Source: Holophagaceae bacterium | GTDB taxonomy: Bacteria > Acidobacteriota > Holophagae > Holophagales > Holophagaceae | DNA: 64,000 nt | Assembly (NCBI GenBank): GCA_009783055.1 | Contig: WRHW01000003.1 | Coordinates: 1 to 64,000 of the forward strand | Direction: 5' to 3' | Part shown: positions 1-64,000 of the stretch, piece by piece | Layout: each line of letters starts with the position of its first letter | Numbering within the stretch: the stretch's first letter is position 1 | The notes under the pieces: generated by a model | Told to the model about the DNA's origin: nothing | Seen by the model: the letters and a program-made list of their open reading frames with translations, nothing else | Database searches by the model: none | Program-made: the position numbers and the translations under genes

Positions 1-21
1 TGCCACAGCCTACCTCACTGA

Positions 22-169
22 TACTCTGCTACACTCTCGTTATGCGTTTCATGGGAATCCAGGTTTTATGCTCGCTTTGCAATTTCATTCCAACATCACG
101 TTCATTCTGCGGGCACTGCTTTCGCATTGCCGTCATACCAAGTTGCTCCCGTTTGGGTGCAACTTGGTA
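22..169 (+). mobile_element. MITE-like non-autonomous element, copy 1
   Basis: A 148-bp non-coding element flanked by the 3-bp direct repeat TGA (19-21 and 170-172). Its right end is a hairpin in which ATACCAAGTTGC faces GCAACTTGGTAT (about 135-170). The left end starts TACTC and is eroded compared with the other copies. Positions 108-169 match the reverse complement of 12374-12435 at 60 of 62 bases by eye. It lies downstream of the lipoprotein gene that ends at 342. It encodes no protein, so a transposase elsewhere would have to move it. Confidence 0.65.
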
Positions 170-271
170 TGAAAACCTTGTAGCACTAAGACAACCGCCT
201 AGCACTCCGTGCTTCTGAGAATTGCTATAAACCATACATCTATCTAAAAGTGAATATTCTCAAACTGCTAC

Positions 272-315
272 GGTCGTTTACTTGCTCCAAGCGCCCTTGT
301 CACAAGTAAACGACC
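272..315 (-). terminator. Hairpin downstream of the Big2 lipoprotein gene
   Basis: Perfect 13-bp arms (272-284 and 303-315) enclose an 18-nt loop, 27 bp past the stop codon of the minus-strand lipoprotein gene. There is no clear U-tract, so it may be a rho-independent-like terminator or an mRNA 3'-end stabiliser. Confidence 0.5.
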
Positions 316-341
316 CTAAACGACTATAGTATATTCATTTA

Positions 342-3281
342 CTACCTGCGCGATACGTGTATATTATTCGGGGTTGCGTTTACATCATCCATAGGATATG
401 GCACACCGTTTATCCATAGTGTCGCTTTGTTGTCTTTATTTAACCCCACCAGATAAACGTCACCGTCTAATACATGAATATTATTTATGTAGTATGCACC
501 TTCGATGTGTTGTGGAACGCTGTTTTTCCAAAGTATTCCTACCTCTTCGCCATTGCTGTCAGCACTGCCGGCTACATACACGTCTGTTCCGCTTGTAAAT
601 ACCGAGGAAAACCAAAAATCGCTATAGCTACCATTATTGTCACCAAGGGGTTGCGGAACTCCGTTGGCGAGAAGTGCTTGAGAATAACTTACTCCTGCTC
701 CCACTTCTGTGCCTATTTGGCCAACCAGATAAACGTTGCCGCCCGATACAGAAATGCAACCGCTAAGGCCCGATGGCCTGAACAAACTGGGGAATTGCAT
801 TGCTTCGCCGTTTTTATAGAGAGTGCTTACATATCGTGAGGATGTTTCAGCATAGCAAGCTAGTGCGTAAACATCACTACCTTCCACAAACATGAAAGAG
901 GAATAGCCACCCATTATTCCCGTAGGGTATGCGTCAAGATACTGGATGTTTCCATTTTTCCAAATCAGTGGACACATTCTGGTTGTACTATTCCATGCCA
1001 TATCAAGCCCACTGACATAAATATCACTGCCGGAGACAATTACGTCCTGTGCGGTGGAGCGATGTGGCAGGATGCGCTTTGCTACTCCATTAGTCCAGAG
1101 AGTGGCGAGGTTGTCCTCCTGACCTGCAACGTACACATTGCCGTTCGATTCTGTGACAGAATACGCCCGTACGTTGGCTTTATAATCGGTGAGAGCGGTT
1201 GCGACACCATTTTTCCACAACACGCCAGCAGACTGGCTACCGCTTATTGATAGCCCAACTACGTATATGTCTGTGTTTGGCATGGGTGGCCTGATGGTTA
1301 CATGACAGCCTGTCTGATAACCACCATCTTCTGTTGTAACCGTTATTATTGTGCTTCCGACTGCTACGGCTGTAACCACACCTGCGCTAACTGTGGCAAT
1401 ACTTGGGTCTTCACTCTCCCAGACCACTGCTCTGTTGGCGGCGTTATCAGGTACAACCGTCGCTGTAAGTGTCTCTTGGTTGCCTATTGTCATGTCCAGA
1501 GAAGTCTTGTCTATATGTATGCCTGTTACTCTGACCGGCTCACTAACCGTAACGGTACAAGTTGCCTGAAAACCGCCGTCATGCGCTGTAACCCTTATCG
1601 CCGTGCTACCCACTGCTATGGCTGTAACTACGCCATTGTTTACGGTTGCTACTCTTGTGTTGTCACTCGCCCAGGTTATACCTTGGTCGGTTGCTGTAGT
1701 AGGCTCTAATGATGCCCTGAGTGTATCTGTTTCACCAACTAACAGGGCTATATTATCCTTGTTCAGGCTTATGCCTGTGACGGGAACTTCATCTGAATCT
1801 ACCGTAACTGTGCAGGTGTCTGTTTTGTTGCCTTCTATGGTTACGGCTGTCACTATCGCAGTGCCTCTAGCTATGCCTATAACTGTGCCGGTGCTGGTTA
1901 CAATGGCTACTTGGTGGTTGTTGCTATGCCAGTAAAGGTTTTTATTTGTGGCATCACTGGGTAGTACCGTGGCTACCAATGTTTCGCTTTCTCCCTGAAA
2001 TATGGTAATAGCCTTTTTGTTAAGGCTTACGCTCGCAGGCTCTATGGTTGTTGTGTGGTCTGTAACGGTAACATCGCACGTAGCTACATTGCCACCATCT
2101 TCTGTGATTGCTACGATGGTTGCTACGCCTTCTTCCAAGGCTGTCACTACACCTGTGCTGGATACTATGGCTTTTGCCGGGTTGGTAGTAATCCAGTTGA
2201 TGTTTTGGTTTGTTGCGTTGGATGGTTGCAGGGTTGCTACTAATGCCTGACTGTAGCCTTTCGCCAGTGTCAGGCTGTCTTCGTTCATCTCAATGCCAGT
2301 GACTGCAACTGGGCTGGCGGCAACTACTATTTTTATTGGGGCTGGGAATAACCACCTGCTCTCTGATGTATACCAAGCTCTTATTTCTGCTTCTCCCGGA
2401 CTTAGAGCTGTGACTACGCCGTTGCCGGATACTGTTACTACGTCTGTATTACTGTTTTTCCAATCTATGTTTTGGTCGGTGGCAATAGATGGCATGAAGG
2501 TTACTGCTATTAATTCGCTACCTCCGGTTACAAGTGCCATTTCATACTTGGCTGGATAGGCATCTATTGCTGGTATTGGGTCTTTTACTATTTCTACAAA
2601 GCAAGTGGCGACTGTTTTGCCACTATCAGCGGTCACGGTTACGCTACCTGTGGAAATGGGTGTCACTGTGCCTGCGCTATTTACTGTAGCTTTGGACGTG
2701 TCGCTGGATGCCCAGTTTACTGTGTCACCAGCGGCATAAAGGTAAGCAAAAGCGGGTAGCTCGATACCGCTGTCGCCTCCGTTTACCCCTGCTGGCGTGG
2801 CGATGACAGATGCCACTAGGCTACCTGTGGCATCTCCTGCGGCCAGTGTCATTGTGTTTTTACTAAGGGAGACGGCTTCACGAATTGGGGCAGGGCTTAC
2901 GGCTACCTGGCAGGTGGCTGTCTTAGCACCATCCTGCGTGGTTGCTGTTATTGTCGCACTACCATCGCCAACTGCGTTAATTGTTACGACTAATCCTGTG
3001 CCGGACACTGTTGCGACATTGCTGTTGCTCGTTGTCCAGGTTACGGCTTTATTTGATGCACCGGCAGGGGACACTGTGGCTGTTAGTGTGCCTGTTGGGG
3101 TGGCCTCCATCTGAAGTACCATGGTAGGCGGGCTTAAACTTATACCACTGACGGCAACAGTGCTTTCTTTGTTGCCGCCACTGCTACAGGCAGAAAAGGT
3201 AAATGCCGTAACACAAAGGGCTAATAGCACCGCGAATGTGCTGGCTAAAGGATTGTTGAGAGGAAGTTTTTTGGGTTTCAT
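342..3281 (-). CDS. Big2-repeat lipoprotein with C-terminal propeller-like repeats
   Basis: A 979-aa exported lipoprotein. The N-terminus is a lipoprotein signal peptide with the lipobox FSAC, the lipidated Cys being residue 32. Seven bacterial Ig-like (Big2) domains follow, roughly residues 42-660, each with the typical ATVSxxGVVTAxxxG and TxTVT pattern; six of the seven carry a Cys in the last strand. Residues of about 665-979 hold seven repeats of about 45 aa built on VYVAG and xLWKNG motifs, which suggests a seven-bladed beta-propeller. Likely cell-surface; Big2 domains are common in adhesins, but no ligand can be named. The start at 3281 has a GGGAG ribosome-binding site. It is divergent from the arginase-family gene, with a 464-bp intergenic region holding a long inverted repeat. 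Confidence 0.85.
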   Translation of the reverse strand: MKPKKLPLNNPLASTFAVLLALCVTAFTFSACSSGGNKESTVAVSGISLSPPTMVLQMEATPTGTLTATVSPAGASNKAVTWTTSNSNVATVSGTGLVVTINAVGDGSATITATTQDGAKTATCQVAVSPAPIREAVSLSKNTMTLAAGDATGSLVASVIATPAGVNGGDSGIELPAFAYLYAAGDTVNWASSDTSKATVNSAGTVTPISTGSVTVTADSGKTVATCFVEIVKDPIPAIDAYPAKYEMALVTGGSELIAVTFMPSIATDQNIDWKNSNTDVVTVSGNGVVTALSPGEAEIRAWYTSESRWLFPAPIKIVVAASPVAVTGIEMNEDSLTLAKGYSQALVATLQPSNATNQNINWITTNPAKAIVSSTGVVTALEEGVATIVAITEDGGNVATCDVTVTDHTTTIEPASVSLNKKAITIFQGESETLVATVLPSDATNKNLYWHSNNHQVAIVTSTGTVIGIARGTAIVTAVTIEGNKTDTCTVTVDSDEVPVTGISLNKDNIALLVGETDTLRASLEPTTATDQGITWASDNTRVATVNNGVVTAIAVGSTAIRVTAHDGGFQATCTVTVSEPVRVTGIHIDKTSLDMTIGNQETLTATVVPDNAANRAVVWESEDPSIATVSAGVVTAVAVGSTIITVTTEDGGYQTGCHVTIRPPMPNTDIYVVGLSISGSQSAGVLWKNGVATALTDYKANVRAYSVTESNGNVYVAGQEDNLATLWTNGVAKRILPHRSTAQDVIVSGSDIYVSGLDMAWNSTTRMCPLIWKNGNIQYLDAYPTGIMGGYSSFMFVEGSDVYALACYAETSSRYVSTLYKNGEAMQFPSLFRPSGLSGCISVSGGNVYLVGQIGTEVGAGVSYSQALLANGVPQPLGDNNGSYSDFWFSSVFTSGTDVYVAGSADSNGEEVGILWKNSVPQHIEGAYYINNIHVLDGDVYLVGLNKDNKATLWINGVPYPMDDVNATPNNIHVSRR

Positions 3282-3372
3282 AGCTCTCCCTATTGTGAAT
3301 GTTGATAGTTGGCATCTCTAACTCTGTTGTTGACATGCCTTTGTGTGAAATTGCGCTACTGAGATTTTCAAG

Positions 3373-3575
3373 ATGAAACACTTTATGTAAAAAGTTGCAT
3401 TGTATTTTGTACAACGCCCTCAAATAACAGCAATATCGGTGTTTTGATTAACATCCGGTTTTTGCCATGAGTCGCCGACCATTTTTTTATTTGTATCTGA
3501 AACTGAAACTATTTACTTGCTTTAGAGACTTTGCTATAGTAATCAAGTTGTATCTTTTTACATAAAGTGTTTCAT
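3373..3575. repeat. 22-bp inverted repeat in a divergent intergenic region
   Basis: Positions 3373-3394 and 3554-3575 are exact reverse complements over 22 bp (first arm begins ATGAAACACTTTATG), separated by 159 bp. They lie in the 464-bp space between the divergent lipoprotein and arginase-family genes. One arm is about 92 bp upstream of the lipoprotein start and the other about 171 bp upstream of the arginase-family start. They could be paired operators for a DNA-bending repressor or the ends of a small element. No coding sequence lies between them. Confidence 0.6.
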
Positions 3576-3681
3576 GAGACCATAAACACTGTATTAATTA
3601 GAGTTATTACTCGATCAAGTTTTGATGACTCAAAAAAGAAATTGAATCTGAAAACCAGAGTGTTGCATTAATAACGATATG

Positions 3682-3716
3682 AGCGACTTGCAAAACCGTA
3701 TATTTTGCAGGTCGCT
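3682..3716 (+). promoter_or_regulatory. Palindrome abutting a TATAAT box, upstream of the arginase-family gene
   Basis: Arms 3682-3695 and 3703-3716 are complementary over 14 bp with one wobble pair (AGCGACTTGCAAAA against TTTTGCAGGTCGCT). A perfect TATAAT hexamer follows at 3721-3726, 20 bp before the ATG at 3746. The palindrome covers the place where a -35 box should be, so it is probably an operator or activator site. No good -35 hexamer is visible. Confidence 0.4.
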
Positions 3717-3745
3717 TAGGTATAATTCAAGAGGATGGGTATCGT

Positions 3746-4603
3746 ATGACACATGAATTTGTTCTTCCACTCTTTTTGGGTAGTCGTGACGCTAAGGATG
3801 CAAAAATAGCTTTGTTTGGTGCATGTTGGGATGGCACTAGTTCCTTTAAGGCTGGTAGCCGGTTCGCAGGCTTTGCTGTCAGAGAGGCTTCGTATGGGAT
3901 GGAAGAATTTAGCTTTTACCAGCAAGAAAGCCTTTTAGACATTCCTTTTACAGACTATGGTGACTTGTTTTTGCCACCCGGACAAAAAGAGATTGTCCTT
4001 GCTAGTGTCGCTTGTGCAGTAAGGGAAATCAGGGCAAGAGGGCAGTTTCCTATGGCCTTTGGGGGTGAACATCTGTTAGCGCACCCATTGATTTTATCTG
4101 CCTATGAGTTCCATAAGGACTTGGCTGTTGTCCACATTGATGCACATGCTGATCTGCGTCCAGACCTTTGGGGTGACACATTGACTCATGCAACGTTTCT
4201 AGGCAGGGTAGGGGATGTGATTGGGTTTGAAAACATTAAGCAGTTTGGCATTAGGTCTTGTAGCAGGGAAGAATGGGAAATAGCACAACAATTTGATATA
4301 ATGCGCCCCTTCGAGTTAAGAACTATCAGTGCTCATTTAGATTCACTGGGCAACCGGCCAATATACCTTACTCTTGACTTGGATGTGCTTGACCCTAGCC
4401 TATACCCAGGTACAGGCACACCAGAACCGGGCGGAATTTCATGGGAATTGCTTATCAATGGATTAAAGCTGTTCCGGGGCAGACATCTTGTAGGGTTAGA
4501 TTGTTTAGAACTAAGCCCACACTACGACCCCACCGGAGTTAGTGCCCAGACGATGGCGAAGACTCTGCGAGAGCTAATAATCATTGCAAACGCAAGACGC
4601 TAG
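3746..4603 (+). CDS. Arginase/agmatinase-family ureohydrolase
   Basis: A 285-aa ureohydrolase, normal in length for agmatinase (SpeB). The binuclear-manganese motifs are intact: GGEH, HIDAHADLR, LDLDVLDPS and the late ELSPHYD. Enzymes of this fold remove urea from guanidino substrates such as agmatine or arginine, or formamide from formiminoglutamate; substrate cannot be assigned from the motifs alone. Agmatinase, giving putrescine for polyamine synthesis, is the best guess. The ATG at 3746 follows an AGAGG ribosome-binding site. It converges with the HU gene, leaving 12 bp between stop codons. Confidence 0.88.
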   Translation: MTHEFVLPLFLGSRDAKDAKIALFGACWDGTSSFKAGSRFAGFAVREASYGMEEFSFYQQESLLDIPFTDYGDLFLPPGQKEIVLASVACAVREIRARGQFPMAFGGEHLLAHPLILSAYEFHKDLAVVHIDAHADLRPDLWGDTLTHATFLGRVGDVIGFENIKQFGIRSCSREEWEIAQQFDIMRPFELRTISAHLDSLGNRPIYLTLDLDVLDPSLYPGTGTPEPGGISWELLINGLKLFRGRHLVGLDCLELSPHYDPTGVSAQTMAKTLRELIIIANARR

Positions 4604-4615
4604 TAAAGACTATAT

Positions 4616-4882
4616 CTAGAACTGGCGCAAACCCTTGCCAGGTTTGAACCTGATGCTTTTGCCGGTGGGTATTTTTACGCTTTGCCCGGTTTTGATATTT
4701 CTTCCATACCCGCGTTTCCTTGGTCGCGGCTCAAACACCCCGAATCCACGTATTTCAATTCTTTCTCCTAATAGGAGAGCTTCTTTCATTACGTCAGTCA
4801 GCAAGTCGACAACGGCTAGAGCGGTTGCCTTTGAGCATGGATATGCTTGCATCAATTCGTTTGCGATGTCGATCTTTATCAT
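4616..4882 (-). CDS. HU/IHF-family DNA-binding protein
   Basis: An 88-aa nucleoid protein of the HU/IHF family, which bends and compacts DNA as a dimer. The family core is clear: IEIRGFGVFEPRPRKRGYGR, then KTGQ and a proline-tipped arm ending in FKPGKGL. The ATG at 4882 is chosen because GAGG lies 6 nt upstream; a GTG four codons earlier would overlap that site. The sequence does not decide between HU and IHF. The IHF-like option is interesting because sigma-54 promoters, which often need IHF bending, occur in the window. Confidence 0.88.
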   Translation of the reverse strand: MIKIDIANELMQAYPCSKATALAVVDLLTDVMKEALLLGERIEIRGFGVFEPRPRKRGYGRNIKTGQSVKIPTGKSIRFKPGKGLRQF

Positions 4883-4959
4883 CAGTAGCCTCACTTGTTA
4901 ATAATAAACTTGACATAATTATTAAAATATTTCAAATACAACACAAATAAACCTTCATG

Positions 4960-6918
4960 TCACCAAGTAATATCTTGTTTCAACATTTTTTCTGCATCTT
5001 CGGCTGGCATTGGGCGGGAGAATAGGTATCCCTGACCTATATCGCACCCGAGTTTCCTCAGGTGAACAAGTTGATCGGCGTTTTCTATCCCTTCGGCTGT
5101 CACCTTCATATTCAGTGCCTTTGCCAACGAAGTTATTGCCTCGACTATGGCTGTGCTTTCATGGTCTAAGCCAAGTCCATCAACAAAACTTTTATCTATC
5201 TTTAACGTGTCGACTGGCAATCGCTTCAAATAGCTGAGGGATGAATAATCCGTGCCGAAGTCGTCGATGGCAAGATGGATTTTTGAGGATTTTAGAGCGG
5301 TCATAATTGCCAAACTCGTTGAAGCATCTTTCATTGTCGCGCTTTCAGTAATTTCTAACTTTAGGTACTGAGGCTCTAGTCCTTGTTTTTTTAGTGTTTC
5401 GAGGACCCTTTCTGTAAGATTCGGTTGCTGAAATTGGCGCATACTCAAATTAACATTCATGATCGACTCGGAATATGCAGGAAATTTTAGTTGCCAACTT
5501 CTTGCCTGACGGCATGCCTCTTCCAGTACCCAAGTCCCAATCGGTATTATTAGTCCTGTTTCTTCGGCAAGGTTGATAAACTCTATTGGGGGAACCAAGC
5601 CTCTCTCAGGATGTTTCCAGCGGACTAGTGCCTCCCAACCTCCAATCTTTCCAGTAGTAAGTGTAATTAACGGCTGGTAGTAAACCAGGAATTCGTTCCT
5701 TTGAAGAGCATGGCGCATTTCGTTTTCTATTTTCAATTGCTCGCGTGTTTGCTCATTCATGCTTTCGTCATATATTTCTAGTGTATCTGTTCCCTTGGTT
5801 TTTGCCCGATACATTGCAACTTCGGCATCCCGGATTAATTCGGTGGAAGTTATATCAGACCGGTTGCTCACAGCTAACCCCTGACTACAAGTCATGTAAC
5901 ATTCTTCGCCGTCAAGGGAAAAGGGATCTTCAAAGGTGTTTTTTATCCAGTCGGATACAAAAACGGCATCACCCAAATTATCCAATTCTTCAAACAAAAC
6001 TGCAAATTCATCCCCACCAAGCCTAGCAATAGTATCACCCTGCCTTATGGCACTTCTGATTCTCTTTGCTATTTGGACAAGTAGCAAGTCGCCCATCTGG
6101 TGGCCTAGGGTGTCATTTAGAATCTTGAAACGATTAACATCTATGAATAACACGCCGATCCTGCTGTTGCGCTTTGCCATCATAAAAATTGCACGCGATA
6201 CCAGTTCTGCGAAGAACACTCGGTTGGGAAGCCCCGTTAATCTGTCTTGGAAGGTTTGTATTGTTAAATTTGTTTCTACATTGTGAACATCAGAAATTAG
6301 TTGAAAAGAGCAAATAAAATCAACTATCTCTCCGTCATCGTCTTTTCTTGGTGTGATTGTAGACCCCACCCATGTCCAAACGTTTTGTCCGCATGCCAAT
6401 CCCATGGTGACATCAGTGATTTTTTCACCTGACTTCATTGCTCTGATAAGTGGGCGTTCTTCATCTGGGAATGGGTGGCCATCTAACTGAAGTGACACAT
6501 AGTCTTCTGCAAAAAGGTCTATTGCGGAAATTTCTTCATTGGAAAGTTCTCGCATTATATTATTGTGGAAGGCTTGACTCCAGTACTTGTAGTGCCCATC
6601 TATCGAAATTATGGCAACATTGGCAGGCATTTCATCAATTAAACCATGAAAATGCCTATCGAAACGAGTTGTCACGCCTTTGTGGAAGGTTTTATGTCTT
6701 GAGTGAAATATCGTCCGAAGTGTCAGGTGGTGGATTCCAAACAAAACGATAACCACATCCCCACTTAGTTGCAAGGTCCTGTCTATTACCGTTAATTCTG
6801 GATCATCGCCAATAATGCTGGGCACCAACAATATCCACAGTAGTGCCGCAACCGCATAGCAGAGTGCTACCAAAAAATTACTTACAAAATGATTGGAATG
6901 GATTGGCTTTAGTTCCAT
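4960..6918 (-). CDS. Membrane GGDEF-EAL protein with PAS-like sensor
   Basis: A 652-aa cyclic-di-GMP turnover protein. Two transmembrane segments (about residues 13-35 and 50-68) precede a PAS-like region (about 90-210). The GGDEF domain has its exact signature at residues 301-305. The EAL domain starts with EAL at 429-431 and keeps the metal-site motif DDFG and the late KIDKSFV and AEGIE motifs. Both catalytic sites look intact, so it could make or degrade c-di-GMP, possibly switched by the PAS region. A role in the choice between motility and attachment is plausible given the flagellar and pilus genes nearby, but this is inference. Confidence 0.92.
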   Translation of the reverse strand: MELKPIHSNHFVSNFLVALCYAVAALLWILLVPSIIGDDPELTVIDRTLQLSGDVVIVLFGIHHLTLRTIFHSRHKTFHKGVTTRFDRHFHGLIDEMPANVAIISIDGHYKYWSQAFHNNIMRELSNEEISAIDLFAEDYVSLQLDGHPFPDEERPLIRAMKSGEKITDVTMGLACGQNVWTWVGSTITPRKDDDGEIVDFICSFQLISDVHNVETNLTIQTFQDRLTGLPNRVFFAELVSRAIFMMAKRNSRIGVLFIDVNRFKILNDTLGHQMGDLLLVQIAKRIRSAIRQGDTIARLGGDEFAVLFEELDNLGDAVFVSDWIKNTFEDPFSLDGEECYMTCSQGLAVSNRSDITSTELIRDAEVAMYRAKTKGTDTLEIYDESMNEQTREQLKIENEMRHALQRNEFLVYYQPLITLTTGKIGGWEALVRWKHPERGLVPPIEFINLAEETGLIIPIGTWVLEEACRQARSWQLKFPAYSESIMNVNLSMRQFQQPNLTERVLETLKKQGLEPQYLKLEITESATMKDASTSLAIMTALKSSKIHLAIDDFGTDYSSLSYLKRLPVDTLKIDKSFVDGLGLDHESTAIVEAITSLAKALNMKVTAEGIENADQLVHLRKLGCDIGQGYLFSRPMPAEDAEKMLKQDITW

Positions 6919-7010
6919 AATACTTTCTGGGGTGAGTGATTGGAAAAGAGCGTTAAGTCAAAGTAACTACTCTTAAGATAACGTAATAATTGAATTATTG
7001 GGAGTTTTTT

Positions 7011-7463
7011 TTGGAAATTGTGGAATCTTTTCTCGAATCGGCTCTATCTACTTTGAAGAGGGAGGAGACAAGAGAGCGTGCACAATCTATATTGACAAAA
7101 TGGGCGGAGGCTTGGCAAGGGTCTACACGTAGGCTTACTCTGTCTGACTCCAATCATGGGACATACCTCCACTTTAACCAGTTAATTGGTGGAGTTTGGT
7201 GCAAGGCATTTACTTTTCATGCTACGCCGGGCAATGGTCTCAGTTTGAGAGGGCCTGATACTGACAGAACCCGCAAGTCCCATAAACTCCGCTCCAAAAG
7301 GCTGGATTCTGGGTCATTAGACAAACTATTTGAAGCATGGTCAACTCACCCGGAAGCCAGACCCGCTGGTAATGCTGTTATATTGCTCCTGGATGAGGCC
7401 CATGATGATGTTTGGGAGTCCTTTTTACATGAAGCCTTGTCTTGTTTGAACAATACTAAATAA
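7011..7463 (+). CDS. Uncharacterised protein, 150 aa
   Basis: Not recognised. A soluble protein of about 150 aa with an acidic helical N-terminus, a central HFNQLIGGVW stretch and a C-terminal segment (GNAVILLLDEAHDDVWESFL) that resembles an alpha/beta strand-helix but lacks a P-loop. TTG at 7011 is preferred because GGGAG lies 6 nt upstream; TTG at 6990 is in frame but has no ribosome-binding site. It lies upstream of the MeaB-like gene, with a gap that hints at loose co-transcription. Confidence 0.55.
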   Translation: MEIVESFLESALSTLKREETRERAQSILTKWAEAWQGSTRRLTLSDSNHGTYLHFNQLIGGVWCKAFTFHATPGNGLSLRGPDTDRTRKSHKLRSKRLDSGSLDKLFEAWSTHPEARPAGNAVILLLDEAHDDVWESFLHEALSCLNNTK

Positions 7464-7536
7464 CAATAGACTATGGTTTTTTGGTTATCATTCTAAGTAC
7501 GTGGCATTTGCCTCAATGATTAAATTTCGAGAAAAC

Positions 7537-8655
7537 ATGAATTTCAAGCAACCAAAATTCAAATCTGCACTCCATGTAATGCCTGGTGTTGAGGGGGGAC
7601 ATGATGGTTTACCTAGCAACAGAAGTGTTACTGTGGGAAACACAATACCTGAAACCCAGCGTAAGGGCATGACCACTCAGGATTATCTGGAAGGAATTTT
7701 TTGCGGGGACAGAACTCGCCTTGCCAGAGCCATTACACTAATTGAAAGTAATTCACCTAGCCATTTTGCTCAATCCCAAGAAGTTTTGAAATCAGTATTA
7801 CCAAGAGCTGGAGGAGCAATACGGATAGGCATTACAGGTGTGCCAGGTGCCGGAAAAAGCACTTTTATTGAGGCTTTTGGAACGTACTTGACGAGTAGAG
7901 GCAATAAGGTTGCTGTCATGGCGGTTGACCCATCCAGCACTGTCACCGGAGGTTCCATACTAGGAGATAAAACCCGTATGGAAAGGCTTGCCACTGACCC
8001 TATGGCCTTTATTCGCCCAAGCCCTTCAGGAGGTACACTTGGGGGAGTAGCACGAAAAACCAGGGAGGCTCTCCTGATATTTGAAGCCGCAGGCTATGAC
8101 GTTGTACTAGTAGAAACGGTTGGGGTTGGGCAAAGCGAAACTACTGTAAGGTCTATGGTGGATTTTTTCTTGCTTGTCTTGGTGCCTGGGGCGGGTGATG
8201 AACTGCAAGGCATCAAAAAGGGAGTTGTGGAACTTGCAGATGCGATTTTGATAAACAAGGCAGATGGATCAAATATTATCCCAGCGCAGGCCGCCAAGGC
8301 CGAATATGAAAGGGCTTTGCATTACCTCCAACCTGCAACCGATGGATGGCAAACAATTGCAATGACAGCCTCTGCTTTGACAGGCGATGGTATCCCAAAA
8401 GTTTGGGAAGAAATTGAGAGCTTCATTAACTCAACAAAGCTCTCTGGCGCTTTCCAGAGTCGTCGCCAGATGCAAGAAAGGGCTTGGTTGAGGGCTATCG
8501 TGGAAGGCTACTTGATCGAACAGTTTTATGCAAATGATCAAATTCAGCAACTCTTGCCATTATTAGACAGTGCTGTGATGAATGGGGAAATCCCTGCAAC
8601 TACAGCCGCACAAAAACTGCTGGACACATTTGATGCAGATCGGACAACTAAATGA
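7537..8655 (+). CDS. MeaB/ArgK-type P-loop GTPase
   Basis: A GTPase of the MeaB/ArgK (LAO/AO) family. These chaperone adenosylcobalamin-dependent mutases such as methylmalonyl-CoA mutase by gating cofactor loading and protecting the enzyme. Visible motifs are the P-loop GVPGAGKST, the VDPSS switch region, DKTRM, ETVGVGQSE and NKAD. The C-terminal helical dimerisation arm is present. The N-terminus is uncertain. E. coli ArgK aligns from about 7669, which lacks well-spaced ribosome-binding sequence; 7537 has a weak one, and the frame is open back to 7501. The last codons overlap ftsW (ATGA). No mutase gene is in the window. Confidence 0.88.
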   Translation: MNFKQPKFKSALHVMPGVEGGHDGLPSNRSVTVGNTIPETQRKGMTTQDYLEGIFCGDRTRLARAITLIESNSPSHFAQSQEVLKSVLPRAGGAIRIGITGVPGAGKSTFIEAFGTYLTSRGNKVAVMAVDPSSTVTGGSILGDKTRMERLATDPMAFIRPSPSGGTLGGVARKTREALLIFEAAGYDVVLVETVGVGQSETTVRSMVDFFLLVLVPGAGDELQGIKKGVVELADAILINKADGSNIIPAQAAKAEYERALHYLQPATDGWQTIAMTASALTGDGIPKVWEEIESFINSTKLSGAFQSRRQMQERAWLRAIVEGYLIEQFYANDQIQQLLPLLDSAVMNGEIPATTAAQKLLDTFDADRTTK

Positions 8656-9749
8656 ATATTGAAAAGCAGAACCCAGTTGATCGATGGTTGTTGCTTTTTG
8701 CACTACTATTGATGGTTTTTGGCGTTGCATGGGTATATTCGGCCACAGGAATTCGACATGAAAACACTTTTTTTATCAGGCAATGTGTCAGTGGATTTAT
8801 TGGCATAGCACTGATGTTGGCTTTCAGCCATCTGGATATTTCTAGATTTTTAAGCTCGCACAAATTGATGCGTGGAACGTATGTTATCTTTATTTTTCTT
8901 TTGATAGCAGTATTTTTTAGCCCGACAAGAAACGGAGCACACAGATGGATTATTATTTCCGGCTTTAGTTTGCAACCATCTGAGTTCTTTAAGCCATTTT
9001 CTGTAATTTGGACTTCATGGCTGATGTATAGGCACAGAGAGTCATGGACAAAGCGGCGGGAAGCCATACCGAAATTGGTTATACTATTTCTATCGTTACT
9101 ATTGCCAATGACACTAATCTATATGGAACCGGATATGGGAACAACAATTCTGATATTATTTGTTTCCCTGTTAGTAATTTTCCTTGGTAGTGCTCCGAGA
9201 TGGGTGTTTGTTTTTGGCCTACCGGTATTAGTTATTGTCGGAAGTCTTATTGTCGTTTCTAAGGAGTATAGGTACGAAAGAATAAAAGCATTTTTTAACC
9301 CTGCGTCAGTAGATCTAAGTGGAACAGGATATCAAGCTGAGCAAAGCCTGATAGCGTTTGGCAATGGAGGTGTGCTAGGAGTCGGCCCAGCGGCTGGACA
9401 ACAAAAATTGAGTTTTCTCCCTGAAGCGCATACAGATTTTATATACGCAATCATTGGAGAGGAACTGGGGCTACTTGGAACTTCTGTTGTATGGCTTCTA
9501 TTTGCTGGATTTCTTTGGAGGGGGTGTCGAATAGCACTGGCCTGTCGCGATCCCTTTTTGCGCCTCTGCGCAGGTGGTTTTACCATTTTGATAGTCTCTC
9601 AGGCTCTTATTAACATGAGCGTAGTGCTCAACTTGGCACCAAACACTGGAATTCCACTTCCGTTCGTCAGCTATGGTGGTTCAAGTCTTATGGCAACCCT
9701 TGTGTGCCTTGGACTTTTGCTCAGTATCAGCAGAAAGGCTGTACCATGA
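8652..9749 (+). CDS. ftsW: FtsW/RodA-family (SEDS) peptidoglycan polymerase
   Basis: A 365-aa integral membrane protein with about ten hydrophobic segments. SEDS-family hallmarks are present: NGAHRWI, QPSEFFK, EPDMGTT, the QSLIAFGNGGVLGVG loop with QKLSFLPEAHTDFI, and the C-terminal NTGIPLPFVSYGGSS. These proteins polymerise lipid II together with a class B PBP. The QSLIA...LPEAHTDFI loop favours FtsW (division) over RodA (elongation), but no division or mre genes are adjacent to confirm it. It is tightly coupled at both ends, with ATGA overlaps with the MeaB-like gene and the next gene. Confidence 0.85.
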   Translation: MNIEKQNPVDRWLLLFALLLMVFGVAWVYSATGIRHENTFFIRQCVSGFIGIALMLAFSHLDISRFLSSHKLMRGTYVIFIFLLIAVFFSPTRNGAHRWIIISGFSLQPSEFFKPFSVIWTSWLMYRHRESWTKRREAIPKLVILFLSLLLPMTLIYMEPDMGTTILILFVSLLVIFLGSAPRWVFVFGLPVLVIVGSLIVVSKEYRYERIKAFFNPASVDLSGTGYQAEQSLIAFGNGGVLGVGPAAGQQKLSFLPEAHTDFIYAIIGEELGLLGTSVVWLLFAGFLWRGCRIALACRDPFLRLCAGGFTILIVSQALINMSVVLNLAPNTGIPLPFVSYGGSSLMATLVCLGLLLSISRKAVP

Positions 9750-10492
9750 TTTTTGCCAAGGAATCCCAACCAGAAAAGATCGATTTTTCTGCATACCCTC
9801 CCAAACAGGTAATTGTAGCCGGAGCAACTGGGATGATAGGCCGAGAGATTGTCCGCCTCTTGGAGGAAAGGCCAAATGTAAAATTCACTGCTCTGGTGCG
9901 TCGTTTTGGTACGCTCGGTGATATTAGCGGGCGCGTTAAGGAAGTGGAATTTGACTACGACAACCTCGAATCATTTTCCATGATAGGATGTGATTTGCCT
10001 TGTGACGTGCTCTTGTGCGCTCTTGGGACAACTATTAAGAGGGCTGGATCGCCTACAGCCTTCAGACGTGTCGATCAAGAATATCCTGCTCGGCTATTTG
10101 ATCGTTTGGCACAATTACATAACAAGCCAATGGTTGGGCTTGTTTCGTCAATCGGAGCAGAAAAGCCCAGAGGGTTGTACTTAAAAACTAAACATGCTGT
10201 GGAGCAGAGGCTAATCGCCAGCGATCTGCCACATCTGATTGTGCGCCCGTCTCTGCTACTTGGTGATAGAGAAGAGACCAGGCCAAGGGAATGGCTATAT
10301 AAATCTATTTTGGTGCCGTATTTGGCTCTCATCAAAATCATAGCACCACAATTCCGACCGCTCTGGCATTTCGCCCCGATAGAAGCCTGCAAGGTGGCAG
10401 AAGCTATGGTCAGGATATGCGTCGATGAGCCGCCCATAGAAAAGAGCAAAATTTTAGAAGGCCTAGCACTACATCACCCAATAATGCAGTAA
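9746..10492 (+). CDS. NAD(P)-binding Rossmann oxidoreductase (TIP30/HTATIP2-like)
   Basis: A 248-aa short-chain, epimerase-type protein. The dinucleotide-binding motif GATGMIG lies near residue 22, followed by LVSSIGAE and a YLKTKHAVE segment like that of TIP30-type NAD(P)H-binding proteins. Substrate unknown. The ATG at 9746 is chosen because it overlaps the ftsW stop (ATGA); an in-frame ATG at 9704 lies inside ftsW. It is the last gene of a three-gene overlapping run. Confidence 0.78.
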   Translation: MIFAKESQPEKIDFSAYPPKQVIVAGATGMIGREIVRLLEERPNVKFTALVRRFGTLGDISGRVKEVEFDYDNLESFSMIGCDLPCDVLLCALGTTIKRAGSPTAFRRVDQEYPARLFDRLAQLHNKPMVGLVSSIGAEKPRGLYLKTKHAVEQRLIASDLPHLIVRPSLLLGDREETRPREWLYKSILVPYLALIKIIAPQFRPLWHFAPIEACKVAEAMVRICVDEPPIEKSKILEGLALHHPIMQ

Positions 10493-10505
10493 TCCTATTA
10501 CAAGC

Positions 10506-10580
10506 TGGTTGGGGAGGAAGGATTTGAACCCTCGAATGGCGGGATCAAAACCCGCTGCCTTACCACTTGGCTACTCCCCA
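10506..10580 (-). tRNA. tRNA-Gln (anticodon TTG)
   Basis: A 75-nt cloverleaf on the minus strand with the 3' CCA encoded. The acceptor stem TGGGGAG pairs with CTCCCCA, the anticodon loop reads TTTTGAT giving anticodon TTG, and the T-loop GGTTCGAATCC is standard. It decodes CAA (and by wobble CAG). It lies between the oxidoreductase gene and guaA. Confidence 0.95.
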
Positions 10581-10655
10581 GTGGAAATGTCTACTCTATC
10601 TGAGCTTGCTCAATTTTTCCACAAAAAAAAGCTGACAACTATCAAGAGTTTGATT

Positions 10656-12188
10656 TCATTCGTATTCAATGGTTGCTGGTGGCTTGGAAGTAATGTCAAA
10701 AACTACCCGATTGATACCCTTTACTTCGCTGACAATTCTCTGGGAACAACGTTCTAATAGTTCATGTGGCAGGTGAACCCAGTCGGCTGTCATAAAATCC
10801 TCGGTTTGAATAGCCCTTAGGGCACACATATTTTCATAAGTTCTTTCGTCACCTGAGATACCAACAGTTTGAACGGGCAAGAGGGCTACAAATGCCTGAC
10901 TGGTTAGTTTATACCAACCAGAATTTTTAAGTTCTTCAATAAATATTGCGTCAGCTTCTTGGAGGAGTCCTATCCTTTCCTTGGTAATTGCTCCCGGGAT
11001 TCTGACCCCCAGGCCTGGGCCTGGGAAAGGATGTCTCCATACCATGTCCTCAGGCAAACCCAGTGCTAACCCAACCCTACGGACTTCATCCTTAAATAGC
11101 TCTCTTAAGGGTTCTACTAGTTCCATATTCATTCGCTCTGGTAGCCCCCCCACATTGTGATGGGATTTGACTAAGACAGAACCAGTTATTCCTACGCTCT
11201 CAATGACATCAGGATAAATTGTGCCTTGACCAAGGAATTTTGCCTTTGTTGCCTTTGCCTCTCTTTCAAATACTTCGATGAATATTCTGCCTATAGTTTT
11301 TCTCTTTTGTTCGGGGTCTGTTATACCTGCCAAGCCACCCAAAAATTCATTGGATGCGTCTACCCACTTGACTGACAAATCAAATGGAGCAAAGGCTTGT
11401 TGAACATGGCGCATTTCATCCTTGCGCATCAGCCCTGTGTCTACATATACACATGTAAGCCTTTTGCCGACCGCTTTTTGAAGGAGTAGGGCAGATACGC
11501 TGGAATCCACCCCCCCTGAAAGCCCGAGGACAACTGTCTCTTTTTGCCCAATTTGATTCTTTAATACTTCGATTTTTTCTTCAATAAAGCTGGCAACATT
11601 CCAATCCAAACTCATTTGACAAATTTGCAAAAAGTTTTGAAGTATTGCATTGCCTTCCTGAGTATGAGCCACTTCTGGATGAAACTGGAGTCCAAATCTG
11701 CTTTGGGACTGATTTTCTATGGCAACAAATGCGCACTCGGCATTTTTGGCAGAAACCGTATATCCCTCTGGAAGTGTATCTAGGTGGGTACCATGACTCA
11801 TCCAAACCGATTGTTCGGCCTTTATACCTCTAAACAGTAAACTATCCGCATCCACAATCTGACACGGCGTTTTTCGATATTCATGCTTTGTCTCGCCTGA
11901 GATTTTTGCGTTGGAATGTTTTGTAATCAACTGCATTCCGTAACAAATGCCCAATATCGGAACTTTAATGTCGAGTAGGCATTTATCAAAGCAGTGGCTA
12001 TTTGGATCGTACACAGTACCAGCACCACCAGACAAAATAATGCCCTTGAGGTCGATACCTAAAATTTCTTCTTGCTTTACATCTGGCGGATATACAAGGG
12101 CAAGAGCACCCAGATCACGGAGTCGACGTGTGAGGATGTGTGTATAAGGGCTCCCAAAATCCAAAATCGCAATACGTTCGTGGCGCAT
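10656..12188 (-). CDS. guaA: GMP synthase (glutamine-hydrolysing)
   Basis: A 510-aa GMP synthase, which converts XMP to GMP using ATP and glutamine. The N-terminal class I amidotransferase has the nucleophile Cys82 in GICYGMQ and the HPE triad part in FHPEVAHT. The synthetase half starts with the PP-loop LGLSGGVDSSV and contains the FPGPGLGVRI signature. The conserved C-terminus ends KPPATIEYE. Length is normal. No guaB neighbour and no purine riboswitch in the leader. Confidence 0.97.
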   Translation of the reverse strand: MRHERIAILDFGSPYTHILTRRLRDLGALALVYPPDVKQEEILGIDLKGIILSGGAGTVYDPNSHCFDKCLLDIKVPILGICYGMQLITKHSNAKISGETKHEYRKTPCQIVDADSLLFRGIKAEQSVWMSHGTHLDTLPEGYTVSAKNAECAFVAIENQSQSRFGLQFHPEVAHTQEGNAILQNFLQICQMSLDWNVASFIEEKIEVLKNQIGQKETVVLGLSGGVDSSVSALLLQKAVGKRLTCVYVDTGLMRKDEMRHVQQAFAPFDLSVKWVDASNEFLGGLAGITDPEQKRKTIGRIFIEVFEREAKATKAKFLGQGTIYPDVIESVGITGSVLVKSHHNVGGLPERMNMELVEPLRELFKDEVRRVGLALGLPEDMVWRHPFPGPGLGVRIPGAITKERIGLLQEADAIFIEELKNSGWYKLTSQAFVALLPVQTVGISGDERTYENMCALRAIQTEDFMTADWVHLPHELLERCSQRIVSEVKGINRVVFDITSKPPATIEYE

Positions 12189-12301
12189 TTGTCTCCTACC
12201 AGTTCCTCACAATAATCTGTGACATAATAGATTACGCTATTTTTTTAATAAGACCAAGAATTACTCACAACACCAAAGCAAACGTTTTTGTTGTTAAATA
12301 G

Positions 12302-12339
12302 GGTAGGGGGCAGGAACCATGCGGTTCTTGCCCCCTACC
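12302..12339 (-). terminator. GC-rich hairpin between the MITE and guaA
   Basis: Arms 12302-12318 and 12323-12339 pair over 17 bp with one wobble around the 4-nt loop ATGC. It follows the small flagellin-like gene and the MITE in the minus direction. Only a weak T-rich tail (TATTT) follows, so a terminator is likely but not certain. Confidence 0.45.
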
Positions 12340-12373
12340 TACGTTGTATCCAAGTTTTGAGCTGTTGTTGTTA

Positions 12374-12517
12374 TACCAAGTTGCACCCATACGGGAGCAA
12401 CTTGGTATAACGGCAATGCGAAAGCAGTGCCCGCAAGTTTTTGAAAATTCGGGCTTTGCTCGTGTTTGCAAAAACATTTGCGCTTCGCGTTTAATCCCGA
12501 TTAAACGCAACCTAGTA
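12374..12517 (-). mobile_element. MITE-like non-autonomous element, copy 2
   Basis: A 144-bp element flanked by TTA direct repeats (12371-12373 and 12518-12520). Terminal sequences are inverted: TACCAAGTTGC at the left and GCAACCTAGTA at the right. Each end also forms its own hairpin. One half (12374-12435) matches copy 1, and the other (about 12434-12475) matches copy 3 at 48038-48079. The right-hand TTA is the complement of the TAA stop codon of the small flagellin-like gene, so the element sits directly against that coding sequence. Confidence 0.7.
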
Positions 12518-12883
12518 TTATTTGATCAGAGCCAAGAATACTTGATCAACCTGATTTGTCCGTGCTAAAGCACCATTACCGGTTTGGCTCAATATCTGAC
12601 CTTTTGCCAGTTCCATGGCTGTATTGGCAACGTCTATTTCACGGATCTGGTTAAAGCTAAAACTGTTGTTTTCGGGCTGTATTGCTGGTGAATCGGACAA
12701 CATGGAAGCCCTCATTGTCCTAGCAGATTGAAGAGCCTCGCTAACTATTGATAGTTCGGAAAACTCATCTGCGTAGCTGACCTTTCCAGTCATCTCTGTA
12801 GGTGGTTTAGCTATTCCATGCAGGGAATTACCATACTGACCAGTGGGGGTGAATGATGGGATATTTTGAGGAATGGTGCTCAT
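12518..12883 (-). CDS. Small flagellin-like protein with only the C-terminal D0 segment
   Basis: A 121-aa protein whose last 45 residues align with the flagellin encoded next to it: FNQIREIDVANTAMELAKG and the tail FLALIK correspond to YSQIRDANIADEVIALNKF and LSLLR. The N-terminal flagellin D0/D1 helices are absent, replaced by a Pro/Ser/Thr-rich stretch. The ATG at 12883 is chosen because GGAG lies 8 nt upstream. It could be a minor filament component or a D0-mediated accessory protein; alternatively it is a decayed flagellin, but the frame is clean. A degenerate -24/-12 site lies upstream at 12928-12943. The stop codon coincides with a MITE target duplication. Confidence 0.7.
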   Translation of the reverse strand: MSTIPQNIPSFTPTGQYGNSLHGIAKPPTEMTGKVSYADEFSELSIVSEALQSARTMRASMLSDSPAIQPENNSFSFNQIREIDVANTAMELAKGQILSQTGNGALARTNQVDQVFLALIK

Positions 12884-12927
12884 TTTGGATTCTCCAGACA
12901 ACTAAAGGGCAGGCGAAATGGAAGTGT

Positions 12928-12943
12928 TGCAAAAAATGTGGCA
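12928..12943 (-). promoter_or_regulatory. Degenerate sigma-54-like site
   Basis: On the minus strand the bases TGCCACATTTTTTGCA match TGGCAC-N5-TTGCA except that the second G of the -24 GG is C. The -12 GC is 46 nt from the small flagellin-like gene's ATG, unlike the 25 nt seen at the three good sites. Low confidence because the -24 GG is critical. Confidence 0.3.
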
Positions 12944-12972
12944 ATGCTTTTTGGAAAAATACTTATAGGAAT

Positions 12973-13013
12973 GCCCGCCGAATGTCATTCTGAAGAGAAG
13001 ACATTCGGCGGGC
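12973..13013 (-). terminator. Perfect 14-bp GC-rich hairpin after flagellin
   Basis: Arms 12973-12986 and 13000-13013 are exact complements (GCCCGCCGAATGTC) with a 13-nt loop, 67 bp past the flagellin stop codon. It probably ends or stabilises the flagellin transcript. No long U-tract is present. Confidence 0.55.
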
Positions 13014-13080
13014 GCACGGAACCCAATGCCCCGTGCAGGGAACCAATCGTCATATTCGATTCAGGCTATCCGCCTGTTTG

Positions 13081-13968
13081 CTATCTAAGTAAGCTCAGTA
13101 CTGCCTGGGCGGCCTGATTAGCTTGCCCTAAGGCACTGGTTCCTGATTGGTTTAATATTTGGAATTTGTTTAGAGCGATCACTTCGTCTGCGATGTTGGC
13201 ATCTCTGATTTGGCTGTATGCGTTGGTAAAATTTTCTACCTGAATACCAAGAGATTCGGCCACTGATGTAAGTTGCTGTTGGTTGGCCCCAATGGATGCC
13301 CTCATCATGCTGATGGACTGAATTGCATCGTAGAGAGGCTTGCGGATCTCGTCTGCTTTATCAACAGAGGTAATCGTATCAATGCCCGCCCTAATGCCCT
13401 GACCTCCATTAATAGGGCCATCAGAGCCATCGATGGCTGTCTTAAAAATGACTGCCGGTGTAGCGTTTGTAGGTCTCGGTTCGGCGAACTGGCCTGTGGC
13501 TATCCCAATCCTTGAGTAGTCGGCCACAGATACACCAACCGTACCGGTGACGAATATCGTCTGACCGTTGAAGGTGGTTTTTAATCCGATGTCGGCTATA
13601 CCATCGATGATCCTCTGGAACTCCAAGTTGAGTGCCTGGCGGTTTGTATCGTTAATGGTGCCCGTTCTGGCCTGTTCCGTCAATTCCAGTGCCCTAGTGA
13701 GGAGGCTATTGACCTCTTCCAGCACGCCATCTGCCACCTGTAAATACGAAATACCATCATTAGCATTTCTCCTGCCTTGGGCGGCAATACGGATATCGGC
13801 GCCAAGTCTGTTACTGATTGCGAGACCAGCGGCATCGTCAGCGGCACGGTTGATACGGAGGCCAGTGGTTAGGCGCTCGATAGTTTTTTCAAGACCCATC
13901 CCGGTGATGCCTAATTGTCTAGACGCTCTGAGGGCCGAAGTGTTGTGTAGGATGCTTTGACTACCCAT
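13081..13968 (-). CDS. fliC: Flagellin
   Basis: A 295-aa flagellin, the filament subunit exported by the flagellar type III system. The N-terminal D0/D1 helices (NTSALRASRQ, then ERLTTGLRINRAADDAAGLA) and the C-terminal D1/D0 helices (ANIADEVIALNKFQILNQSG, tail VLSLLR) are complete. The central region is short, so only small outer domains can be present. The ATG at 13968 follows GGAGA; a longer upstream frame lacks such a site and does not fit the family. A strong sigma-54 promoter lies 25 nt upstream and a perfect hairpin follows. Confidence 0.94.
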   Translation of the reverse strand: MGSQSILHNTSALRASRQLGITGMGLEKTIERLTTGLRINRAADDAAGLAISNRLGADIRIAAQGRRNANDGISYLQVADGVLEEVNSLLTRALELTEQARTGTINDTNRQALNLEFQRIIDGIADIGLKTTFNGQTIFVTGTVGVSVADYSRIGIATGQFAEPRPTNATPAVIFKTAIDGSDGPINGGQGIRAGIDTITSVDKADEIRKPLYDAIQSISMMRASIGANQQQLTSVAESLGIQVENFTNAYSQIRDANIADEVIALNKFQILNQSGTSALGQANQAAQAVLSLLR

Positions 13969-13992
13969 AGTGGTTCTCCATGCCCTGAATAG

Positions 13993-14007
13993 GCAGAGGA
14001 CGTGCCA
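13993..14007 (-). promoter_or_regulatory. Sigma-54 promoter of flagellin
   Basis: The minus strand reads TGGCACGTCCTCTGC: -24 GG, exactly 10 nt, then -12 GC. The GC lies 25 nt upstream of the flagellin ATG, predicting a leader of about 13 nt. RpoN is encoded at 33430-35001. Confidence 0.8.
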
Positions 14008-14037
14008 AAACAAAAAGGCAATTTTGGCCTACTTATA

Positions 14038-14067
14038 CCAATACGCAATCGTGGGATTGCACATTGG
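14038..14067. repeat. Palindromic repeat, family B copy 1
   Basis: Arms 14038-14050 and 14055-14067 pair at 11 of 13 positions around GTGG. The arm CCAATGTGCAATC (reverse strand) recurs exactly at 27481-27493. It is a dispersed intergenic palindrome, between the LptF-LptG gene and flagellin. Confidence 0.45.
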
Positions 14068-14101
14068 AGTGGCTGGTGGCTAGAAAAGGAAAGGCGGGAT
14101 A

Positions 14102-16468
14102 TTAGGTATGTAGCCTTCGCAAGTTCAACAATCCAAATCCGATCAAGGCTATCATGGGTGCAATTACCCCCCAATAGGGCGGGATTTGCCCTGCTTTTGC
14201 GGCACCTTCAAATAAGTTTTGTAGCCACATAAAGAGTAGGCTAAGTATTAAGGCATGGCCGAGGGCTTGTCCACGTCCCATGCGAGGATGCGGAAAGGCA
14301 AATCCTAGTGATGCAAAAAAAAGACATGGCCCAATTAGCCATTTCAATAGCCTACCCCACAGCATTGTTCCTCGAACTCCGCTCGGTGCCCACGCTTGCC
14401 ATGTAAATAAATCGAGTGTGGGTATTTCCTCTGCTTTTTGATACTGTCTGAGCGAAGCGGCTGGGAATAGCGTTTCGGCGGATACTCCCGGCAACCATTC
14501 TTGGTCATTCCAATTGAGTTGCTGAGTGAATGTTTGACCTTTTTCCCAGTATAGAATAGATGGTGCCAGTGTTTGGGAAAGCAATGGAAACCCCCAGCGC
14601 GTCTGACCTTCCGAGTACCAAAAAATACCTGTAGCACCTAAAAATAAAGTTGTAGGTGTCTCCTCGAAACTGATGTTTTCCATTGTTGTATGGCTGTCTT
14701 GTTTTCCTACTTTAACTTGCTTGTAATACCGGTCCTGATAGGCATAGGCCAATGGTGAAACATAGGCTTCAATAACAAATACGGCAAAAATTGCAAGGCT
14801 CCAAGACTTCCAAGATGAACGAACCCACTGTATTAAACTCACACCACCTGCCCTAAGTGCCACCCATTCTCTAGAAATGCTTGCATCAGAAAAGGTTAAT
14901 ACCCAAGCAAGTAGAAAAACCACTGGCAAAATAAAGGGTAGGGTGACTGGAAGGTTATAGATCCAATACTTGACGAATATCCATAGTCGCCCTTCACCTA
15001 TGGACACCCATTGGGCAAGGCCGGCAAACTCCATAAAAACATGAAAAACTACAAAAATTGCCAGTACACCCGCGAAATTAGCCCACCACTTTCTTGAAGT
15101 CCATCGGCCAATCAAATTCTTTCTGTTCCTTCCTAAATCTCTCCCATATATAAATTTGCTAGTAATTCCACTATTGGTTGCAGTCTGGGTGCTGAGCAAA
15201 ACATCTTCGGTGCCAAAGGCATCCGCTTCTGATTTTTGAAAAAAGCCGAACAATTTATTTACAGTCTTTTTACGTTGTCCGTGTCTGGCTGGATACATCT
15301 TCTTGAGCAGGAGCAACCAGCCGGCCAACAAAAAGAAAAGAGGCACTAGAAAAGAAGCATAAACCCAATTAATTGTGTTGTTTTCGATCCATCCTTCAAC
15401 TACCTTGACAATGACAAAATATAACAAAATAACACCAATGCTTTTAACAAAGCCACCACCTCGGTAGAATCGGGGATGACTAAGGCCGATAGCTATTCCA
15501 AGTAGCAAAAGGGCGCAACAAGCAATTGGGTTAGAAAACCGCCTAGACAATTCAACTCTTGCTAGACCCTGATTGTTGGAGTCCACTCTATTTGAAGTAG
15601 CAAACAATTCAGAAGTACTCAAATGTCGGACGGCAGTCGGCTGATAATAAGCCTGCTTTTCTATCTGGATTTGCTGGTTCACCTCAAAGGTTTTGTATGA
15701 TAAATCCATCAATCGGCCACTTACATCTCGGTTTCTGGCTGAGGCTTTTCCAAACACGTCCTCAAACCGAAAACTCAACTGCATGCTATCAAACGACTCA
15801 TTGTCAATTGATATAACTTTTTCTAACTTAAAAGTGTATTTATCTCCAATTAAATGAGATACAGAATCTGAACTGATCTGCATTATATGCAGTTTGTTGT
15901 CGTCACTCGACATTCCCCAATATATAGAATGTCCGCTTGACCGAGTAGAGCTTTTTTCGCTATCTTGTTGAGATTGTGAAAGATATCCATTTTTTAATAA
16001 TTTGGGTTCTTCGCCTGTCTTTGGCATATAGCCGCCTGACTGGGCAGTTTCCTGGGCAAGGTTATAAAATAATTGCTTTTCCATCCTGCTTGCCCAAGGA
16101 GAGACCCAATGTGCATTAATAACACTGCCTAGCATTAATATTACCGACAAAACGCCCCATGGAATTATAAAGCCGCGCTTGCCACAACCCAAACCCTGAA
16201 GAGCCACAAATTCTGAGCCTTCCGATAGATATTGCGTCCCCAAAAGGCCTCCTAAAACTGCCGCCATAGGCAAAATAAGGCCAACATTCCACGGGATTGT
16301 CGTGAGGAGAAGGGGGGCTAAATGATAAATTGATGCCTGTTGATCAAATAGGATTTTGGAAATACTCTTGATTTCCCATGCCAATAACAAACCGCCAAAA
16401 AAACCAAATCCTGCCAAGATTTGTAGTCCCCAGCGACGCAGAAAGTATCTAATAAGGATAATAGGCAT
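14102..16468 (-). CDS. Fused LptF-LptG-type LPS export permease
   Basis: A 788-aa protein containing two consecutive YjgP/YjgQ-family units. Each has three N-terminal membrane helices, a periplasmic beta-rich domain and three C-terminal helices; the first unit spans about residues 1-385 and the second about 465-785, joined by a charged linker. In E. coli LptF and LptG are separate and pair with the LptB2 ATPase to move LPS out of the inner membrane; here one chain probably does both jobs. LptB is encoded at 32678-33430. The ATG at 16468 is chosen for TGGAAG upstream. Confidence 0.85.
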   Translation of the reverse strand: MPIILIRYFLRRWGLQILAGFGFFGGLLLAWEIKSISKILFDQQASIYHLAPLLLTTIPWNVGLILPMAAVLGGLLGTQYLSEGSEFVALQGLGCGKRGFIIPWGVLSVILMLGSVINAHWVSPWASRMEKQLFYNLAQETAQSGGYMPKTGEEPKLLKNGYLSQSQQDSEKSSTRSSGHSIYWGMSSDDNKLHIMQISSDSVSHLIGDKYTFKLEKVISIDNESFDSMQLSFRFEDVFGKASARNRDVSGRLMDLSYKTFEVNQQIQIEKQAYYQPTAVRHLSTSELFATSNRVDSNNQGLARVELSRRFSNPIACCALLLLGIAIGLSHPRFYRGGGFVKSIGVILLYFVIVKVVEGWIENNTINWVYASFLVPLFFLLAGWLLLLKKMYPARHGQRKKTVNKLFGFFQKSEADAFGTEDVLLSTQTATNSGITSKFIYGRDLGRNRKNLIGRWTSRKWWANFAGVLAIFVVFHVFMEFAGLAQWVSIGEGRLWIFVKYWIYNLPVTLPFILPVVFLLAWVLTFSDASISREWVALRAGGVSLIQWVRSSWKSWSLAIFAVFVIEAYVSPLAYAYQDRYYKQVKVGKQDSHTTMENISFEETPTTLFLGATGIFWYSEGQTRWGFPLLSQTLAPSILYWEKGQTFTQQLNWNDQEWLPGVSAETLFPAASLRQYQKAEEIPTLDLFTWQAWAPSGVRGTMLWGRLLKWLIGPCLFFASLGFAFPHPRMGRGQALGHALILSLLFMWLQNLFEGAAKAGQIPPYWGVIAPMIALIGFGLLNLRRLHT

Positions 16469-16985
16469 TTCTGATACTTCCAAATGAATCTGTCACCGCC
16501 CACTTCCAGCTTTCGATAATGTATATTATGTAACCTAAGGATGAAGAGACGATGGGAGAATTATCAAGTGATGTGACTGTAAACTTTGATATCAATGTTG
16601 TTGTTGTGGTCGAATTGTATTCCATAACTGTAACCCGCTTCTTATTTTACTCTTTTTATACGACAATCCCACATTATTTTGTCGTTCTCTTTTGCAATTC
16701 TAGAAACATGGCAGGGCAACAAAGACATAAGAGGAGTGCTGACATCTCTAAAGGCACAAATGTGCTTAGTGGCAGTAATAATGTCTTTACCTTAGTTCGC
16801 CTGTCAGGAGCTAATAACGCTCGCCTGACAAAACCGATGTGCATTAGTTGTGGCATTTTTTGTCTCCAGCTTTCAGTTAGCATGAAATACAATTTCATTC
16901 CTATCGTCATTCGTTGTATTTCATGTATTGAAGTGAAACTTTGGTTACTTTTGGCCTATAATAAGAAGGATGTGGGGGCACATAA
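16469..16985. other. 517-bp intergenic region without a supportable gene
   Basis: A frame of 149 codons from 16552 has unlikely composition and no family signature. The one structure is a perfect 12-bp inverted repeat, CATGAAATACAA at 16881-16892 and its complement at 16914-16925, about 60 bp upstream of the next small ORF. It could be an operator or a hairpin. Confidence 0.4.
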
Positions 16986-17252
16986 ATGGACATCAATCTA
17001 ACGGCTAATATGTTAAACAAAAAGGCATTAGCACTTTTAGGTGATGAGTCATTGGAAGAATTAAGCGAAGAGGCATTAGCACTTTTAGATGATGAAACAT
17101 TGAATGAGTTAATACAGTCTATGACTGAATATAAAGAAACATTGAACGAATTGGCGCAGGCCATGGCTACATTTAATGAGGCAAAACAAGCCTCACACCA
17201 AGCTCCCTGCAACCAAATACGAGCCGCTTGTGTAATAGCCACATGTACGTAA
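16986..17252 (+). CDS. Small acidic repeat protein, hypothetical
   Basis: An 88-aa hypothetical protein, not recognised. It begins at ATG after a GGGGG stretch with 8-nt spacing. Its first half contains two copies of a leucine-rich acidic unit (ALALLGDESLEEL and ALALLDDETLNEL), encoded by near-identical DNA at about 17022 and 17070, showing a recent tandem duplication. The rest is predicted helical and ends with scattered Cys residues. It borders a stretch of gene remnants, so it may be a fragment of a larger degraded or phage-derived gene. Confidence 0.45.
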   Translation: MDINLTANMLNKKALALLGDESLEELSEEALALLDDETLNELIQSMTEYKETLNELAQAMATFNEAKQASHQAPCNQIRAACVIATCT

Positions 17253-17256
17253 ATCG

Positions 17257-17679
17257 CTAAAACCATCGCCATATCTTTTCTTTGTATTTGAACTGCTTAA
17301 ACATCTGGGTATCCTCAAGGTGAGGCAGTATCTCCTTACCTGCATATTCAGTTATTAGCTGGTCAAAGAATTTTTGAGCATTTTTGTCAGCGGCAGTATA
17401 AGAAGTGCCCTCAAACTCAAGTAATTTGGGCATAACCTTAGGCGAACTTGCCCCAAAGTAAATCAGTTTTGATTTTTCTTTTTCAGCCTCAGACCGCTTT
17501 CTCTTTTTTATTTCCACGCCCGGCGGTCTGATAGCCGTCTTTGCGTTGGCAAAGTCTAAAGGCGAGGCATTTGTAAATTCAATCTGTCATAACATGGCAT
17601 CCTGCATCTTTTTGAGGCTACCTTGCAATGCCTCTGCCCCTTCCCTTGCCGCTAGTTCAAAGTCCTCCCTGATAACCTT
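17257..17679 (-). pseudogene. Degenerate gene with in-frame stop, possibly phage-like
   Basis: One reading frame of 141 codons runs from 17679 to 17257, broken by a single TGA at 17587-17589. The pieces read naturally across it: VIREDFELAAREGAEALQG before, IEFTNASPLDFANAKTAI after. The 3' part has YFGASSPKVMPKLLEFEGTS followed by a helical tail. This pattern weakly recalls HK97-gp10-type phage proteins (basic linker, then a V.P..LEFGT-like strand), but no firm assignment is possible. Upstream the coding signal seems to shift frame. The plus strand at about 17730-17854 also carries a short coding-like stretch (QKVRAEWDKLLLTATIVD). Confidence 0.45.
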
Positions 17680-17920
17680 GCATATTCAAGTGAAAACATC
17701 TTTAGCTTGAAGCAGGCAACTTTGGATAACAAGGAGGCAAAAAAAACTACAGCAAGCCAAGCATTTCCATGCCTCCACCGTTGCAAAACAGAAAGTCCGT
17801 GCCGAATGGGACAAACTTTTGTTGACTGCCACAATTGTGGACACCTGCACCTGACTTATTTCCACCTTTTAGGGGCATTGTTCCAAATGTATGCTTGATT
17901 AATATATTCCCTAGAGCCCT

Positions 17921-17946
17921 TTTCAAAACCCCATGTGGTTTTGAAA
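17921..17946. repeat. Palindromic hairpin, family C copy 1
   Basis: Perfect 10-bp arms TTTCAAAACC and GGTTTTGAAA around CCATGT. The motif GGTTTTGAAACA recurs at 63276-63287. It lies in the gene-poor stretch downstream of kdsD, whose stop is at 18082 on the minus strand, so it could serve as its terminator. Confidence 0.45.
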
Positions 17947-18081
17947 CAACGGAGTTGGTAGGCTGTGCCAGAATGTAGCCGAATCCTGCGTAACATTGTA
18001 TTTTTCATAATTTGCAGTCACTAAGCAGGATACGGCAGATGTGAAGGCGCAGACGAGAAACTGGGTTTTGAAATTTCCTCC

Positions 18082-19086
18082 CTAGATTACCTTGGCAGTT
18101 AGTAAGTCATGTATGTGCAATATCCCTATTGGTTTGCTATTGTCAGTAACAATTAGAAACGTGATTTTTTTTGACTCCATCACCTTCGCGGCTTCGATTG
18201 CTTGGATGCCCTGAGTTATAACCGTGGGCTTGGCAGTCATTATTTGAAAGGCTTTAAGGTCTAGTGGATTCTGTTTCGCAACTTCTGCTTTTTCCAGTGC
18301 GCGTCGTATATCCCCATCGCTTATGACCCCTACCAGTTTGTCTGATTCCACTACGGCGGTCATTCCAAATTTGCCCGCAGTCATAGATGATAAAATCTTG
18401 GTCAACTTGTCGCTCGGTGATACATGTGGAAATTCAGTGTGCATCAAATCTTTTGTTTTAAGTAACTTAGCTCCAAGATTGCCTCCTGGGTGATATTTGG
18501 CAAAGCCATCAACGCTAAATCCCGAAAAGACGATTCTTTCTGCCGCAAGCAGGTCGCCCCAAATAACCTGTAGAGTGGTACTTGCCATTGGGGCGTGGTT
18601 TAAGGGGCATCCCTCTCCTTCCGGAAGACTGTAAGTAAATACCCACCTTGATGCCTGTGCTAATCGGCTTTTGGATTTTGAAGTTATACACCCAATCGGC
18701 ACACCTTCCCTCTGCAACGCAGGTAGCAGACGCAATATTTCTTCGCTTTCTCCACTATTGCTGAGGAGTAGCGCAATGTCATCATCTGTCACCATCCCCA
18801 GGTCGCCATGGAGGGCATCGGCTGGATGCAGAAAAAAACTTGGGCAACCAGTGGAGGCAAAAGTAGCAGAAATTTTCTGTGCAACTAAGCCTGATTTGCC
18901 TATTCCACTTAGGACTAATCGACCCTTGGAATTTTTTAATGCCCCAAGCCAATCATCAATCAAGGCACGTTCTAGGCTTGCCTCCAGAGCGGTCAGAGCA
19001 GTTCTAGCGGCTCCCAAAACTATATGACCAGGAGTTTTTTGGGGTATTGCTTTTTTGGGGGGTTTCGTCGACACAATTGACTCCAT
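18082..19086 (-). CDS. kdsD: Arabinose-5-phosphate isomerase (KpsF/GutQ/KdsD)
   Basis: A 334-aa enzyme that interconverts ribulose-5-phosphate and arabinose-5-phosphate, the first step to Kdo for lipopolysaccharide. The SIS domain has GIGKSGLVAQKISATFASTG, HGDLGMV and SNSGESEE, and HPGGNLG marks the family. Two CBS domains follow (about residues 210-334), ending in IGILHIHDLL. Length matches the family. It stands alone on the minus strand between a decayed region and spoVG. Together with the Lpt genes it supports an LPS-bearing outer membrane. Confidence 0.93.
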   Translation of the reverse strand: MESIVSTKPPKKAIPQKTPGHIVLGAARTALTALEASLERALIDDWLGALKNSKGRLVLSGIGKSGLVAQKISATFASTGCPSFFLHPADALHGDLGMVTDDDIALLLSNSGESEEILRLLPALQREGVPIGCITSKSKSRLAQASRWVFTYSLPEGEGCPLNHAPMASTTLQVIWGDLLAAERIVFSGFSVDGFAKYHPGGNLGAKLLKTKDLMHTEFPHVSPSDKLTKILSSMTAGKFGMTAVVESDKLVGVISDGDIRRALEKAEVAKQNPLDLKAFQIMTAKPTVITQGIQAIEAAKVMESKKITFLIVTDNSKPIGILHIHDLLTAKVI

Positions 19087-19200
19087 ATCCTGATATTGCT
19101 AAGGTGTTATTACAAAAATGTTAAATTTCACACTGGGTAAATTCAGTACTGAAATTAACTATTTTCATTCTAAATTCAAGTCAGCTATTTAGCTATATAA

Positions 19201-19236
19201 TACTAAGTTGCGTTCAACACGGATTGAACGCGAAAC
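19201..19236 (+). mobile_element. Partial MITE end, copy 4
   Basis: The left terminus only: TACTAAGTTGCG preceded by TAA (19198-19200), with the same terminal hairpin as copy 3 (GCGTTCAA facing TTGAACGC). No matching right end is found downstream. It lies in the 331-bp gap between kdsD and spoVG, where nothing else was seen. Confidence 0.5.
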
Positions 19237-19417
19237 GACACTGCCTAGCAGGCATAGCTTGGCAAAAAAGTTGTACCGCCTTGTCAGCTAAACCTTGGAG
19301 GCAGTAGCAACAAAATTGGCACATCAAAATGGAGTATTTGTGTTTTGCGTCAGTTTGGGATGTAGCACTGGGATGGAGAGCAAATAGCTTCCCCCATGTT
19401 TTCAAAAGGGAAATCTA

Positions 19418-19777
19418 ATGGAAATATCAAATGTTCGCATTATTAAGATTGAGGGCGACGACAAGCTAAAAGCCCTAGCATCTGTGGTATTTGATGACTG
19501 CTTTCTTGTCAGTGACATGCGAGTAGTAGAGTCTGACGATGGCTTTTTTGTGGCAATGCCAAGCAAAAGGAAGCGGGATGGTAGCTATAAAGATATAGCC
19601 TACCCATTGAATAACGACTTCCGTCAGGAGCTAGAACGCAAAGTACTTTTGGAATACGAGTCTGTAACAGCAGTAAAGGCTATTTCAAGAATCGAGACAG
19701 GCGAAGCTCAAACCGTCAGACCTGATTTGCTTGGTGTGGAAGAATTCGGGTTTACTCCCAAGCCTACCAACCAGTAG
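19418..19777 (+). CDS. spoVG: SpoVG family RNA/DNA-binding regulator
   Basis: A 119-aa SpoVG homologue. The family signature is clear: an N-terminal ISNVRIIKI strand, then FLVSDMRVVE and FFVAMPSKR, with KDIAYPL following. SpoVG proteins bind nucleic acids and act as pleiotropic regulators. They are best known in Firmicutes and Borrelia but also occur in Gram-negative lineages. The ATG has AAGGG upstream. It converges with flgL, 19 bp between stops. A role in flagellar or surface regulation is possible but unproven. Confidence 0.93.
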   Translation: MEISNVRIIKIEGDDKLKALASVVFDDCFLVSDMRVVESDDGFFVAMPSKRKRDGSYKDIAYPLNNDFRQELERKVLLEYESVTAVKAISRIETGEAQTVRPDLLGVEEFGFTPKPTNQ

Positions 19778-19796
19778 CGCAATTCGGCTCTTGAAA

Positions 19797-20825
19797 TCAC
19801 CCAATATAGTCAAACAGGCTATTTCTACTCATTTTGGAGATCACCGAAAATGTAGCATCCTGTGATGCTTGTTCGGCGATGAACTGTGTAATTATCAATG
19901 GATAATCTGGGGCTTCATATACATTTTGAATTGACTGGAGAGTCTCGTTAATGTCCCCAAGGTTAAACCCTGCATTTTCTGTCTGCAAATGCCGAGCACC
20001 GACAGTGGCTAAACAAACATTTACTCTGTCATAAATGGCACGAATGTTTTCAAATGCTTGCTGTATCATGGCCGAATCATCCAAAAGCATTCCGTCTCGC
20101 AACTGAGAAACAGCTACAAAAATATCTTGGTTTGGATCAATAAAACCTGTGATTGGGTCCCTAGTTCCCTGAAAAACATATTCTCCAGTCAAGTTTGTAG
20201 TGACTGTAGCTGTGGGCGAAATGTCTAGGTCAATAGCTCCCATATTTCCGTCATAGATGGCGGCAAAAGGCGTTGATCCATCATTTGGGTCAGGGATTGG
20301 CCAGGGAAAAGGCGGATAGGGTTGCCCTGCCATCCAAGGTGCTGGAGGTATCAGGCCAGCATCATCCCAAGGATTTACCATTGTATATGGCTGAGTCTGA
20401 GTCTTGGTTCCGGCAAATAGAAACTTCCCCTGCTCCTTGGTATTGGCCAAATCAAGTATCGTTGTAAGTATTCCATTGACCTCAGCCGCCATTGCCTCTC
20501 TACCTCTAGGGCCTAGTACTTCCGATCGGCCTTCCTCAGCTAGTTCCAGCACCCTATCCATTTGATTTACCACTAAATTAAGGGCGGATTCTGTGCCTTT
20601 TAGAAAGCTGATTGCACTTTCACCTTGCTTGACAAACATTTTATTGCGTTCGATAGAAGTCTTAAAATCCATCACAAGCGAAGCACCGGTTGGATCATCG
20701 CTCAGCCGCGTTATGCGTTTATCTGTAGTGATCTGCTCTTGCAAAATACCCAAGCGTTCCTTAGAACGCTGTAAGTTGAGCATTGTTTGATAGCTTCGAT
20801 ATGGGTTGGGCGTACGTAATGTCAT
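19797..20825 (-). CDS. flgL: Flagellar hook-filament junction protein FlgL
   Basis: A 342-aa hook-associated protein 3, joining hook and filament through flagellin-like terminal helices. The N-terminus (PNPYRSYQTMLNLQRSKERL, then TTDKRITRLSDDPTGAS) and the region after it (ALNLVVNQMDRVLELAEEGR) fit FlgL; the C-terminal helix DATFSVISKMSRNSLFDYIG is typical. It lies 9 bp after flgK and shares its sigma-54 promoter. Confidence 0.94.
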   Translation of the reverse strand: MTLRTPNPYRSYQTMLNLQRSKERLGILQEQITTDKRITRLSDDPTGASLVMDFKTSIERNKMFVKQGESAISFLKGTESALNLVVNQMDRVLELAEEGRSEVLGPRGREAMAAEVNGILTTILDLANTKEQGKFLFAGTKTQTQPYTMVNPWDDAGLIPPAPWMAGQPYPPFPWPIPDPNDGSTPFAAIYDGNMGAIDLDISPTATVTTNLTGEYVFQGTRDPITGFIDPNQDIFVAVSQLRDGMLLDDSAMIQQAFENIRAIYDRVNVCLATVGARHLQTENAGFNLGDINETLQSIQNVYEAPDYPLIITQFIAEQASQDATFSVISKMSRNSLFDYIG

Positions 20826-20834
20826 TTTTGCCTC

Positions 20835-22406
20835 TTATCTTCCGAAGTTATTTACCAACTGGTCTAATAATTGGTTTATCACACTGATAAATCGAGAACA
20901 TGCCTGATAACTGCGCTGGAAAACCATTAGGTTTGTAGCTTCTTCGTCGAAGTCCACAGCCGATAGGCGATCTCTTTGGATTTCAAGCGCAACCCTGATG
21001 TTTTCATCAGTATTGGCATCTGACTGCAATTTAAGAGCCAGATTCCCGATTTTGTTTGCCATGCTGGAAATATATGAGCTGAAAGGCCCCTTGGTTACTG
21101 GCGCACCATTCACTAGGTATCTAACAGAGTCAGGTTTGTCCTGCAGTTCAGCCAGTTGAAGTGCTATCGCATTATTTCCAGGCTCGCCAAAAGCATCAGC
21201 GGACGCCACTAACCTTGGATTATCAATAATTGCCTGATTAACATTTAGGTTTCTGACCATGCCCTTATAGTTATTGTTGATGTCTATTGCTACACCTGTT
21301 CCATTATTCAATGGCAAACCAAACGCTGGGTCGCCAGGGGTTTCCTCATTACCGGATTGGGGTGGGCCATAGTCAAAATTATTACCAACGAAGAAGTGAT
21401 AGCCTGCAGTTCCTTCAAGACCAGCCCCATAATAGTGAAGTTGGTTTACTTGCTGAACAACATTACCCGCCAATATATCAAGTTCGGTTAGTTGGTCTGC
21501 CAACAAGTGATCACGGAGATCTATCATTCCGCCCAACGTGCCACTCTTGATGGCGGATGTAACCTCAATTTTTTCGCCCTCATGCCAAATCCCAGGTGGG
21601 TCTTCATAAGGATTGCCCAGCACTACCTCAACCTTATAGAATCCTTCATTAAGAGGGTCACTGTTTGTTACCATCGTCATAGCCTTGGTTCCAGTAACCA
21701 GTGGTATGCCGTTTTCCAGTGTAATGGTCATCCGTTCCTGTGTGTCTTCATATACATGGATACCAACCAACTCTGCCAATTTATCAACCAGTGCCTGTCT
21801 CTGATCCCTAGAGTTGTTATCGCTACCCTTTGGAACTTCTTGGGCAATTTGGTAATTCAGTCTTGCAATATGTGCTGTAATAGTGTTCACTTCATTTACA
21901 ATACTTGCTACCGACCTATTGGCTTGGGCACGCTTTTCTTCAATAAGGGCATAGCGCGATTGTAGGCCGACGATCCAAGTTTGAGCCTTTGAAACTACAT
22001 TCATTCTGACCGCATCGTCCTCTGGCCTTGCCGCAAGTTCTTCAAAAGATTGGAAAAAACGTTGTAATTCAATCCCGAACCCAGACTCGCCATTTTCCAC
22101 AAACAGCGAAGCAACGTTTTCAACACCTTCATAGCGAGTTTTTGTCCCAAACATCCGAGTGATGGTTTGGGTAAGTTGCATATCTAAGAATCGATCCCTG
22201 ATGGCCTGCACCTGGTTTACGTTTACACCAAGGCCAAACTGGAGTTTGTCTATTTGTACTGCATAACCTGTTTCCAAGTTCACCCTCTGGCGGGCATAGC
22301 CAGGAGTATTTATATTTGCAATATTTTGCCCAGTTACGTTGATGGCATTTTGGGCCGCCTGAAGGCCGGTAAGACCTATTCCCATCCCCGCCGTGAATAG
22401 ATACAT
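20835..22406 (-). CDS. flgK: Flagellar hook-associated protein FlgK
   Basis: A 523-aa hook-associated protein 1, the first junction zone component. The N-terminus has the rod/hook motif LQAAQNAINVTGQNIANINT followed by GYARQRV. The C-terminus ends with the flagellar D0 helix FDEEATNLMVFQRSYQACSR, then VINQLLDQLVN. Length is normal. It follows the FlgN-position gene by 8 bp and precedes flgL. Confidence 0.95.
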   Translation of the reverse strand: MYLFTAGMGIGLTGLQAAQNAINVTGQNIANINTPGYARQRVNLETGYAVQIDKLQFGLGVNVNQVQAIRDRFLDMQLTQTITRMFGTKTRYEGVENVASLFVENGESGFGIELQRFFQSFEELAARPEDDAVRMNVVSKAQTWIVGLQSRYALIEEKRAQANRSVASIVNEVNTITAHIARLNYQIAQEVPKGSDNNSRDQRQALVDKLAELVGIHVYEDTQERMTITLENGIPLVTGTKAMTMVTNSDPLNEGFYKVEVVLGNPYEDPPGIWHEGEKIEVTSAIKSGTLGGMIDLRDHLLADQLTELDILAGNVVQQVNQLHYYGAGLEGTAGYHFFVGNNFDYGPPQSGNEETPGDPAFGLPLNNGTGVAIDINNNYKGMVRNLNVNQAIIDNPRLVASADAFGEPGNNAIALQLAELQDKPDSVRYLVNGAPVTKGPFSSYISSMANKIGNLALKLQSDANTDENIRVALEIQRDRLSAVDFDEEATNLMVFQRSYQACSRFISVINQLLDQLVNNFGR

Positions 22407-22414
22407 TTTGCCCC

Positions 22415-22711
22415 CTACGCCTGAGCTTCAATTCTGCTGGTAAATACTTTTGGAAGTTCTGCCTGGCACTTCGCCTTGTACGGCACATCAGACCCAAGAG
22501 CCAAAATTGTTGCTCTAAGCGGCGAATACAGAGCAGTTATGATTTCACCAATCCGTTCTATTTTTTGCCTGATCTGACCAGCTTTTTCATTATCCTTTGG
22601 CCAGTCAACAATTTCTGACCAACGGATAGCACTAATCAAGGGCATAGGGTCTTCACCCTGGATTAGGGTGCGCTCTAATTCGTCTAGTAATGCAGGCAAT
22701 GAATGCAACAT
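22415..22711 (-). CDS. Probable FlgN-type flagellar chaperone
   Basis: A helical protein of 98 aa directly upstream of flgK, where the FlgN chaperone of FlgK/FlgL is usually encoded. Sequence similarity to FlgN is weak: helices with LPALLDELERTLIQGED, then IRQKIERIGEIITALY. So the assignment rests mainly on position. The ATG at 22711 follows GGAGG with 7-nt spacing. It is the first gene of a sigma-54 transcription unit. Confidence 0.6.
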   Translation of the reverse strand: MLHSLPALLDELERTLIQGEDPMPLISAIRWSEIVDWPKDNEKAGQIRQKIERIGEIITALYSPLRATILALGSDVPYKAKCQAELPKVFTSRIEAQA

Positions 22712-22735
22712 GTACAAGCCTCCAACCCCTATAGG

Positions 22736-22750
22736 GCAAGGCTTGTACCA
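22736..22750 (-). promoter_or_regulatory. Sigma-54 promoter of the flgN-flgK-flgL unit
   Basis: The minus strand reads TGGTACAAGCCTTGC, with GG, 10 nt and GC as required. The -12 GC is 25 nt from the ATG at 22711. It overlaps a 10-bp inverted repeat (GTACAAGCCT at 22712-22721 with its complement at 22739-22748), which may modulate it. Confidence 0.78.
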
Positions 22751-22776
22751 ACTTGATTATGCTATATCAGTCAAGG

Positions 22777-23088
22777 TCAGGCCATGAAATCAAAGCCACC
22801 ATCGGCAAAAAGTGCCTCATTTTCCTGATTGCTATCTTCAGCATCAACATCGTCGTCTGATTGGTTTCCGGACTTTCTTCGTCTTTGCCTCTCATGGCGT
22901 TCTTCAGCACGAGTGGCCTCGGAGCGTTCAATATTGCGGACAGTATTACTATCCTCGGCCATTCTATCTGCTAGGATTTTCTTAAAATTCTCTTCCCGTT
23001 GTAATTGAGTGGCAATGTCATGGGCTACCCTAACCCCCTCACTGTGGGCACTTTGAAAAACCATTCGCTGTCCAAGGGGCGAAACCAT
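22777..23088 (-). CDS. Uncharacterised charged protein in flagellar cluster
   Basis: A 103-aa unrecognised protein between flgM and the FlgN-position gene. The N-terminal half is amphipathic helix (VAHDIATQLQREENFKKILA). The second half is highly charged, running from Arg/Glu-rich (EERHERQRRRKSG) to acidic (SDDDVDAEDS), with a hydrophobic tail FADGGFDFMA. No membrane segment or signal is seen. It starts 19 bp after the flgM stop, so probably is co-transcribed with it; a flagellar regulatory or assembly role is inferred from position alone. Confidence 0.6.
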   Translation of the reverse strand: MVSPLGQRMVFQSAHSEGVRVAHDIATQLQREENFKKILADRMAEDSNTVRNIERSEATRAEERHERQRRRKSGNQSDDDVDAEDSNQENEALFADGGFDFMA

Positions 23089-23107
23089 AGCACACCATCA
23101 ATTGCGA

Positions 23108-23410
23108 TCAACTGCTACGCAGTATATGTTCCCGCAAAAGGCTATCTACGACAGCAGAAGTATCAGGACGATAATTACCTGAATTAAGCTGATTTTGAAC
23201 AGCCTCAATACCGGAAGTACGCACGTTGGGCATTTCATTAATTTTTTCATGCGCACCAGACACAAGTTGTGCGGCAGAAGATACTGAGAGTACATCATTT
23301 GTATCGGCGTTTACGCCCTTGCCAGGCAAACCTGTAGAGGCAATATTTCCCTTTGAGCGAACCGCATCAACCCCTCCAGAACCACCTGATATTCCGCCAC
23401 CGACTCTCAT
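23108..23410 (-). CDS. flgM: Anti-sigma-28 factor FlgM
   Basis: A 100-aa protein with the FlgM C-terminal pattern VLSVSSAAQLVSG, then VRTSGIEAVQNQLNSGNYRP, then DTSAVVDSLLRE. FlgM binds sigma-28 (FliA) until the hook is finished, then is exported. The glycine-rich N-terminus is disordered, as usual. It has its own 360-bp upstream region with a sigma-28-like site and a perfect hairpin. FliA is not in this window. Confidence 0.85.
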   Translation of the reverse strand: MRVGGGISGGSGGVDAVRSKGNIASTGLPGKGVNADTNDVLSVSSAAQLVSGAHEKINEMPNVRTSGIEAVQNQLNSGNYRPDTSAVVDSLLREHILRSS

Positions 23411-23485
23411 GTAAACACCTCAATAGCTATTACCGTTTTTGTTGCTCAAGGACTTTGAACCAAGCCCGCATATGAGCAGAAAACA

Positions 23486-23511
23486 GCCATGATTTGCAGA
23501 CAAATCATGGC
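23486..23511. other. Perfect hairpin in the flgJ-flgM gap
   Basis: GCCATGATTTG (23486-23496) pairs exactly with CAAATCATGGC (23501-23511) around CAGA. It lies about 75 bp upstream of flgM. It could end the flgH-I-J transcript or be an operator or 5' leader hairpin for flgM. Confidence 0.5.
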
Positions 23512-23560
23512 ATAGCAATAATCTGCTTTCAAAAAAACTGAATGCAACCTGCTATAAGAG

Positions 23561-23587
23561 GTATCGGAACTTCCATACTATTAGTTA
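23561..23587 (-). promoter_or_regulatory. Sigma-28-like promoter candidate upstream of flgM
   Basis: On the minus strand TAAC and TCCGATAC are separated by exactly 15 nt, close to the enterobacterial TAAA-N15-GCCGATAA consensus. It lies about 150 bp upstream of flgM. In other bacteria flgM is partly under sigma-28 control, which fits, but the match is imperfect. Confidence 0.35.
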
Positions 23588-23770
23588 AGGATTTTTTATT
23601 GGTTACAGTTTTGTAAGGAGTGTGCTCTTTGCACTTCCAAAGATTGTTTTGCAAAAAACCAAAAAACGAATAAAAAAACCTAGTGAACAGCCAAGTCGAT
23701 AACACGCCACCTTTTTTCTTCTAAGGGAGCGTGTTGAAATCGTTGTTAATCAGAGGTATCCAGCCTTTAT

Positions 23771-24109
23771 CTATCCAGCCTTTTCTTCCCCATCTGCCCT
23801 TGCTTGCAACATCCTCCAAGATTCTTCAAGCCTTTCAGCCAAGCCCCAAGTCTGTCCGTTTGATACGGCATGTTGCACAATTGCCTGATCCAGCAGGTAT
23901 TCATAAGTGCTACGCTCTGTCTGGTTTACGTCGAAAAGCCCGGAGGGTTCGACTGTTTTTCTTAGCATCTGAATCATCTGAGCCATTAGCATCCCTTCAA
24001 ATTCGGCGGCGGTTTTGGCTATCTTGTCGGTTTCATTTTTTGGTATCTGTGCGTTTTGTAGCACTGAGATGGGATCAACATTCGATGTAAGTGTCGGAAA
24101 ATCAATCAT
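23771..24109 (-). CDS. flgJ: FlgJ-like rod-binding protein (no muramidase domain)
   Basis: A 112-aa protein matching only the N-terminal rod-binding/capping domain of FlgJ: KIAKTAAEFEGMLMAQMIQM then the SGLFD and YEYLLDQAI region. The C-terminal peptidoglycan hydrolase domain of enterobacterial FlgJ is absent, as in many non-enteric bacteria, so another enzyme must open the wall. The start overlaps the flgI stop, showing translational coupling. Confidence 0.87.
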   Translation of the reverse strand: MIDFPTLTSNVDPISVLQNAQIPKNETDKIAKTAAEFEGMLMAQMIQMLRKTVEPSGLFDVNQTERSTYEYLLDQAIVQHAVSNGQTWGLAERLEESWRMLQARADGEEKAG

Positions 24110-25227
24110 TATAGTATCCTCAGCTCGGCAGTAAGTGCGCCAGCATCTTTGATGGCTTGCAAAATCGCTACCAAATCCCTAGGCGTAACCTGCATGGCAT
24201 TCAGCGACTCGGCTAATTGGCCAACCGTAGTTCCAGCTTCGGCCTTCAAGGTTTTGCCCGCATCTTCTGTCACAGATACATTTCTGACATTGGCAACCGC
24301 TGTTGAGCCACCACTTAATGCCTGTGGTTGCGAAACTACGGGAGTACTAGAAATTTGTATTGATAATCCACCATGCACAATATGCACGGCATCCACCATA
24401 ACGTCTGACCCCATGATGACAGTTCCTGTTTTTTCGTTGATAACCACTCTGGACTTTGGTTGAGTCTGAATCGACAAATTCTCTAAACGGGCAACAAGCT
24501 CAACTGCCCTACCAGTAAATACTGTTGGGACTTTTACGTCTACAGTGCGCGAATCCTGCGCCCGCGCAACAACCTCTCCCAATTCTTCGTTTATGGCCTC
24601 AACTACGCGAACTGCTGTGGAAAAATCATCTTCCACCAAGGCATATCTAAGGCTGGGGCGGTCGGCAAAATTTATTTCTACTTCCCGCTCTACCGTTGCA
24701 CCATCAGGGATTCTGCCAACTGTGGGATGGTTTTTAGTTACTGAGTTGCCCCCTCCCCTTGTGGCCGCGGCAAATCCGCCAACTAGTACAGAACCTTGAG
24801 CTACGGCGTAAACATCGCCATTATTGGCCATTAGCTGGGTTGCCAGCAACATCCCACCTGCAAGGCTCTTTGCATCGCCCGTGCTACTAACGGTTACGTC
24901 TATTAGTTGTCCAGAGCGTGCAAATGCAGGTAATTCGGCAGTCACGATTACAGCCGCAACGTTTTTTACCTTTGTACTTGTCGGGCTAATGCTAGTACCC
25001 TGCCTGGCTAAAAAATTGGTTAGGGTTTGGGCAGTAAACCTGGTCTGGTCTTTATCACCCGTACCTTCGAGACCTACCACCAACCCGTAGCCCGTCAACT
25101 GGTTGTTGCGGACACCTTGAAGGCGGGCAAGGTCTTTTAGGCGAACTTCTACCTTTCGATCTGGAATACCAGCCGATAAAGAAAAAACGGAAAAAATGAC
25201 GAAAAGAGTTAGAAAAAACCTGGTCAT
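24109..25227 (-). CDS. flgI: Flagellar P-ring protein FlgI
   Basis: A 372-aa periplasmic P-ring subunit with a Sec signal peptide (FFLTLFVIFSVFSLSAG). Typical motifs are LKDLARLQGVRNNQLTGYGL, VVGLEGTGDKD, FARSGQLIDVTVSSTGDAKS and the C-terminal VTPRDLVAILQAIKDAGAL. The ATG at 25227 is chosen for GAGG upstream; the frame extends further back without a better site. It follows flgH by 8 bp. Confidence 0.96.
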   Translation of the reverse strand: MTRFFLTLFVIFSVFSLSAGIPDRKVEVRLKDLARLQGVRNNQLTGYGLVVGLEGTGDKDQTRFTAQTLTNFLARQGTSISPTSTKVKNVAAVIVTAELPAFARSGQLIDVTVSSTGDAKSLAGGMLLATQLMANNGDVYAVAQGSVLVGGFAAATRGGGNSVTKNHPTVGRIPDGATVEREVEINFADRPSLRYALVEDDFSTAVRVVEAINEELGEVVARAQDSRTVDVKVPTVFTGRAVELVARLENLSIQTQPKSRVVINEKTGTVIMGSDVMVDAVHIVHGGLSIQISSTPVVSQPQALSGGSTAVANVRNVSVTEDAGKTLKAEAGTTVGQLAESLNAMQVTPRDLVAILQAIKDAGALTAELRIL

Positions 25228-25235
25228 GTCGCACC

Positions 25236-25874
25236 TCAGAAAGGCCAAACGTAATTGAGTAGGCGACTAATGACACCTGGCTTGATCACCTCATCAACAA
25301 CGCCTGTTCCACCATAGCCGATTCGCAAATCCGATACATTGCCCGACTTAATAATGTTGTCTGACGAAAGCATTCTGGGATCGATCAGGCCAGCCACATA
25401 CAACCGCTGAGTTTCGTTGTTAAGTTGTATATCTCTTGTACCTTCAAATACTAAGTTACCATTGTTCAACACCTTTACAACACGTGCAGTAACGGTGGTT
25501 GTAAAGGTTGCACTCCTGCCAGTATTGCCTGATCCCTTAAATGCACTATTATTAGAACTCGTCTGCAATCTAGACATTAACACTGGGGTTTCCAAGCTGT
25601 TATTTCCATTTTTGCTGGTGGTAGTATTTGCCTGCGTCATTGCATTTGTGGCTTCTGATATTTGAATAGTCACAAGGTCGTTCAATCGGCTTGCTCGCAA
25701 GTCGGAAAACAGGGAACGATCTACCCACAAACTGCCTTCAGATAGCGGTCCGGTAGGTGCAACTTCTGGAATCCATGGAAGTTCTGATTTCAATAGATTT
25801 GGGTTGTGCTTCTGTGGCAATGAACAAGCCATCCCCATACAAAGTAACACAACAATAGGCAATATTTTCCGCAT
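25236..25874 (-). CDS. flgH: Flagellar L-ring lipoprotein FlgH
   Basis: A 212-aa outer-membrane L-ring protein with a lipoprotein signal (lipobox GMAC, Cys17). Family features are GSLWVDRSLFSDLRASRLND, LVTIQISEATNA and the late GNLVFEGTRDIQLN with YVAGLIDPRMLSSDN. It is the first gene of the flgH-flgI-flgJ unit, with a sigma-54 promoter upstream in the short gap after prmC. The presence of both L and P rings indicates a true outer membrane. Confidence 0.95.
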   Translation of the reverse strand: MRKILPIVVLLCMGMACSLPQKHNPNLLKSELPWIPEVAPTGPLSEGSLWVDRSLFSDLRASRLNDLVTIQISEATNAMTQANTTTSKNGNNSLETPVLMSRLQTSSNNSAFKGSGNTGRSATFTTTVTARVVKVLNNGNLVFEGTRDIQLNNETQRLYVAGLIDPRMLSSDNIIKSGNVSDLRIGYGGTGVVDEVIKPGVISRLLNYVWPF

Positions 25875-25898
25875 AACTGGTCTCCCTGAACAATTAGC

Positions 25899-25914
25899 GC
25901 AGTTCTTATGCCAA
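25899..25914 (-). promoter_or_regulatory. Sigma-54 promoter of the flgH-flgI-flgJ unit
   Basis: The minus strand reads TTGGCATAAGAACTGC: GG, 10 nt, GC. The -12 GC is 25 nt from the flgH ATG. It is squeezed between the prmC stop (25917) and flgH, separating housekeeping from flagellar transcription. Confidence 0.75.
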
Positions 25915-25916
25915 AT

Positions 25917-26750
25917 TTAATTTGTTGCCACGATTACCCTGTCATGCCCTGCAATATCCTTTTTTATTTCAACATTTTGCCAACCTATTTGTTTTGCTCT
26001 GGATTTTAGTTCCTCACCCTGCTCTGACCCGATTTCTAAAATAATTCCTTTAGCATTTCTTTGGAAACCCTGTATGAGCAGTTTGTTGATCAACTCCATG
26101 CCCATATCCCCAGCAAATAGCGCAGTCCGAGGCTCAAAGGCTATCTCTCTCTGCAATTCCCCAGCATGGCCGATAGGTATATAAGGCATGTTAGAAATAA
26201 CCATTTCGATGGGGTTAGCTACAGGCTCTAGCAAGTTTCCCTGTACCCAACACAGCTTTGCGTCATGGGCTTTTGCATTTTGTTTTGCCACAGCCAGAGC
26301 CTCACAACTAATGTCTGTGGCTGTAACAACCAAACTACTTTCCAGTGCCAGCGAAATACCAAGGATTCCAGCCCCCGTGCCCACGTCTACAACGTGCTTG
26401 GCACCTATCAATCTGGCAAGCTCCAATGCAGACTCAAGCACCATCTCTGTTTCTGGCCTCGGAATCAACGTAGCAGGTGTCACACAAAAACGCCTACCCC
26501 GCCAAACAACCCAGCCTAATATGTAAGCCCAAGGCTCGCCTGCTTTTCGCCTTATTAACCAACCTGCTATTTTGGATTGTATTTCCTCTGAAATGCAATC
26601 CTCGCCATGAGCGTACATCCTCGCCTTACTCCATCCCAAACCCTCATCAAACCAACGCCATGACTCTGCATTGGCTTCTTGCCCATCCAAAAACGCAGAT
26701 AAACTCTTTGCTAATGTTAAACGGCCTGCTTTATAGGTAACTTTCGCCAT
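25917..26750 (-). CDS. prmC: Release-factor glutamine methyltransferase PrmC (HemK)
   Basis: A 277-aa SAM-dependent methyltransferase that modifies the GGQ glutamine of release factors. Features are an N-terminal helical domain, the EPWAYILGWVVWRGRRF segment, PRPETE, and SAM-binding VVDVGTGAGILGISLA. The catalytic (D/N)PPY motif here reads NMPY in VISNMPYIP, a substitution at a normally invariant proline. Activity may be altered, though neighbouring motifs are intact. It follows rpe by 29 bp. Confidence 0.88.
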   Translation of the reverse strand: MAKVTYKAGRLTLAKSLSAFLDGQEANAESWRWFDEGLGWSKARMYAHGEDCISEEIQSKIAGWLIRRKAGEPWAYILGWVVWRGRRFCVTPATLIPRPETEMVLESALELARLIGAKHVVDVGTGAGILGISLALESSLVVTATDISCEALAVAKQNAKAHDAKLCWVQGNLLEPVANPIEMVISNMPYIPIGHAGELQREIAFEPRTALFAGDMGMELINKLLIQGFQRNAKGIILEIGSEQGEELKSRAKQIGWQNVEIKKDIAGHDRVIVATN

Positions 26751-26779
26751 TGTTCACTGCTGGAGGAATTATGAAGCCA

Positions 26780-27457
26780 CTACGATTTGCATACTTTAGT
26801 CATCTGAGCCTTAATTTTTTTAACCGCCTCCGTCGGATTAGGAGCTTTAAAGACAGCATTGCCTGCCACTAAGCAATCTGCGCCAGCTTCAACTAAGGCT
26901 TGGGCATTGGCCACGCTCACTCCGCCATCAATCTGGATAAAGAATGAATGATCGTTTTTCTGCCTAATCTTGTCCAAACAACGTAGCTTGTTGTAAGTGT
27001 TTTCAATAAATGATTGACCACCAAAACCGGGATTTACGCTCATTAGCAACACAAAATCGAGGTCTCCCAAAATATCCGAAAGCGACTCAATTGGTGTTGA
27101 AGGATTAAGTGCAACCCCTGCTCTTCCGCCAACATTCTTTATGGCATAGACAGTCCTGTGCAGATGTGGGTCTGCCTCTTGATGGATAGATACCCAGTCT
27201 GCCCCAGCCTTTACAAAATCAACCGCATATTTCAAAGGCTCTGAAATCATCAGGTGACAATCCAGAGTTAATTGTGTTTCTCGCTTTAATGCCTCAACAA
27301 CTGGTATTCCAATGGTGATATTGGGAACAAAGTGACCATCCATTACATCTACATGGACAACATCAGCCCCAGAAGACTTTAGAAAGGCTAGTTCGTCCGC
27401 CAGTCTCAGAAAATCTGCGGAAAGCAGGGATGGAGCTAATAATGGATCAATATTCAT
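26780..27457 (-). CDS. rpe: Ribulose-phosphate 3-epimerase
   Basis: A 225-aa TIM-barrel enzyme of the pentose phosphate pathway, converting ribulose-5-phosphate to xylulose-5-phosphate. Motifs are APSLLSADF, VVHVDVMDGHFVPNITIG, DCHLMI, LLMSVNPGFGGQSF and IDGGV. All expected metal-binding His/Asp residues are present. It provides the same substrate pool used by KdsD. Confidence 0.95.
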   Translation of the reverse strand: MNIDPLLAPSLLSADFLRLADELAFLKSSGADVVHVDVMDGHFVPNITIGIPVVEALKRETQLTLDCHLMISEPLKYAVDFVKAGADWVSIHQEADPHLHRTVYAIKNVGGRAGVALNPSTPIESLSDILGDLDFVLLMSVNPGFGGQSFIENTYNKLRCLDKIRQKNDHSFFIQIDGGVSVANAQALVEAGADCLVAGNAVFKAPNPTEAVKKIKAQMTKVCKS

Positions 27458-27477
27458 AGCCTCAAGTATAACACTTC

Positions 27478-27514
27478 AACCCAATGTGCAATCGCGAGAC
27501 TGCCACTTTGGGTT
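27478..27514. repeat. Palindromic repeat, family B copy 2
   Basis: AACCCAA (27478-27484) faces TTGGGTT (27508-27514), with an imperfect inner stem around GCGA. It contains CCAATGTGCAATC, identical to the copy at 14055-14067 on the other strand. It lies between the oxidoreductase gene and rpe. Confidence 0.4.
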
Positions 27515-27571
27515 GGCCACTGACTAGTGACAAGTGGCTAGGGCAAATGATGTGCCATGCTTTAATCATTG

Positions 27572-28933
27572 CTACATCTTGATTTCTTTCAGTACTCCAC
27601 CCTCAAGGCGACTGGCTTCGGCTTGGAACCCTGCCAGGTGACTCTCCATAGAATCTTTCAGGTTGGTCGCCAACAAGGACGGATCGCGTTTTGCCACAGC
27701 GGTTGCAAATTCCCTAACCATCCGTAAGTCTCCGCCGCCATGACCAGACAAGTCGCTACCGGGTTGCCTTACATCCCATTCCCGTTTCTGACCAGTCTCA
27801 AAATTTGCTATCTGCAAAATGTGTTCATCGCCCACTATGTCGCCCTTTGTTCCCATCACCCTAGTTCTGCGACCCTCGTAGGATGTCATGGCCTCCATGG
27901 AGAATGTTGCTGTTACGCCGTCCTTAAAGCCAAAGCTCATTACCTGATGGTCTGGCTGGTTGTTATCATTTTTGAAAACACATTTCCCATATGGCCCCTT
28001 GCGCAGGGCTTCCAGTAATCCTGCCTCGGAACGGTCGGGGGTAATAATGGCTCCGGAACCCCATTTTTTCTTATGAACATATACATCGGGGGCATAGTAG
28101 GGACACTGTTTGGCCGCTGGGCATCCATCCATGCAGTATTGAGTGGCTCCCGCCGGTGCCCGTTCTGGGCGGAAAACAGACCTATCCCCTAAACAGCTTA
28201 CAGATGTATACGGTTTGTCCACATACCATCGCAGTAAATCAAGGTCATGGCAACTCTTGGCCAAAATTATAGGTAGGGATGTCTTTGTGTTCCGCCATAT
28301 TCCCCTTACATAGCTATGCGACATGTGCATGTGAGAAATTGGCTCCATGTGCTGGATGCTAACCACATCTCCAATTGAACCATCCTGAATTACTTTCTTA
28401 AGCTCAACAAAATATGGAGCATAGCGCAACACATGGCAGACACATACTATTGCTTGTTTTCGGTTTGCTAGTTCAAGAATTGACTTGCACTGTTGCCAAG
28501 TCATTGCAATTGGTTTTTCGAGCAGTAAGTCATAGCCAGCTTCGAGAGCCGCCATCGCGGGGCCATAGTGCAAATCATCTGGGGTGCTGATTATACAGAC
28601 ATCGGCAAATTTTGGCTTGCGAAAAACATGTTCCCATGTAGTAAAGGTTTGGCTACTGGGAATTTCATATGCTTGAGTTGCCGCTTCACGCCTGTAATCA
28701 ATCGGCTCTGCAACCCCTACTATTTTCCATATGTTTTCCAGTTGTCTGGAAAACCTGGAATATAAACCGCCCCTGGAGCCATGTCCAATAACGACCGCAG
28801 TTGTTGGGGAATCAAGTCGAAGTGGCTCGCGACCACCAGAACCCAGCAGTGGCAAAGAATGTAACTGAGTCGCACCTAGTGCCAGACCACCCATGGCGGC
28901 TAAAAAGTCCCTGCGAGAATTATTTTTGTCCAT
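27572..28933 (-). CDS. Tat-exported Gfo/Idh/MocA-family oxidoreductase
   Basis: A 453-aa protein with a twin-arginine signal (SRRDFLAAMGGLALGA), so it is exported folded. A Rossmann domain (VVIGHGSRGGLYSRF, IISTPDDLHYGPAMAALEAG, LLEKPIAMTWQQC) binds NAD(P), and the second domain has the HDLDLLRWYV motif. An insert, CMDGCPAAKQCPYY, carries three clustered Cys, which could bind metal or form disulphides. Likely acts on sugars in the periplasm; the substrate is unknown. The leader lacks an obvious partner gene; it is divergent from recJ. Confidence 0.87.
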   Translation of the reverse strand: MDKNNSRRDFLAAMGGLALGATQLHSLPLLGSGGREPLRLDSPTTAVVIGHGSRGGLYSRFSRQLENIWKIVGVAEPIDYRREAATQAYEIPSSQTFTTWEHVFRKPKFADVCIISTPDDLHYGPAMAALEAGYDLLLEKPIAMTWQQCKSILELANRKQAIVCVCHVLRYAPYFVELKKVIQDGSIGDVVSIQHMEPISHMHMSHSYVRGIWRNTKTSLPIILAKSCHDLDLLRWYVDKPYTSVSCLGDRSVFRPERAPAGATQYCMDGCPAAKQCPYYAPDVYVHKKKWGSGAIITPDRSEAGLLEALRKGPYGKCVFKNDNNQPDHQVMSFGFKDGVTATFSMEAMTSYEGRRTRVMGTKGDIVGDEHILQIANFETGQKREWDVRQPGSDLSGHGGGDLRMVREFATAVAKRDPSLLATNLKDSMESHLAGFQAEASRLEGGVLKEIKM

Positions 28934-29113
28934 GTGTCCCCCAGAACAGAAAAATATATTGTAGCGATATTATTTTTTGTAGTCTATAGTTGCAGAGCCT
29001 TTGCAAATGCTTTATTTGTAAATAAATTCAAGCTATACTTGTTTGGATAAAGGTCTTTGGGATTCCATGCTCGACTTGAAAACAAACATCGATATAAAAA
29101 CCCGGTCGGGCAG

Positions 29114-30802
29114 ATGAGACCGCAACCCTGGAGACTGCGACGCGAAATAGTTGGGGCTGAAAATCCCTGGAAGCAGATTCAGGATGCTTGGAACCTTGAG
29201 GATGGTATTGCTCGCTTGGCATGGATGCGGGGGGTTGACGATCCCTCTGAATTGGCTTGGCGTTTAGAGCCAAAATGGGAATTAACGCATGAACCATATT
29301 TTTTGGACAACATGGGCAAGGCAGTGTCGCGCATAAATACTGCTATTTCCAAAAGAGAAAAAATCACCATATATGGCGACTATGACGTAGATGGAGTCAC
29401 GGCAACTGCATTGCTTTTCCGAGTACTAGAGCGCATGGGTGCGGATGTTTCATTTTTTATTCCAAACCGCTTCAATGATGGCTATGGAATCCATCTGGAA
29501 TGCATACGCGAATTAGCCCATACCCACTCCCCTACTCTTTTAATAAGCGTTGACTGTGGCATACAATCCATAGAGGAAGTTAAAGCAAGTTATGAATTAG
29601 GGATGGAATGGATCATTACTGATCATCATTCCATCAGCCCAAAACTTCCAGATGCAGTTGCTGTAATCCATCCACACCTAGGAACCCAGGCAAATAAACA
29701 CTTAGCTGGTGTAGGAGTTGCCTTCAAACTCGCTCAAGCCCTGATGGATGCTATTCCAATTCCAAGAGGAAACGATGCAAATTTCCTAGATGGACTTCTC
29801 AAATTAGTGGCCATCGGGACTATTGCCGACATGGTACCATTGGTTCAGGAAAACGCTCTATTAGTAAAAAGGGGCTTAATAGCACTTTGTGGGACTAATT
29901 CACCGGGGCTTTCGCTATTACTTAAAGCATCTGGCAGTGAAAACTCTATTAGCGCCACTGCAATTGCGTTTGGTATAGCTCCACGCATCAATGCAGTGGG
30001 AAGAATGGGGGGAGCAGAAGACGCTGTAAGGCTACTATTGACGCGAGACTTCCAAGAAGCCCAACAATTGGTAGAAAGAGTGGAGCAACTTAATCAGGAG
30101 CGTCGCCATTGTCAACGCGAATTGACAAAAATTTTGCCTCCACTAGCTTCTGCAGACGAAGCCTTCGACCTAATAGTTGAACCAACTGCCCATAAAGGTG
30201 TAATAGGTATTGTAGCCGGACAGCGAATGAGAGACCTGGGACAGCCCGCAGGTGTATGTTCTGTTATTGATGGGGTTGCCCATTGCAGTTTGCGCGCACC
30301 CGAGCCTTTTGATTTAACCGAACTACTATGCCTTGCCAGGCCATTCTTGAAATCTGGTGGAGGCCACAAGGCGGCGGCTGGAATAACCTTTGATATGGCC
30401 AATCTTGCCTTCATCAGAGAAATATTTACAAAAGCCACAAAAACTCAGGCACTAGAAGGAGTTTCCCCAGCTATCAACATAGATGGGAGTGATTATCACT
30501 GGGTTCCAAACAGACAAGCACTGGAGCAACTAGAACCATTCGGACAGGCTTGGCCAGAGCCATCAGTTGTTGCTCATGGGCAACTTGAACGGGCACCAGA
30601 CCTTTTTGGAGCAGGACATTGGAGTTTGAAGCTAAAAGAACTGCCATTCCAGCTAAAGTGGTTCTTCGCCGAAGAAAAATATCCATTTGGGATTCCTAAG
30701 GATGGACAAGTGCTGGATTTGGCCATTTCCCCCCAAGATAGCATTAATTGGGGGCGAACTTGGCGGGTTGATGCTCTTTTGGATGGTAGTAAAGCACTAT
30801 GA
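29114..30802 (+). CDS. recJ: Single-strand DNA exonuclease RecJ
   Basis: A 562-aa DHH-family 5'-3' exonuclease used in recombination and mismatch repair. DHH motifs are present: GDYDVDGVTATAL, SVDCGIQ, ITDHHSI, APRINAVGRMG, and the DHHA1 motif KSGGGHKAAAGIT. The ATG at 29114 puts the first motif at about residue 89, as in known RecJ; an in-frame TTG at 29057 is possible. The stop overlaps the next start (ATGA), coupling it to the LPS transport genes. Confidence 0.94.
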   Translation: MRPQPWRLRREIVGAENPWKQIQDAWNLEDGIARLAWMRGVDDPSELAWRLEPKWELTHEPYFLDNMGKAVSRINTAISKREKITIYGDYDVDGVTATALLFRVLERMGADVSFFIPNRFNDGYGIHLECIRELAHTHSPTLLISVDCGIQSIEEVKASYELGMEWIITDHHSISPKLPDAVAVIHPHLGTQANKHLAGVGVAFKLAQALMDAIPIPRGNDANFLDGLLKLVAIGTIADMVPLVQENALLVKRGLIALCGTNSPGLSLLLKASGSENSISATAIAFGIAPRINAVGRMGGAEDAVRLLLTRDFQEAQQLVERVEQLNQERRHCQRELTKILPPLASADEAFDLIVEPTAHKGVIGIVAGQRMRDLGQPAGVCSVIDGVAHCSLRAPEPFDLTELLCLARPFLKSGGGHKAAAGITFDMANLAFIREIFTKATKTQALEGVSPAINIDGSDYHWVPNRQALEQLEPFGQAWPEPSVVAHGQLERAPDLFGAGHWSLKLKELPFQLKWFFAEEKYPFGIPKDGQVLDLAISPQDSINWGRTWRVDALLDGSKAL

Positions 30803-32676
30803 GAGCCATCTTGAACACTCGCCACCCAGCGCACTTTTGGTCTGGATTAGCTGTTTTAGTAGGATGTATTTGTATTACAGCATTGATTGCCACACGTCGC
30901 TCGGAAACTGTGGAACCGCTACTTGCCGAATCACTATTTCAGGGAACTCGTGGCGAAAAAGGGCAGTGGACAGAAATACTTCCCCGCGGAGTCTACACAC
31001 TGAATTGTGAATCCTCTGAAGGAAACGAAAAAACAGTTAAGCTAATGGGAGTTACAGCCAAATATATCGAAAACCCGCCCAGTAATGCTACCTCACAACG
31101 CACCCTGACATGGTATATAACCGCCCCGACAGCCACACATGAGGCGGAGTACCCCGTAGACATATTGGATGGCCCATTGTTTATTGAAGTTAGAGATGCA
31201 AATGGGGTACTGCTTGGTTCCGGAAAATCTGACCACCATGGCCCTGCCCTTAGGAGAGAAACTGATGTTTGGCTGGGGTTGGCTCCGCTACACTGGGTTC
31301 AAATCGACGAAATGGGGCGTGGCGAATATTTTCTACCCGAAGGATGGCGTAAAGAAAGTGATGACCGGTTTGTAGTTTCCCAAGGACTTGTGGAGTGGAA
31401 AACTTCTGATGTGGGTTTTATACGCAACCTCACGGCAAAGGGTCTAAACGCAAAAGATATTACCTCTGGTATTTTGGATGATGTCATAGCTACATTGGGC
31501 AATGACGGCAACTTTGGGGGAGGACGTATCTGGGCCCAACAGGTCGAGGTTGCAGGCCCAATTCTCAATTTTGTAGCTCCGATAAGATTTCAGCACGACA
31601 ATGGATGGCAGGGTACTGCAATGCGTGGAACAGCTATTCGATCTGAAACTCCAAATACTCAAGGTGTTTTGGATTTAGAGTCCTTTGATGCTAACGGTAT
31701 TTTAGGGGCGGAATTATCAAGCAGAAATATTTCGCAAATTGTCGTTCACTCTGCAAAGGCTGACTTTGCAAAGTGGACTGCGTCGGGCATAAGCATGGAA
31801 GGGAATGTTTTATGGGACTTAGAGGCAAACGAAAAAAATGGAGTTGTAAAAAGGTATTTACTAAAAGCCCCAAAGACCATGTACAGAAACGCACCGGGAA
31901 ACATTGCTACTGGCTTGATTCGCTCTGAGGGCAACCCTGTACTCGAATGGGACAATATAACGCTTAGCTCTCCAGAAATGACATATCAAATATCACAACA
32001 AACATGGAATCTTAAAAGTCCTGTGTCAGGAACTGTGCCGGGCGGCACCTTTTCAGCGGGGTCGGGGTCTGGATCAGATTCGGGCTGGATGTTTTCCGGA
32101 GATATTCGGGCAGACTACCGTGCATGGGGTACCCTGAGGGGTAACAGCCTTGTTTGGAGCGAAAATCCTAATCCATCCTACGTTTTTTCGGGAAACCCAG
32201 CCGTATTAACGGGGATGGGCAGACGGATTTCCGGAGAAAAAATCATCCAATCAGAAACACAACTAGAGTTTCCAAATGGCATACAAGGCAGTATTACATT
32301 TAAGGGGGATACATTTACCCTTAGGGCAGATAGGGCAATTTTCCAAGGCAAAAAAAACTCTAACAATGCAGGGCCTGGCATCTCACTAACTGAAATAACA
32401 CTTTCCGGAGGAGTAGAATGTTCTGCACCCAGTTACAGGCTTTCTTCAAAAACAGCGTCTTTGAAGTTTGACAACGATAGGATGGTATTAATCACTGCAA
32501 CCGGAGGGATAATTTTTGATGGGAGTTTGGGAAGCGGTGTTGGTGATACACTAGAACTGATATTTGATGACGATAGCAAACCGCCTCAGATAAAATTTTC
32601 AGGGAGTGTTCAGGGAAAGATTGATGTACCCATTGGCCGAAAAGGAACTAACGATCAAGGTGCCAGAGACAAATAA
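30799..32676 (+). CDS. LptC/LptA-like LPS transport protein (fusion)
   Basis: A 625-aa protein with one N-terminal transmembrane segment (about residues 15-32) and a long periplasmic beta-rich region. The first part resembles LptC (membrane-anchored). The C-terminal third, with FKGDTFTLRADRAIFQGKK and EITLSGGVECSAPSYRLSS, has the OstA/LptA repeat style (beta-jellyroll, alternate xxADxxxx strands). Position directly before lptB agrees with the classical lptC-lptA-lptB-rpoN-hpf order. It probably bridges LPS across the periplasm in one chain; this is inference because sequence similarity is modest. Confidence 0.72.
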   Translation: MRAILNTRHPAHFWSGLAVLVGCICITALIATRRSETVEPLLAESLFQGTRGEKGQWTEILPRGVYTLNCESSEGNEKTVKLMGVTAKYIENPPSNATSQRTLTWYITAPTATHEAEYPVDILDGPLFIEVRDANGVLLGSGKSDHHGPALRRETDVWLGLAPLHWVQIDEMGRGEYFLPEGWRKESDDRFVVSQGLVEWKTSDVGFIRNLTAKGLNAKDITSGILDDVIATLGNDGNFGGGRIWAQQVEVAGPILNFVAPIRFQHDNGWQGTAMRGTAIRSETPNTQGVLDLESFDANGILGAELSSRNISQIVVHSAKADFAKWTASGISMEGNVLWDLEANEKNGVVKRYLLKAPKTMYRNAPGNIATGLIRSEGNPVLEWDNITLSSPEMTYQISQQTWNLKSPVSGTVPGGTFSAGSGSGSDSGWMFSGDIRADYRAWGTLRGNSLVWSENPNPSYVFSGNPAVLTGMGRRISGEKIIQSETQLEFPNGIQGSITFKGDTFTLRADRAIFQGKKNSNNAGPGISLTEITLSGGVECSAPSYRLSSKTASLKFDNDRMVLITATGGIIFDGSLGSGVGDTLELIFDDDSKPPQIKFSGSVQGKIDVPIGRKGTNDQGARDK

Positions 32677-32677
32677 C

Positions 32678-33430
32678 ATGTTGCCTCACCCCAAACCACG
32701 GGAAAACTGCGCTCTAATGGCTCAGGGGCTATTCAAGAAGTATGGCGACAGGAGCGTCGTGCGCGATGTTTCTCTCGAAGTAACCACGGGCGAGGTTGTC
32801 GGGCTACTGGGGCCAAATGGGGCTGGAAAAACCACCACTTTTTATATGGTGGTAGGCATAGAAGCCCCAGACAAAGGAAATATTTTATGGAAAGGCAACG
32901 ACATCACCCATACCCCCATGCACAGGCGCGCCAGGCTTGGTATCGGGTATCTGCCACAAGAGTCCAGCGTTTTTAGAGGGCTTACGGTGTGGGAAAACCT
33001 GATGGCTCTAGCAGAACTACAGCCCATATCCAGGGAAGAGCAAAAAGAGCACTGCGAAAGGCTGATAGAGGACTTTCATTTACAAAACGTAAGAAAAACA
33101 TTGGGTATGAGCCTAAGTGGCGGAGAACGTAGGAGATGTGAAATTGCACGTGCTTTAGTGACTTCTCCGAGTATAATGTTATTAGATGAACCCTTTGCTG
33201 GTGTTGATCCAAAATCTGTAACCGAAATACAATCTTTGATAGCCGAACTAAATTCGAGGAATATTGGGGTATTGATTACCGACCACAATGTCCGCGAAAC
33301 CTTGCAAATTGCCGACCGAGCATATATCTTGGCAGATGGGATGATTATGAAACATGGACATCCTACCGAAATTGCTGAAGACCCTGACATCAGGCGGGTT
33401 TATCTCGGAGAAAGATTCAGGTTAGACTAA
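32678..33430 (+). CDS. lptB: LPS export ABC transporter ATPase LptB
   Basis: A 250-aa ABC ATPase that powers LPS extraction. The Walker A GPNGAGKTT, Q-loop YLPQESSVFRG, signature MSLSGGERRRCEIARAL and Walker B IMLLDEPFAGVDP with H-loop TDHNVRE are intact and typical of LptB. The ATG at 32678 is two bases after the previous stop; a longer frame overlaps that gene and is unlikely. The stop overlaps the rpoN start by one base. Confidence 0.94.
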   Translation: MLPHPKPRENCALMAQGLFKKYGDRSVVRDVSLEVTTGEVVGLLGPNGAGKTTTFYMVVGIEAPDKGNILWKGNDITHTPMHRRARLGIGYLPQESSVFRGLTVWENLMALAELQPISREEQKEHCERLIEDFHLQNVRKTLGMSLSGGERRRCEIARALVTSPSIMLLDEPFAGVDPKSVTEIQSLIAELNSRNIGVLITDHNVRETLQIADRAYILADGMIMKHGHPTEIAEDPDIRRVYLGERFRLD

Positions 33431-35001
33431 TGGCAACCCTTGGCCACAATCTCACAAACAGACTTACCACAAGCCAACAACTGGCTCTGACACCTGCAAT
33501 GCAGTTGAAGCTCAAGCTATGGCAGATGAACCTTCAAGAGCTTGCCCAAACTATCGAAGAAGAGCTAGAGTCTAACCCCCTGCTAGAGGTCCCTGACGAT
33601 TTATCAGAAACGCCAACCGCCGAGGCGCTAATGGAAGGGAGAGATTCAGAGGTACTTGATGAGGCTCCCATCCTCGAGGGCATCGAAGTACCCGAAGGAA
33701 CCGAATCAGTCGACTTAGGGCCACTATATGAATCAGCACTCGAAATGAACCCTGGGGAAAACCTCGAAAAGTTTACAAGCGAAGGTGTTGCTCAGGTTCA
33801 GGAAACAGACATGGGGGCAGAAAACGCTTGGGATATAGACTTGCCTCGAACCAGTAACCTGCCTGATGAAGATCGTTTCAGTTGGGAAGACCGACTTACA
33901 AGTTCTGTCACCTTACACGAACACTTGCTTTCTCAGTTATACCAAGCTATTTCCGAAGATGACCCCAGAGGAACTATTTTAGAAGCGTTGATAGACCATA
34001 TAGACCCAAAAGGGTTTTTCCGTATGGATCCGGATAGTTCACTTGAAACAACGCCAGAACAACTCGCCGCTGGGGTTGGTATCGACTTAGCTATGCTCCC
34101 GGAATTGCTGGAAATCTTACAGGACTTTGACCCATCCGGAGTTGCCTGTTTTACTGTTCAGGAGAGCTTACTTGTTCAATTACAGCACTCAGGGGCAGAA
34201 CCAGACGACATTGCTGTGCGCATAATCAAAGACCACAGTGACCTGTTGAGCCAACGGGATAGTGTAAAGTTGCGTAAGGCACTTGAATGCACTGAGGAAG
34301 ACCTCAACGAAGCAATGAATATTCTAAAGCACCTCAATCCATCACCTGGTCGCGCCTACGACCCCGAAAGTGAGAGGGTAATCAAACCGGATGTGGTAGT
34401 CCTCCGAGACGAAGACGGCAACTGGAAGGTATGGCTTAATGACGATGGCCTTCCTGCACTCCGAGTCGACAGGAAATATCAGTCCTACCTAAAAGGAAGC
34501 CAAGATAAAGAAGAAAAAGATTACATCAGGGAACGCTACAGATCAGCGCGAGATTTCATTAGGGGAGTTGAAGATCGCAATCGTACCGTCCTCAAGGTTT
34601 CTGCCTGTATCGTCAGCCTGCAACAGGATTTTTTAGAGCATGGCATCCAAAAACTGCGCCCGATGGTTCTGCGAGATGTCGCAGAAGCAACTGGGTTCCA
34701 TGAGTCAACAATCTCACGCGTAGTAAAGGCCAAAACGATTCATACACCACAGGGGCTTTTCGACCTCAATTACTTCTTTAGCGCAAGCCTGGGGAGCGCA
34801 GGGGGCGATGATGTATCAGCCACCGTTGTCAAACATCGCATTAAAACAATCATCCAGGCAGAGGACTCTTCAAAACCGCTCTCAGACGAGGCCATTGCCA
34901 AGCTGATCGAAAGGGATGGAATTAAAGTTGCAAGACGGACAGTTAACAAATATAGGGAAGAATTACGCATTCCGTCTGCTTCACAGCGGCGAAGGCGATA
35001 A
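33430..35001 (+). CDS. rpoN: RNA polymerase sigma-54 factor RpoN
   Basis: A 523-aa sigma-54. The N-terminal activator-interacting region has LTPAMQLKLKLWQMNLQELA and EELESNPLLE, an acidic region II follows, then the core-binding and DNA-binding parts (LRDVAEATGFHESTISRVV). The C-terminal RpoN box ARRTVNKYRE is exact. It recognises -24/-12 promoters, three of which lie before flagellar units in this window. No enhancer-binding activator is encoded here. Confidence 0.97.
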   Translation: MATLGHNLTNRLTTSQQLALTPAMQLKLKLWQMNLQELAQTIEEELESNPLLEVPDDLSETPTAEALMEGRDSEVLDEAPILEGIEVPEGTESVDLGPLYESALEMNPGENLEKFTSEGVAQVQETDMGAENAWDIDLPRTSNLPDEDRFSWEDRLTSSVTLHEHLLSQLYQAISEDDPRGTILEALIDHIDPKGFFRMDPDSSLETTPEQLAAGVGIDLAMLPELLEILQDFDPSGVACFTVQESLLVQLQHSGAEPDDIAVRIIKDHSDLLSQRDSVKLRKALECTEEDLNEAMNILKHLNPSPGRAYDPESERVIKPDVVVLRDEDGNWKVWLNDDGLPALRVDRKYQSYLKGSQDKEEKDYIRERYRSARDFIRGVEDRNRTVLKVSACIVSLQQDFLEHGIQKLRPMVLRDVAEATGFHESTISRVVKAKTIHTPQGLFDLNYFFSASLGSAGGDDVSATVVKHRIKTIIQAEDSSKPLSDEAIAKLIERDGIKVARRTVNKYREELRIPSASQRRRR

Positions 35002-35119
35002 CATACTTGAGGCCAAAGGGATGAACATTTGACAGACAATACATTGCAAAAAAGGAACTTTTCACATCGTTGTACCATAGACACGGGCAATTACGCCCAA
35101 TTTTTAGGAGTCAACTGTT

Positions 35120-35440
35120 ATGAAGATAATCTTTACTGGGAGACGCGTCGAAGTCACAGAAAGCCTGAAAAAATATGCAGAGGAGAGACTGCAAAAAATG
35201 TCTACCTATGTTGATGACATCATTGACATCCATACAACCCTGAGTGTCGAAAAACATAGACATCAAGCCGACGTAGTTCTCAAGTCCCGTACGGGAGCCT
35301 TCATTGCCAGTGCAGAAACCGACGACATGTATCAAAGCCTTTCACAGGCTATCGACAAACTTGAAACCCAAGTTCATAAAAAACAGGGTAGGAGACAGGC
35401 AAGCCGTACAAGGGAAACCGAAGTAGCCGCTGGAGAATGA
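35120..35440 (+). CDS. hpf: Ribosome hibernation promoting factor (short form)
   Basis: A 106-aa HPF/RaiA protein that inactivates ribosomes in stationary phase. The family core is MKIIFTGRRVEVTESLKKYA, then TLSVEKHRHQADVVL and AETDDMYQSLSQAIDKLETQ. It is the short type without the dimerising C-terminal domain. AGGAG precedes the ATG. Its place after rpoN is the standard order in many proteobacteria-like genomes. Confidence 0.93.
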   Translation: MKIIFTGRRVEVTESLKKYAEERLQKMSTYVDDIIDIHTTLSVEKHRHQADVVLKSRTGAFIASAETDDMYQSLSQAIDKLETQVHKKQGRRQASRTRETEVAAGE

Positions 35441-35512
35441 TGCCATCCGCAAGTCTTATAATGTATACAACCACACATTGATCGTTGCCCCCTTGCAAAA
35501 TGGAGACTTGGG

Positions 35513-38500
35513 GTGAGCAGAGCAGAGATTTTCGACAAAAATAGGCTAAAGAGTCTTCTGGACAAGTTGGAGCCTGTACCAGAATTTAAGTCTAAGCAGT
35601 CGATTCTTAAGCGATGGATTGATTTCGCAAAGAGCGCAAATGCAACGACTGCCATAGAGTCGGGGCTGGAGGGCGAATTTGTCACTGATATTTTTAGGGA
35701 CATCCTTGGCTATTCAACCCAAGATGCTGATGGTAATGCAAACCTTATCCCCAAAAGGCAAAGGGGAGACAGAGTGCCAGACGCTTCCCTTGGCTTTTTT
35801 ATAGCAGGTGCAAAAGACATTGTCAGGGCAGTTGTAGAGTTAAAAAGCCCCGGTACAGACTTAAACAAAAAACAAGGGCGCGATACTGGGTATAACTTTT
35901 CTCCCGTAGAACAGGCTTTTAACTACGCTTCAAAAGAGTCAGACTGCAGATGGATCATCGTTTCTGATTTTTTAGAAATCAGGATATACCACAGTAGTAC
36001 CCAGGCCGAATATGAAACATTTTTGGTAAAAGAGCTATTTGAAGAGAATATTTTTAAGAAGTTTTATTATTTAGCCTCTAAGGAAAATCTGATTGCCATT
36101 AATCGAAAATCATCTACGGATGCCCTGTACGATAACTACAAACATGAAAAGGCCGAAAAAATATCTAAAGATTTCTACAATGATTACAAGGAGCTAAGAA
36201 AAAATTTATTTGAAGCATTAACCAAAGAAAAACGCGAAATTCCTAAAGATAAATTGTTTACGATAGCGCAAACCATCCTTGATCGAATCATCTTTATTGC
36301 TTTCTGCGAAGGCAGAGACCTACTGCCAAAAGATACTCTTAAAGAGAGGCTCGACAGGGCTAAAAGTTCCTTAAAGCCAACAGACAACGGATTATGGGAA
36401 GAACTAAAAACACTATTTGCGGCCATCGACAAAGGTTTTCCCTCGAAAAAAATCAATGGGTTTAACGGGGGGCTTTTCAAAGAAGACACTACTATGGATT
36501 CTGTTGAAATTTCCGACAGAGCACTCGCACCCTTTGAAAAACTACTGAGTTACGACTATGAGTCAGACCTAGACATTAACATTCTGGGACATATATTTGA
36601 GCAGAGTGTTTCGGACATCGAGCAGATTAAGTCAAACCTCATTGGAGCCAGGATAGACCCTAAAAATACCAAACGAAAAAAGGCAGGAATATTCTACACC
36701 CCCAGCTTTATTACTCATTACATAACTCAACAAACGGTTGGGGCATGGCTAGAGGCAAAGCGGGCAAAATATTTTGACCACCTTCCCCCCCTGACAGTGG
36801 CAGACGCTCCAAAGCAAAAGCAGGCAAAAGGCAAAACCTCATATACCTATTCAGAAAACAACAAAAACCATCTCTCTGCATGGGAAGCATATCGCCAAGA
36901 ATTGCTAACTCTAAAGGTTTTGGATCCCGCCTGTGGTTCAGGAGCCTTTCTGACCCAAGCACTTAATTTTTTGCTTAGCGAAGGAAAGGCCATAGATAGG
37001 CATTACGAAGAATTAACTGGTAACATTCGCTATTCTACAGACAACAGCGAAGAAGACGAAGAGTTCCACTGGAAGAATAAAATACTTGCCAACAACATCT
37101 ATGGTGTTGACAACAACCCAGAGTCCGCAGAGATTACAAAGCTGTCGCTATGGCTCAACTCTGCCCAACTTGGAAAAAAGCTAAATCACCTAGACCAAAA
37201 CATCAAAGTTGGGGATTCGCTAGTCCACGATGATGACATCGCCGAGGGAGGTGCAGGATTCGACTGGCAAGGCGTTACCGGTTTCCAAGAAATCATGGAA
37301 AACGGTGGCTTTGATATTGTGATAGGCAACCCACCCTACGTAAACATTGACAAGTTTGGACATGGCTCGCCAATTTTTCAGTATCTCCAATCGCATTACA
37401 GCGATGTATACATGGATAAGAGCGACGTACTGTTTTACTTCATCAAAAAAGGGATAGACCTGCTAAAAGACGATGGAATATTGGGTTTCATCGTATCCAA
37501 CGCGTTTTTGTATTCAGACAAGGCGAAAAAACTTCGCAACTATATCCTAAAAACCTGCTCGGTGCTTAAAATTGTCAACTTCGAGCAATATCAGGTCTTC
37601 AAAGATGCTGACATAACTACGTGTATATTATTGCTCCAAAAAAATAAACTTAACTCAGATACCAAAGTGCTGGCATTTAAGGAAAAAGATTACGACGAGG
37701 CAACTATATTCGAAGCACTACACGACAGAGATGGTTTTTTTGGAGTGGCTCTGCAAAGTGATGCCCCATTTGCGCTAGTAAACGACAAAATTGCGGCAAT
37801 AAATGAAAGGATAGACGGCAACCATAAACGCCTTGGAGAAATATTGCATGTTGGCAAAGGTATGGAAACCGCCGCGGATGATGTTTTTTCAATTTATGGC
37901 CATAAAAAATTAGGTGAAATTTTTATTCTTGGACAAGGCATGCAAACAGCGGCTGATGACATCTATTCGTTTGGCGAACAGCCACCCCAATTTCCAGCCA
38001 AATTCATCAAAAAGCGAATCTCAGGAAAAAATATCGACAGATATTCAATTGTCGGCAACCACGAATACGTGCTGTATTTTGAAGATGTTGAAAATTTTGA
38101 AGACCTGCATACAACTATTCAACAATATTTGCTTGCAAACAAAGATGTCCTTTCAAATAGAGCAGACAAACTAAGACGTAATACAACAAAATGGTGGAAC
38201 TATACTTTCCCTATGCACAAAGAATACTACCACCTGCCAAAAATTATTTGTAGTAGGCGGGCTTTTAACAACACCTTTGTGCTGGACAGCGATTTTGAAT
38301 ACATGTGTTTTTCAAATATGTCAGTCATTTTTTGCACGAATGATGCCTATAAACCTGAATTCATGCTTGCTCTATTAAACTCTGAGTTGATGAATTTTCG
38401 ATACAAATCAATTGGTAAACAAACCGGTGGAGGCAGTTTTGAATATTTCCCAAACGGCCTCGAAAAACTTCCCATACTCACCGCAACATCCGACCAACAA

Positions 38501-38869
38501 CATTCACTGGCACAAAAAGCACAGCGAATGATTGATTTGAACAAACAACTCCACAAGGCCATTTCCAATGCACTGGGCTATATCAGGGCTGAGTACAAAA
38601 AGACTGTCCTCTCAAAGAAGCTTAATGACATACACTTGCTTAGCCCTGATGAGTTTCTTGAAGAAATAACAGCATCCAAAATCGACACTACTTCCCTGAA
38701 GCGGAGGCAGGAATTACTGGAGTGGTTTATTGATACAAAGTCTAGCCTTGACGCAACCCGCAAGGAAATTAATAGTGTAGATACTGCAATAGACGATGAA
38801 GTATACAAACTGTATTGCATTTCAGATACAGATAGAGCAGTAATCAGAGGATTCCTCCACCGATCCTAA
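35513..38869 (+). CDS. Type IIG (Eco57I-like) restriction-modification enzyme
   Basis: An 1118-aa single-chain endonuclease-methyltransferase. The N-terminal nuclease has a PD...VELK motif (about residues 89 and 109). The adenine methylase has motif I DPACGSGAFL (about 470) and motif IV GNPPYV (about 605). The C-terminal target-recognition region (about 770-1040) begins with a duplicated unit: LGEILHVGKGMETAADD then LGEIFILGQGMQTAADD, about 26 aa apart. The GTG start at 35513 follows GGAG with 7-nt spacing. The gene is a likely insertion into the region after hpf. A lone-standing gene is normal for this type because both activities are in one protein. Confidence 0.92.
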   Translation: MSRAEIFDKNRLKSLLDKLEPVPEFKSKQSILKRWIDFAKSANATTAIESGLEGEFVTDIFRDILGYSTQDADGNANLIPKRQRGDRVPDASLGFFIAGAKDIVRAVVELKSPGTDLNKKQGRDTGYNFSPVEQAFNYASKESDCRWIIVSDFLEIRIYHSSTQAEYETFLVKELFEENIFKKFYYLASKENLIAINRKSSTDALYDNYKHEKAEKISKDFYNDYKELRKNLFEALTKEKREIPKDKLFTIAQTILDRIIFIAFCEGRDLLPKDTLKERLDRAKSSLKPTDNGLWEELKTLFAAIDKGFPSKKINGFNGGLFKEDTTMDSVEISDRALAPFEKLLSYDYESDLDINILGHIFEQSVSDIEQIKSNLIGARIDPKNTKRKKAGIFYTPSFITHYITQQTVGAWLEAKRAKYFDHLPPLTVADAPKQKQAKGKTSYTYSENNKNHLSAWEAYRQELLTLKVLDPACGSGAFLTQALNFLLSEGKAIDRHYEELTGNIRYSTDNSEEDEEFHWKNKILANNIYGVDNNPESAEITKLSLWLNSAQLGKKLNHLDQNIKVGDSLVHDDDIAEGGAGFDWQGVTGFQEIMENGGFDIVIGNPPYVNIDKFGHGSPIFQYLQSHYSDVYMDKSDVLFYFIKKGIDLLKDDGILGFIVSNAFLYSDKAKKLRNYILKTCSVLKIVNFEQYQVFKDADITTCILLLQKNKLNSDTKVLAFKEKDYDEATIFEALHDRDGFFGVALQSDAPFALVNDKIAAINERIDGNHKRLGEILHVGKGMETAADDVFSIYGHKKLGEIFILGQGMQTAADDIYSFGEQPPQFPAKFIKKRISGKNIDRYSIVGNHEYVLYFEDVENFEDLHTTIQQYLLANKDVLSNRADKLRRNTTKWWNYTFPMHKEYYHLPKIICSRRAFNNTFVLDSDFEYMCFSNMSVIFCTNDAYKPEFMLALLNSELMNFRYKSIGKQTGGGSFEYFPNGLEKLPILTATSDQQHSLAQKAQRMIDLNKQLHKAISNALGYIRAEYKKTVLSKKLNDIHLLSPDEFLEEITASKIDTTSLKRRQELLEWFIDTKSSLDATRKEINSVDTAIDDEVYKLYCISDTDRAVIRGFLHRS

Positions 38870-38878
38870 AGCAAAGGA

Positions 38879-39985
38879 ATGAATGTTTTGAGCATCGGAG
38901 TTATATATGAAAAAATCCAGTCCGAGCAGAGGATAACAGAGGACGAAGCCCTTTTTCTCTTTGAAAGTGCGTCACTACTGGAACTTTCCAGACTGGCAAC
39001 AATTGTCAGAAACAAAAAAAACCATCCAAGTCGCGTCAGTTATGTGATAGACAGGAATGTAAACTATACAAATATTTGTAGCATTGGTTGCACTTTCTGC
39101 GCTTTCCATAGGAGTCATGGCGATATAGATTCCTATGTTCTGGATTTGAAAACACTTGAAAAAAAGGCCACAGAAACCAAGGAACTTGGCGGGACAGGCA
39201 TTCTATTACAAGGTGGAATTAACACTGAACTATCCTGGGACTATTATCTCGACATGGTTTCATTTCTACATAGTCAGTGCAATATTTGGGTTCACGGCTT
39301 TAGCCCTGTGGAGATACAACACCTGGCAAAATTGAGTGGCCTTGGCCTAAAAGCCACCCTGCTAGCGTTGATGGAGGCAGGTCTGGGTAGCCTCCCCGGT
39401 GGTGGAGCCGAAATATTGGTCGAACACATCAAACAAAAAATTGCCCCAAACAAAGGTGGCGTTTCTGGATGGCTAGAGGTAATGGAAGTTGCCCATTCAA
39501 TCGGCCTGCCCACTACGGCCACTATGATGTTTGGAATAACCGAAACAATTGCCAACCGTATCGAACATCTGGCACTGCTTAGGAATCAACAGGATAGAGC
39601 CTTGAAACGCAACAATGGTGGGTCTTTTACTGCATTTGCCTCATGGCCGTTCCAAAGCGGAAATACTGCATGGCATGGAAAAATATCCAGTATCACAGAT
39701 GTCGAATACCTAAAAAATGTTGCCGTTGCAAGGATTTTTCTGGATAATTTCCCACACATCCAGGCATCTTGGGTGACAATGGGTAAAAAAACTGGCCAAA
39801 TGGCCTTGCACTATGGTTGTGATGATATTGGTAGCCTGATGATAGAAGAAAATGTGGTCAGTGCCGCAGGAACCACATACAGGGTAAATAGAGAGGAAAT
39901 TGAAAGAATGATTGTGCGGGCTGGCTTCGAACCCTGGCAGAGGGACAATATTTATGGCGAAATCGTAGTGGGCAAGCCTTGGTAA
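38879..39985 (+). CDS. mqnC: Cyclic dehypoxanthine futalosine synthase MqnC
   Basis: A 368-aa radical SAM enzyme of the futalosine pathway to menaquinone. The cluster motif is CSIGCTFCAF (CxxxCxxC). Family context is strong: VNYTNICSIGC, GGTGILLQGGIN, GFSPVEIQ, LGSLPGGGAEI, and MMFGITE. Only this pathway gene is in the window. Start ATG at 38879 abuts AAAGGA closely; TTG at 38888 is a possible alternative. It follows the type IIG gene with 9 bp between, perhaps fortuitously. Confidence 0.92.
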   Translation: MNVLSIGVIYEKIQSEQRITEDEALFLFESASLLELSRLATIVRNKKNHPSRVSYVIDRNVNYTNICSIGCTFCAFHRSHGDIDSYVLDLKTLEKKATETKELGGTGILLQGGINTELSWDYYLDMVSFLHSQCNIWVHGFSPVEIQHLAKLSGLGLKATLLALMEAGLGSLPGGGAEILVEHIKQKIAPNKGGVSGWLEVMEVAHSIGLPTTATMMFGITETIANRIEHLALLRNQQDRALKRNNGGSFTAFASWPFQSGNTAWHGKISSITDVEYLKNVAVARIFLDNFPHIQASWVTMGKKTGQMALHYGCDDIGSLMIEENVVSAAGTTYRVNREEIERMIVRAGFEPWQRDNIYGEIVVGKPW

Positions 39986-40049
39986 TTGTGAACTACCAAA
40001 AATAATGTGGCTATACAATGGTATAATCACTATTTCAAAGGTATCAGCC

Positions 40050-40424
40050 ATGTTACGCCCTGAAAAACTAGAAGATCAGATTCAATTTCTACTTGCCAAT
40101 TTAATACAGCGAAATCTCAAAGACCCCGAACTAGGCTTTGTAACACTTACTGCAGTTAGGCTTACAGGTGATCGTGGTATTGCAAAGGTGTATTACACTG
40201 TGCTGGGCGAAGAGCTACAGGTTAAAAATACACAACAAGCCCTAGTGCGAGCTACTGGTTTTCTTAGATCAAACCTGGCAAAGCGTCTCTCTCTGCGTCG
40301 CATCCCGGAACTCCGCTTTTACCACGATGCTTCGGTAACAGAAGGAAACCGAATGGAAGAATTGTTTTCAAAGATAAAAGAAGAAGACGCATTGAGGAAA
40401 AACGACGAAAACGATTCAGAATAA
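40050..40424 (+). CDS. rbfA: Ribosome-binding factor A
   Basis: A 124-aa 30S maturation factor with a KH-like fold. RbfA features include the N-terminal LEDQIQFLLANLIQRNLKDP, LTAVRLTGDRGIAKVYYTVLG and the C-terminal RIPELRFYHDASVTEGNRME. The ATG at 40050 is preferred for AAGG 8 nt upstream; an extension to 40005 lacks a site and family support. A terminator-like hairpin follows before ileS. Confidence 0.92.
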   Translation: MLRPEKLEDQIQFLLANLIQRNLKDPELGFVTLTAVRLTGDRGIAKVYYTVLGEELQVKNTQQALVRATGFLRSNLAKRLSLRRIPELRFYHDASVTEGNRMEELFSKIKEEDALRKNDENDSE

Positions 40425-40488
40425 TGTATTTTCCAAGTCAACTATTGGCTATATCCTCTATCTATGAGAAACTGTACGGTTAAACTTT

Positions 40489-40512
40489 GGCACTTGGGTG
40501 TGCCATTTTTTT
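40489..40512 (+). terminator. Intrinsic terminator between rbfA and ileS
   Basis: GGCAC (40489-40493) pairs with GTGCC (40500-40504), followed by A and seven T residues. The short stem plus U-tract is a standard rho-independent terminator for rbfA; it could also attenuate ileS, which starts 16 bp later. Confidence 0.6.
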
Positions 40513-40527
40513 GCGCACGAGGGCGCC

Positions 40528-43311
40528 ATGACAGATGAAAAAAAGAAAAAATATTCGGTTTTTCTGCCAAAAACTGAATTTCCAATGAAGGCAGACCTGC
40601 CACAGCGAGAACCTAAACGTCTAGAAAAGTGGGATTCGGAAAAAATTTATCAGCGCATTGAAACTACGCGCAGTGAAGATAACAGAGCCGGGCGTGGCAA
40701 GGGGAGGCGAATATTACATGATGGCCCTCCCTATGCCAATGGTGCCATCCACATGGGCCATGCGATGAATAAGGTGTTGAAAGACATCGTTGTAAAGAGC
40801 CAGTGGCTAAACGGCTACGAATCGCCCTATGTACCCGGCTGGGACTGTCATGGCCTCCCTGTAGAACATGCTGTTGAAAAAGAATTGGGGCCAAAGCGCC
40901 GCGAGTTGTCCAGGGCTGATTTTTTGGCCAAGTGCCGAAACTATGCTCAGAAATGGGTAGATGTACAGCGCGCTGGTTTTCAAAGATTGGGCATATTTGG
41001 TGCATGGCAAAAGCCCTACATCACTATGGCTCCTACGTATGAAGCATCGGTTGTGCGCCTACTTGGTAAGTTGTTTGAACGCGGTATCGTCACGCGAAAA
41101 CTAAAGGTTGTGCATTGGAGCTATGGGGCACGTACGGCGTTGGCAGAGGCCGAAGTAGAATATGCTGACAAAACCAGCTACGCGGTAACGGTTGCCTTTC
41201 CCGTGCCTGATGATACAGCAAAAAAATATAACCTCCCTACCCCACTATATCTCCCCATCTGGACTACCACTCCTTGGACGCTACCTAGTAACCTTGCGAT
41301 TGCAGTTCACCCAGAAATGGAGTATTCCATAGTCCAGACAAACGACCGTAACTACATCGTTGCCAGTTCGCTATTAGAAGACTTTCAAACAAAGGTCAGA
41401 GCCAAATTTATTAAGTTGGAAACTCGCAAAGGGGTTGCATTTGAGGGGTTAAAGGCAAGACACGCCTGGATCGACAGATTTAGCCATCTGCTACTAGCCG
41501 ACTACGTAACCGACGATACCGGCACTGGCTTGGTTCACACTGCACCTGATCATGGCGTTGATGACTTTAATACCGCTCAACATCTGGGCTTGCTACAACT
41601 AGTTGGGCCTGATGGACGCTTTGCTCCAACAGTAAATGACCCGGAACTAGAAGGCAAAAACATATTTGATACAAACCCAATCATTGTCGAGCGTCTGCGC
41701 TCTATTGGCGCGCTTTTGCATGAAGAAAAACTCCAGCATAGTTATCCGCACTGCTGGCGGACAAAAACGCCGATTTTTTTCCGTGCAACCGAACAGTGGT
41801 TCATAACAATGGACGACAACCTGCCAGAGGGTATGAGTTTGCGAGAGTCCGGTTTAGATGGTGTAGAAAAAACCGCGTGGGTGCCACCCCAAGGCAAAAA
41901 CCGTATTCATTCAATGATCGCAGGTCGCCCAGACTGGTGTATTTCCAGGCAGAGGGCATGGGGGACTCCTATAACAGTTCTACGCTGTACAGACTGTGGC
42001 GAACCGCTAATAGAAAACAGTATTTTTGAAAAGGCGGCCACTGCTATTGAAAAAGGCGGCGTGGAGGCATGGAGCGAACTCTCCCTTGAGAGTTTACTCC
42101 CGGAAAATGCTTTTTGTTCAAAGTGCAAGTCTGCAAACTTTCAAAAAGAAACAGACATTTTGGATGTTTGGATTGATTCTGGTGTATCGGCGACAATTGT
42201 TGCTGACACACATCCCGAATTGCGCCCGGATGACTATGGTCATTTTATCTATTTAGAAGGCTCTGACCAGCACAGGGGGTGGTTCCACAGTTCATTGTTG
42301 TTTAACCTTGCCGTCAGTGGCAAAAAACCCTATGACACAGTTGTTACTCATGGTTTTCTCCTAGATGGCAAAGGGCAAAAAATGTCCAAGTCTCAGGGCA
42401 ACTCCCTGACTCCGGACGATATTATCAAGACGATGGGAGCCGATATTCTCCGCCTCTGGGTTGCAAGTGCTGATTATCATAATGATATTAGTATTTCTAA
42501 AGAAATATTGGATCGAACATCCGACTCTTATCGCAAATTGAGAAACACATTGCGCTTCATGTTGGGTGCACTGGATGGTTTTGATCCCTCCAAAGATATT
42601 GTCCCAGAAGAAAAATGGACACCACTGGATTCCTGGATATGGAATAAATTCTGTGACTTAGCAAACAAAGTTATACAATGTTATAATAATTTCGACTTCT
42701 TGGGTGCAACGCAGGCTATGTTGGGCTTCTGCCAGCTAGACCTCTCCAACCGATACTTTGAAATAATTAAAGATCGCCTTTACTGCGACAGCGCAACCTC
42801 GATGAGGCGACAGTCATGCAGGACAATCTGCTGGAAGCTGGCAAATAATCTTTGCATTCTCCTTGCACCCATCATTAGTTTTACAGCCGATGAAGTATGG
42901 GAATACTTGCCCGGTGTTGAAAAATCGGTATTTGAGCAGAGATTTCCCGACTTCAAAGAAACACAGTTGTTTGATAAATGGCCAAGGTTTTGGGAAATAC
43001 GAGAGGCAGTGCAAGCGGCAATGGAACCACACCGTGCATCAAAAACCATTGGCACAAGCCTTGACGCTTTTGTCACCTTGACCTTGCCCGAATCAGATAT
43101 AGAAATGCTTAACAATTTTGGCGAATGTCTGGAAGACCTTTTTGTTATTTCTGGCCTTAAGCTAATAGCCGGTGTCGATATAGAAGTTGGTATCGAGCCG
43201 CATAAGGGGATCAGGTGCCCCAGATGCTGGAACCACTCCGGGGGTGCTGGCAGTGGTGAAAATGCTGACCTATGCCCCAGATGCAATGGGGTAATTTTGG
43301 CTGGGGACTAG
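40528..43311 (+). CDS. ileS: Isoleucyl-tRNA synthetase
   Basis: A 927-aa class I synthetase. HIGH appears as HMGH in GAIHMGHAMNK, KMSKS as GQKMSKSQGNS. Editing-domain motifs (WTTTPWTLPSNLA, DDTGTGLVHTAPDHG) and the DWCISRQRAWG signature are present. The C-terminal zinc finger CPRCW...CPRC is complete, marking the bacterial type. The ATG at 40528 is chosen for GAGGG upstream. The leader is short and shows no T-box. Confidence 0.97.
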   Translation: MTDEKKKKYSVFLPKTEFPMKADLPQREPKRLEKWDSEKIYQRIETTRSEDNRAGRGKGRRILHDGPPYANGAIHMGHAMNKVLKDIVVKSQWLNGYESPYVPGWDCHGLPVEHAVEKELGPKRRELSRADFLAKCRNYAQKWVDVQRAGFQRLGIFGAWQKPYITMAPTYEASVVRLLGKLFERGIVTRKLKVVHWSYGARTALAEAEVEYADKTSYAVTVAFPVPDDTAKKYNLPTPLYLPIWTTTPWTLPSNLAIAVHPEMEYSIVQTNDRNYIVASSLLEDFQTKVRAKFIKLETRKGVAFEGLKARHAWIDRFSHLLLADYVTDDTGTGLVHTAPDHGVDDFNTAQHLGLLQLVGPDGRFAPTVNDPELEGKNIFDTNPIIVERLRSIGALLHEEKLQHSYPHCWRTKTPIFFRATEQWFITMDDNLPEGMSLRESGLDGVEKTAWVPPQGKNRIHSMIAGRPDWCISRQRAWGTPITVLRCTDCGEPLIENSIFEKAATAIEKGGVEAWSELSLESLLPENAFCSKCKSANFQKETDILDVWIDSGVSATIVADTHPELRPDDYGHFIYLEGSDQHRGWFHSSLLFNLAVSGKKPYDTVVTHGFLLDGKGQKMSKSQGNSLTPDDIIKTMGADILRLWVASADYHNDISISKEILDRTSDSYRKLRNTLRFMLGALDGFDPSKDIVPEEKWTPLDSWIWNKFCDLANKVIQCYNNFDFLGATQAMLGFCQLDLSNRYFEIIKDRLYCDSATSMRRQSCRTICWKLANNLCILLAPIISFTADEVWEYLPGVEKSVFEQRFPDFKETQLFDKWPRFWEIREAVQAAMEPHRASKTIGTSLDAFVTLTLPESDIEMLNNFGECLEDLFVISGLKLIAGVDIEVGIEPHKGIRCPRCWNHSGGAGSGENADLCPRCNGVILAGD

Positions 43312-43316
43312 GTTAT

Positions 43317-43826
43317 ATGGCTAAATTGTTAAATAAGCAACGTTTATTGTGGTCGCTGTTGCCGCTTTCTGCCATGGCATTGGATTTACTGTCGAAGGAC
43401 TGGATTCTTAAAATACTGGAACCAGGAGAAAGTATCACCATAATTGATGGATTTTTCTATCTAAAGTGTAGTTTTAATTCTGGGGCTATTTTTGGAATAA
43501 TGCAGAATGCCAGTATGTGGTTGCGGGCATCGCTGTTTATCGGTGCCGGACTTGCCGCACTGAGCTACTTTGGGTGGGAATTTTATAAATCTGGCATCAC
43601 AAAAGCACAGCGTTGCGCCATCGGACTAATCCTGGGGGGTGCACTGGGCAATGGATTGGATCGCCTTTTCCGTGGCCACGTAGTAGATTTCTTGGATTTC
43701 TGGTTTGGTTCATGGGAATACTGGATTTTCAACCTAGCAGACAGTTTTATCGTGTGCGGAGCGATATTGTATGGAATCGCGCTCTTGTTGGATTATAGAA
43801 AATCGAAGATTGCAGATAATGCTTAG
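43317..43826 (+). CDS. lspA: Lipoprotein signal peptidase
   Basis: A 169-aa inner-membrane aspartyl peptidase II with four hydrophobic segments. Catalytic motifs are GNGLDRLFRGHVVDFLDFWF and FNLADSFI, carrying the Asp pair; the NSGAIFG motif is the family FNxGxxFG. It processes lipoproteins such as the FlgH and Big2 proteins here. The ATG at 43317, five bases after ileS, is preferred. The ileS-lspA pair is a common conserved order. Confidence 0.94.
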   Translation: MAKLLNKQRLLWSLLPLSAMALDLLSKDWILKILEPGESITIIDGFFYLKCSFNSGAIFGIMQNASMWLRASLFIGAGLAALSYFGWEFYKSGITKAQRCAIGLILGGALGNGLDRLFRGHVVDFLDFWFGSWEYWIFNLADSFIVCGAILYGIALLLDYRKSKIADNA

Positions 43827-43834
43827 AAACAAAG

Positions 43835-44692
43835 TCAAGAGTTGGCTTTTGCCGATTGCAACCCATCTTTGATTTTGTATGCTCGGGTTACTAAAGTGGC
43901 AAAATCATTTGGTAGCAAGGCCTGTTGGCCATCCGAAAGTGCGCTTGCAGGCTGGCAGTGGGTTTCAACAAGGATTCCATCGGCTCCCGCCGCTACTCCA
44001 GCCAGGGCACAGGGAATTACCAAGTCGCTCCTACCAGTCGCGTGGCTGGGATCGGCGATGATAGGTAGGTGGCTAATAGCCTTTACTGCTGGAATGACGC
44101 TTACATCGAATGTGTACCTTGCATGATTCGACCATGTGCGAATGCCCCTTTCACAGAGAATCAAGCGTGAGTTGCCCTCAGAAAGGATATATTCAGCCGC
44201 TGACAACCATTCTTCCAAGGTTGCCCCCTGCCCTCTTTTGAGCATAATTGGTTTGTCGCTGTTTCCTGCTCGGCGAAGTAGGGCAAAATTCTGCATATTC
44301 CGGGCACCAATCTGTATCAAGTCGGCCACTCTTTCAACGTCAGCAAAGGACTCTAAATCTGTTGCTTCGGTGACAATTCCTAAGTCAAATTCCTTTTTGA
44401 CTGCCCTTAACAGAGCAAGCCCTTCAGGCCCTAAACCCTGAAAACTATATGGGCTTGTCCTTGGTTTGTATGCTCCTGCCCGAAACAGTCTAACACCTGC
44501 TTCGGCAATATACCTGGCAACTGCGAACACTTGTTCCTTTGACTCAACTCCGCAAGGCCCCCCAGCTATGGCCAATTCTGACCCACCAAACATTACTCCA
44601 TGTACATCGACTATAGACCTGGAGGCAGTGCCATCCAAACCTGCCAATCGGAAGTGAGAGTTTTCATTTGAATCGTTGCTGAGAGAGGCCAT
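43835..44692 (-). CDS. 3-deoxy-7-phosphoheptulonate (DAHP) synthase
   Basis: A 285-aa type I-beta DAHP synthase, first step of the shikimate pathway. Motifs are AGPCGVES-like GGPCGVESKEQ, FRAGAYKPRTSPYSFQGLG, IVTEATD, GARNMQNF, LKRGQGATLEEW and DPSHATGRSDLV. No N-terminal ACT/FL regulatory domain or chorismate mutase domain is seen. The ATG at 44692 is chosen for GGAG upstream. Convergent with lspA. Confidence 0.93.
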   Translation of the reverse strand: MASLSNDSNENSHFRLAGLDGTASRSIVDVHGVMFGGSELAIAGGPCGVESKEQVFAVARYIAEAGVRLFRAGAYKPRTSPYSFQGLGPEGLALLRAVKKEFDLGIVTEATDLESFADVERVADLIQIGARNMQNFALLRRAGNSDKPIMLKRGQGATLEEWLSAAEYILSEGNSRLILCERGIRTWSNHARYTFDVSVIPAVKAISHLPIIADPSHATGRSDLVIPCALAGVAAGADGILVETHCQPASALSDGQQALLPNDFATLVTRAYKIKDGLQSAKANS

Positions 44693-44850
44693 CAAACATT
44701 TCTCCACTGTGGGTTTCAATTCCAGGTTGCGAACATGCTACCTACACTGCCTATTTTAATAGCAGAATTCTTCATAAATCGGAATGTCCTATTAGCTTCT
44801 GTATGAAATTTAATTTGGAGCAATTTGACGTTAAACGAATCATGGGTGAA

Positions 44851-45969
44851 TTACTGTTGGTAGAAATAGTCATCAATTTCAGTAAATGGCAAATTTAGTT
44901 CCAGTCGATAATATGTATTTATATCGTGTAATAATTCATCAATGGACTGGCTATCTAAAGCATTAAGCCATGCCTTAAGTTCATTAATAGTGATAATTTC
45001 TTCAATCGCTTGTTGATAACGCTCGCGAATAATTTTCATCCCACCAGACTTTTGCTTAATGTATTTATCTAACTGAGCAACAATAGAAAATTTGTCTTTA
45101 AGAGTTTTAATCACAAAAGTAATTGGAAAATGCATTACCTTGTCAATATCGAGTAAATATTTATCATAACTGCCTATCACTTCTGTCACTTGAAAAAAAC
45201 GTCCCAGAGGTCTCATAACAAAATCAATGCCACCGTCATTGGCATTTGTCCTTCCAGTTTTATATAAGGTCAGATACTGTTTTTGTAATTTTTCAGGTGA
45301 GTAACCAAAGAAAATTTTTGTGGTCTTGTAATGATTTTTCAAAATAGAAAATGAAATTATTTCAAAAATTCTGGCTTCAGATTGTTCATTAAGAAGCTCG
45401 CTAATCTTTGCACGTTTTTTCTTTACAGATTTCATCTTAATAAGTTCTTTAATATCAGTCAATAATTGGTTGTCTTTTGATACAAGCAGTCGAATGTATT
45501 CTTCTATGATTCGTAAGGCAATTTTTGAAACATCAAAATTATCAACGTACAAATATTCGATATGAATGGCATATTTCCCTTCATTGATTATTATTAGATC
45601 ATTCCCTGTCTCGGGCACTATTTTATTTCTAAATTCCCCGTTTACTCTTGAATTTAATGCATGGTTTTGTAATTTTTCACCACCATAAAGTTTACGAAAA
45701 AAAGCAAATAATTTAGTGTAATCATAACCGACAAATTGTTTATATTTGTTCGGTTTTTGGAAAAAATCATTTGAATAAAAGTGTAATATTGAATAGATAG
45801 CATAAATATTTGCGAGACTTCTGCGCGCTTTTGTATTGCCAAATATTGCTCCTGTCTTAAGATCAAGGTAGCGCAATAATGGGCTATTATTGAAAAAAGA
45901 ATCAACATTAAAGTCTATATCTGCTTGTTGAAAAGCCTCAACAATAATTCTTCTAATAAAATCTTTCAA
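44851..45969 (-). CDS. Probable type II restriction endonuclease
   Basis: A 372-aa protein paired with a DNA methyltransferase. Residues 239-264 read GRTNANDGGIDFVMRPLGRF then FQVTE, which fits a PD-(D/E)XK-type nuclease core of the GID...QVxE form seen in Mrr-like and many type II enzymes. No overall family is recognised. The TTG start lies inside the methylase stop (TTGA) with GGAGGG upstream, so translation is coupled. AT-rich composition differs from neighbours, suggesting recent transfer. Confidence 0.72.
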   Translation of the reverse strand: MKDFIRRIIVEAFQQADIDFNVDSFFNNSPLLRYLDLKTGAIFGNTKARRSLANIYAIYSILHFYSNDFFQKPNKYKQFVGYDYTKLFAFFRKLYGGEKLQNHALNSRVNGEFRNKIVPETGNDLIIINEGKYAIHIEYLYVDNFDVSKIALRIIEEYIRLLVSKDNQLLTDIKELIKMKSVKKKRAKISELLNEQSEARIFEIISFSILKNHYKTTKIFFGYSPEKLQKQYLTLYKTGRTNANDGGIDFVMRPLGRFFQVTEVIGSYDKYLLDIDKVMHFPITFVIKTLKDKFSIVAQLDKYIKQKSGGMKIIRERYQQAIEEIITINELKAWLNALDSQSIDELLHDINTYYRLELNLPFTEIDDYFYQQ

Positions 45970-46892
45970 TTTGAAACGCCCTCCACGGCAAAGCTTAGTG
46001 CTGTTTGTGATGAATGTTTGTAGTGGTCTTGCTTGGACTTGTTTTTTGTTTTGCGGGACTTATCTTGATAAAGCACTTCTCCATTATATTCAATAGCAAG
46101 CCCGGAGCGTCGAAGACCTATTTTGTAGTAATCAGGGTTAATGTCAATTCCAATCGCCTTTCTCCCTAATCGATTTGCAACAGCCGAAGTTGTGAATGAA
46201 CCACTGAAAGGGTCTAATACTATTTCCCCAGTATTGCTAGAAACCAGAATTATTCTTTCCAATAGAGATTCAGGCTTCTGACTTGGATGGTTTTCATATT
46301 CCTTCATTTTGTAGCGTACACGATTGAATTTCCAAACATTTCCTGGAACTTTCGTTGTACTATATGGCTGAGGAGGGGACTTCCTATAATCAATTAGATT
46401 ACGCTTTGCCCCAGTTTTTGCCTCAATCATAACATCCTTGTAGTTAAATGTATAATTAACATTCTCATTGTGGGTAATCATTAATATTGGCTCATAAAGA
46501 GAACCAAATTTTGCCTTGGATTGAACACCCGATGAATCATAAACCCAAACTATTCGATTGATTACATAATAATTTTCGTCAACATATCTATCTAAGGCGG
46601 GCATAAATTGGGTTGAGGACATGAAATACATCGTTCCACCATGTTTTAAGACCCGCATACATTCGTCAATCCATTTTCTACTCCACAATAGGTAGTCATC
46701 AATGTTTGAATATGTGTCCTTCGTGATGCCAAAGTCTTTTCCTAATCCATAAGGTGGGTCGGCAAAAATCAAATCAATTGAATTGGACTTAATTTTTTTA
46801 AGCACAGAAAGGGAATCCCCCAATATTACACATGAAGTATGATTGCATTGCTTTTCAAGACCGTCCATGTTGGAAAAAATATTTTGAAACAT
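45966..46892 (-). CDS. Type II DNA methyltransferase (beta class, N4/N6)
   Basis: A 308-aa adenine-N6 or cytosine-N4 methylase. Motif IV DPPY is at residues 45-48, and motif I DPFSGS at 226-231 with HPSQKP at 201-206, the order of the beta class. It protects DNA against the coupled endonuclease. Low GC. The methylase lies first in the two-gene unit, which allows protection before cutting. Recognition sequence cannot be read. Confidence 0.92.
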   Translation of the reverse strand: MFQNIFSNMDGLEKQCNHTSCVILGDSLSVLKKIKSNSIDLIFADPPYGLGKDFGITKDTYSNIDDYLLWSRKWIDECMRVLKHGGTMYFMSSTQFMPALDRYVDENYYVINRIVWVYDSSGVQSKAKFGSLYEPILMITHNENVNYTFNYKDVMIEAKTGAKRNLIDYRKSPPQPYSTTKVPGNVWKFNRVRYKMKEYENHPSQKPESLLERIILVSSNTGEIVLDPFSGSFTTSAVANRLGRKAIGIDINPDYYKIGLRRSGLAIEYNGEVLYQDKSRKTKNKSKQDHYKHSSQTALSFAVEGVSN

Positions 46893-47148
46893 ACAAACCT
46901 GCCTGATTAGTGTTTGATGAATGGGTATCGTTGACTAAGCTACTTTTCTTTGAGCCTTGGAAACATTGCTAACTCATATGCTTGGGATCGACGTAGCCGT
47001 AAATTGTCCACATCGTGAAAGCATACCTAATATTACAGGTTTTTCACTGGTTCTGCTACTTGCCACTTTTTTTCATTCTGCTTTGGATGTTGGCTCCTAA
47101 ATCTGGTAGTCTAATGCTGGTATGATACATGTCAGGGAGGTTATCGCT

Positions 47149-47853
47149 ATGAAAATTGCCCCGTGCTTTGTGGTTTCCGTTCTGCTATTTACGCTCGCCT
47201 GCCGAAACCCAGAGTATAAGGCGCACCAACGATCCACTCCTACATTGACAGTAAACGTCAGCATTAAAACAGTGGCTGGTGCATCTGGTCTTGAAAGAGA
47301 GCTTGCGGCGGCTCTGAGGGCAAGGCTGGCAACATTGGTGACTGTTGTGCCTGAAGATGTTGAGCCACCAAACGATGCTTTGGTTCTCAATGTCGAGATA
47401 GATGGCATCAGCCAAGCGCAAGTTTCTCCCCTGGCGGTAGGGGCAGTGGCGGGTACGGCAGTTGGAGTCATGGCCGCATCCAGTAGCAGAAGTAATGTTG
47501 GTAGCGGGGGTTTATTTTCCTTGCTCGAAGGGCTTGTATGGGGACTGAATATTGCGTCCGAAGTACATGCTGGCCAGCAAAGAAAAGCTATGATGCTGGG
47601 CTACGTCCCCCCCAAAATCAAGGGGTTAATCACGATGGGCGGTGCTGGGCAACCTAGATCGGTATATATTGAGCGGATCAGCAGTAAGGCTATTATCAAT
47701 GAGATGCAACCTTTGCGGGAGAGCGAACGCTATGACCAGTCTTACTTAAATGATGAGTTGGCTCGCGCATTTGCCAGTGCTGTTTCTATAAAACTGCAAC
47801 GCAAGTTCGGCTGGCCAGCCAAGAATACAGCATCCTGGTATGCACCAGTGTGA
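47149..47853 (+). CDS. Lipoprotein of unknown function
   Basis: A 234-aa protein with a lipobox LFTLAC near residue 18, so outer- or inner-membrane lipoprotein. The middle has a glycine/alanine hydrophobic patch (VGAVAGTAVGVMAASSS) reminiscent of glycine-zipper segments, and before it a strand-rich domain (ALVLNVEIDGISQAQ). Not recognised. The ATG at 47149 follows GGGAGG. A stand-alone gene: the 256-bp gap upstream holds nothing I can assign, and a MITE follows. Confidence 0.65.
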   Translation: MKIAPCFVVSVLLFTLACRNPEYKAHQRSTPTLTVNVSIKTVAGASGLERELAAALRARLATLVTVVPEDVEPPNDALVLNVEIDGISQAQVSPLAVGAVAGTAVGVMAASSSRSNVGSGGLFSLLEGLVWGLNIASEVHAGQQRKAMMLGYVPPKIKGLITMGGAGQPRSVYIERISSKAIINEMQPLRESERYDQSYLNDELARAFASAVSIKLQRKFGWPAKNTASWYAPV

Positions 47854-47887
47854 TAGCTTAAACACTCCACCATCGTTGTGTGTTTAA

Positions 47888-48139
47888 TACTAAGTTGCGT
47901 TCAAAGGACTTTGAACGCAAAACGCCATAATGAACCTGACGTAGCAACCAAACAAACAGCGATTTGAAAGGACAAAATGGAAGAAAAGTCAGCGTGACTG
48001 CCTCGTGTATCCGAGCATAGCGAAGGATACCGAGAGAGTTTTTGCAAACACGAGCAAAGCCCGTATTTCCAAAAACTTGCGAGTGCCGCTGTCGCGTCCC
48101 CCTCATACCAAGGTGCGATCTGTTGATCGCAACTTGGTA
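47888..48139 (+). mobile_element. MITE-like non-autonomous element, copy 3
   Basis: The longest copy (252 bp), flanked by TAA direct repeats (47885-47887 and 48140-48142). Ends are TACTAAGTTGC and GCAACTTGGTA inverted; the left end forms GCGTTCAA/TTGAACGC and the right end GATCGCAAC-type hairpins. About 48038-48079 matches copy 2. It ends 14 bp before the stop codon of the CoaE-TldD gene, which runs toward it. Confidence 0.7.
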
Positions 48140-48153
48140 TAAGACACCTTTTA

Positions 48154-50226
48154 TTAGGCCGTCCCCCCTACAACCAGTGCTGGACAAAGTATAGTCGGTA
48201 GGGCATCTGAAACTGGGACACCTTGGCCGTCCTTGCCACAGGTTCCTATGTCGAAGTGTTCCAGATCGTTGCCAATTCTGGTCAACTGTTTGAGCACTTC
48301 TGGCCCACACCCGGATAGGGTGGCATTTTTTATCTGGTAGGCGATTTTGCCATTTTCTACCCAATATCCTTCTGTCACTTGAAATACAAAGTTGCCGGTG
48401 ACAGTATCCACCTGCCCTCCCCCCATGTGCTTCACTAGAAGCCCTTTGTCAAGGCTCTGCAATATATCCTCGGGGTTTTCTTTTCCGGGGGCAAGGAAGG
48501 TATTTCGCATCCTCGGAATTGGGATGTGGCGGTAGCTGTCGCGTCTGCCGTTGCCTGTGGGTTCAGTTTCCATTTGCTTAGCAGTCTTGCGGGATTGGAG
48601 GTAGTTCTTGAGAATGCCATTTTCGATCAATACAATCCGTTGCGATGGCAAGCCCTCATCATCAATTGACTGTGAGCCTCGCTTGCTTGGCAAGGTGCCA
48701 TCGTCGATAATCGTAACTCCCTGTGCCGCAACTTGCTCTCCTAACATGCCAGCAAAAGCACTCATGCCTGTTAGGGCTAAGTCGGCCTCGAGTCCGTGGC
48801 CACAGGCTTCGTGGATCATTGTCCCACCTGCGCTACTTGAAAGCACGACTGGGAATGTACCAGCGGGAGCAGGTTTTGCATCCAGAGCCAAAACTGCCAG
48901 GCGCACCGCCTCTTTTGCAGTGCGCTCCACTGCTTCATCTGAAAAAAGCTCAAATCCACGCGATTCGCCCAGCACTTGGTACCCCGTTTCTATCTGGTCG
49001 CCCTCGGCGGCTGTTACGCTAATTCTCAAAACGCTTTGGACACGATAGTCTGATGTCAAGCGGGCACGCAATGACTCCCCTACCCTTTCCACATGTGCAT
49101 TCCAAACACACTGCGTACTATCTCCATACCCCACGGATACCTGACGGAGTGCCCCTTCGCGCAAAGTTTTTCCATGATCGCGTGCTAAAGCCTCTGCAGT
49201 CCTCACAACAGACACCTTTTCTCCGATAGGAACTTCGGCAGGGTCTTTTTCAATAGGACAAGGTGATGGGTAGTTTACAATTTCTAATGCCGAGCAGTGA
49301 ATGGCCTCACCATTACCTGGGGAGGCAAGTTCTGTAGCAACGTCTACCAGCTCGGTCACACTGGGTGCTATCAAATCAGCAAAGCGAGTTGTTTCGCCAT
49401 CCATCAACCGGATGCTGACTCCAAATGTCTCTGTGGCCAATACATCTTCCATTCGACCATCATCCATACCCAATCGACAGGCTCTGCGTTGTTCTATAAA
49501 AACTTCGCCATAGTCTCCGCCTTTGGTAAGCAGGGTATTTAGGACTGTTTGGAGTTGTTCGGCGGTATAGGGACATGTCATGGTATTGCTCCTGATTGTT
49601 TGGCGCACCGATTTCCATTTTGCCAGAATATCTTTTTCGGCGCATTCAAGTTGTTCATCGAGACAACGACCATCGGCAATAATGAGTAAATCACAATGTA
49701 ATACCTTTTCTGCGATTGTGGACTGAGAATTTATCCTTGATATTATGGCGGGTCTATCTAGCCCATCCCGTTGTCTGACTCTTTCTATTCTTTGCTCTTC
49801 TGGTGCATCCACAACCCATAGAGCATCAAATGAATGTCCCTTCCCGATCTCAATCCAGAGAGCCGCTTCCAGCACTACCCCCTTTGTGGATGTAGGTAGT
49901 TCTGCAACCTTCTTTTGTATTTCTCTCTCAATCAGTGGGTGCATTATGGCTTCCAGTTTTCTGCGGAGTAAGGGATTGGAAAATACTTTGGAGGCAAGTG
50001 AGGAGCGATCTAAATTGCCACTGCAATCTAATATTTCTGCCCCAAAGGCTCTCGTAATCTCATCCAGACCACTTGTTCCTAGCCCAACTACTTCCCTTGA
50101 GATTTGATCTGCGTCTATGACTACCCAGCCACGTTCTTGCAAGATTACTCCAACAGTGCTTTTTCCGGAAGCAATGCCTCCAGTGAGGCCGATGACTGGA
50201 AAGGGTGTTGATAAATAATCATACAT
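48154..50226 (-). CDS. Fused dephospho-CoA kinase and TldD protease
   Basis: A 690-aa open frame with two complete enzymes. Residues 1-215 are dephospho-CoA kinase (CoaE): P-loop GLTGGIASGKST, then DADQISREVV and HPLIE. Residues 216-690 are TldD, the metalloprotease that with TldE processes peptides: SSAGGTMIHEACGHGLEADLA holds the HExxxH zinc motif. TldD starts at an in-frame ATG (49579-49581) preceded by AGGAG with 7-nt spacing. So TldD may be made alone as well as in the fusion. The fusion is unusual because the functions are unrelated; loss of the CoaE stop is the simplest explanation. TldE is not in the window. No ribosome-binding site is seen before the CoaE start. Confidence 0.88.
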   Translation of the reverse strand: MYDYLSTPFPVIGLTGGIASGKSTVGVILQERGWVVIDADQISREVVGLGTSGLDEITRAFGAEILDCSGNLDRSSLASKVFSNPLLRRKLEAIMHPLIEREIQKKVAELPTSTKGVVLEAALWIEIGKGHSFDALWVVDAPEEQRIERVRQRDGLDRPAIISRINSQSTIAEKVLHCDLLIIADGRCLDEQLECAEKDILAKWKSVRQTIRSNTMTCPYTAEQLQTVLNTLLTKGGDYGEVFIEQRRACRLGMDDGRMEDVLATETFGVSIRLMDGETTRFADLIAPSVTELVDVATELASPGNGEAIHCSALEIVNYPSPCPIEKDPAEVPIGEKVSVVRTAEALARDHGKTLREGALRQVSVGYGDSTQCVWNAHVERVGESLRARLTSDYRVQSVLRISVTAAEGDQIETGYQVLGESRGFELFSDEAVERTAKEAVRLAVLALDAKPAPAGTFPVVLSSSAGGTMIHEACGHGLEADLALTGMSAFAGMLGEQVAAQGVTIIDDGTLPSKRGSQSIDDEGLPSQRIVLIENGILKNYLQSRKTAKQMETEPTGNGRRDSYRHIPIPRMRNTFLAPGKENPEDILQSLDKGLLVKHMGGGQVDTVTGNFVFQVTEGYWVENGKIAYQIKNATLSGCGPEVLKQLTRIGNDLEHFDIGTCGKDGQGVPVSDALPTILCPALVVGGTA
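49589..49593 (-). promoter_or_regulatory. Internal ribosome-binding site before TldD
   Basis: AGGAG on the minus strand, 7 nt before the internal ATG at 49581. It decides whether TldD (475 aa, the normal length) is initiated independently of CoaE. Confidence 0.6.
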
Positions 50227-50268
50227 TCAATTATGTTAAACTTATTTCGTTTGAAAAAGGGAGAGTGC

Positions 50269-50661
50269 ATGTCATTCAAAGATGATTTTAAGGGCTTTAT
50301 CACTAGGGGAAACGTTGTCGACCTGGCAATCGCAGTGGTTGTGGGTGGTGCGTTTGGAAAGATCGTTACTGCATTAGTTCAGGGAATCATCATGCCGGCG
50401 ATCAGTCTCATGCTACCCAACACTGAGTGGCATGAATGGACACTCGGCCCTTTCCAAGTAGGTATGTTACTTGGCTCCATCGTTGATTTTTTATTAATTT
50501 CTCTTGCTATTTTCCTAGTGCTCGTAAAGGGCTTTAGTGCCATAAATAATTTGAGGAATCGGCCAGAAGAGGTTCCAACTACAAAGGCTTGCCCATATTG
50601 CCTTGAGACGATACAGCTTGGTGCCAAAAAATGTAGGTTTTGCGCCAGTAGCCTGGAATAA
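50269..50661 (+). CDS. mscL: MscL mechanosensitive channel with C-terminal zinc ribbon
   Basis: A 130-aa large-conductance channel that releases solutes under osmotic downshock. The first helix carries GNVVDLAIAVVVGGAFGKIVTALV and the second LLISLAIFLVLVKG, both standard. The usual cytoplasmic helix is replaced by a zinc ribbon, CPYCLETIQLGAKKCRFC, with two CxxC pairs. The ATG at 50269 is chosen for GGGAGAG upstream. It is divergent from the CoaE-TldD gene with only 42 bp between, so the promoters must overlap. Confidence 0.92.
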   Translation: MSFKDDFKGFITRGNVVDLAIAVVVGGAFGKIVTALVQGIIMPAISLMLPNTEWHEWTLGPFQVGMLLGSIVDFLLISLAIFLVLVKGFSAINNLRNRPEEVPTTKACPYCLETIQLGAKKCRFCASSLE

Positions 50662-50706
50662 GACGATTTGTTTCTCAATTCTAAGGATGTCAAAAAATGG
50701 CCTAGA

Positions 50707-51222
50707 CTATTCCCATGAGAAATGGAGAAAAAACTTTTCGTTGAATGAACTTGCTTCAGTTGTATCCACAATAAAGTATATGATTTTTGTTTGACTACTC
50801 TTGTTTGTGTAGCTAGCTTCTGGGTCAAATTTGGGCACCAGATTTTGCAACATTTCTCTCTCGTAATTTCCCCACTTATTCACTGTTTTTACTTCAAACC
50901 ATCCTTCATGTTGAGCCTTTAGCCTAACTTTTACCGTTCTTCCGCTTGGCACTGTTGCCTGGAAGGCACTCCATCCAGCTAAATTTTTTATTTGGTCGCT
51001 CACAATGCAATCTCCTTCTGGCAACGCAACTGTAGGAGGCATAGCCTTTCTGGAAGTGATTCGCGTCATTGCATCGACGCTGGATGTGTATGACCATGAA
51101 GCCGGATCTAAATAACCTGGAGGCAATGGGGCATTTACTGTAGGCAGTGATGTAGCCTCAATCACTTGTAGTTGTCCCTGCAGGCCAACAAAAGCAAAGA
51201 TGGGGGAGAGAATGGCGAGCAC
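50707..51222 (-). CDS. Exported protein of unknown function
   Basis: A 171-aa protein beginning with a short hydrophobic signal-like segment (MLAILSPIFAFVGLQG). The GTG at 51222 is chosen because AGGAGGT lies just upstream. The body has strand-like stretches (WSAFQATVPSGRTVKVRLKA, EGWFEVKTVNKWG, KIIYFIVDTT). No family recognised. It follows trmB by 37 bp on the same strand and may be co-transcribed. Confidence 0.6.
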   Translation of the reverse strand: MLAILSPIFAFVGLQGQLQVIEATSLPTVNAPLPPGYLDPASWSYTSSVDAMTRITSRKAMPPTVALPEGDCIVSDQIKNLAGWSAFQATVPSGRTVKVRLKAQHEGWFEVKTVNKWGNYEREMLQNLVPKFDPEASYTNKSSQTKIIYFIVDTTEASSFNEKFFLHFSWE

Positions 51223-51259
51223 TGTGACCTCCTGTAGAAGAAAAAAATTTGGGGTTGTT

Positions 51260-51895
51260 TCAAAACTTACAAATCATCTGATAAATTATGGCACCGGTAG
51301 CAGACTTTGACACTTCGTACTCTGTCCTAACATTATCTTCTGGCTCCTGCGCGTGTAAATCTAGGTTAATGTGATCGAATTTCATGCCGTACTCGTTCAA
51401 ATGCTGGAGGGTAAATTCAAAAAGTGTTTTGTTATCAGTTTTTAAGTGTATTTCACCGTCGTTCACCAAAATATTTCTATATTTATCTAGAAAATCACAA
51501 TGGGTTAAACGCCTTTTGGCATTGCCCTTTCTCGGCCAAGGGTCTGAAAAATTCAGATAGATGCGGTTGAGTTCACTGGAAGAAAAATATTCCAGCAGGT
51601 TTTCTGCCTCTCCTCGAATTAGTTTCACGTTTGGCCTGGGGCTGGCTATCAATCTTTGCAATGCCCTTAGAGCTACTGAATCATATTTTTCTAACCCAAT
51701 AAAATTTACCTCCGGAAAACTATGAGACATTTCGCAAATAAATTTCCCTTTCCCCATGCCAATTTCCAGGTAAATGGGATGGCTGTTCCCGAAAAAATTT
51801 GCCCAACCCCCCCGGTGCTGTCTTGGCTCAAGAATAATCAACTCTGGGTGCAGTTCCAGCATTTCTCTTGCGTTTGTTATATTGCGGAGTCGCAT
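51260..51895 (-). CDS. trmB: tRNA (guanine-N7-)-methyltransferase
   Basis: A 211-aa SAM-dependent enzyme that makes m7G46 in tRNA. Motifs are IYLEIGMGKGKFI (SAM), FIGLEKYD, LNFSDPWPRKGNAKRRL and the late RTEYE. All match TrmB, and length is usual. Confidence 0.93.
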   Translation of the reverse strand: MRLRNITNAREMLELHPELIILEPRQHRGGWANFFGNSHPIYLEIGMGKGKFICEMSHSFPEVNFIGLEKYDSVALRALQRLIASPRPNVKLIRGEAENLLEYFSSSELNRIYLNFSDPWPRKGNAKRRLTHCDFLDKYRNILVNDGEIHLKTDNKTLFEFTLQHLNEYGMKFDHINLDLHAQEPEDNVRTEYEVSKSATGAIIYQMICKF

Positions 51896-51972
51896 GTGTT
51901 ATTCTTCTCCATGAGAGTATAACATTTCAGCCACAAAACTGAACTGCTATGCCCAATTATGGGGACTTTTTT

Positions 51973-52434
51973 ATGCCATTCGACATTATCAACGGCGATA
52001 TTACAAAAATGAATGTATCTGCTATTGTCAACGCGGCAAATACAAACTTGCTGATGGGAGGTGGTGTTTGTGGTGCGATTTTTATGGCGGCTGGGGCAGA
52101 CGAGCTACAAGTCGCCTGCAATGCTCTTTCCCCAATTAATACTGGAGATGCAGTTATTACAAGTGGGTTTCGCCTGAACGCAAAGTATATCATCCACACT
52201 GCGGGGCCTATTTACCATGATGGAAACCGAGGCGAAGAAACCCTACTTAGGTCTTGCTATATCAACTCCTTAGACTTGGCTCTCAAAAATAATTGCAGGA
52301 GCATAGCATTTCCACTGATCTCAAGCGGCATTTATGGATACCCCAAAGAAGAGGCGTTATCTGTAGCCGAAAGGGCAATCAATGAGTGGCTGGAGCGTAA
52401 TGAAATGGATGTTTCGCTGGTATTGTTCGGTTGA
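51973..52434 (+). CDS. Macrodomain (ADP-ribose-binding) protein
   Basis: A 153-aa stand-alone macrodomain. Motifs are GDITKMNVSAIVNAANTNLLMGGGVCGAIF, the ADP-ribose loop IAFPLISSGIYGYP and ALSVAERAI. Such proteins deacetylate O-acetyl-ADP-ribose or remove ADP-ribose from proteins. It ends at VLFG, shorter than most by the final helix. The ATG at 51973 has GGGGAC upstream. Convergent with the dus gene. Confidence 0.88.
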   Translation: MPFDIINGDITKMNVSAIVNAANTNLLMGGGVCGAIFMAAGADELQVACNALSPINTGDAVITSGFRLNAKYIIHTAGPIYHDGNRGEETLLRSCYINSLDLALKNNCRSIAFPLISSGIYGYPKEEALSVAERAINEWLERNEMDVSLVLFG

Positions 52435-52448
52435 CTCCATAGATAGTT

Positions 52449-53474
52449 TTAGCTTGATAGTCGGGTTGGTATGGATGTCTCAGTGGATTGCAACTGCTTA
52501 CTTGATTGAACCATCAACTCCAATTCTTTCAGGATTTCAGTTGGATGCCCTAGGATATTTAGCTTTTGACGAAAAACAGAGCAGTTAGGTATCCCTTTCG
52601 TAAATAGTCCGCTGAATTTTTTCATTTTATGAAGTGTCTCTTTTTCATCGCACATGCTCATAACTATTTCAAAAAAGCGGATAGTGAGATTAATTTTTTC
52701 TACATGGGAAATGTTTGTAACTTTTGTTAATATTTGTTTGAATATAAAAGGGTTATACATTGCTCCTCTTCCAATCATCACCCCGCTACAACCTGTTTCT
52801 GCCACCATTCTGGTAGCGTCATCTGGTAATATAACGTCTCCGTTGCCAATTATCGGGTAACTCATTCCTAGCTCGACTGCTTTGGCAATAAAACTCCAGT
52901 CTGCCTTGCCTGAGTATTGCTGTGCCCTTGTCCTTGGATGTATGGTGACTGCGGAGATGCCATTGTTTTCATACATCTTCAAAAATTCCAGGTAGTCGCC
53001 GCGACTCTTTTGGGTTTCGTCCCAGCCAATCCGCATTTTAACTGTGACAGGTACAGTAACTGCACTAATAACAGATTTTATACAGTTTTCTGCTTTTAGG
53101 ATGTCTCTCAACATGGCAGAACCAGCCAGGCCACTTGTAATATTTGAGGCCGGGCATCCCATATTAATATCAACGATATTTGCACCTGATTGAGTAGCAA
53201 TTTTGGCCGCCTCTGCCATAGCCTCTGGCCGCGAGCCCACAATCTGAACTGCAAAAGGAAATCCCCCATCACCAGCCAACATTTTTTCTGCTTTGTGGGC
53301 TTTCCTAATAAGTGCTTCGCAGGAAACCATCTCGGAAACTGTAAGGCCCAGGCCACCCACTTCCCTTATGAATATCCTAAAAGCCTGATCTGTGATTTCA
53401 TGTAGCGGTGCCAGAGCCAACGCTGGCTTTACGACTAGCGAGCCAATTGCAAACTCTGACTGTGAAAAATCCAT
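52449..53474 (-). CDS. dusB: tRNA-dihydrouridine synthase (DusB-like)
   Basis: A 341-aa FMN enzyme that reduces uridine in tRNA. Motifs: LALAPLHEITDQAFR, QIVGSRPE, IVDINMGCPAS (catalytic Cys), VPVTVKMRIGW, TIHPRTRAQQYSG, IIGNGDV and GVMIGRGAMYNPF. DusB is the most usual single Dus outside Gammaproteobacteria; the subtype is not proven. The start ATG is 22 bp downstream of the smc stop on the same strand. Confidence 0.88.
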   Translation of the reverse strand: MDFSQSEFAIGSLVVKPALALAPLHEITDQAFRIFIREVGGLGLTVSEMVSCEALIRKAHKAEKMLAGDGGFPFAVQIVGSRPEAMAEAAKIATQSGANIVDINMGCPASNITSGLAGSAMLRDILKAENCIKSVISAVTVPVTVKMRIGWDETQKSRGDYLEFLKMYENNGISAVTIHPRTRAQQYSGKADWSFIAKAVELGMSYPIIGNGDVILPDDATRMVAETGCSGVMIGRGAMYNPFIFKQILTKVTNISHVEKINLTIRFFEIVMSMCDEKETLHKMKKFSGLFTKGIPNCSVFRQKLNILGHPTEILKELELMVQSSKQLQSTETSIPTRLSS

Positions 53475-53496
53475 GGCATCGGTTCTTCAGAAAATA

Positions 53497-56400
53497 TTAG
53501 ATTAGTGCTTCTGCCTCTTTCAGTTGTACGCTCACCAGTCGGCTAATACCTTTTTCTTCCATAGTTACCCCATACAATGTATCAGCGGCTATCATAGTTG
53601 GTTTTTGGTGAGTAATAACTATAAATTGTGTGTTGCCCTTCATGCTGTTTACCAGATCTGCGAAGCGGGCTACATTGGCTTCATCCAGAGGCGCATCCAC
53701 TTCATCGAGGACACAAAATGGGCTAGGCTTGAAATGAAAAATGGCGAATAACAAGGATATTGCCGTCAACGCTTTTTCGCCTCCAGACAGAAGGCTTAAA
53801 ACTTTGGCCGTTTTTCCGGGAGGCTGAGCAGTGATTTCGATTCCACACTCCAGAATATCTTTTGGGTCTTGGAGGCTCAGGTGTGCGCTACCGCCTCCGA
53901 ACACCTGCCTAAATACTTCCTGGAACTTTATGTTAATGAAGTCAAATGCCTCGCGGAATCTCTCTTCGCTAGTGGAATTATAGTCCTTAATGGCTGTTTC
54001 CAGGTCTGTTATAGATTCCAAAACATCTGCCCGTTGTTCGTTTTTATAATTTAGTTCGTTTTCTACTTCTTCAAGTTCCTCAATGGCAAATGGATTGACG
54101 CTCCCCAAATCCTGCCTACGATTTTCTAGTTCGCTTAAACGGGTTTCATGAACCAACCCGCCCTGCTCCCAAGCCTCTTTTTCCTCTGCAGTAATTGAAT
54201 TTAGGAAGTCTGGAAGAGAAAGCTCTAATGCCAACTCAATTTCTTTTGCGATAGTATCTCGATTGCCTCTAATTTCGGCATCCTTTACTTTGGCATCTGT
54301 ATATAGTTCCCATGCGTTTTTCAGGGCTTCTTGCAGCTCTCTATCCCCAATTTCCAGTAAGCGTAAATTTTCTTCTGAAACGGTAATTTTCTTCTGGAAA
54401 TCGGCCAAGGCCTTGGATGACTTGTCTCTTTCAACCAAAAATCCTTGGATAGCTCGCTCTATTTCCGCCATTCGATTAATTGATGATTCCTTTCGCCCTT
54501 CGGCCTGCTGGAGTTCATCGCAAAGACGTTTTTTTTCTGCTTCGGAATTGAATGCCGCTCGTTTTTTGTGTTGTAGTTGCTGATCTACCGAATCTCTTTC
54601 AGACCAAGCTATGGCTTTTTTTGCATGGGATTCTACCTGAAATTCCCGCCGCTCCTCAAGGCAGTGTTGAGCCTCGGACAGCTTTTGCTCGGTGCAAAGA
54701 ATTTCTTTGTTTATAGCGTCTTCGTCACTGCTAGGTTGCCCCTTGTCTATTTCATTGATCTGTTCGGACAGCTTCGCCTTTTCCAGCTCAAATGTTTCCC
54801 ACTGAACATCTGCACGCTGTTGCGCAGTTTCTATTTCTTTTATCTGAGATTGGACAGACTTCTGTTGCCCCGCCAAATCTTCCAGCAAGCGTTTGGCAGA
54901 CGATCGGTCATCCTCCATTTCTCTGAGGCGTTCCTGAGCCTCTCCCGCATTATGAGTAAGCGTCTTTTTTAGTGCTTCACAGGCTTCTAGCTTGTCTAAA
55001 AGAACCTCTCGCTCGGCTTTGGAACCATCAAGTTCTGCTTTGATCTTTATGGGAGATGCAACTGGGGGCTCTATGCCAACCAGAATTGGTCCAAAGGGAA
55101 GCTTGATGAATGAGGGCGAGATAAACGCCATGTCCGGGTGGGCATCAACCAATCCCTTGAACTTTTCATCAGAGCACCTGAATACACGCACTAGTAAACC
55201 TGCCAACACTTTTGGGGTCTTTTTTTTCCAGCGTATAGACTCGAAGAGTGACACTGTATGCGGTGGTTGCACAACGCTTGTTTTATCGGAGTCGGTAGAA
55301 ACCATCAGTTGCCCTGGTAATTGTTTTAATGTTTGGCTATCTATTTTCCAGGAAACAGTCTGTATCCAGCTACCAAGCACCCGCTCTAGGTCGGGACGAG
55401 CCTCGTCATCAATTTCGAGAGAGTCTACTAATGAAGTTGGAGTAATGCCTCTTTCACCCAGCCATTTGATGGATTCTTCAAAGTCTGAGGCACTCTGGGC
55501 AGTTTTGAGGGCATCTGACAGTTGGCGAATTTGCAATTCTGTAGCATTTAGGTTGCCTTCTGTTTCGCGCCATTCTCGCTCACAGGCCGCCAATGATTCA
55601 TTGGCATCGCTACGCACTCCTGCTTGCACAGTGGTAGCCTCTTCGATTTCAGAAAATCTTTCCTCTGCACCCTCTAATTCCCTGGCAATGCGCCTTGATT
55701 TTTCCCTTAGGCCATCCAGCGCGGGTGCCCTACTGACTTCTTCGTCGTTTAGAGTCACCAAACGCCCTTCAAGCCTAGCGATTTCTCCAATAATAACTTG
55801 GCGGTCTCTCTGCTTTTGTGCCGCCGTTAGTATTGCCTCATCCCGCTTGCCCCTGAGATCTTTTAGGTCAGATTCGACTGACCGCAGTGCCCCCACTGCC
55901 AGAGCAACTCTCTCTTCTGCATTTTTATATTGAACTTCCTGCTCCTCCAGAGCTTGTTGTGCTTTTGTTAGTTTTTTTGCCAGCTCGTCCAGCTCTGACG
56001 TCCAGTCTCCCGTTTGGGAATTTAGGTCTATAAGTCGTTGTTTTGTTTGTTTTATGTCAAGCTCTGCGCTGTCATGCTTGTCTTTTTCAAAACCGCTACT
56101 TTGAGTCAATAGGCCGCGCTCCCTGTCAATTTCATCTATTTTCTTAATCTGTTTGGCATGGCCATCCCTCAATTTGGTGAGAGCCAAATTTTGCCCCTCA
56201 ACCTCGGATGCCTTTTCTGCCACCTGAGAAGTCAATTCAACTGTCCTTGATTCAAGGTCATCCAAATTTAGATCTACTTGTTCTCTTGCAACTACAAAAT
56301 CAAGTGCTTTACCGGTCAGCAGTATTCGCTTTGTATCTCTTATTTTATTGTCTAACTCTTTTGCCCGCCTTGTTTTGGCGGCCTGTCGCCTTAGCGAATC

Positions 56401-57006
56401 CTGTTGTTTGCCCTTTTCAAAAAGAATGTCATCCAGCCTTTGGAGATTCGCCCTCGTTTCCTCCAACCTCCGCTCGGTTTCTGCCCTTCTGACTTTGTAT
56501 TTAGTTATGCCGGCGGCTTCTTCCAGCAGTTGTCTGCGGTCTTTGGGCTTTGTGGAGAGTATTTGATCTATCTGCCCTTGTTGGATAAAAGAGTAGGCAC
56601 GGGTCCCCATCCCTGTATCCATTAGTAAATCCTGGATGTCTTTCAACCTACAATCATGGCCGTTAATTTTGTACTCGCTCCCTGAATCACGAAACAGACG
56701 GCGCGAAACAGTTATCTCGTTTGCCACATCAGGTCGAGAATGGTCAGGCATCTCAAGTACCAATTTGACTTCAGCCATCGCTGTGGGTCTTCTTTCGCTG
56801 GTTCCGGCAAATACTACGTCTGCCATCTCAGTGCCCCGCATGAGGCTAACCCGCTGTTCGCCCAAAACCCAGGCTAAAGCATCAGAAATATTTGATTTTC
56901 CGCATCCATTTGGGCCTACAACCGCCGTTAGCCCCCCTGGGAAGATCAACTTCTGGGTATCGGCAAAGGACTTAAATCCATTGATCTCTAGGGAAATGAG
57001 GCGCAT
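53497..57006 (-). CDS. smc: Chromosome segregation protein SMC
   Basis: An 1169-aa condensin ATPase. The N-terminal Walker A is GPNGCGKSNISDALAWVLGE. Long coiled coils (about 170-500 and 660-980) flank the hinge region (about 510-640). The C-terminal signature LLSGGEKALTAISLLFAIF and Walker B FCVLDEVDAPLDEAN complete the head. It works with ScpA/ScpB, not in the window. Length is typical. Confidence 0.96.
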   Translation of the reverse strand: MRLISLEINGFKSFADTQKLIFPGGLTAVVGPNGCGKSNISDALAWVLGEQRVSLMRGTEMADVVFAGTSERRPTAMAEVKLVLEMPDHSRPDVANEITVSRRLFRDSGSEYKINGHDCRLKDIQDLLMDTGMGTRAYSFIQQGQIDQILSTKPKDRRQLLEEAAGITKYKVRRAETERRLEETRANLQRLDDILFEKGKQQDSLRRQAAKTRRAKELDNKIRDTKRILLTGKALDFVVAREQVDLNLDDLESRTVELTSQVAEKASEVEGQNLALTKLRDGHAKQIKKIDEIDRERGLLTQSSGFEKDKHDSAELDIKQTKQRLIDLNSQTGDWTSELDELAKKLTKAQQALEEQEVQYKNAEERVALAVGALRSVESDLKDLRGKRDEAILTAAQKQRDRQVIIGEIARLEGRLVTLNDEEVSRAPALDGLREKSRRIARELEGAEERFSEIEEATTVQAGVRSDANESLAACEREWRETEGNLNATELQIRQLSDALKTAQSASDFEESIKWLGERGITPTSLVDSLEIDDEARPDLERVLGSWIQTVSWKIDSQTLKQLPGQLMVSTDSDKTSVVQPPHTVSLFESIRWKKKTPKVLAGLLVRVFRCSDEKFKGLVDAHPDMAFISPSFIKLPFGPILVGIEPPVASPIKIKAELDGSKAEREVLLDKLEACEALKKTLTHNAGEAQERLREMEDDRSSAKRLLEDLAGQQKSVQSQIKEIETAQQRADVQWETFELEKAKLSEQINEIDKGQPSSDEDAINKEILCTEQKLSEAQHCLEERREFQVESHAKKAIAWSERDSVDQQLQHKKRAAFNSEAEKKRLCDELQQAEGRKESSINRMAEIERAIQGFLVERDKSSKALADFQKKITVSEENLRLLEIGDRELQEALKNAWELYTDAKVKDAEIRGNRDTIAKEIELALELSLPDFLNSITAEEKEAWEQGGLVHETRLSELENRRQDLGSVNPFAIEELEEVENELNYKNEQRADVLESITDLETAIKDYNSTSEERFREAFDFINIKFQEVFRQVFGGGSAHLSLQDPKDILECGIEITAQPPGKTAKVLSLLSGGEKALTAISLLFAIFHFKPSPFCVLDEVDAPLDEANVARFADLVNSMKGNTQFIVITHQKPTMIAADTLYGVTMEEKGISRLVSVQLKEAEALI

Positions 57007-57092
57007 GTGTAATCTAACAGTATATAGCTTGGCATTTGCAGTGTGAAGCCCCTTTACACAAAAATATCGGGAACATTTATTCTATATACTCC

Positions 57093-57163
57093 ACTTCAAA
57101 GTGGAAGGGCTCAATTGTTGGGAAAAAAAATCCTTTAGCTCAATTCCTTTGGAGTTGAGCTAA
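57093..57163. other. Two hairpins in the smc-pilM divergent gap
   Basis: CCACTTCAAAGTGG (57093-57106) is self-complementary at its ends. TTAGCTCAA (57135-57143) pairs exactly with TTGAGCTAA (57155-57163). They lie in the 288-bp gap between divergent smc and the pilus genes and may be operators. Nothing else is recognised there. Confidence 0.4.
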
Positions 57164-57294
57164 TAAGAGTTACAATACTACTTTGCTACTGCATTTGGAG
57201 ATGACTTGTCTGACAATCTGAAAAACAAAAAACATTGGAACGAGCTACCCTCCCGTAAGGCTTTGCCATTGTATAGCTCTACAGAGGTTTTTCG

Positions 57295-58026
57295 ATGAAG
57301 CTGTTTTCTCTCAAGCCGTCCATTGGAAGTGTCGTCTGGATAGAACCAAACAAACTCGTTGCGGGAGGCAAAGTCATTACAACCACTGGCCTCCCTTCAG
57401 AAGACCAGTTGGCTCAGGCTCTGACTCATCTACCGGCAATGCCTACGAAGTGGATTATTGATGACAACATAGCCCCTTCTATGGTTGTAAAGGACATTGT
57501 AGAAATTCCAAAGGGGACCGAGGCACGGGAATCGTTTTTTAAGTGGAAATTTTCTCAGGCTCTCGCTATCGAAGGTAATTTTGCAGTACAAGGGTTATCT
57601 TTGGGAGAACAGGGATGGCTTTTATCCGGCATTCCCTTTGACCTTCAGGAAACATGGATTAATTTAGCCGCAAAAATGGGTCGTCCTCTTCATTTGCTGA
57701 TTCCTCGATGGCTTTGGCTTTACAACAGGGTTGCGCCCACAAGGGAAAAACCAGGGATGGTGCTTTCTTTGTTAAAGACGGTAGACGACAAATACACAGG
57801 GAGCATTGCCACTTGGAACCGTACGCTGTCTCTACTTCGTCAGTGGCCAGATGCCACAGAGATACCAAATTGGATATCAGATCGTATCGAACCCACTCTG
57901 GCATATCTCAATAGAGATAACAGAACTCCAGCAGAAATATTGATCTGGGGGCCGATGGATTGGCCAGTTGGAACCATCCCCCACAAAGTATTTCAGTCAG
58001 AAATTCCCAACCAAGAGGCTATCTGA
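57295..58026 (+). CDS. PilM-like type IV pilus assembly protein (divergent)
   Basis: A 243-aa protein, shorter than classical PilM (about 350 aa). Sequence similarity is weak; the call rests on position before PilN- and PilO-like genes and on an actin-like strand pattern (SVVWIEPNKLVAGGK). PilM lies in the cytoplasm and binds the PilN tail. AGAGGT precedes the ATG. The stop overlaps the next start (TGATG). Confidence 0.6.
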   Translation: MKLFSLKPSIGSVVWIEPNKLVAGGKVITTTGLPSEDQLAQALTHLPAMPTKWIIDDNIAPSMVVKDIVEIPKGTEARESFFKWKFSQALAIEGNFAVQGLSLGEQGWLLSGIPFDLQETWINLAAKMGRPLHLLIPRWLWLYNRVAPTREKPGMVLSLLKTVDDKYTGSIATWNRTLSLLRQWPDATEIPNWISDRIEPTLAYLNRDNRTPAEILIWGPMDWPVGTIPHKVFQSEIPNQEAI

Positions 58027-58823
58027 TGGGCATTCCGACAATCAAGCTAAACTTAGCCCCACCTCCAACGCTGTGGCGACTACATCACAGCATTATCGCA
58101 TGGATAGTTTTTGCAATTGGCACTGTAGGGTTAAGCATCTCAATTATTGCTACTCTAAAGGCTTATAGAGAAGCCGACATAGCAGGACAAAGGACAGTTG
58201 CAATTACGGAACAGGCCAGGACAGCTCAACGGCAACAAACTTTGATAATGAATGAACTCAGGGAAATCAAAGTTGAACAGGAAATGCCGCGATGGAGACT
58301 AGCAGAGCGCATTTTGATGGAACGTGCCCTTCCGTGGTCAAGAATCACTGCCGAGCTAGAGCGTAGCCTTGTACAGGATGTGCGGATAAAAAGCATTCAG
58401 CGCACACGTGGCAATGACCAAACCGTGCAACTAAAGCTGAGAGGCGAATCAAGAAATACGGATGCCGAGACTGATTTTATTGAGTCGTTAAAGGAAAATT
58501 TTGCATTTGCCCAAGTCATTCTCGAAAAAGAATCTGAATTAACAAATTCTCGCGGAGCTATTGAATTTGATTATTCTCTCCTCCTAAATACAGAACCACC
58601 AGAGTACGAGCTTCTGCCAAAATATGGTCCGGAACCAAATTCTACTCGTAGATCGGCCAGAGGCTCTGCCACAGCTGAATCAAGTCCAGTAACACAGGCG
58701 CAACCACAGGAAAACGTTTCACCACCAACAACACAGACTCCACCAGCAACAACTACTGGCACAACACAGCAACAACGTAGTGCACAACGCCGCACAATTC
58801 CAGGAAGTGGAGCGTCAAGATGA
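58026..58823 (+). CDS. PilN-like type IV pilus assembly protein
   Basis: A 265-aa inner-membrane protein. The N-terminal tail IPTIKLNLAPPP resembles the PilN motif that binds PilM. One membrane helix (SIIAWIVFAIGTVGLSISII), a coiled coil, and a periplasmic domain follow. The C-terminal 60 residues are Pro/Thr/Gln-rich and low complexity. ATG at 58026 is set by overlap with the preceding stop; 4-bp overlap follows with the next gene. Confidence 0.75.
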   Translation: MGIPTIKLNLAPPPTLWRLHHSIIAWIVFAIGTVGLSISIIATLKAYREADIAGQRTVAITEQARTAQRQQTLIMNELREIKVEQEMPRWRLAERILMERALPWSRITAELERSLVQDVRIKSIQRTRGNDQTVQLKLRGESRNTDAETDFIESLKENFAFAQVILEKESELTNSRGAIEFDYSLLLNTEPPEYELLPKYGPEPNSTRRSARGSATAESSPVTQAQPQENVSPPTTQTPPATTTGTTQQQRSAQRRTIPGSGASR

Positions 58824-59410
58824 ACGCCAATATGAGGTCTAGCTCACACCGCCTCTGGCTTGGCATTGGGCTTGCCGTATTGTCAGTATTAATTGCGTTT
58901 TTTCTTCTACCGGATGCCTCCGGTAGAGCAACTAAAGAGAGGAAGTCTGCCCAAGATGCCCAAGCAAACTTAGAACGCCAACTATTAGAATTGTCTGATT
59001 ATCAAGACATATTAGATAGACTTCAAGCTGGACGAAACCGCATCGCAGACCTAGAAAGACACATGCCAAAAGGCAATATCGATGACCTTCAGCACAGCCT
59101 TCGGCTCACACTGTATAAAATTGCAAATGAGTCGGGTATTAAGTTACCAAATATTAAATATGGGCTTCCAAATAAGGATGGTTCAAAAAACACAGGGATA
59201 GAAAGCATTGATGTGGAGTTTACAGCTTTAGGCGTATATCAAAACCTAAAGGTCTTCATGCTTGCACTAGAAGGTAGTGGTCAGCCTTTTGGAGTTTCAT
59301 CGGTCAAACTCGATGAAAGCCCTGAAGGCGGAAGATTATCTGTTACTCTGCGAGCTTTCAGGCACAGTACAAATCCTGATTCGCAACTCCCAATCGAGGA
59401 GGCAACATAA
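58820..59410 (+). CDS. PilO-like type IV pilus assembly protein
   Basis: A 196-aa bitopic protein: membrane helix (GLAVLSVLIAFFLLP), coiled coil and a ferredoxin-like periplasmic domain (IESIDVEFTALGVYQNLKVF, then MLALEGSGQPFGVSSVKL), the PilO pattern. It pairs with PilN in the alignment complex. Overlaps its neighbours at both ends. Confidence 0.78.
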   Translation: MNANMRSSSHRLWLGIGLAVLSVLIAFFLLPDASGRATKERKSAQDAQANLERQLLELSDYQDILDRLQAGRNRIADLERHMPKGNIDDLQHSLRLTLYKIANESGIKLPNIKYGLPNKDGSKNTGIESIDVEFTALGVYQNLKVFMLALEGSGQPFGVSSVKLDESPEGGRLSVTLRAFRHSTNPDSQLPIEEAT

Positions 59411-60108
59411 TGAAAACAGAACAAAATAACGGGAGTACCTCCAAAATATGGTTGCAGGAATTAAAGACAAATAAAAAAACTCAGGGCGCAATGGTGATGT
59501 TTTTTCTCGTGGTTAGCTATCTTGGATATGAGTTGTTTGCACCAAACGCAAGTAGCCCCGCAAAAAAACGACCAAACAATACGCAACGGAGCTATTCTAG
59601 CCAACCCTTGGAAGATGCTCAAATAACGGCTATCCAAAGATTGCCGAATCTGTCGCGGCTTGACAAGGCTGGCGAACTCCCTAGCGAAGACCGTATGTAT
59701 CGAGACCTTTTTCGGTTTGATGCCCCGCCTCCGCCACCTCCCCCACCAAAACCTGTAGTAGTGCCTCCGCCAAAACCGCCACCTACGCCAGAAGAAATTG
59801 CCGCGGCAGAGCGTAAGGCCGCTATGGACAGAGAAGTCCGTGGACAACCTTCGGCTTTCCAAATGATTGCAGTAGTGCAAGGGTTTACAGGCCCCTTAAA
59901 GGGTGCTTTCAAGAAAGATAAAGAAGATGAAATCCATTTTTTCATTATTGGCGATGAGGCAACACCGAGTTGGGTTCTCGCGGCACTCAACGAAGATGAA
60001 GCTAGTTTTCAAAACACCAAATTCGAGGAACTGAAATATAGCATAAAGGTGCAAACCACTAGACCAGGTCAGTCCTCAAATCAGCGCCAAGCTTCAAACT
60101 TGTTTTAA
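59410..60108 (+). CDS. PilP-like pilus periplasmic protein with proline-rich linker
   Basis: A 232-aa protein with an N-terminal membrane helix (GAMVMFFLVVSYLGYELFA), then a proline-rich linker (PPPPPPPPKPVVVPPPKPPP) and a small C-terminal beta domain. The layout is like PilP or GspC, which join the inner-membrane complex to the secretin. Unlike classical PilP no lipobox is visible. Overlaps the previous stop by one base. Confidence 0.65.
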   Translation: MKTEQNNGSTSKIWLQELKTNKKTQGAMVMFFLVVSYLGYELFAPNASSPAKKRPNNTQRSYSSQPLEDAQITAIQRLPNLSRLDKAGELPSEDRMYRDLFRFDAPPPPPPPPKPVVVPPPKPPPTPEEIAAAERKAAMDREVRGQPSAFQMIAVVQGFTGPLKGAFKKDKEDEIHFFIIGDEATPSWVLAALNEDEASFQNTKFEELKYSIKVQTTRPGQSSNQRQASNLF

Positions 60109-60135
60109 TTCGTAATACCAACAAAAGGTTTTACT

Positions 60136-62529
60136 ATGCTACTTAAACTACAAAAGCCACTGTTTCCAATCACAGCTCTCGTTGCAATCCTTGTTGCTTC
60201 GACAGGATGCACCTTGCACAGAGCCAATAAGGCCTTTGATGAGGGTAAATATGAAGAAGCCGCAAGAGCTTATTCAAGAGTAATCCAGCAAAGCCCCAGC
60301 AACACTAAAGCCAAAATGGGCTACCGGCGTTCAGCGACGCTAGCATCGGAAATGCACCTTCTTAATGCAAAAGATGCTGAGCGGGAGGGCAACCTAGATG
60401 CTGTTCAGGAAGAAGTATTAATGGCTCTCAAGTTTGACCCAACTAATTCATTTGCTCTAGAATGGCTTGCGGCCATTGAAGAGGCAAAAGCTGAACTACT
60501 TGAGAATCCAGATGAAGACTTGAAGTCAATTAGAGACAGGGTTGAAAGTGAATCAGTGATTAGGCTTGCAACCACTGAACCCATTTTGAAACAGTTCCGA
60601 ATCAATAACCAACCAATAAAAGATGTTTTTGGGGTCCTAGAAAAACATTTTGGAATTTCTTTCATTTTTCATGGCGGTTTTGATTCTCAATCTGGAGGTC
60701 AAGGGGTAACTTTCAAAATGGAAGATGCCCCACTCGAGCGAATATTAGATACTCTGGCACTCCAAAACGATTTATTTTACAGATACATTGACACCAAGAC
60801 CGTAATGGTATTCAAAGGTGGTTCTAATGCCGCACAAAGGGCAGAATTAGAAAACCAGCAATTTAAACCAATATACCTAGATAATGCCAAACCACAGGAT
60901 ATTAACGCCACTCTACGAGCACTGATTGGTGCTGGGACAGCACAAAGGATTCAGCTAACACCGGATAACAGGCTAAACGCTATCATCGTTAAAGGACGCC
61001 CAAGCGACATCAAATTCATCACTTACCTAGTACAACGCCTCGATAAAGCCAAAGCCGAGGTTATGGTATATATTGAATTACTTGAAGTTACTGAAAATAG
61101 CATGGAACAATATGGCTTGATGCCCATAATGCAGATAGGTGGCGATGGCATTTATAAAATTGGGGCTACTATTGACAACTCCGGCGGACCAAACATCAAC
61201 AAAGGCGGTATCAGAATTAGCAAGAATGATATCAGATACTTGTTCCCTAACATCCAACTCGATGCCTTAAAAACCAGTGGTGAAGCCAAAATGACTGCCA
61301 CCCAAACCATGCGCATACTCTCTGATGCCTCTGCCGATTTTAACTTTGGCGACAAAGTATCTAGGCTTACAGGTGTAGGAGGCTATGGCAACCAGTCAAA
61401 TACAAATCAAATACCCAATCAATACAACCCCTACGGCAATATGCCCATGAATAACTACTCTGACACGGAGGTTGGCGTTAAGGCCACCATCGTCCCAAGA
61501 GTCCACCATAATGGGGAAATAACTTTAGATATTAAAGCGGAAGTTTCCAACTTAAAACCAGGAAACGACCCTGATAGACCGGATATTGGGCAACGCAGGC
61601 TCACAACCGAAGTCAGGGCACAAAATGGCGAAACAATCATATTCGGTGGCCTGTTAAGGGAAGATGAGGTTAAAAGCAAGAGAGGAGTTTGGGGCATCCA
61701 TGATATTCCCCTCCTTGGCAAGATGCTTGGAAACAACAAAAAAGAGTCGTCTAGAACAAATGTATTGCTAACTATTCGACCTGTGATCGTTAGGAGACCA
61801 GATTTGCGCGAAGCAGACTTCCGCGCTTTTGACCCTGATTTTACCGCGCTATTGGAAGAAATGGAGGCAGAAGAAAAGCTAAAACGCCAGGCAGAAGCAA
61901 GAGAAAAAGTAAGATTGGAAGCTGAAGCTCTGGCCGCGGCAGAAGCAAAAAAACAAGCAGAAGCTGAAGCATTAGCAGAAGCCCAACGCAAGCAAGCAGA
62001 GCCAACATCTGGCACGCCACCTGATTCCAAAGATACCAAACCGGAACCAGTGCCAAACGCTGTGCGTCCCACACCAGTAGTACCAGAAAAAACAGAAATC
62101 GCCGATGAAGTACCGCCTCCAAGGCAACCTGCCTCTTCAGAATTAGTTTTCTTTCTGATGCCAATCACAAGCCAACTATCAGTTGGAGACAGGCACCAAA
62201 TTAATATGATGGTAAGCGGTGGCAAAGGTGTCACCTCCGGTGAGCTTGCTTTCAGGATCGACCCAAAACTAAAAATTCATAGTATTTCCGGCTCAGATTT
62301 CCTCTCGATGGATGGTGGAACTCTCACATTTGAGCCACAACAAGACGGCCTAGTCATGGTTAAATTCAAAAAAGAGACAGCAAAGACCGATAGTGGCATA
62401 CTGCTCCGAATTGACCTAGAAGCTATTGATAAAGGAAATGCCGCTATATATGTCGATGGGTATAAGTGCTTTGTGGGCGAAAATCCCATATCTGCCCAGA
62501 TCAATAACGCAATGGTAGAAATCGATTGA
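60136..62529 (+). CDS. Secretin (PilQ/GspD type) with TPR and cohesin-like domains
   Basis: A 797-aa outer-membrane channel. Signal peptide with a lipobox-like STGC (Cys25), TPR-like repeats (about 30-115), secretin N-domains (FRINNQPIKDVFGVLEKHFG and LNAIIVKGRPSDIKFI), then the secretin core ending GETIIFGGLLREDEVKSKRG and PLLGKMLGNNKK. A charged Ala/Glu coiled linker leads to a C-terminal domain of about 120 aa with cohesin-like features (KGVTSGELAFRIDPKL, GILLRIDLEAIDKGNAAI). It lets pilus or type II secretion substrates cross the outer membrane. Confidence 0.9.
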   Translation: MLLKLQKPLFPITALVAILVASTGCTLHRANKAFDEGKYEEAARAYSRVIQQSPSNTKAKMGYRRSATLASEMHLLNAKDAEREGNLDAVQEEVLMALKFDPTNSFALEWLAAIEEAKAELLENPDEDLKSIRDRVESESVIRLATTEPILKQFRINNQPIKDVFGVLEKHFGISFIFHGGFDSQSGGQGVTFKMEDAPLERILDTLALQNDLFYRYIDTKTVMVFKGGSNAAQRAELENQQFKPIYLDNAKPQDINATLRALIGAGTAQRIQLTPDNRLNAIIVKGRPSDIKFITYLVQRLDKAKAEVMVYIELLEVTENSMEQYGLMPIMQIGGDGIYKIGATIDNSGGPNINKGGIRISKNDIRYLFPNIQLDALKTSGEAKMTATQTMRILSDASADFNFGDKVSRLTGVGGYGNQSNTNQIPNQYNPYGNMPMNNYSDTEVGVKATIVPRVHHNGEITLDIKAEVSNLKPGNDPDRPDIGQRRLTTEVRAQNGETIIFGGLLREDEVKSKRGVWGIHDIPLLGKMLGNNKKESSRTNVLLTIRPVIVRRPDLREADFRAFDPDFTALLEEMEAEEKLKRQAEAREKVRLEAEALAAAEAKKQAEAEALAEAQRKQAEPTSGTPPDSKDTKPEPVPNAVRPTPVVPEKTEIADEVPPPRQPASSELVFFLMPITSQLSVGDRHQINMMVSGGKGVTSGELAFRIDPKLKIHSISGSDFLSMDGGTLTFEPQQDGLVMVKFKKETAKTDSGILLRIDLEAIDKGNAAIYVDGYKCFVGENPISAQINNAMVEID

Positions 62530-62530
62530 C

Positions 62531-63004
62531 ATGAATAAATGCTTTAGAATAAGACCCAAGCGTGGCTTTACACTTCTTGAGCTTCTTGTCACCGTCATGG
62601 TTTTATCGATTCTTTCGGCTGTAGCAATACCAGTGCTAAAAAATACCCAGCGTAGGAATAAGGAGATTGAATTATATCAAATCCTTCGACAGATGAGAGA
62701 AGCCATCGATAATTACAAAAGAGCAGTTGATACAGGTGTTATCAACCCTCCCCCGGCTGAAACCTTTGGATACCCTGAATCACTAGATATACTTGTTGAC
62801 GGCGCACCGAGTCGCTCTGGTGCTGGTGTGGTGCGTTTTCTACGCAAAATTCCGACAGACCCCATCACTGGAAAAGCCGAATGGAAACTGAGATCGATCA
62901 ACGATGATGCAAACACAAATACTTGGGGAGGAGGAAGCGTTTTCGATATCCATAGTGCCGCTACAGGCTCAGGGCTAAATGGCGTTCCCTATAAAGAATG
63001 GTAG
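62531..63004 (+). CDS. Type II secretion/type IV pseudopilin (GspG-like)
   Basis: A 157-aa prepilin: short basic leader, cleavage motif RGFTLLELLV with Glu5 and a hydrophobic helix (VTVMVLSILSAVAIPVL). The C-terminal DPITGKAEW and DIHSAA stretches fit the GspG major-pseudopilin type. A prepilin peptidase must be elsewhere. It is the last gene of the pilus unit, and starts one base after the secretin stop. Confidence 0.87.
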   Translation: MNKCFRIRPKRGFTLLELLVTVMVLSILSAVAIPVLKNTQRRNKEIELYQILRQMREAIDNYKRAVDTGVINPPPAETFGYPESLDILVDGAPSRSGAGVVRFLRKIPTDPITGKAEWKLRSINDDANTNTWGGGSVFDIHSAATGSGLNGVPYKEW

Positions 63005-63070
63005 TCGCAACAGCAATTCATGGCAGTAATAAATACACTTAATAGCAAGCATAAATGCCAAAGTTTACCC

Positions 63071-63099
63071 TTGACCTCCCCTAGTAGTTACGGTAGTCT
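63071..63099 (+). promoter_or_regulatory. Candidate promoter of tRNA-Leu
   Basis: TTGACC (63071-63076), 17-bp spacer, TAGTCT (63094-63099), 41 bp before the tRNA. The -35 is good, the -10 weak. Confidence 0.4.
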
Positions 63100-63140
63100 C
63101 ATATTTCTTGGATTTGTCTTCGGGCAGTCCGTCATTATTT

Positions 63141-63227
63141 GCGGATATGGCGGAATTGGTAGACGCGCTAGTTTCAGGTACTAGTGATCGCACGGTCGTG
63201 GGGGTTCGAGTCCCTTTATCCGCACCA
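63141..63227 (+). tRNA. tRNA-Leu (anticodon CAG)
   Basis: An 87-nt class II tRNA with long variable arm and encoded CCA. Acceptor GCGGATA pairs with TATCCGC. Anticodon stem CTAGT/ACTAG encloses TTCAGGT, giving CAG, which reads CTG. T-loop GGTTCGAGTCC is standard. Confidence 0.95.
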
Positions 63228-63260
63228 TGTATTCAGTTGAAATATTGCTGTTGAACCCTC

Positions 63261-63284
63261 TTCAGAACCCTAAGGGGTTTTGAA
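63261..63284. repeat. Palindromic hairpin, family C copy 2
   Basis: TTCAGAACCC (63261-63270) faces GGGTTTTGAA (63275-63284) with one wobble. Shares GGTTTTGAAACA with the copy at 17937. It lies 34 bp after tRNA-Leu and may be its terminator. Confidence 0.45.
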
Positions 63285-63400
63285 ACATCACGAGCGCTAA
63301 GCCCCTTTGTCAGGACTTGAGCGGAATGAGAGAGCATGATTACCGACTGATGACAATGTTAAGTGGAAAAGCTATAAACATGGTTTTGCAATTACCGCTA

Positions 63401-63428
63401 TTGTTTTTTTTAATTTTGAGGGTATAAT
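63401..63428 (+). promoter_or_regulatory. Promoter of rpsO
   Basis: TTGTTT (63401-63406), 16-bp spacer, perfect TATAAT (63423-63428). It predicts a leader of about 80 nt before rpsO. Confidence 0.6.
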
Positions 63429-63434
63429 TGAGGT

Positions 63435-63517
63435 GTCCAGCCTTTTCTGGACTACGACCCCTAAGTGGCACGGGGCTACGAGGGCGGTGACGGGAAACTC
63501 CCCGAAAAGGAGCCAAC
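63435..63517 (+). promoter_or_regulatory. Structured rpsO leader
   Basis: GTCCAG (63435-63440) pairs with CTGGAC (63447-63452), then CCCC and GGGG form a second stem (about 63457-63475), and GGGAAACTCCCC a third, just before the AGGAG ribosome-binding site. S15 represses its own mRNA through leader structures in several bacteria, so this may be such a site. Confidence 0.4.
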
Positions 63518-63787
63518 ATGGCCCTGAATGCTGAACAAAAAAAAGTCATTATTGATGACTACAGAACTCACGAATCGGATACAGGTTCTCCTGAAGTCCA
63601 AGTCGCAATACTCACAAAGCGTATAAACGACCTTACTGAGCACTTCAAAACCCACACAAAGGATTTTCATAGTCGTCGTGGTTTGTTAATAATGGTCGGC
63701 CAGCGCAGACGATTGTTAGACTACCTAAAGAAAAAAGACCGTAGCCGATATGCAACCCTGATCGAGCGTTTAGGACTGCGTCGGTAA
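63518..63787 (+). CDS. rpsO: 30S ribosomal protein S15
   Basis: An 89-aa primary 16S-binding protein. Motifs [40 protein letters not shown] and [12 protein letters not shown] are diagnostic. The last ATG after AGGAG is the start. In many genomes pnp follows; here a Nudix gene follows instead. Confidence 0.97.
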
Positions 63788-63861
63788 AACGCCCCAAACA
63801 ATAAAGGTTCCATAGCACCTAGTGGGATAGCATCCTCTCTGTGCCGTATGTTTTCTTCCAA

Positions 63862-64000
63862 ATGGAAAATCTCCCAGTACCTGAGCACCCAGACCCCTAT
63901 CAAGTAACATCTAGCGAGCTTCTGTTTGATAGCCCGTGGATAAGGCTTAGAGAAGACAAGTATGTACATCGAAACGGCCACAGAGGGAATTATGCAATTT
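63862..64000 (+). CDS. Nudix hydrolase, N-terminal part (ADP-ribose pyrophosphatase-like)
   Basis: The gene runs off the window; 46 codons are visible. The start VPEHPDPYQVTSSELLFDSP followed by WIRLREDKYVHRNGHRGNYAI matches the N-terminal strand of ADP-ribose pyrophosphatase-type Nudix proteins. The catalytic Nudix box is beyond the edge, so the call is moderate. The ATG at 63862 has only a weak ribosome-binding site. Confidence 0.6.
   Translation, partial: MENLPVPEHPDPYQVTSSELLFDSPWIRLREDKYVHRNGHRGNYAI

What the first reader, a model, noticed from the sequence alone, without database searches (positions are those of the whole stretch)
48154..50226. CoaE-TldD fusion with a preserved internal start
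Dephospho-CoA kinase and TldD protease are unrelated, yet share one continuous frame. The internal ATG with AGGAG at ideal spacing suggests that TldD was separate and that the CoaE stop was lost, or that two products (690 and 475 aa) are made.
Basis: partly seen in the sequence, partly recalled or inferred. Interest (0 to 1): 0.65.

Follow-up and report, generated by a model that had tools for sequence, protein, structure and literature searches.

The report
CoaE–TldD fusion keeping internal start
In one bacterial family (Holophagaceae) the last enzyme of coenzyme A synthesis is made joined to the protease TldD, because an old stop codon between two neighbouring genes was lost, and the old start signal for TldD has been kept inside the joined gene, so the cell probably still makes TldD alone as well.

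Summary
Window 48154-50226 (-) is one 690-aa frame: dephospho-CoA kinase (residues 11-191), a short hinge, then TldD (216-690), with the key active-site motifs checked intact. It is not a sequencing error. The same uninterrupted fusion occurs across Holophagaceae (about 70 of the 73 family genomes with a CoaE hit), and no second CoaE or TldD was seen. Other Acidobacteriota families have separate coaE-tldD-tldE genes. Two of these genomes have coaE and tldD in one frame with a single stop inside the tldD Shine-Dalgarno (TAAGGAG / TGAGGAG), nine nucleotides before the tldD ATG. In Holophagaceae the codon at that spacing is TGG (53/55), so the fusion probably arose by a stop-to-Trp change.

The internal start is under nucleotide-level selection. 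ATG is kept in 53/55 and a Shine-Dalgarno core in 49/55. Arg codon 213 is AGA in 35/42, against 2.5% over all Arg columns. Codons 213, 202, 218 and 200, all at the junction, are the four most unusual in the gene. Best reading: a 690-aa CoaE-TldD plus a 475-aa TldD. Genus g5 has lost the signal. A conserved box, TTCTG[GT]CA, 47 nt upstream of the ATG is unexplained. Neither product has been demonstrated.

The parts
48154..50226 (-). Fused coaE-tldD gene, 690 codons plus stop
   Evidence: Single open frame; conserved family-wide at 63-74% identity without internal stops
49654..50196 (-). Dephospho-CoA kinase (CoaE) domain, residues 11-191
   Evidence: PF01121 E 9e-47 and TIGR00152 147 bits, cut-off 65.6; solved CoaE structures match
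50155..50181 (-). P-loop GGIASGKST, residues 16-24
   Evidence: G16, G17, G21 and K22 of the P-loop conserved in 55/55
49579..49653 (-). Junction: end of CoaE C-terminal helix and hinge up to the internal Met
   Evidence: AlphaFold helix 190-212, confidence below 50 at 212-214, next helix from 222; no length change between codons 194 and 216 in the printed junction alignment
49614..49628 (-). Conserved nucleotide box TTCTG[GT]CA-NN-CTGGA (window: TTCTGGCAAAATGGA), -47 to -33 of the internal ATG; function unknown
   Evidence: Third positions T/G/A of codons 200-202 in 48, 54 and 49 of 55 sequences, against codon bias; exact full pattern found 0-2 times per genome in 10 genomes, its only copy being at the junction in five of them
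49591..49593 (-). Codon 212, at the distance from the tldD ATG where two unfused relatives have the coaE stop; TGG in 53/55 relatives, AGG in the window
49589..49593 (-). Shine-Dalgarno AGGAG of the internal tldD start
   Evidence: SD core in 49/55 relatives versus 15% background; Arg codon 213 is AGA 35/42
49579..49581 (-). Internal start codon ATG (Met216) for a 475-aa TldD
   Evidence: ATG in 53/55, GTG in one, GGC in one
48154..49581 (-). TldD metalloprotease, residues 216-690 plus stop
   Evidence: E. coli TldD 5nj5_A matches 224-690, E 1.8e-87; PF19289 E 1e-72
48796..48813 (-). Zinc motif HEACGH (HExxxH), residues 472-477
   Evidence: His, Glu and His invariant in 55/55; metal ligands in E. 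coli TldD (PMC5810440)
48238..48240 (-). Cys663, third metal ligand near the C terminus
   Evidence: Conserved in all 54 full-length sequences

Best explanation
Ancestrally coaE, tldD and tldE were neighbouring genes in an Acidobacteriota operon. In the Holophagaceae ancestor the in-frame coaE stop, which overlapped the tldD ribosome-binding site, became a sense codon (most likely TGA to TGG, Trp), fixing a CoaE-TldD fusion that is now the cell's only CoaE. The old SD and ATG are kept by selection, so the mRNA gives a 690-aa CoaE-TldD (all the CoaE) and, by internal initiation, a 475-aa TldD. The free TldD presumably pairs with TldE as the peptidase. Shown: fusion, family-wide conservation, unfused neighbours, nucleotide-level conservation of SD and ATG. 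Inferred: stop-to-Trp as the mutational step, internal initiation, free TldD pairing with TldE.
For: Fusion in nearly all family members outside genus g8, the few others having no hit or a cut contig; only CoaE copy. Separate adjacent coaE-tldD, mostly with tldE, in seven other families (plus f5, overlapping by 14 nt, where no tldE was seen); in two genomes they are in frame with one stop in TAAGGAG/TGAGGAG. Fused CoaE sequences group together in the tree, with only the two g8 free CoaE attaching among them on a long branch; fused TldD is a clade placed with the operon-type TldDs. ATG 53/55; AGA at Arg213 35/42 versus at most 11% at any other Arg column on the same tree. Codons 213, 202, 218 and 200 have the highest codon surprise in the gene (1.34-1.58; next 0.68; SD 0.22). 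Of 12 columns with at least 80% start-type codons only 216 carries a conserved SD (89%; the others at most 11%). SD matches are stronger than under synonymous resampling (mean -6.2 versus -4.1 kcal/mol).
Against: No ribosome profiling or proteomics. Sequences are related, so counts are not independent. In single genomes the SD is only modestly stronger than the synonymous null (often P 0.04-0.2). Genus g5 lost the SD, and two of its five members lost the ATG, so internal initiation is dispensable. An unexplained conserved box (codons 200-202) shows some other nucleotide constraint acts here too. Which codon was the stop is ambiguous by one codon: an ungapped TldD alignment puts it at 213 rather than 212.
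Confidence: 0.75

Rival explanations
1. Only the fusion is made. The SD-like sequence and rare codons at the junction serve as a programmed translational pause that lets CoaE fold before TldD, and Met216 is just a linker residue.
For: The conserved unusual codons (CTT, GCA/TCA, AGA) lie at the domain boundary; SD-like sites inside genes have been proposed to slow ribosomes (own knowledge).
Against: Pausing does not need an ATG at fixed spacing, yet ATG is kept in 53/55 while neighbouring residues vary. The SD and ATG correspond to the true tldD start of unfused relatives. The specific bases TTCTGNCA are kept rather than any rare codon.
Confidence: 0.13
2. The fusion is an assembly or sequencing error removing a coaE stop.
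For: None found. One relative (G032) has a frame break at an N run downstream of the junction, showing that assembly faults do occur.
Against: The same frame, linker and junction occur in about 70 family genomes, including isolates such as Geothrix fermentans DSM 14018 and Geothrix terrae.
Confidence: 0.01
3. The fusion polypeptide is not functional as such: TldD/E or another protease cuts it at the hinge after translation, giving CoaE and TldD.
For: The hinge at 213-221 is predicted flexible, and TldD/E trims unfolded N-termini (PMC5810440).
Against: It would not explain selection on SD and codon choice; residues next to the hinge vary, so no obvious cleavage motif.
Confidence: 0.08
4. The conserved junction is mainly a regulatory RNA or protein-binding element, with the SD only part of a translational operator that adjusts TldD output.
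For: Box TTCTG[GT]CA at -47 is conserved about as strongly as the SD, and both are missing in genus g5.
Against: No conserved RNA structure, no conserved pairing partner in the gene, no Rfam match, no set of further copies that would form a regulon. It would still imply internal initiation.
Confidence: 0.2

Closest known systems
CoaE, dephospho-CoA kinase (PF01121, TIGR00152)
   Same: P-loop kinase domain with conserved motifs; only CoaE copy in the genomes searched
   Different: Carries a C-terminal TldD protease throughout Holophagaceae except genus g8
TldD of the TldD/TldE peptidase (E. coli 5nj5)
   Same: HExxxH plus C-terminal Cys; a TldE relative is encoded elsewhere in the same genome
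   Different: N-terminal kinase fusion plus a preserved own start, versus a free gene in E. coli
Other CoaE fusions: bifunctional coenzyme A synthase of animals (CoaD-CoaE) and CoaE with an extra C-terminal domain (PRK03333)
   Same: CoaE joined to a second domain
   Different: Partner is an unrelated protease, not an enzyme of the same pathway
In-frame internal-start genes (e.g. archaeal Cas11b, PMC11899642)
   Same: Large and small C-terminal product from one frame by internal translation
   Different: Here the internal start is apparently the retained start of a formerly separate gene, with unfused relatives still visible

Membership tests
CoaE (dephospho-CoA kinase) | Match to family model above curated cut-off | tested here: met
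   TIGR00152 147.3 bits versus 65.55; PF01121 159.5 versus 27
CoaE (dephospho-CoA kinase) | P-loop GxxxxGK[ST] and conserved Asp of the D-A-D motif | tested here: met
   G16-x4-G21-K22-S23 and D40 present, conserved across 55 sequences
CoaE (dephospho-CoA kinase) | Phosphorylates dephospho-CoA | not testable with these tools
   Needs an assay; only CoaE homologue in the genome
TldD metalloprotease | Three PmbA/TldD domains | tested here: met
   PF01523, PF19290 and PF19289, all above gathering score
TldD metalloprotease | HExxxH and C-terminal Cys metal ligands | tested here: met
   HEACGH 472-477, Cys663; ligands per PMC5810440
TldD metalloprotease | NCBIfam TldD equivalog cut-off | tested here: not met
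   PRK10735 321.6 bits, cut-off 513: right superfamily but not an equivalog of the enterobacterial protein by that model
TldD metalloprotease | TldE partner present in the genome | tested here: met
   TldE-like second match on contig C40 of the window's genome; identity as TldE inferred from homology
Dual-product gene with internal start | In-frame start codon with SD conserved beyond amino-acid constraint | tested here: met
Dual-product gene with internal start | Both products detected | not testable with these tools
   Needs proteomics or start-site profiling

The most novel reading that the evidence does not exclude
The junction is a translational control element: a specific box (TTCTG[GT]CA at -47) together with the retained SD adjusts how much free TldD is made relative to CoaE-TldD, so that coenzyme A synthesis and peptidase output are tied through one mRNA.
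Probability: 0.2. Interest if true: 0.7.

Novelty: new variant of a known kind. Interest (0 to 1): 0.5.

Why it matters
It is a well-preserved record of gene fusion by stop loss: unfused relatives show the in-frame stop inside the ribosome-binding site, the fused family shows a Trp codon at that spacing, and codon choice shows the old start is still selected. It predicts that an essential enzyme exists only as a fusion to a protease in almost a whole bacterial family, that genome annotation misses a second protein there, and it gives a natural contrast (genus g5, start decayed) for asking why free TldD is needed.

Tried and rejected
Sequencing error: rejected by relatives. Conserved RNA hairpin at the junction: some Geothrix sequences show one in single folds, but RNAalifold finds no consensus structure. 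Long-range pairing of the box within the gene: at most 9/55 share a site. Box as regulon motif: full pattern found 0-2 times per genome in 10 genomes, with no repeated set of sites. Overlapping ORF in another frame: stop counts show no protected frame; one antisense frame even has more stops than expected. Internal sigma-70 promoter in the window near codon 200: none on the minus strand. Reduced structure around the internal start: generally less structured than the gene average outside g5, but not consistently beyond a synonymous null. Rfam: no match. Papers: none found joining dephospho-CoA kinase, TldD and fusion.

Full report
What is there. Window 48154-50226 on the minus strand is a single 690-codon frame. 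Residues 11-191 are dephospho-CoA kinase (PF01121, E 9e-47; TIGR00152 above cut-off) and residues 216-690 are TldD (all three PmbA/TldD Pfam domains; E. coli TldD 5nj5 aligns to 224-690, E 1.8e-87). The CoaE P-loop (G16, G17, G21, K22) and the TldD HEACGH motif are kept across 55 distinct relatives, and the C-terminal metal-binding Cys in all 54 full-length ones. An AlphaFold model (mean pLDDT 75) ends CoaE with a long helix 190-212, has a low-confidence hinge at 212-214 and resumes with a TldD helix at 222, so Met216 sits in the hinge.

It is not an error. In a search of 60 genomes the same full-length frame was found without internal stops across the family at 63-74% identity, and the search for related loci returned 27 fused loci, including Geothrix fermentans DSM 14018 and G. 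terrae. Using only the CoaE half, 73 of 77 family genomes had a match; about 70 of these lie in long fused frames (one, G032, is interrupted by an N run just past the junction) and no second full CoaE appeared. Two genomes of the reduced-genome genus g8 (about 1.2 Mb) have a free CoaE of 215-240 aa and no TldD match. G003, in the window's own genus, lacks both, probably an assembly gap since CoaE should be essential.

Ancestral state. In seven other Acidobacteriota families (f47, f53, f73, f64, f13, f50, f40) coaE and an operon-type tldD are adjacent and separate, usually with tldE next. Family f5 has the two genes overlapping by 14 nt in different frames, with no tldE match in the stretch read. 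Spacing varies, including ATGA overlaps. In two f47 genomes (G128, G227) coaE and tldD are in one frame with a single stop, TAAGGAG...ATG and TGAGGAG...ATG, nine nucleotides before the tldD ATG. In the fused family the codon at that same distance from the ATG is TGG in 53 of 55. TGA to TGG is one substitution, so stop-to-Trp is the simplest step; an ungapped TldD alignment would place the stop one codon later, so the exact codon is not certain. The CoaE tree keeps the fused sequences together with free CoaE of the same-class family f3 among the nearest outsiders; the g8 free CoaE attach on a very long branch near the window's genus (83/10 support), compatible with secondary loss of TldD but not proof. 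The TldD tree places the fused clade among the operon-type TldDs, not with the TldD of same-class families f2 and f3.

The internal start is selected. Across 55 distinct fused genes Met216 is ATG in 53, GTG in one and GGC in one. Arg at codon 213, which completes GGAG, is AGA in 35 of 42, against 2.5% AGA over all 62 Arg columns and at most 11% at any other single one; those columns share the same tree, which controls for relatedness. Ranking every codon by how unusual it is for its own gene, the top four are 213, 202, 218 and 200, with scores 1.34-1.58, about 6-7 SD above the mean, the next at 0.68. Among 12 columns where at least 80% of sequences have a start-type codon, only 216 has a conserved SD core (89% versus 0-11%); background over all codon positions is 15%. 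SD pairing is stronger than under synonymous resampling on average (-6.2 versus -4.1 kcal/mol), though modest in single genomes. The six without an SD core are five g5 sequences and one g10 sequence.

An extra element. Codons 200-202 read xTT CTG xCA (T 48/55, G 54/55, A 49/55 at third positions), even when the amino acid changes Leu/Ile/Val or Ala/Ser, in genomes whose third-position GC reaches 0.9. The pattern TTCTGKCANNCTGGA occurs 0-2 times per genome in the ten tested; in five of them its only copy is at this junction (the window's own junction reads ATGGA and so is not matched). No consensus RNA structure, pairing partner, Rfam family or overlapping frame was found. It is absent from the g5 sequences that also lost the SD. 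Its function is unknown.

How it probably works. The coaE start in the window has no recognisable SD, while the internal start has AGGAG-N7-ATG. The fusion supplies all CoaE, because no stop lets CoaE be made alone. Internal initiation supplies extra free TldD, which should pair with TldE (encoded on another contig). E. coli TldD/E is a heterodimer that trims unfolded N-termini (PMC5810440). Initiation at Met216, the TldE pairing and any regulation are inferences.

Verdict. The fusion and the internal-start conservation are solid; two products are likely (about 0.75) but not demonstrated. No description of this fusion was found in the paper library. Searches outside Acidobacteriota covered only the best matches, so fusions elsewhere are not excluded.

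Noticed in passing
window 49614-49628 (-): Conserved box TTCTG[GT]CA-NN-CTGGA upstream of the internal tldD start in nearly all Holophagaceae outside genus g5; function unknown.
   Followed up: partly
L112 and L113 (genus g8, genomes of about 1.2 Mb): Reduced-genome family members have a free CoaE that ends close to the fusion junction and no TldD match; possible secondary loss of TldD from the fusion.
   Followed up: partly
window 50226-50269: coaE-tldD and mscL are divergent with about 42 bp between starts; no SD before coaE, promoter-like TTTTCA-N16-CATAAT at 50257-50230 (-) suggests a very short leader.
   Followed up: no
window 44851-46892 (-): Adjacent DNA methyltransferase-like (DPPY) and possible restriction endonuclease ORFs, overlapping by 4 nt; looks like a restriction-modification pair.
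   Followed up: no
L120 (G054, another family): coaE and tldD overlap by 14 nt in different frames.
   Followed up: partly
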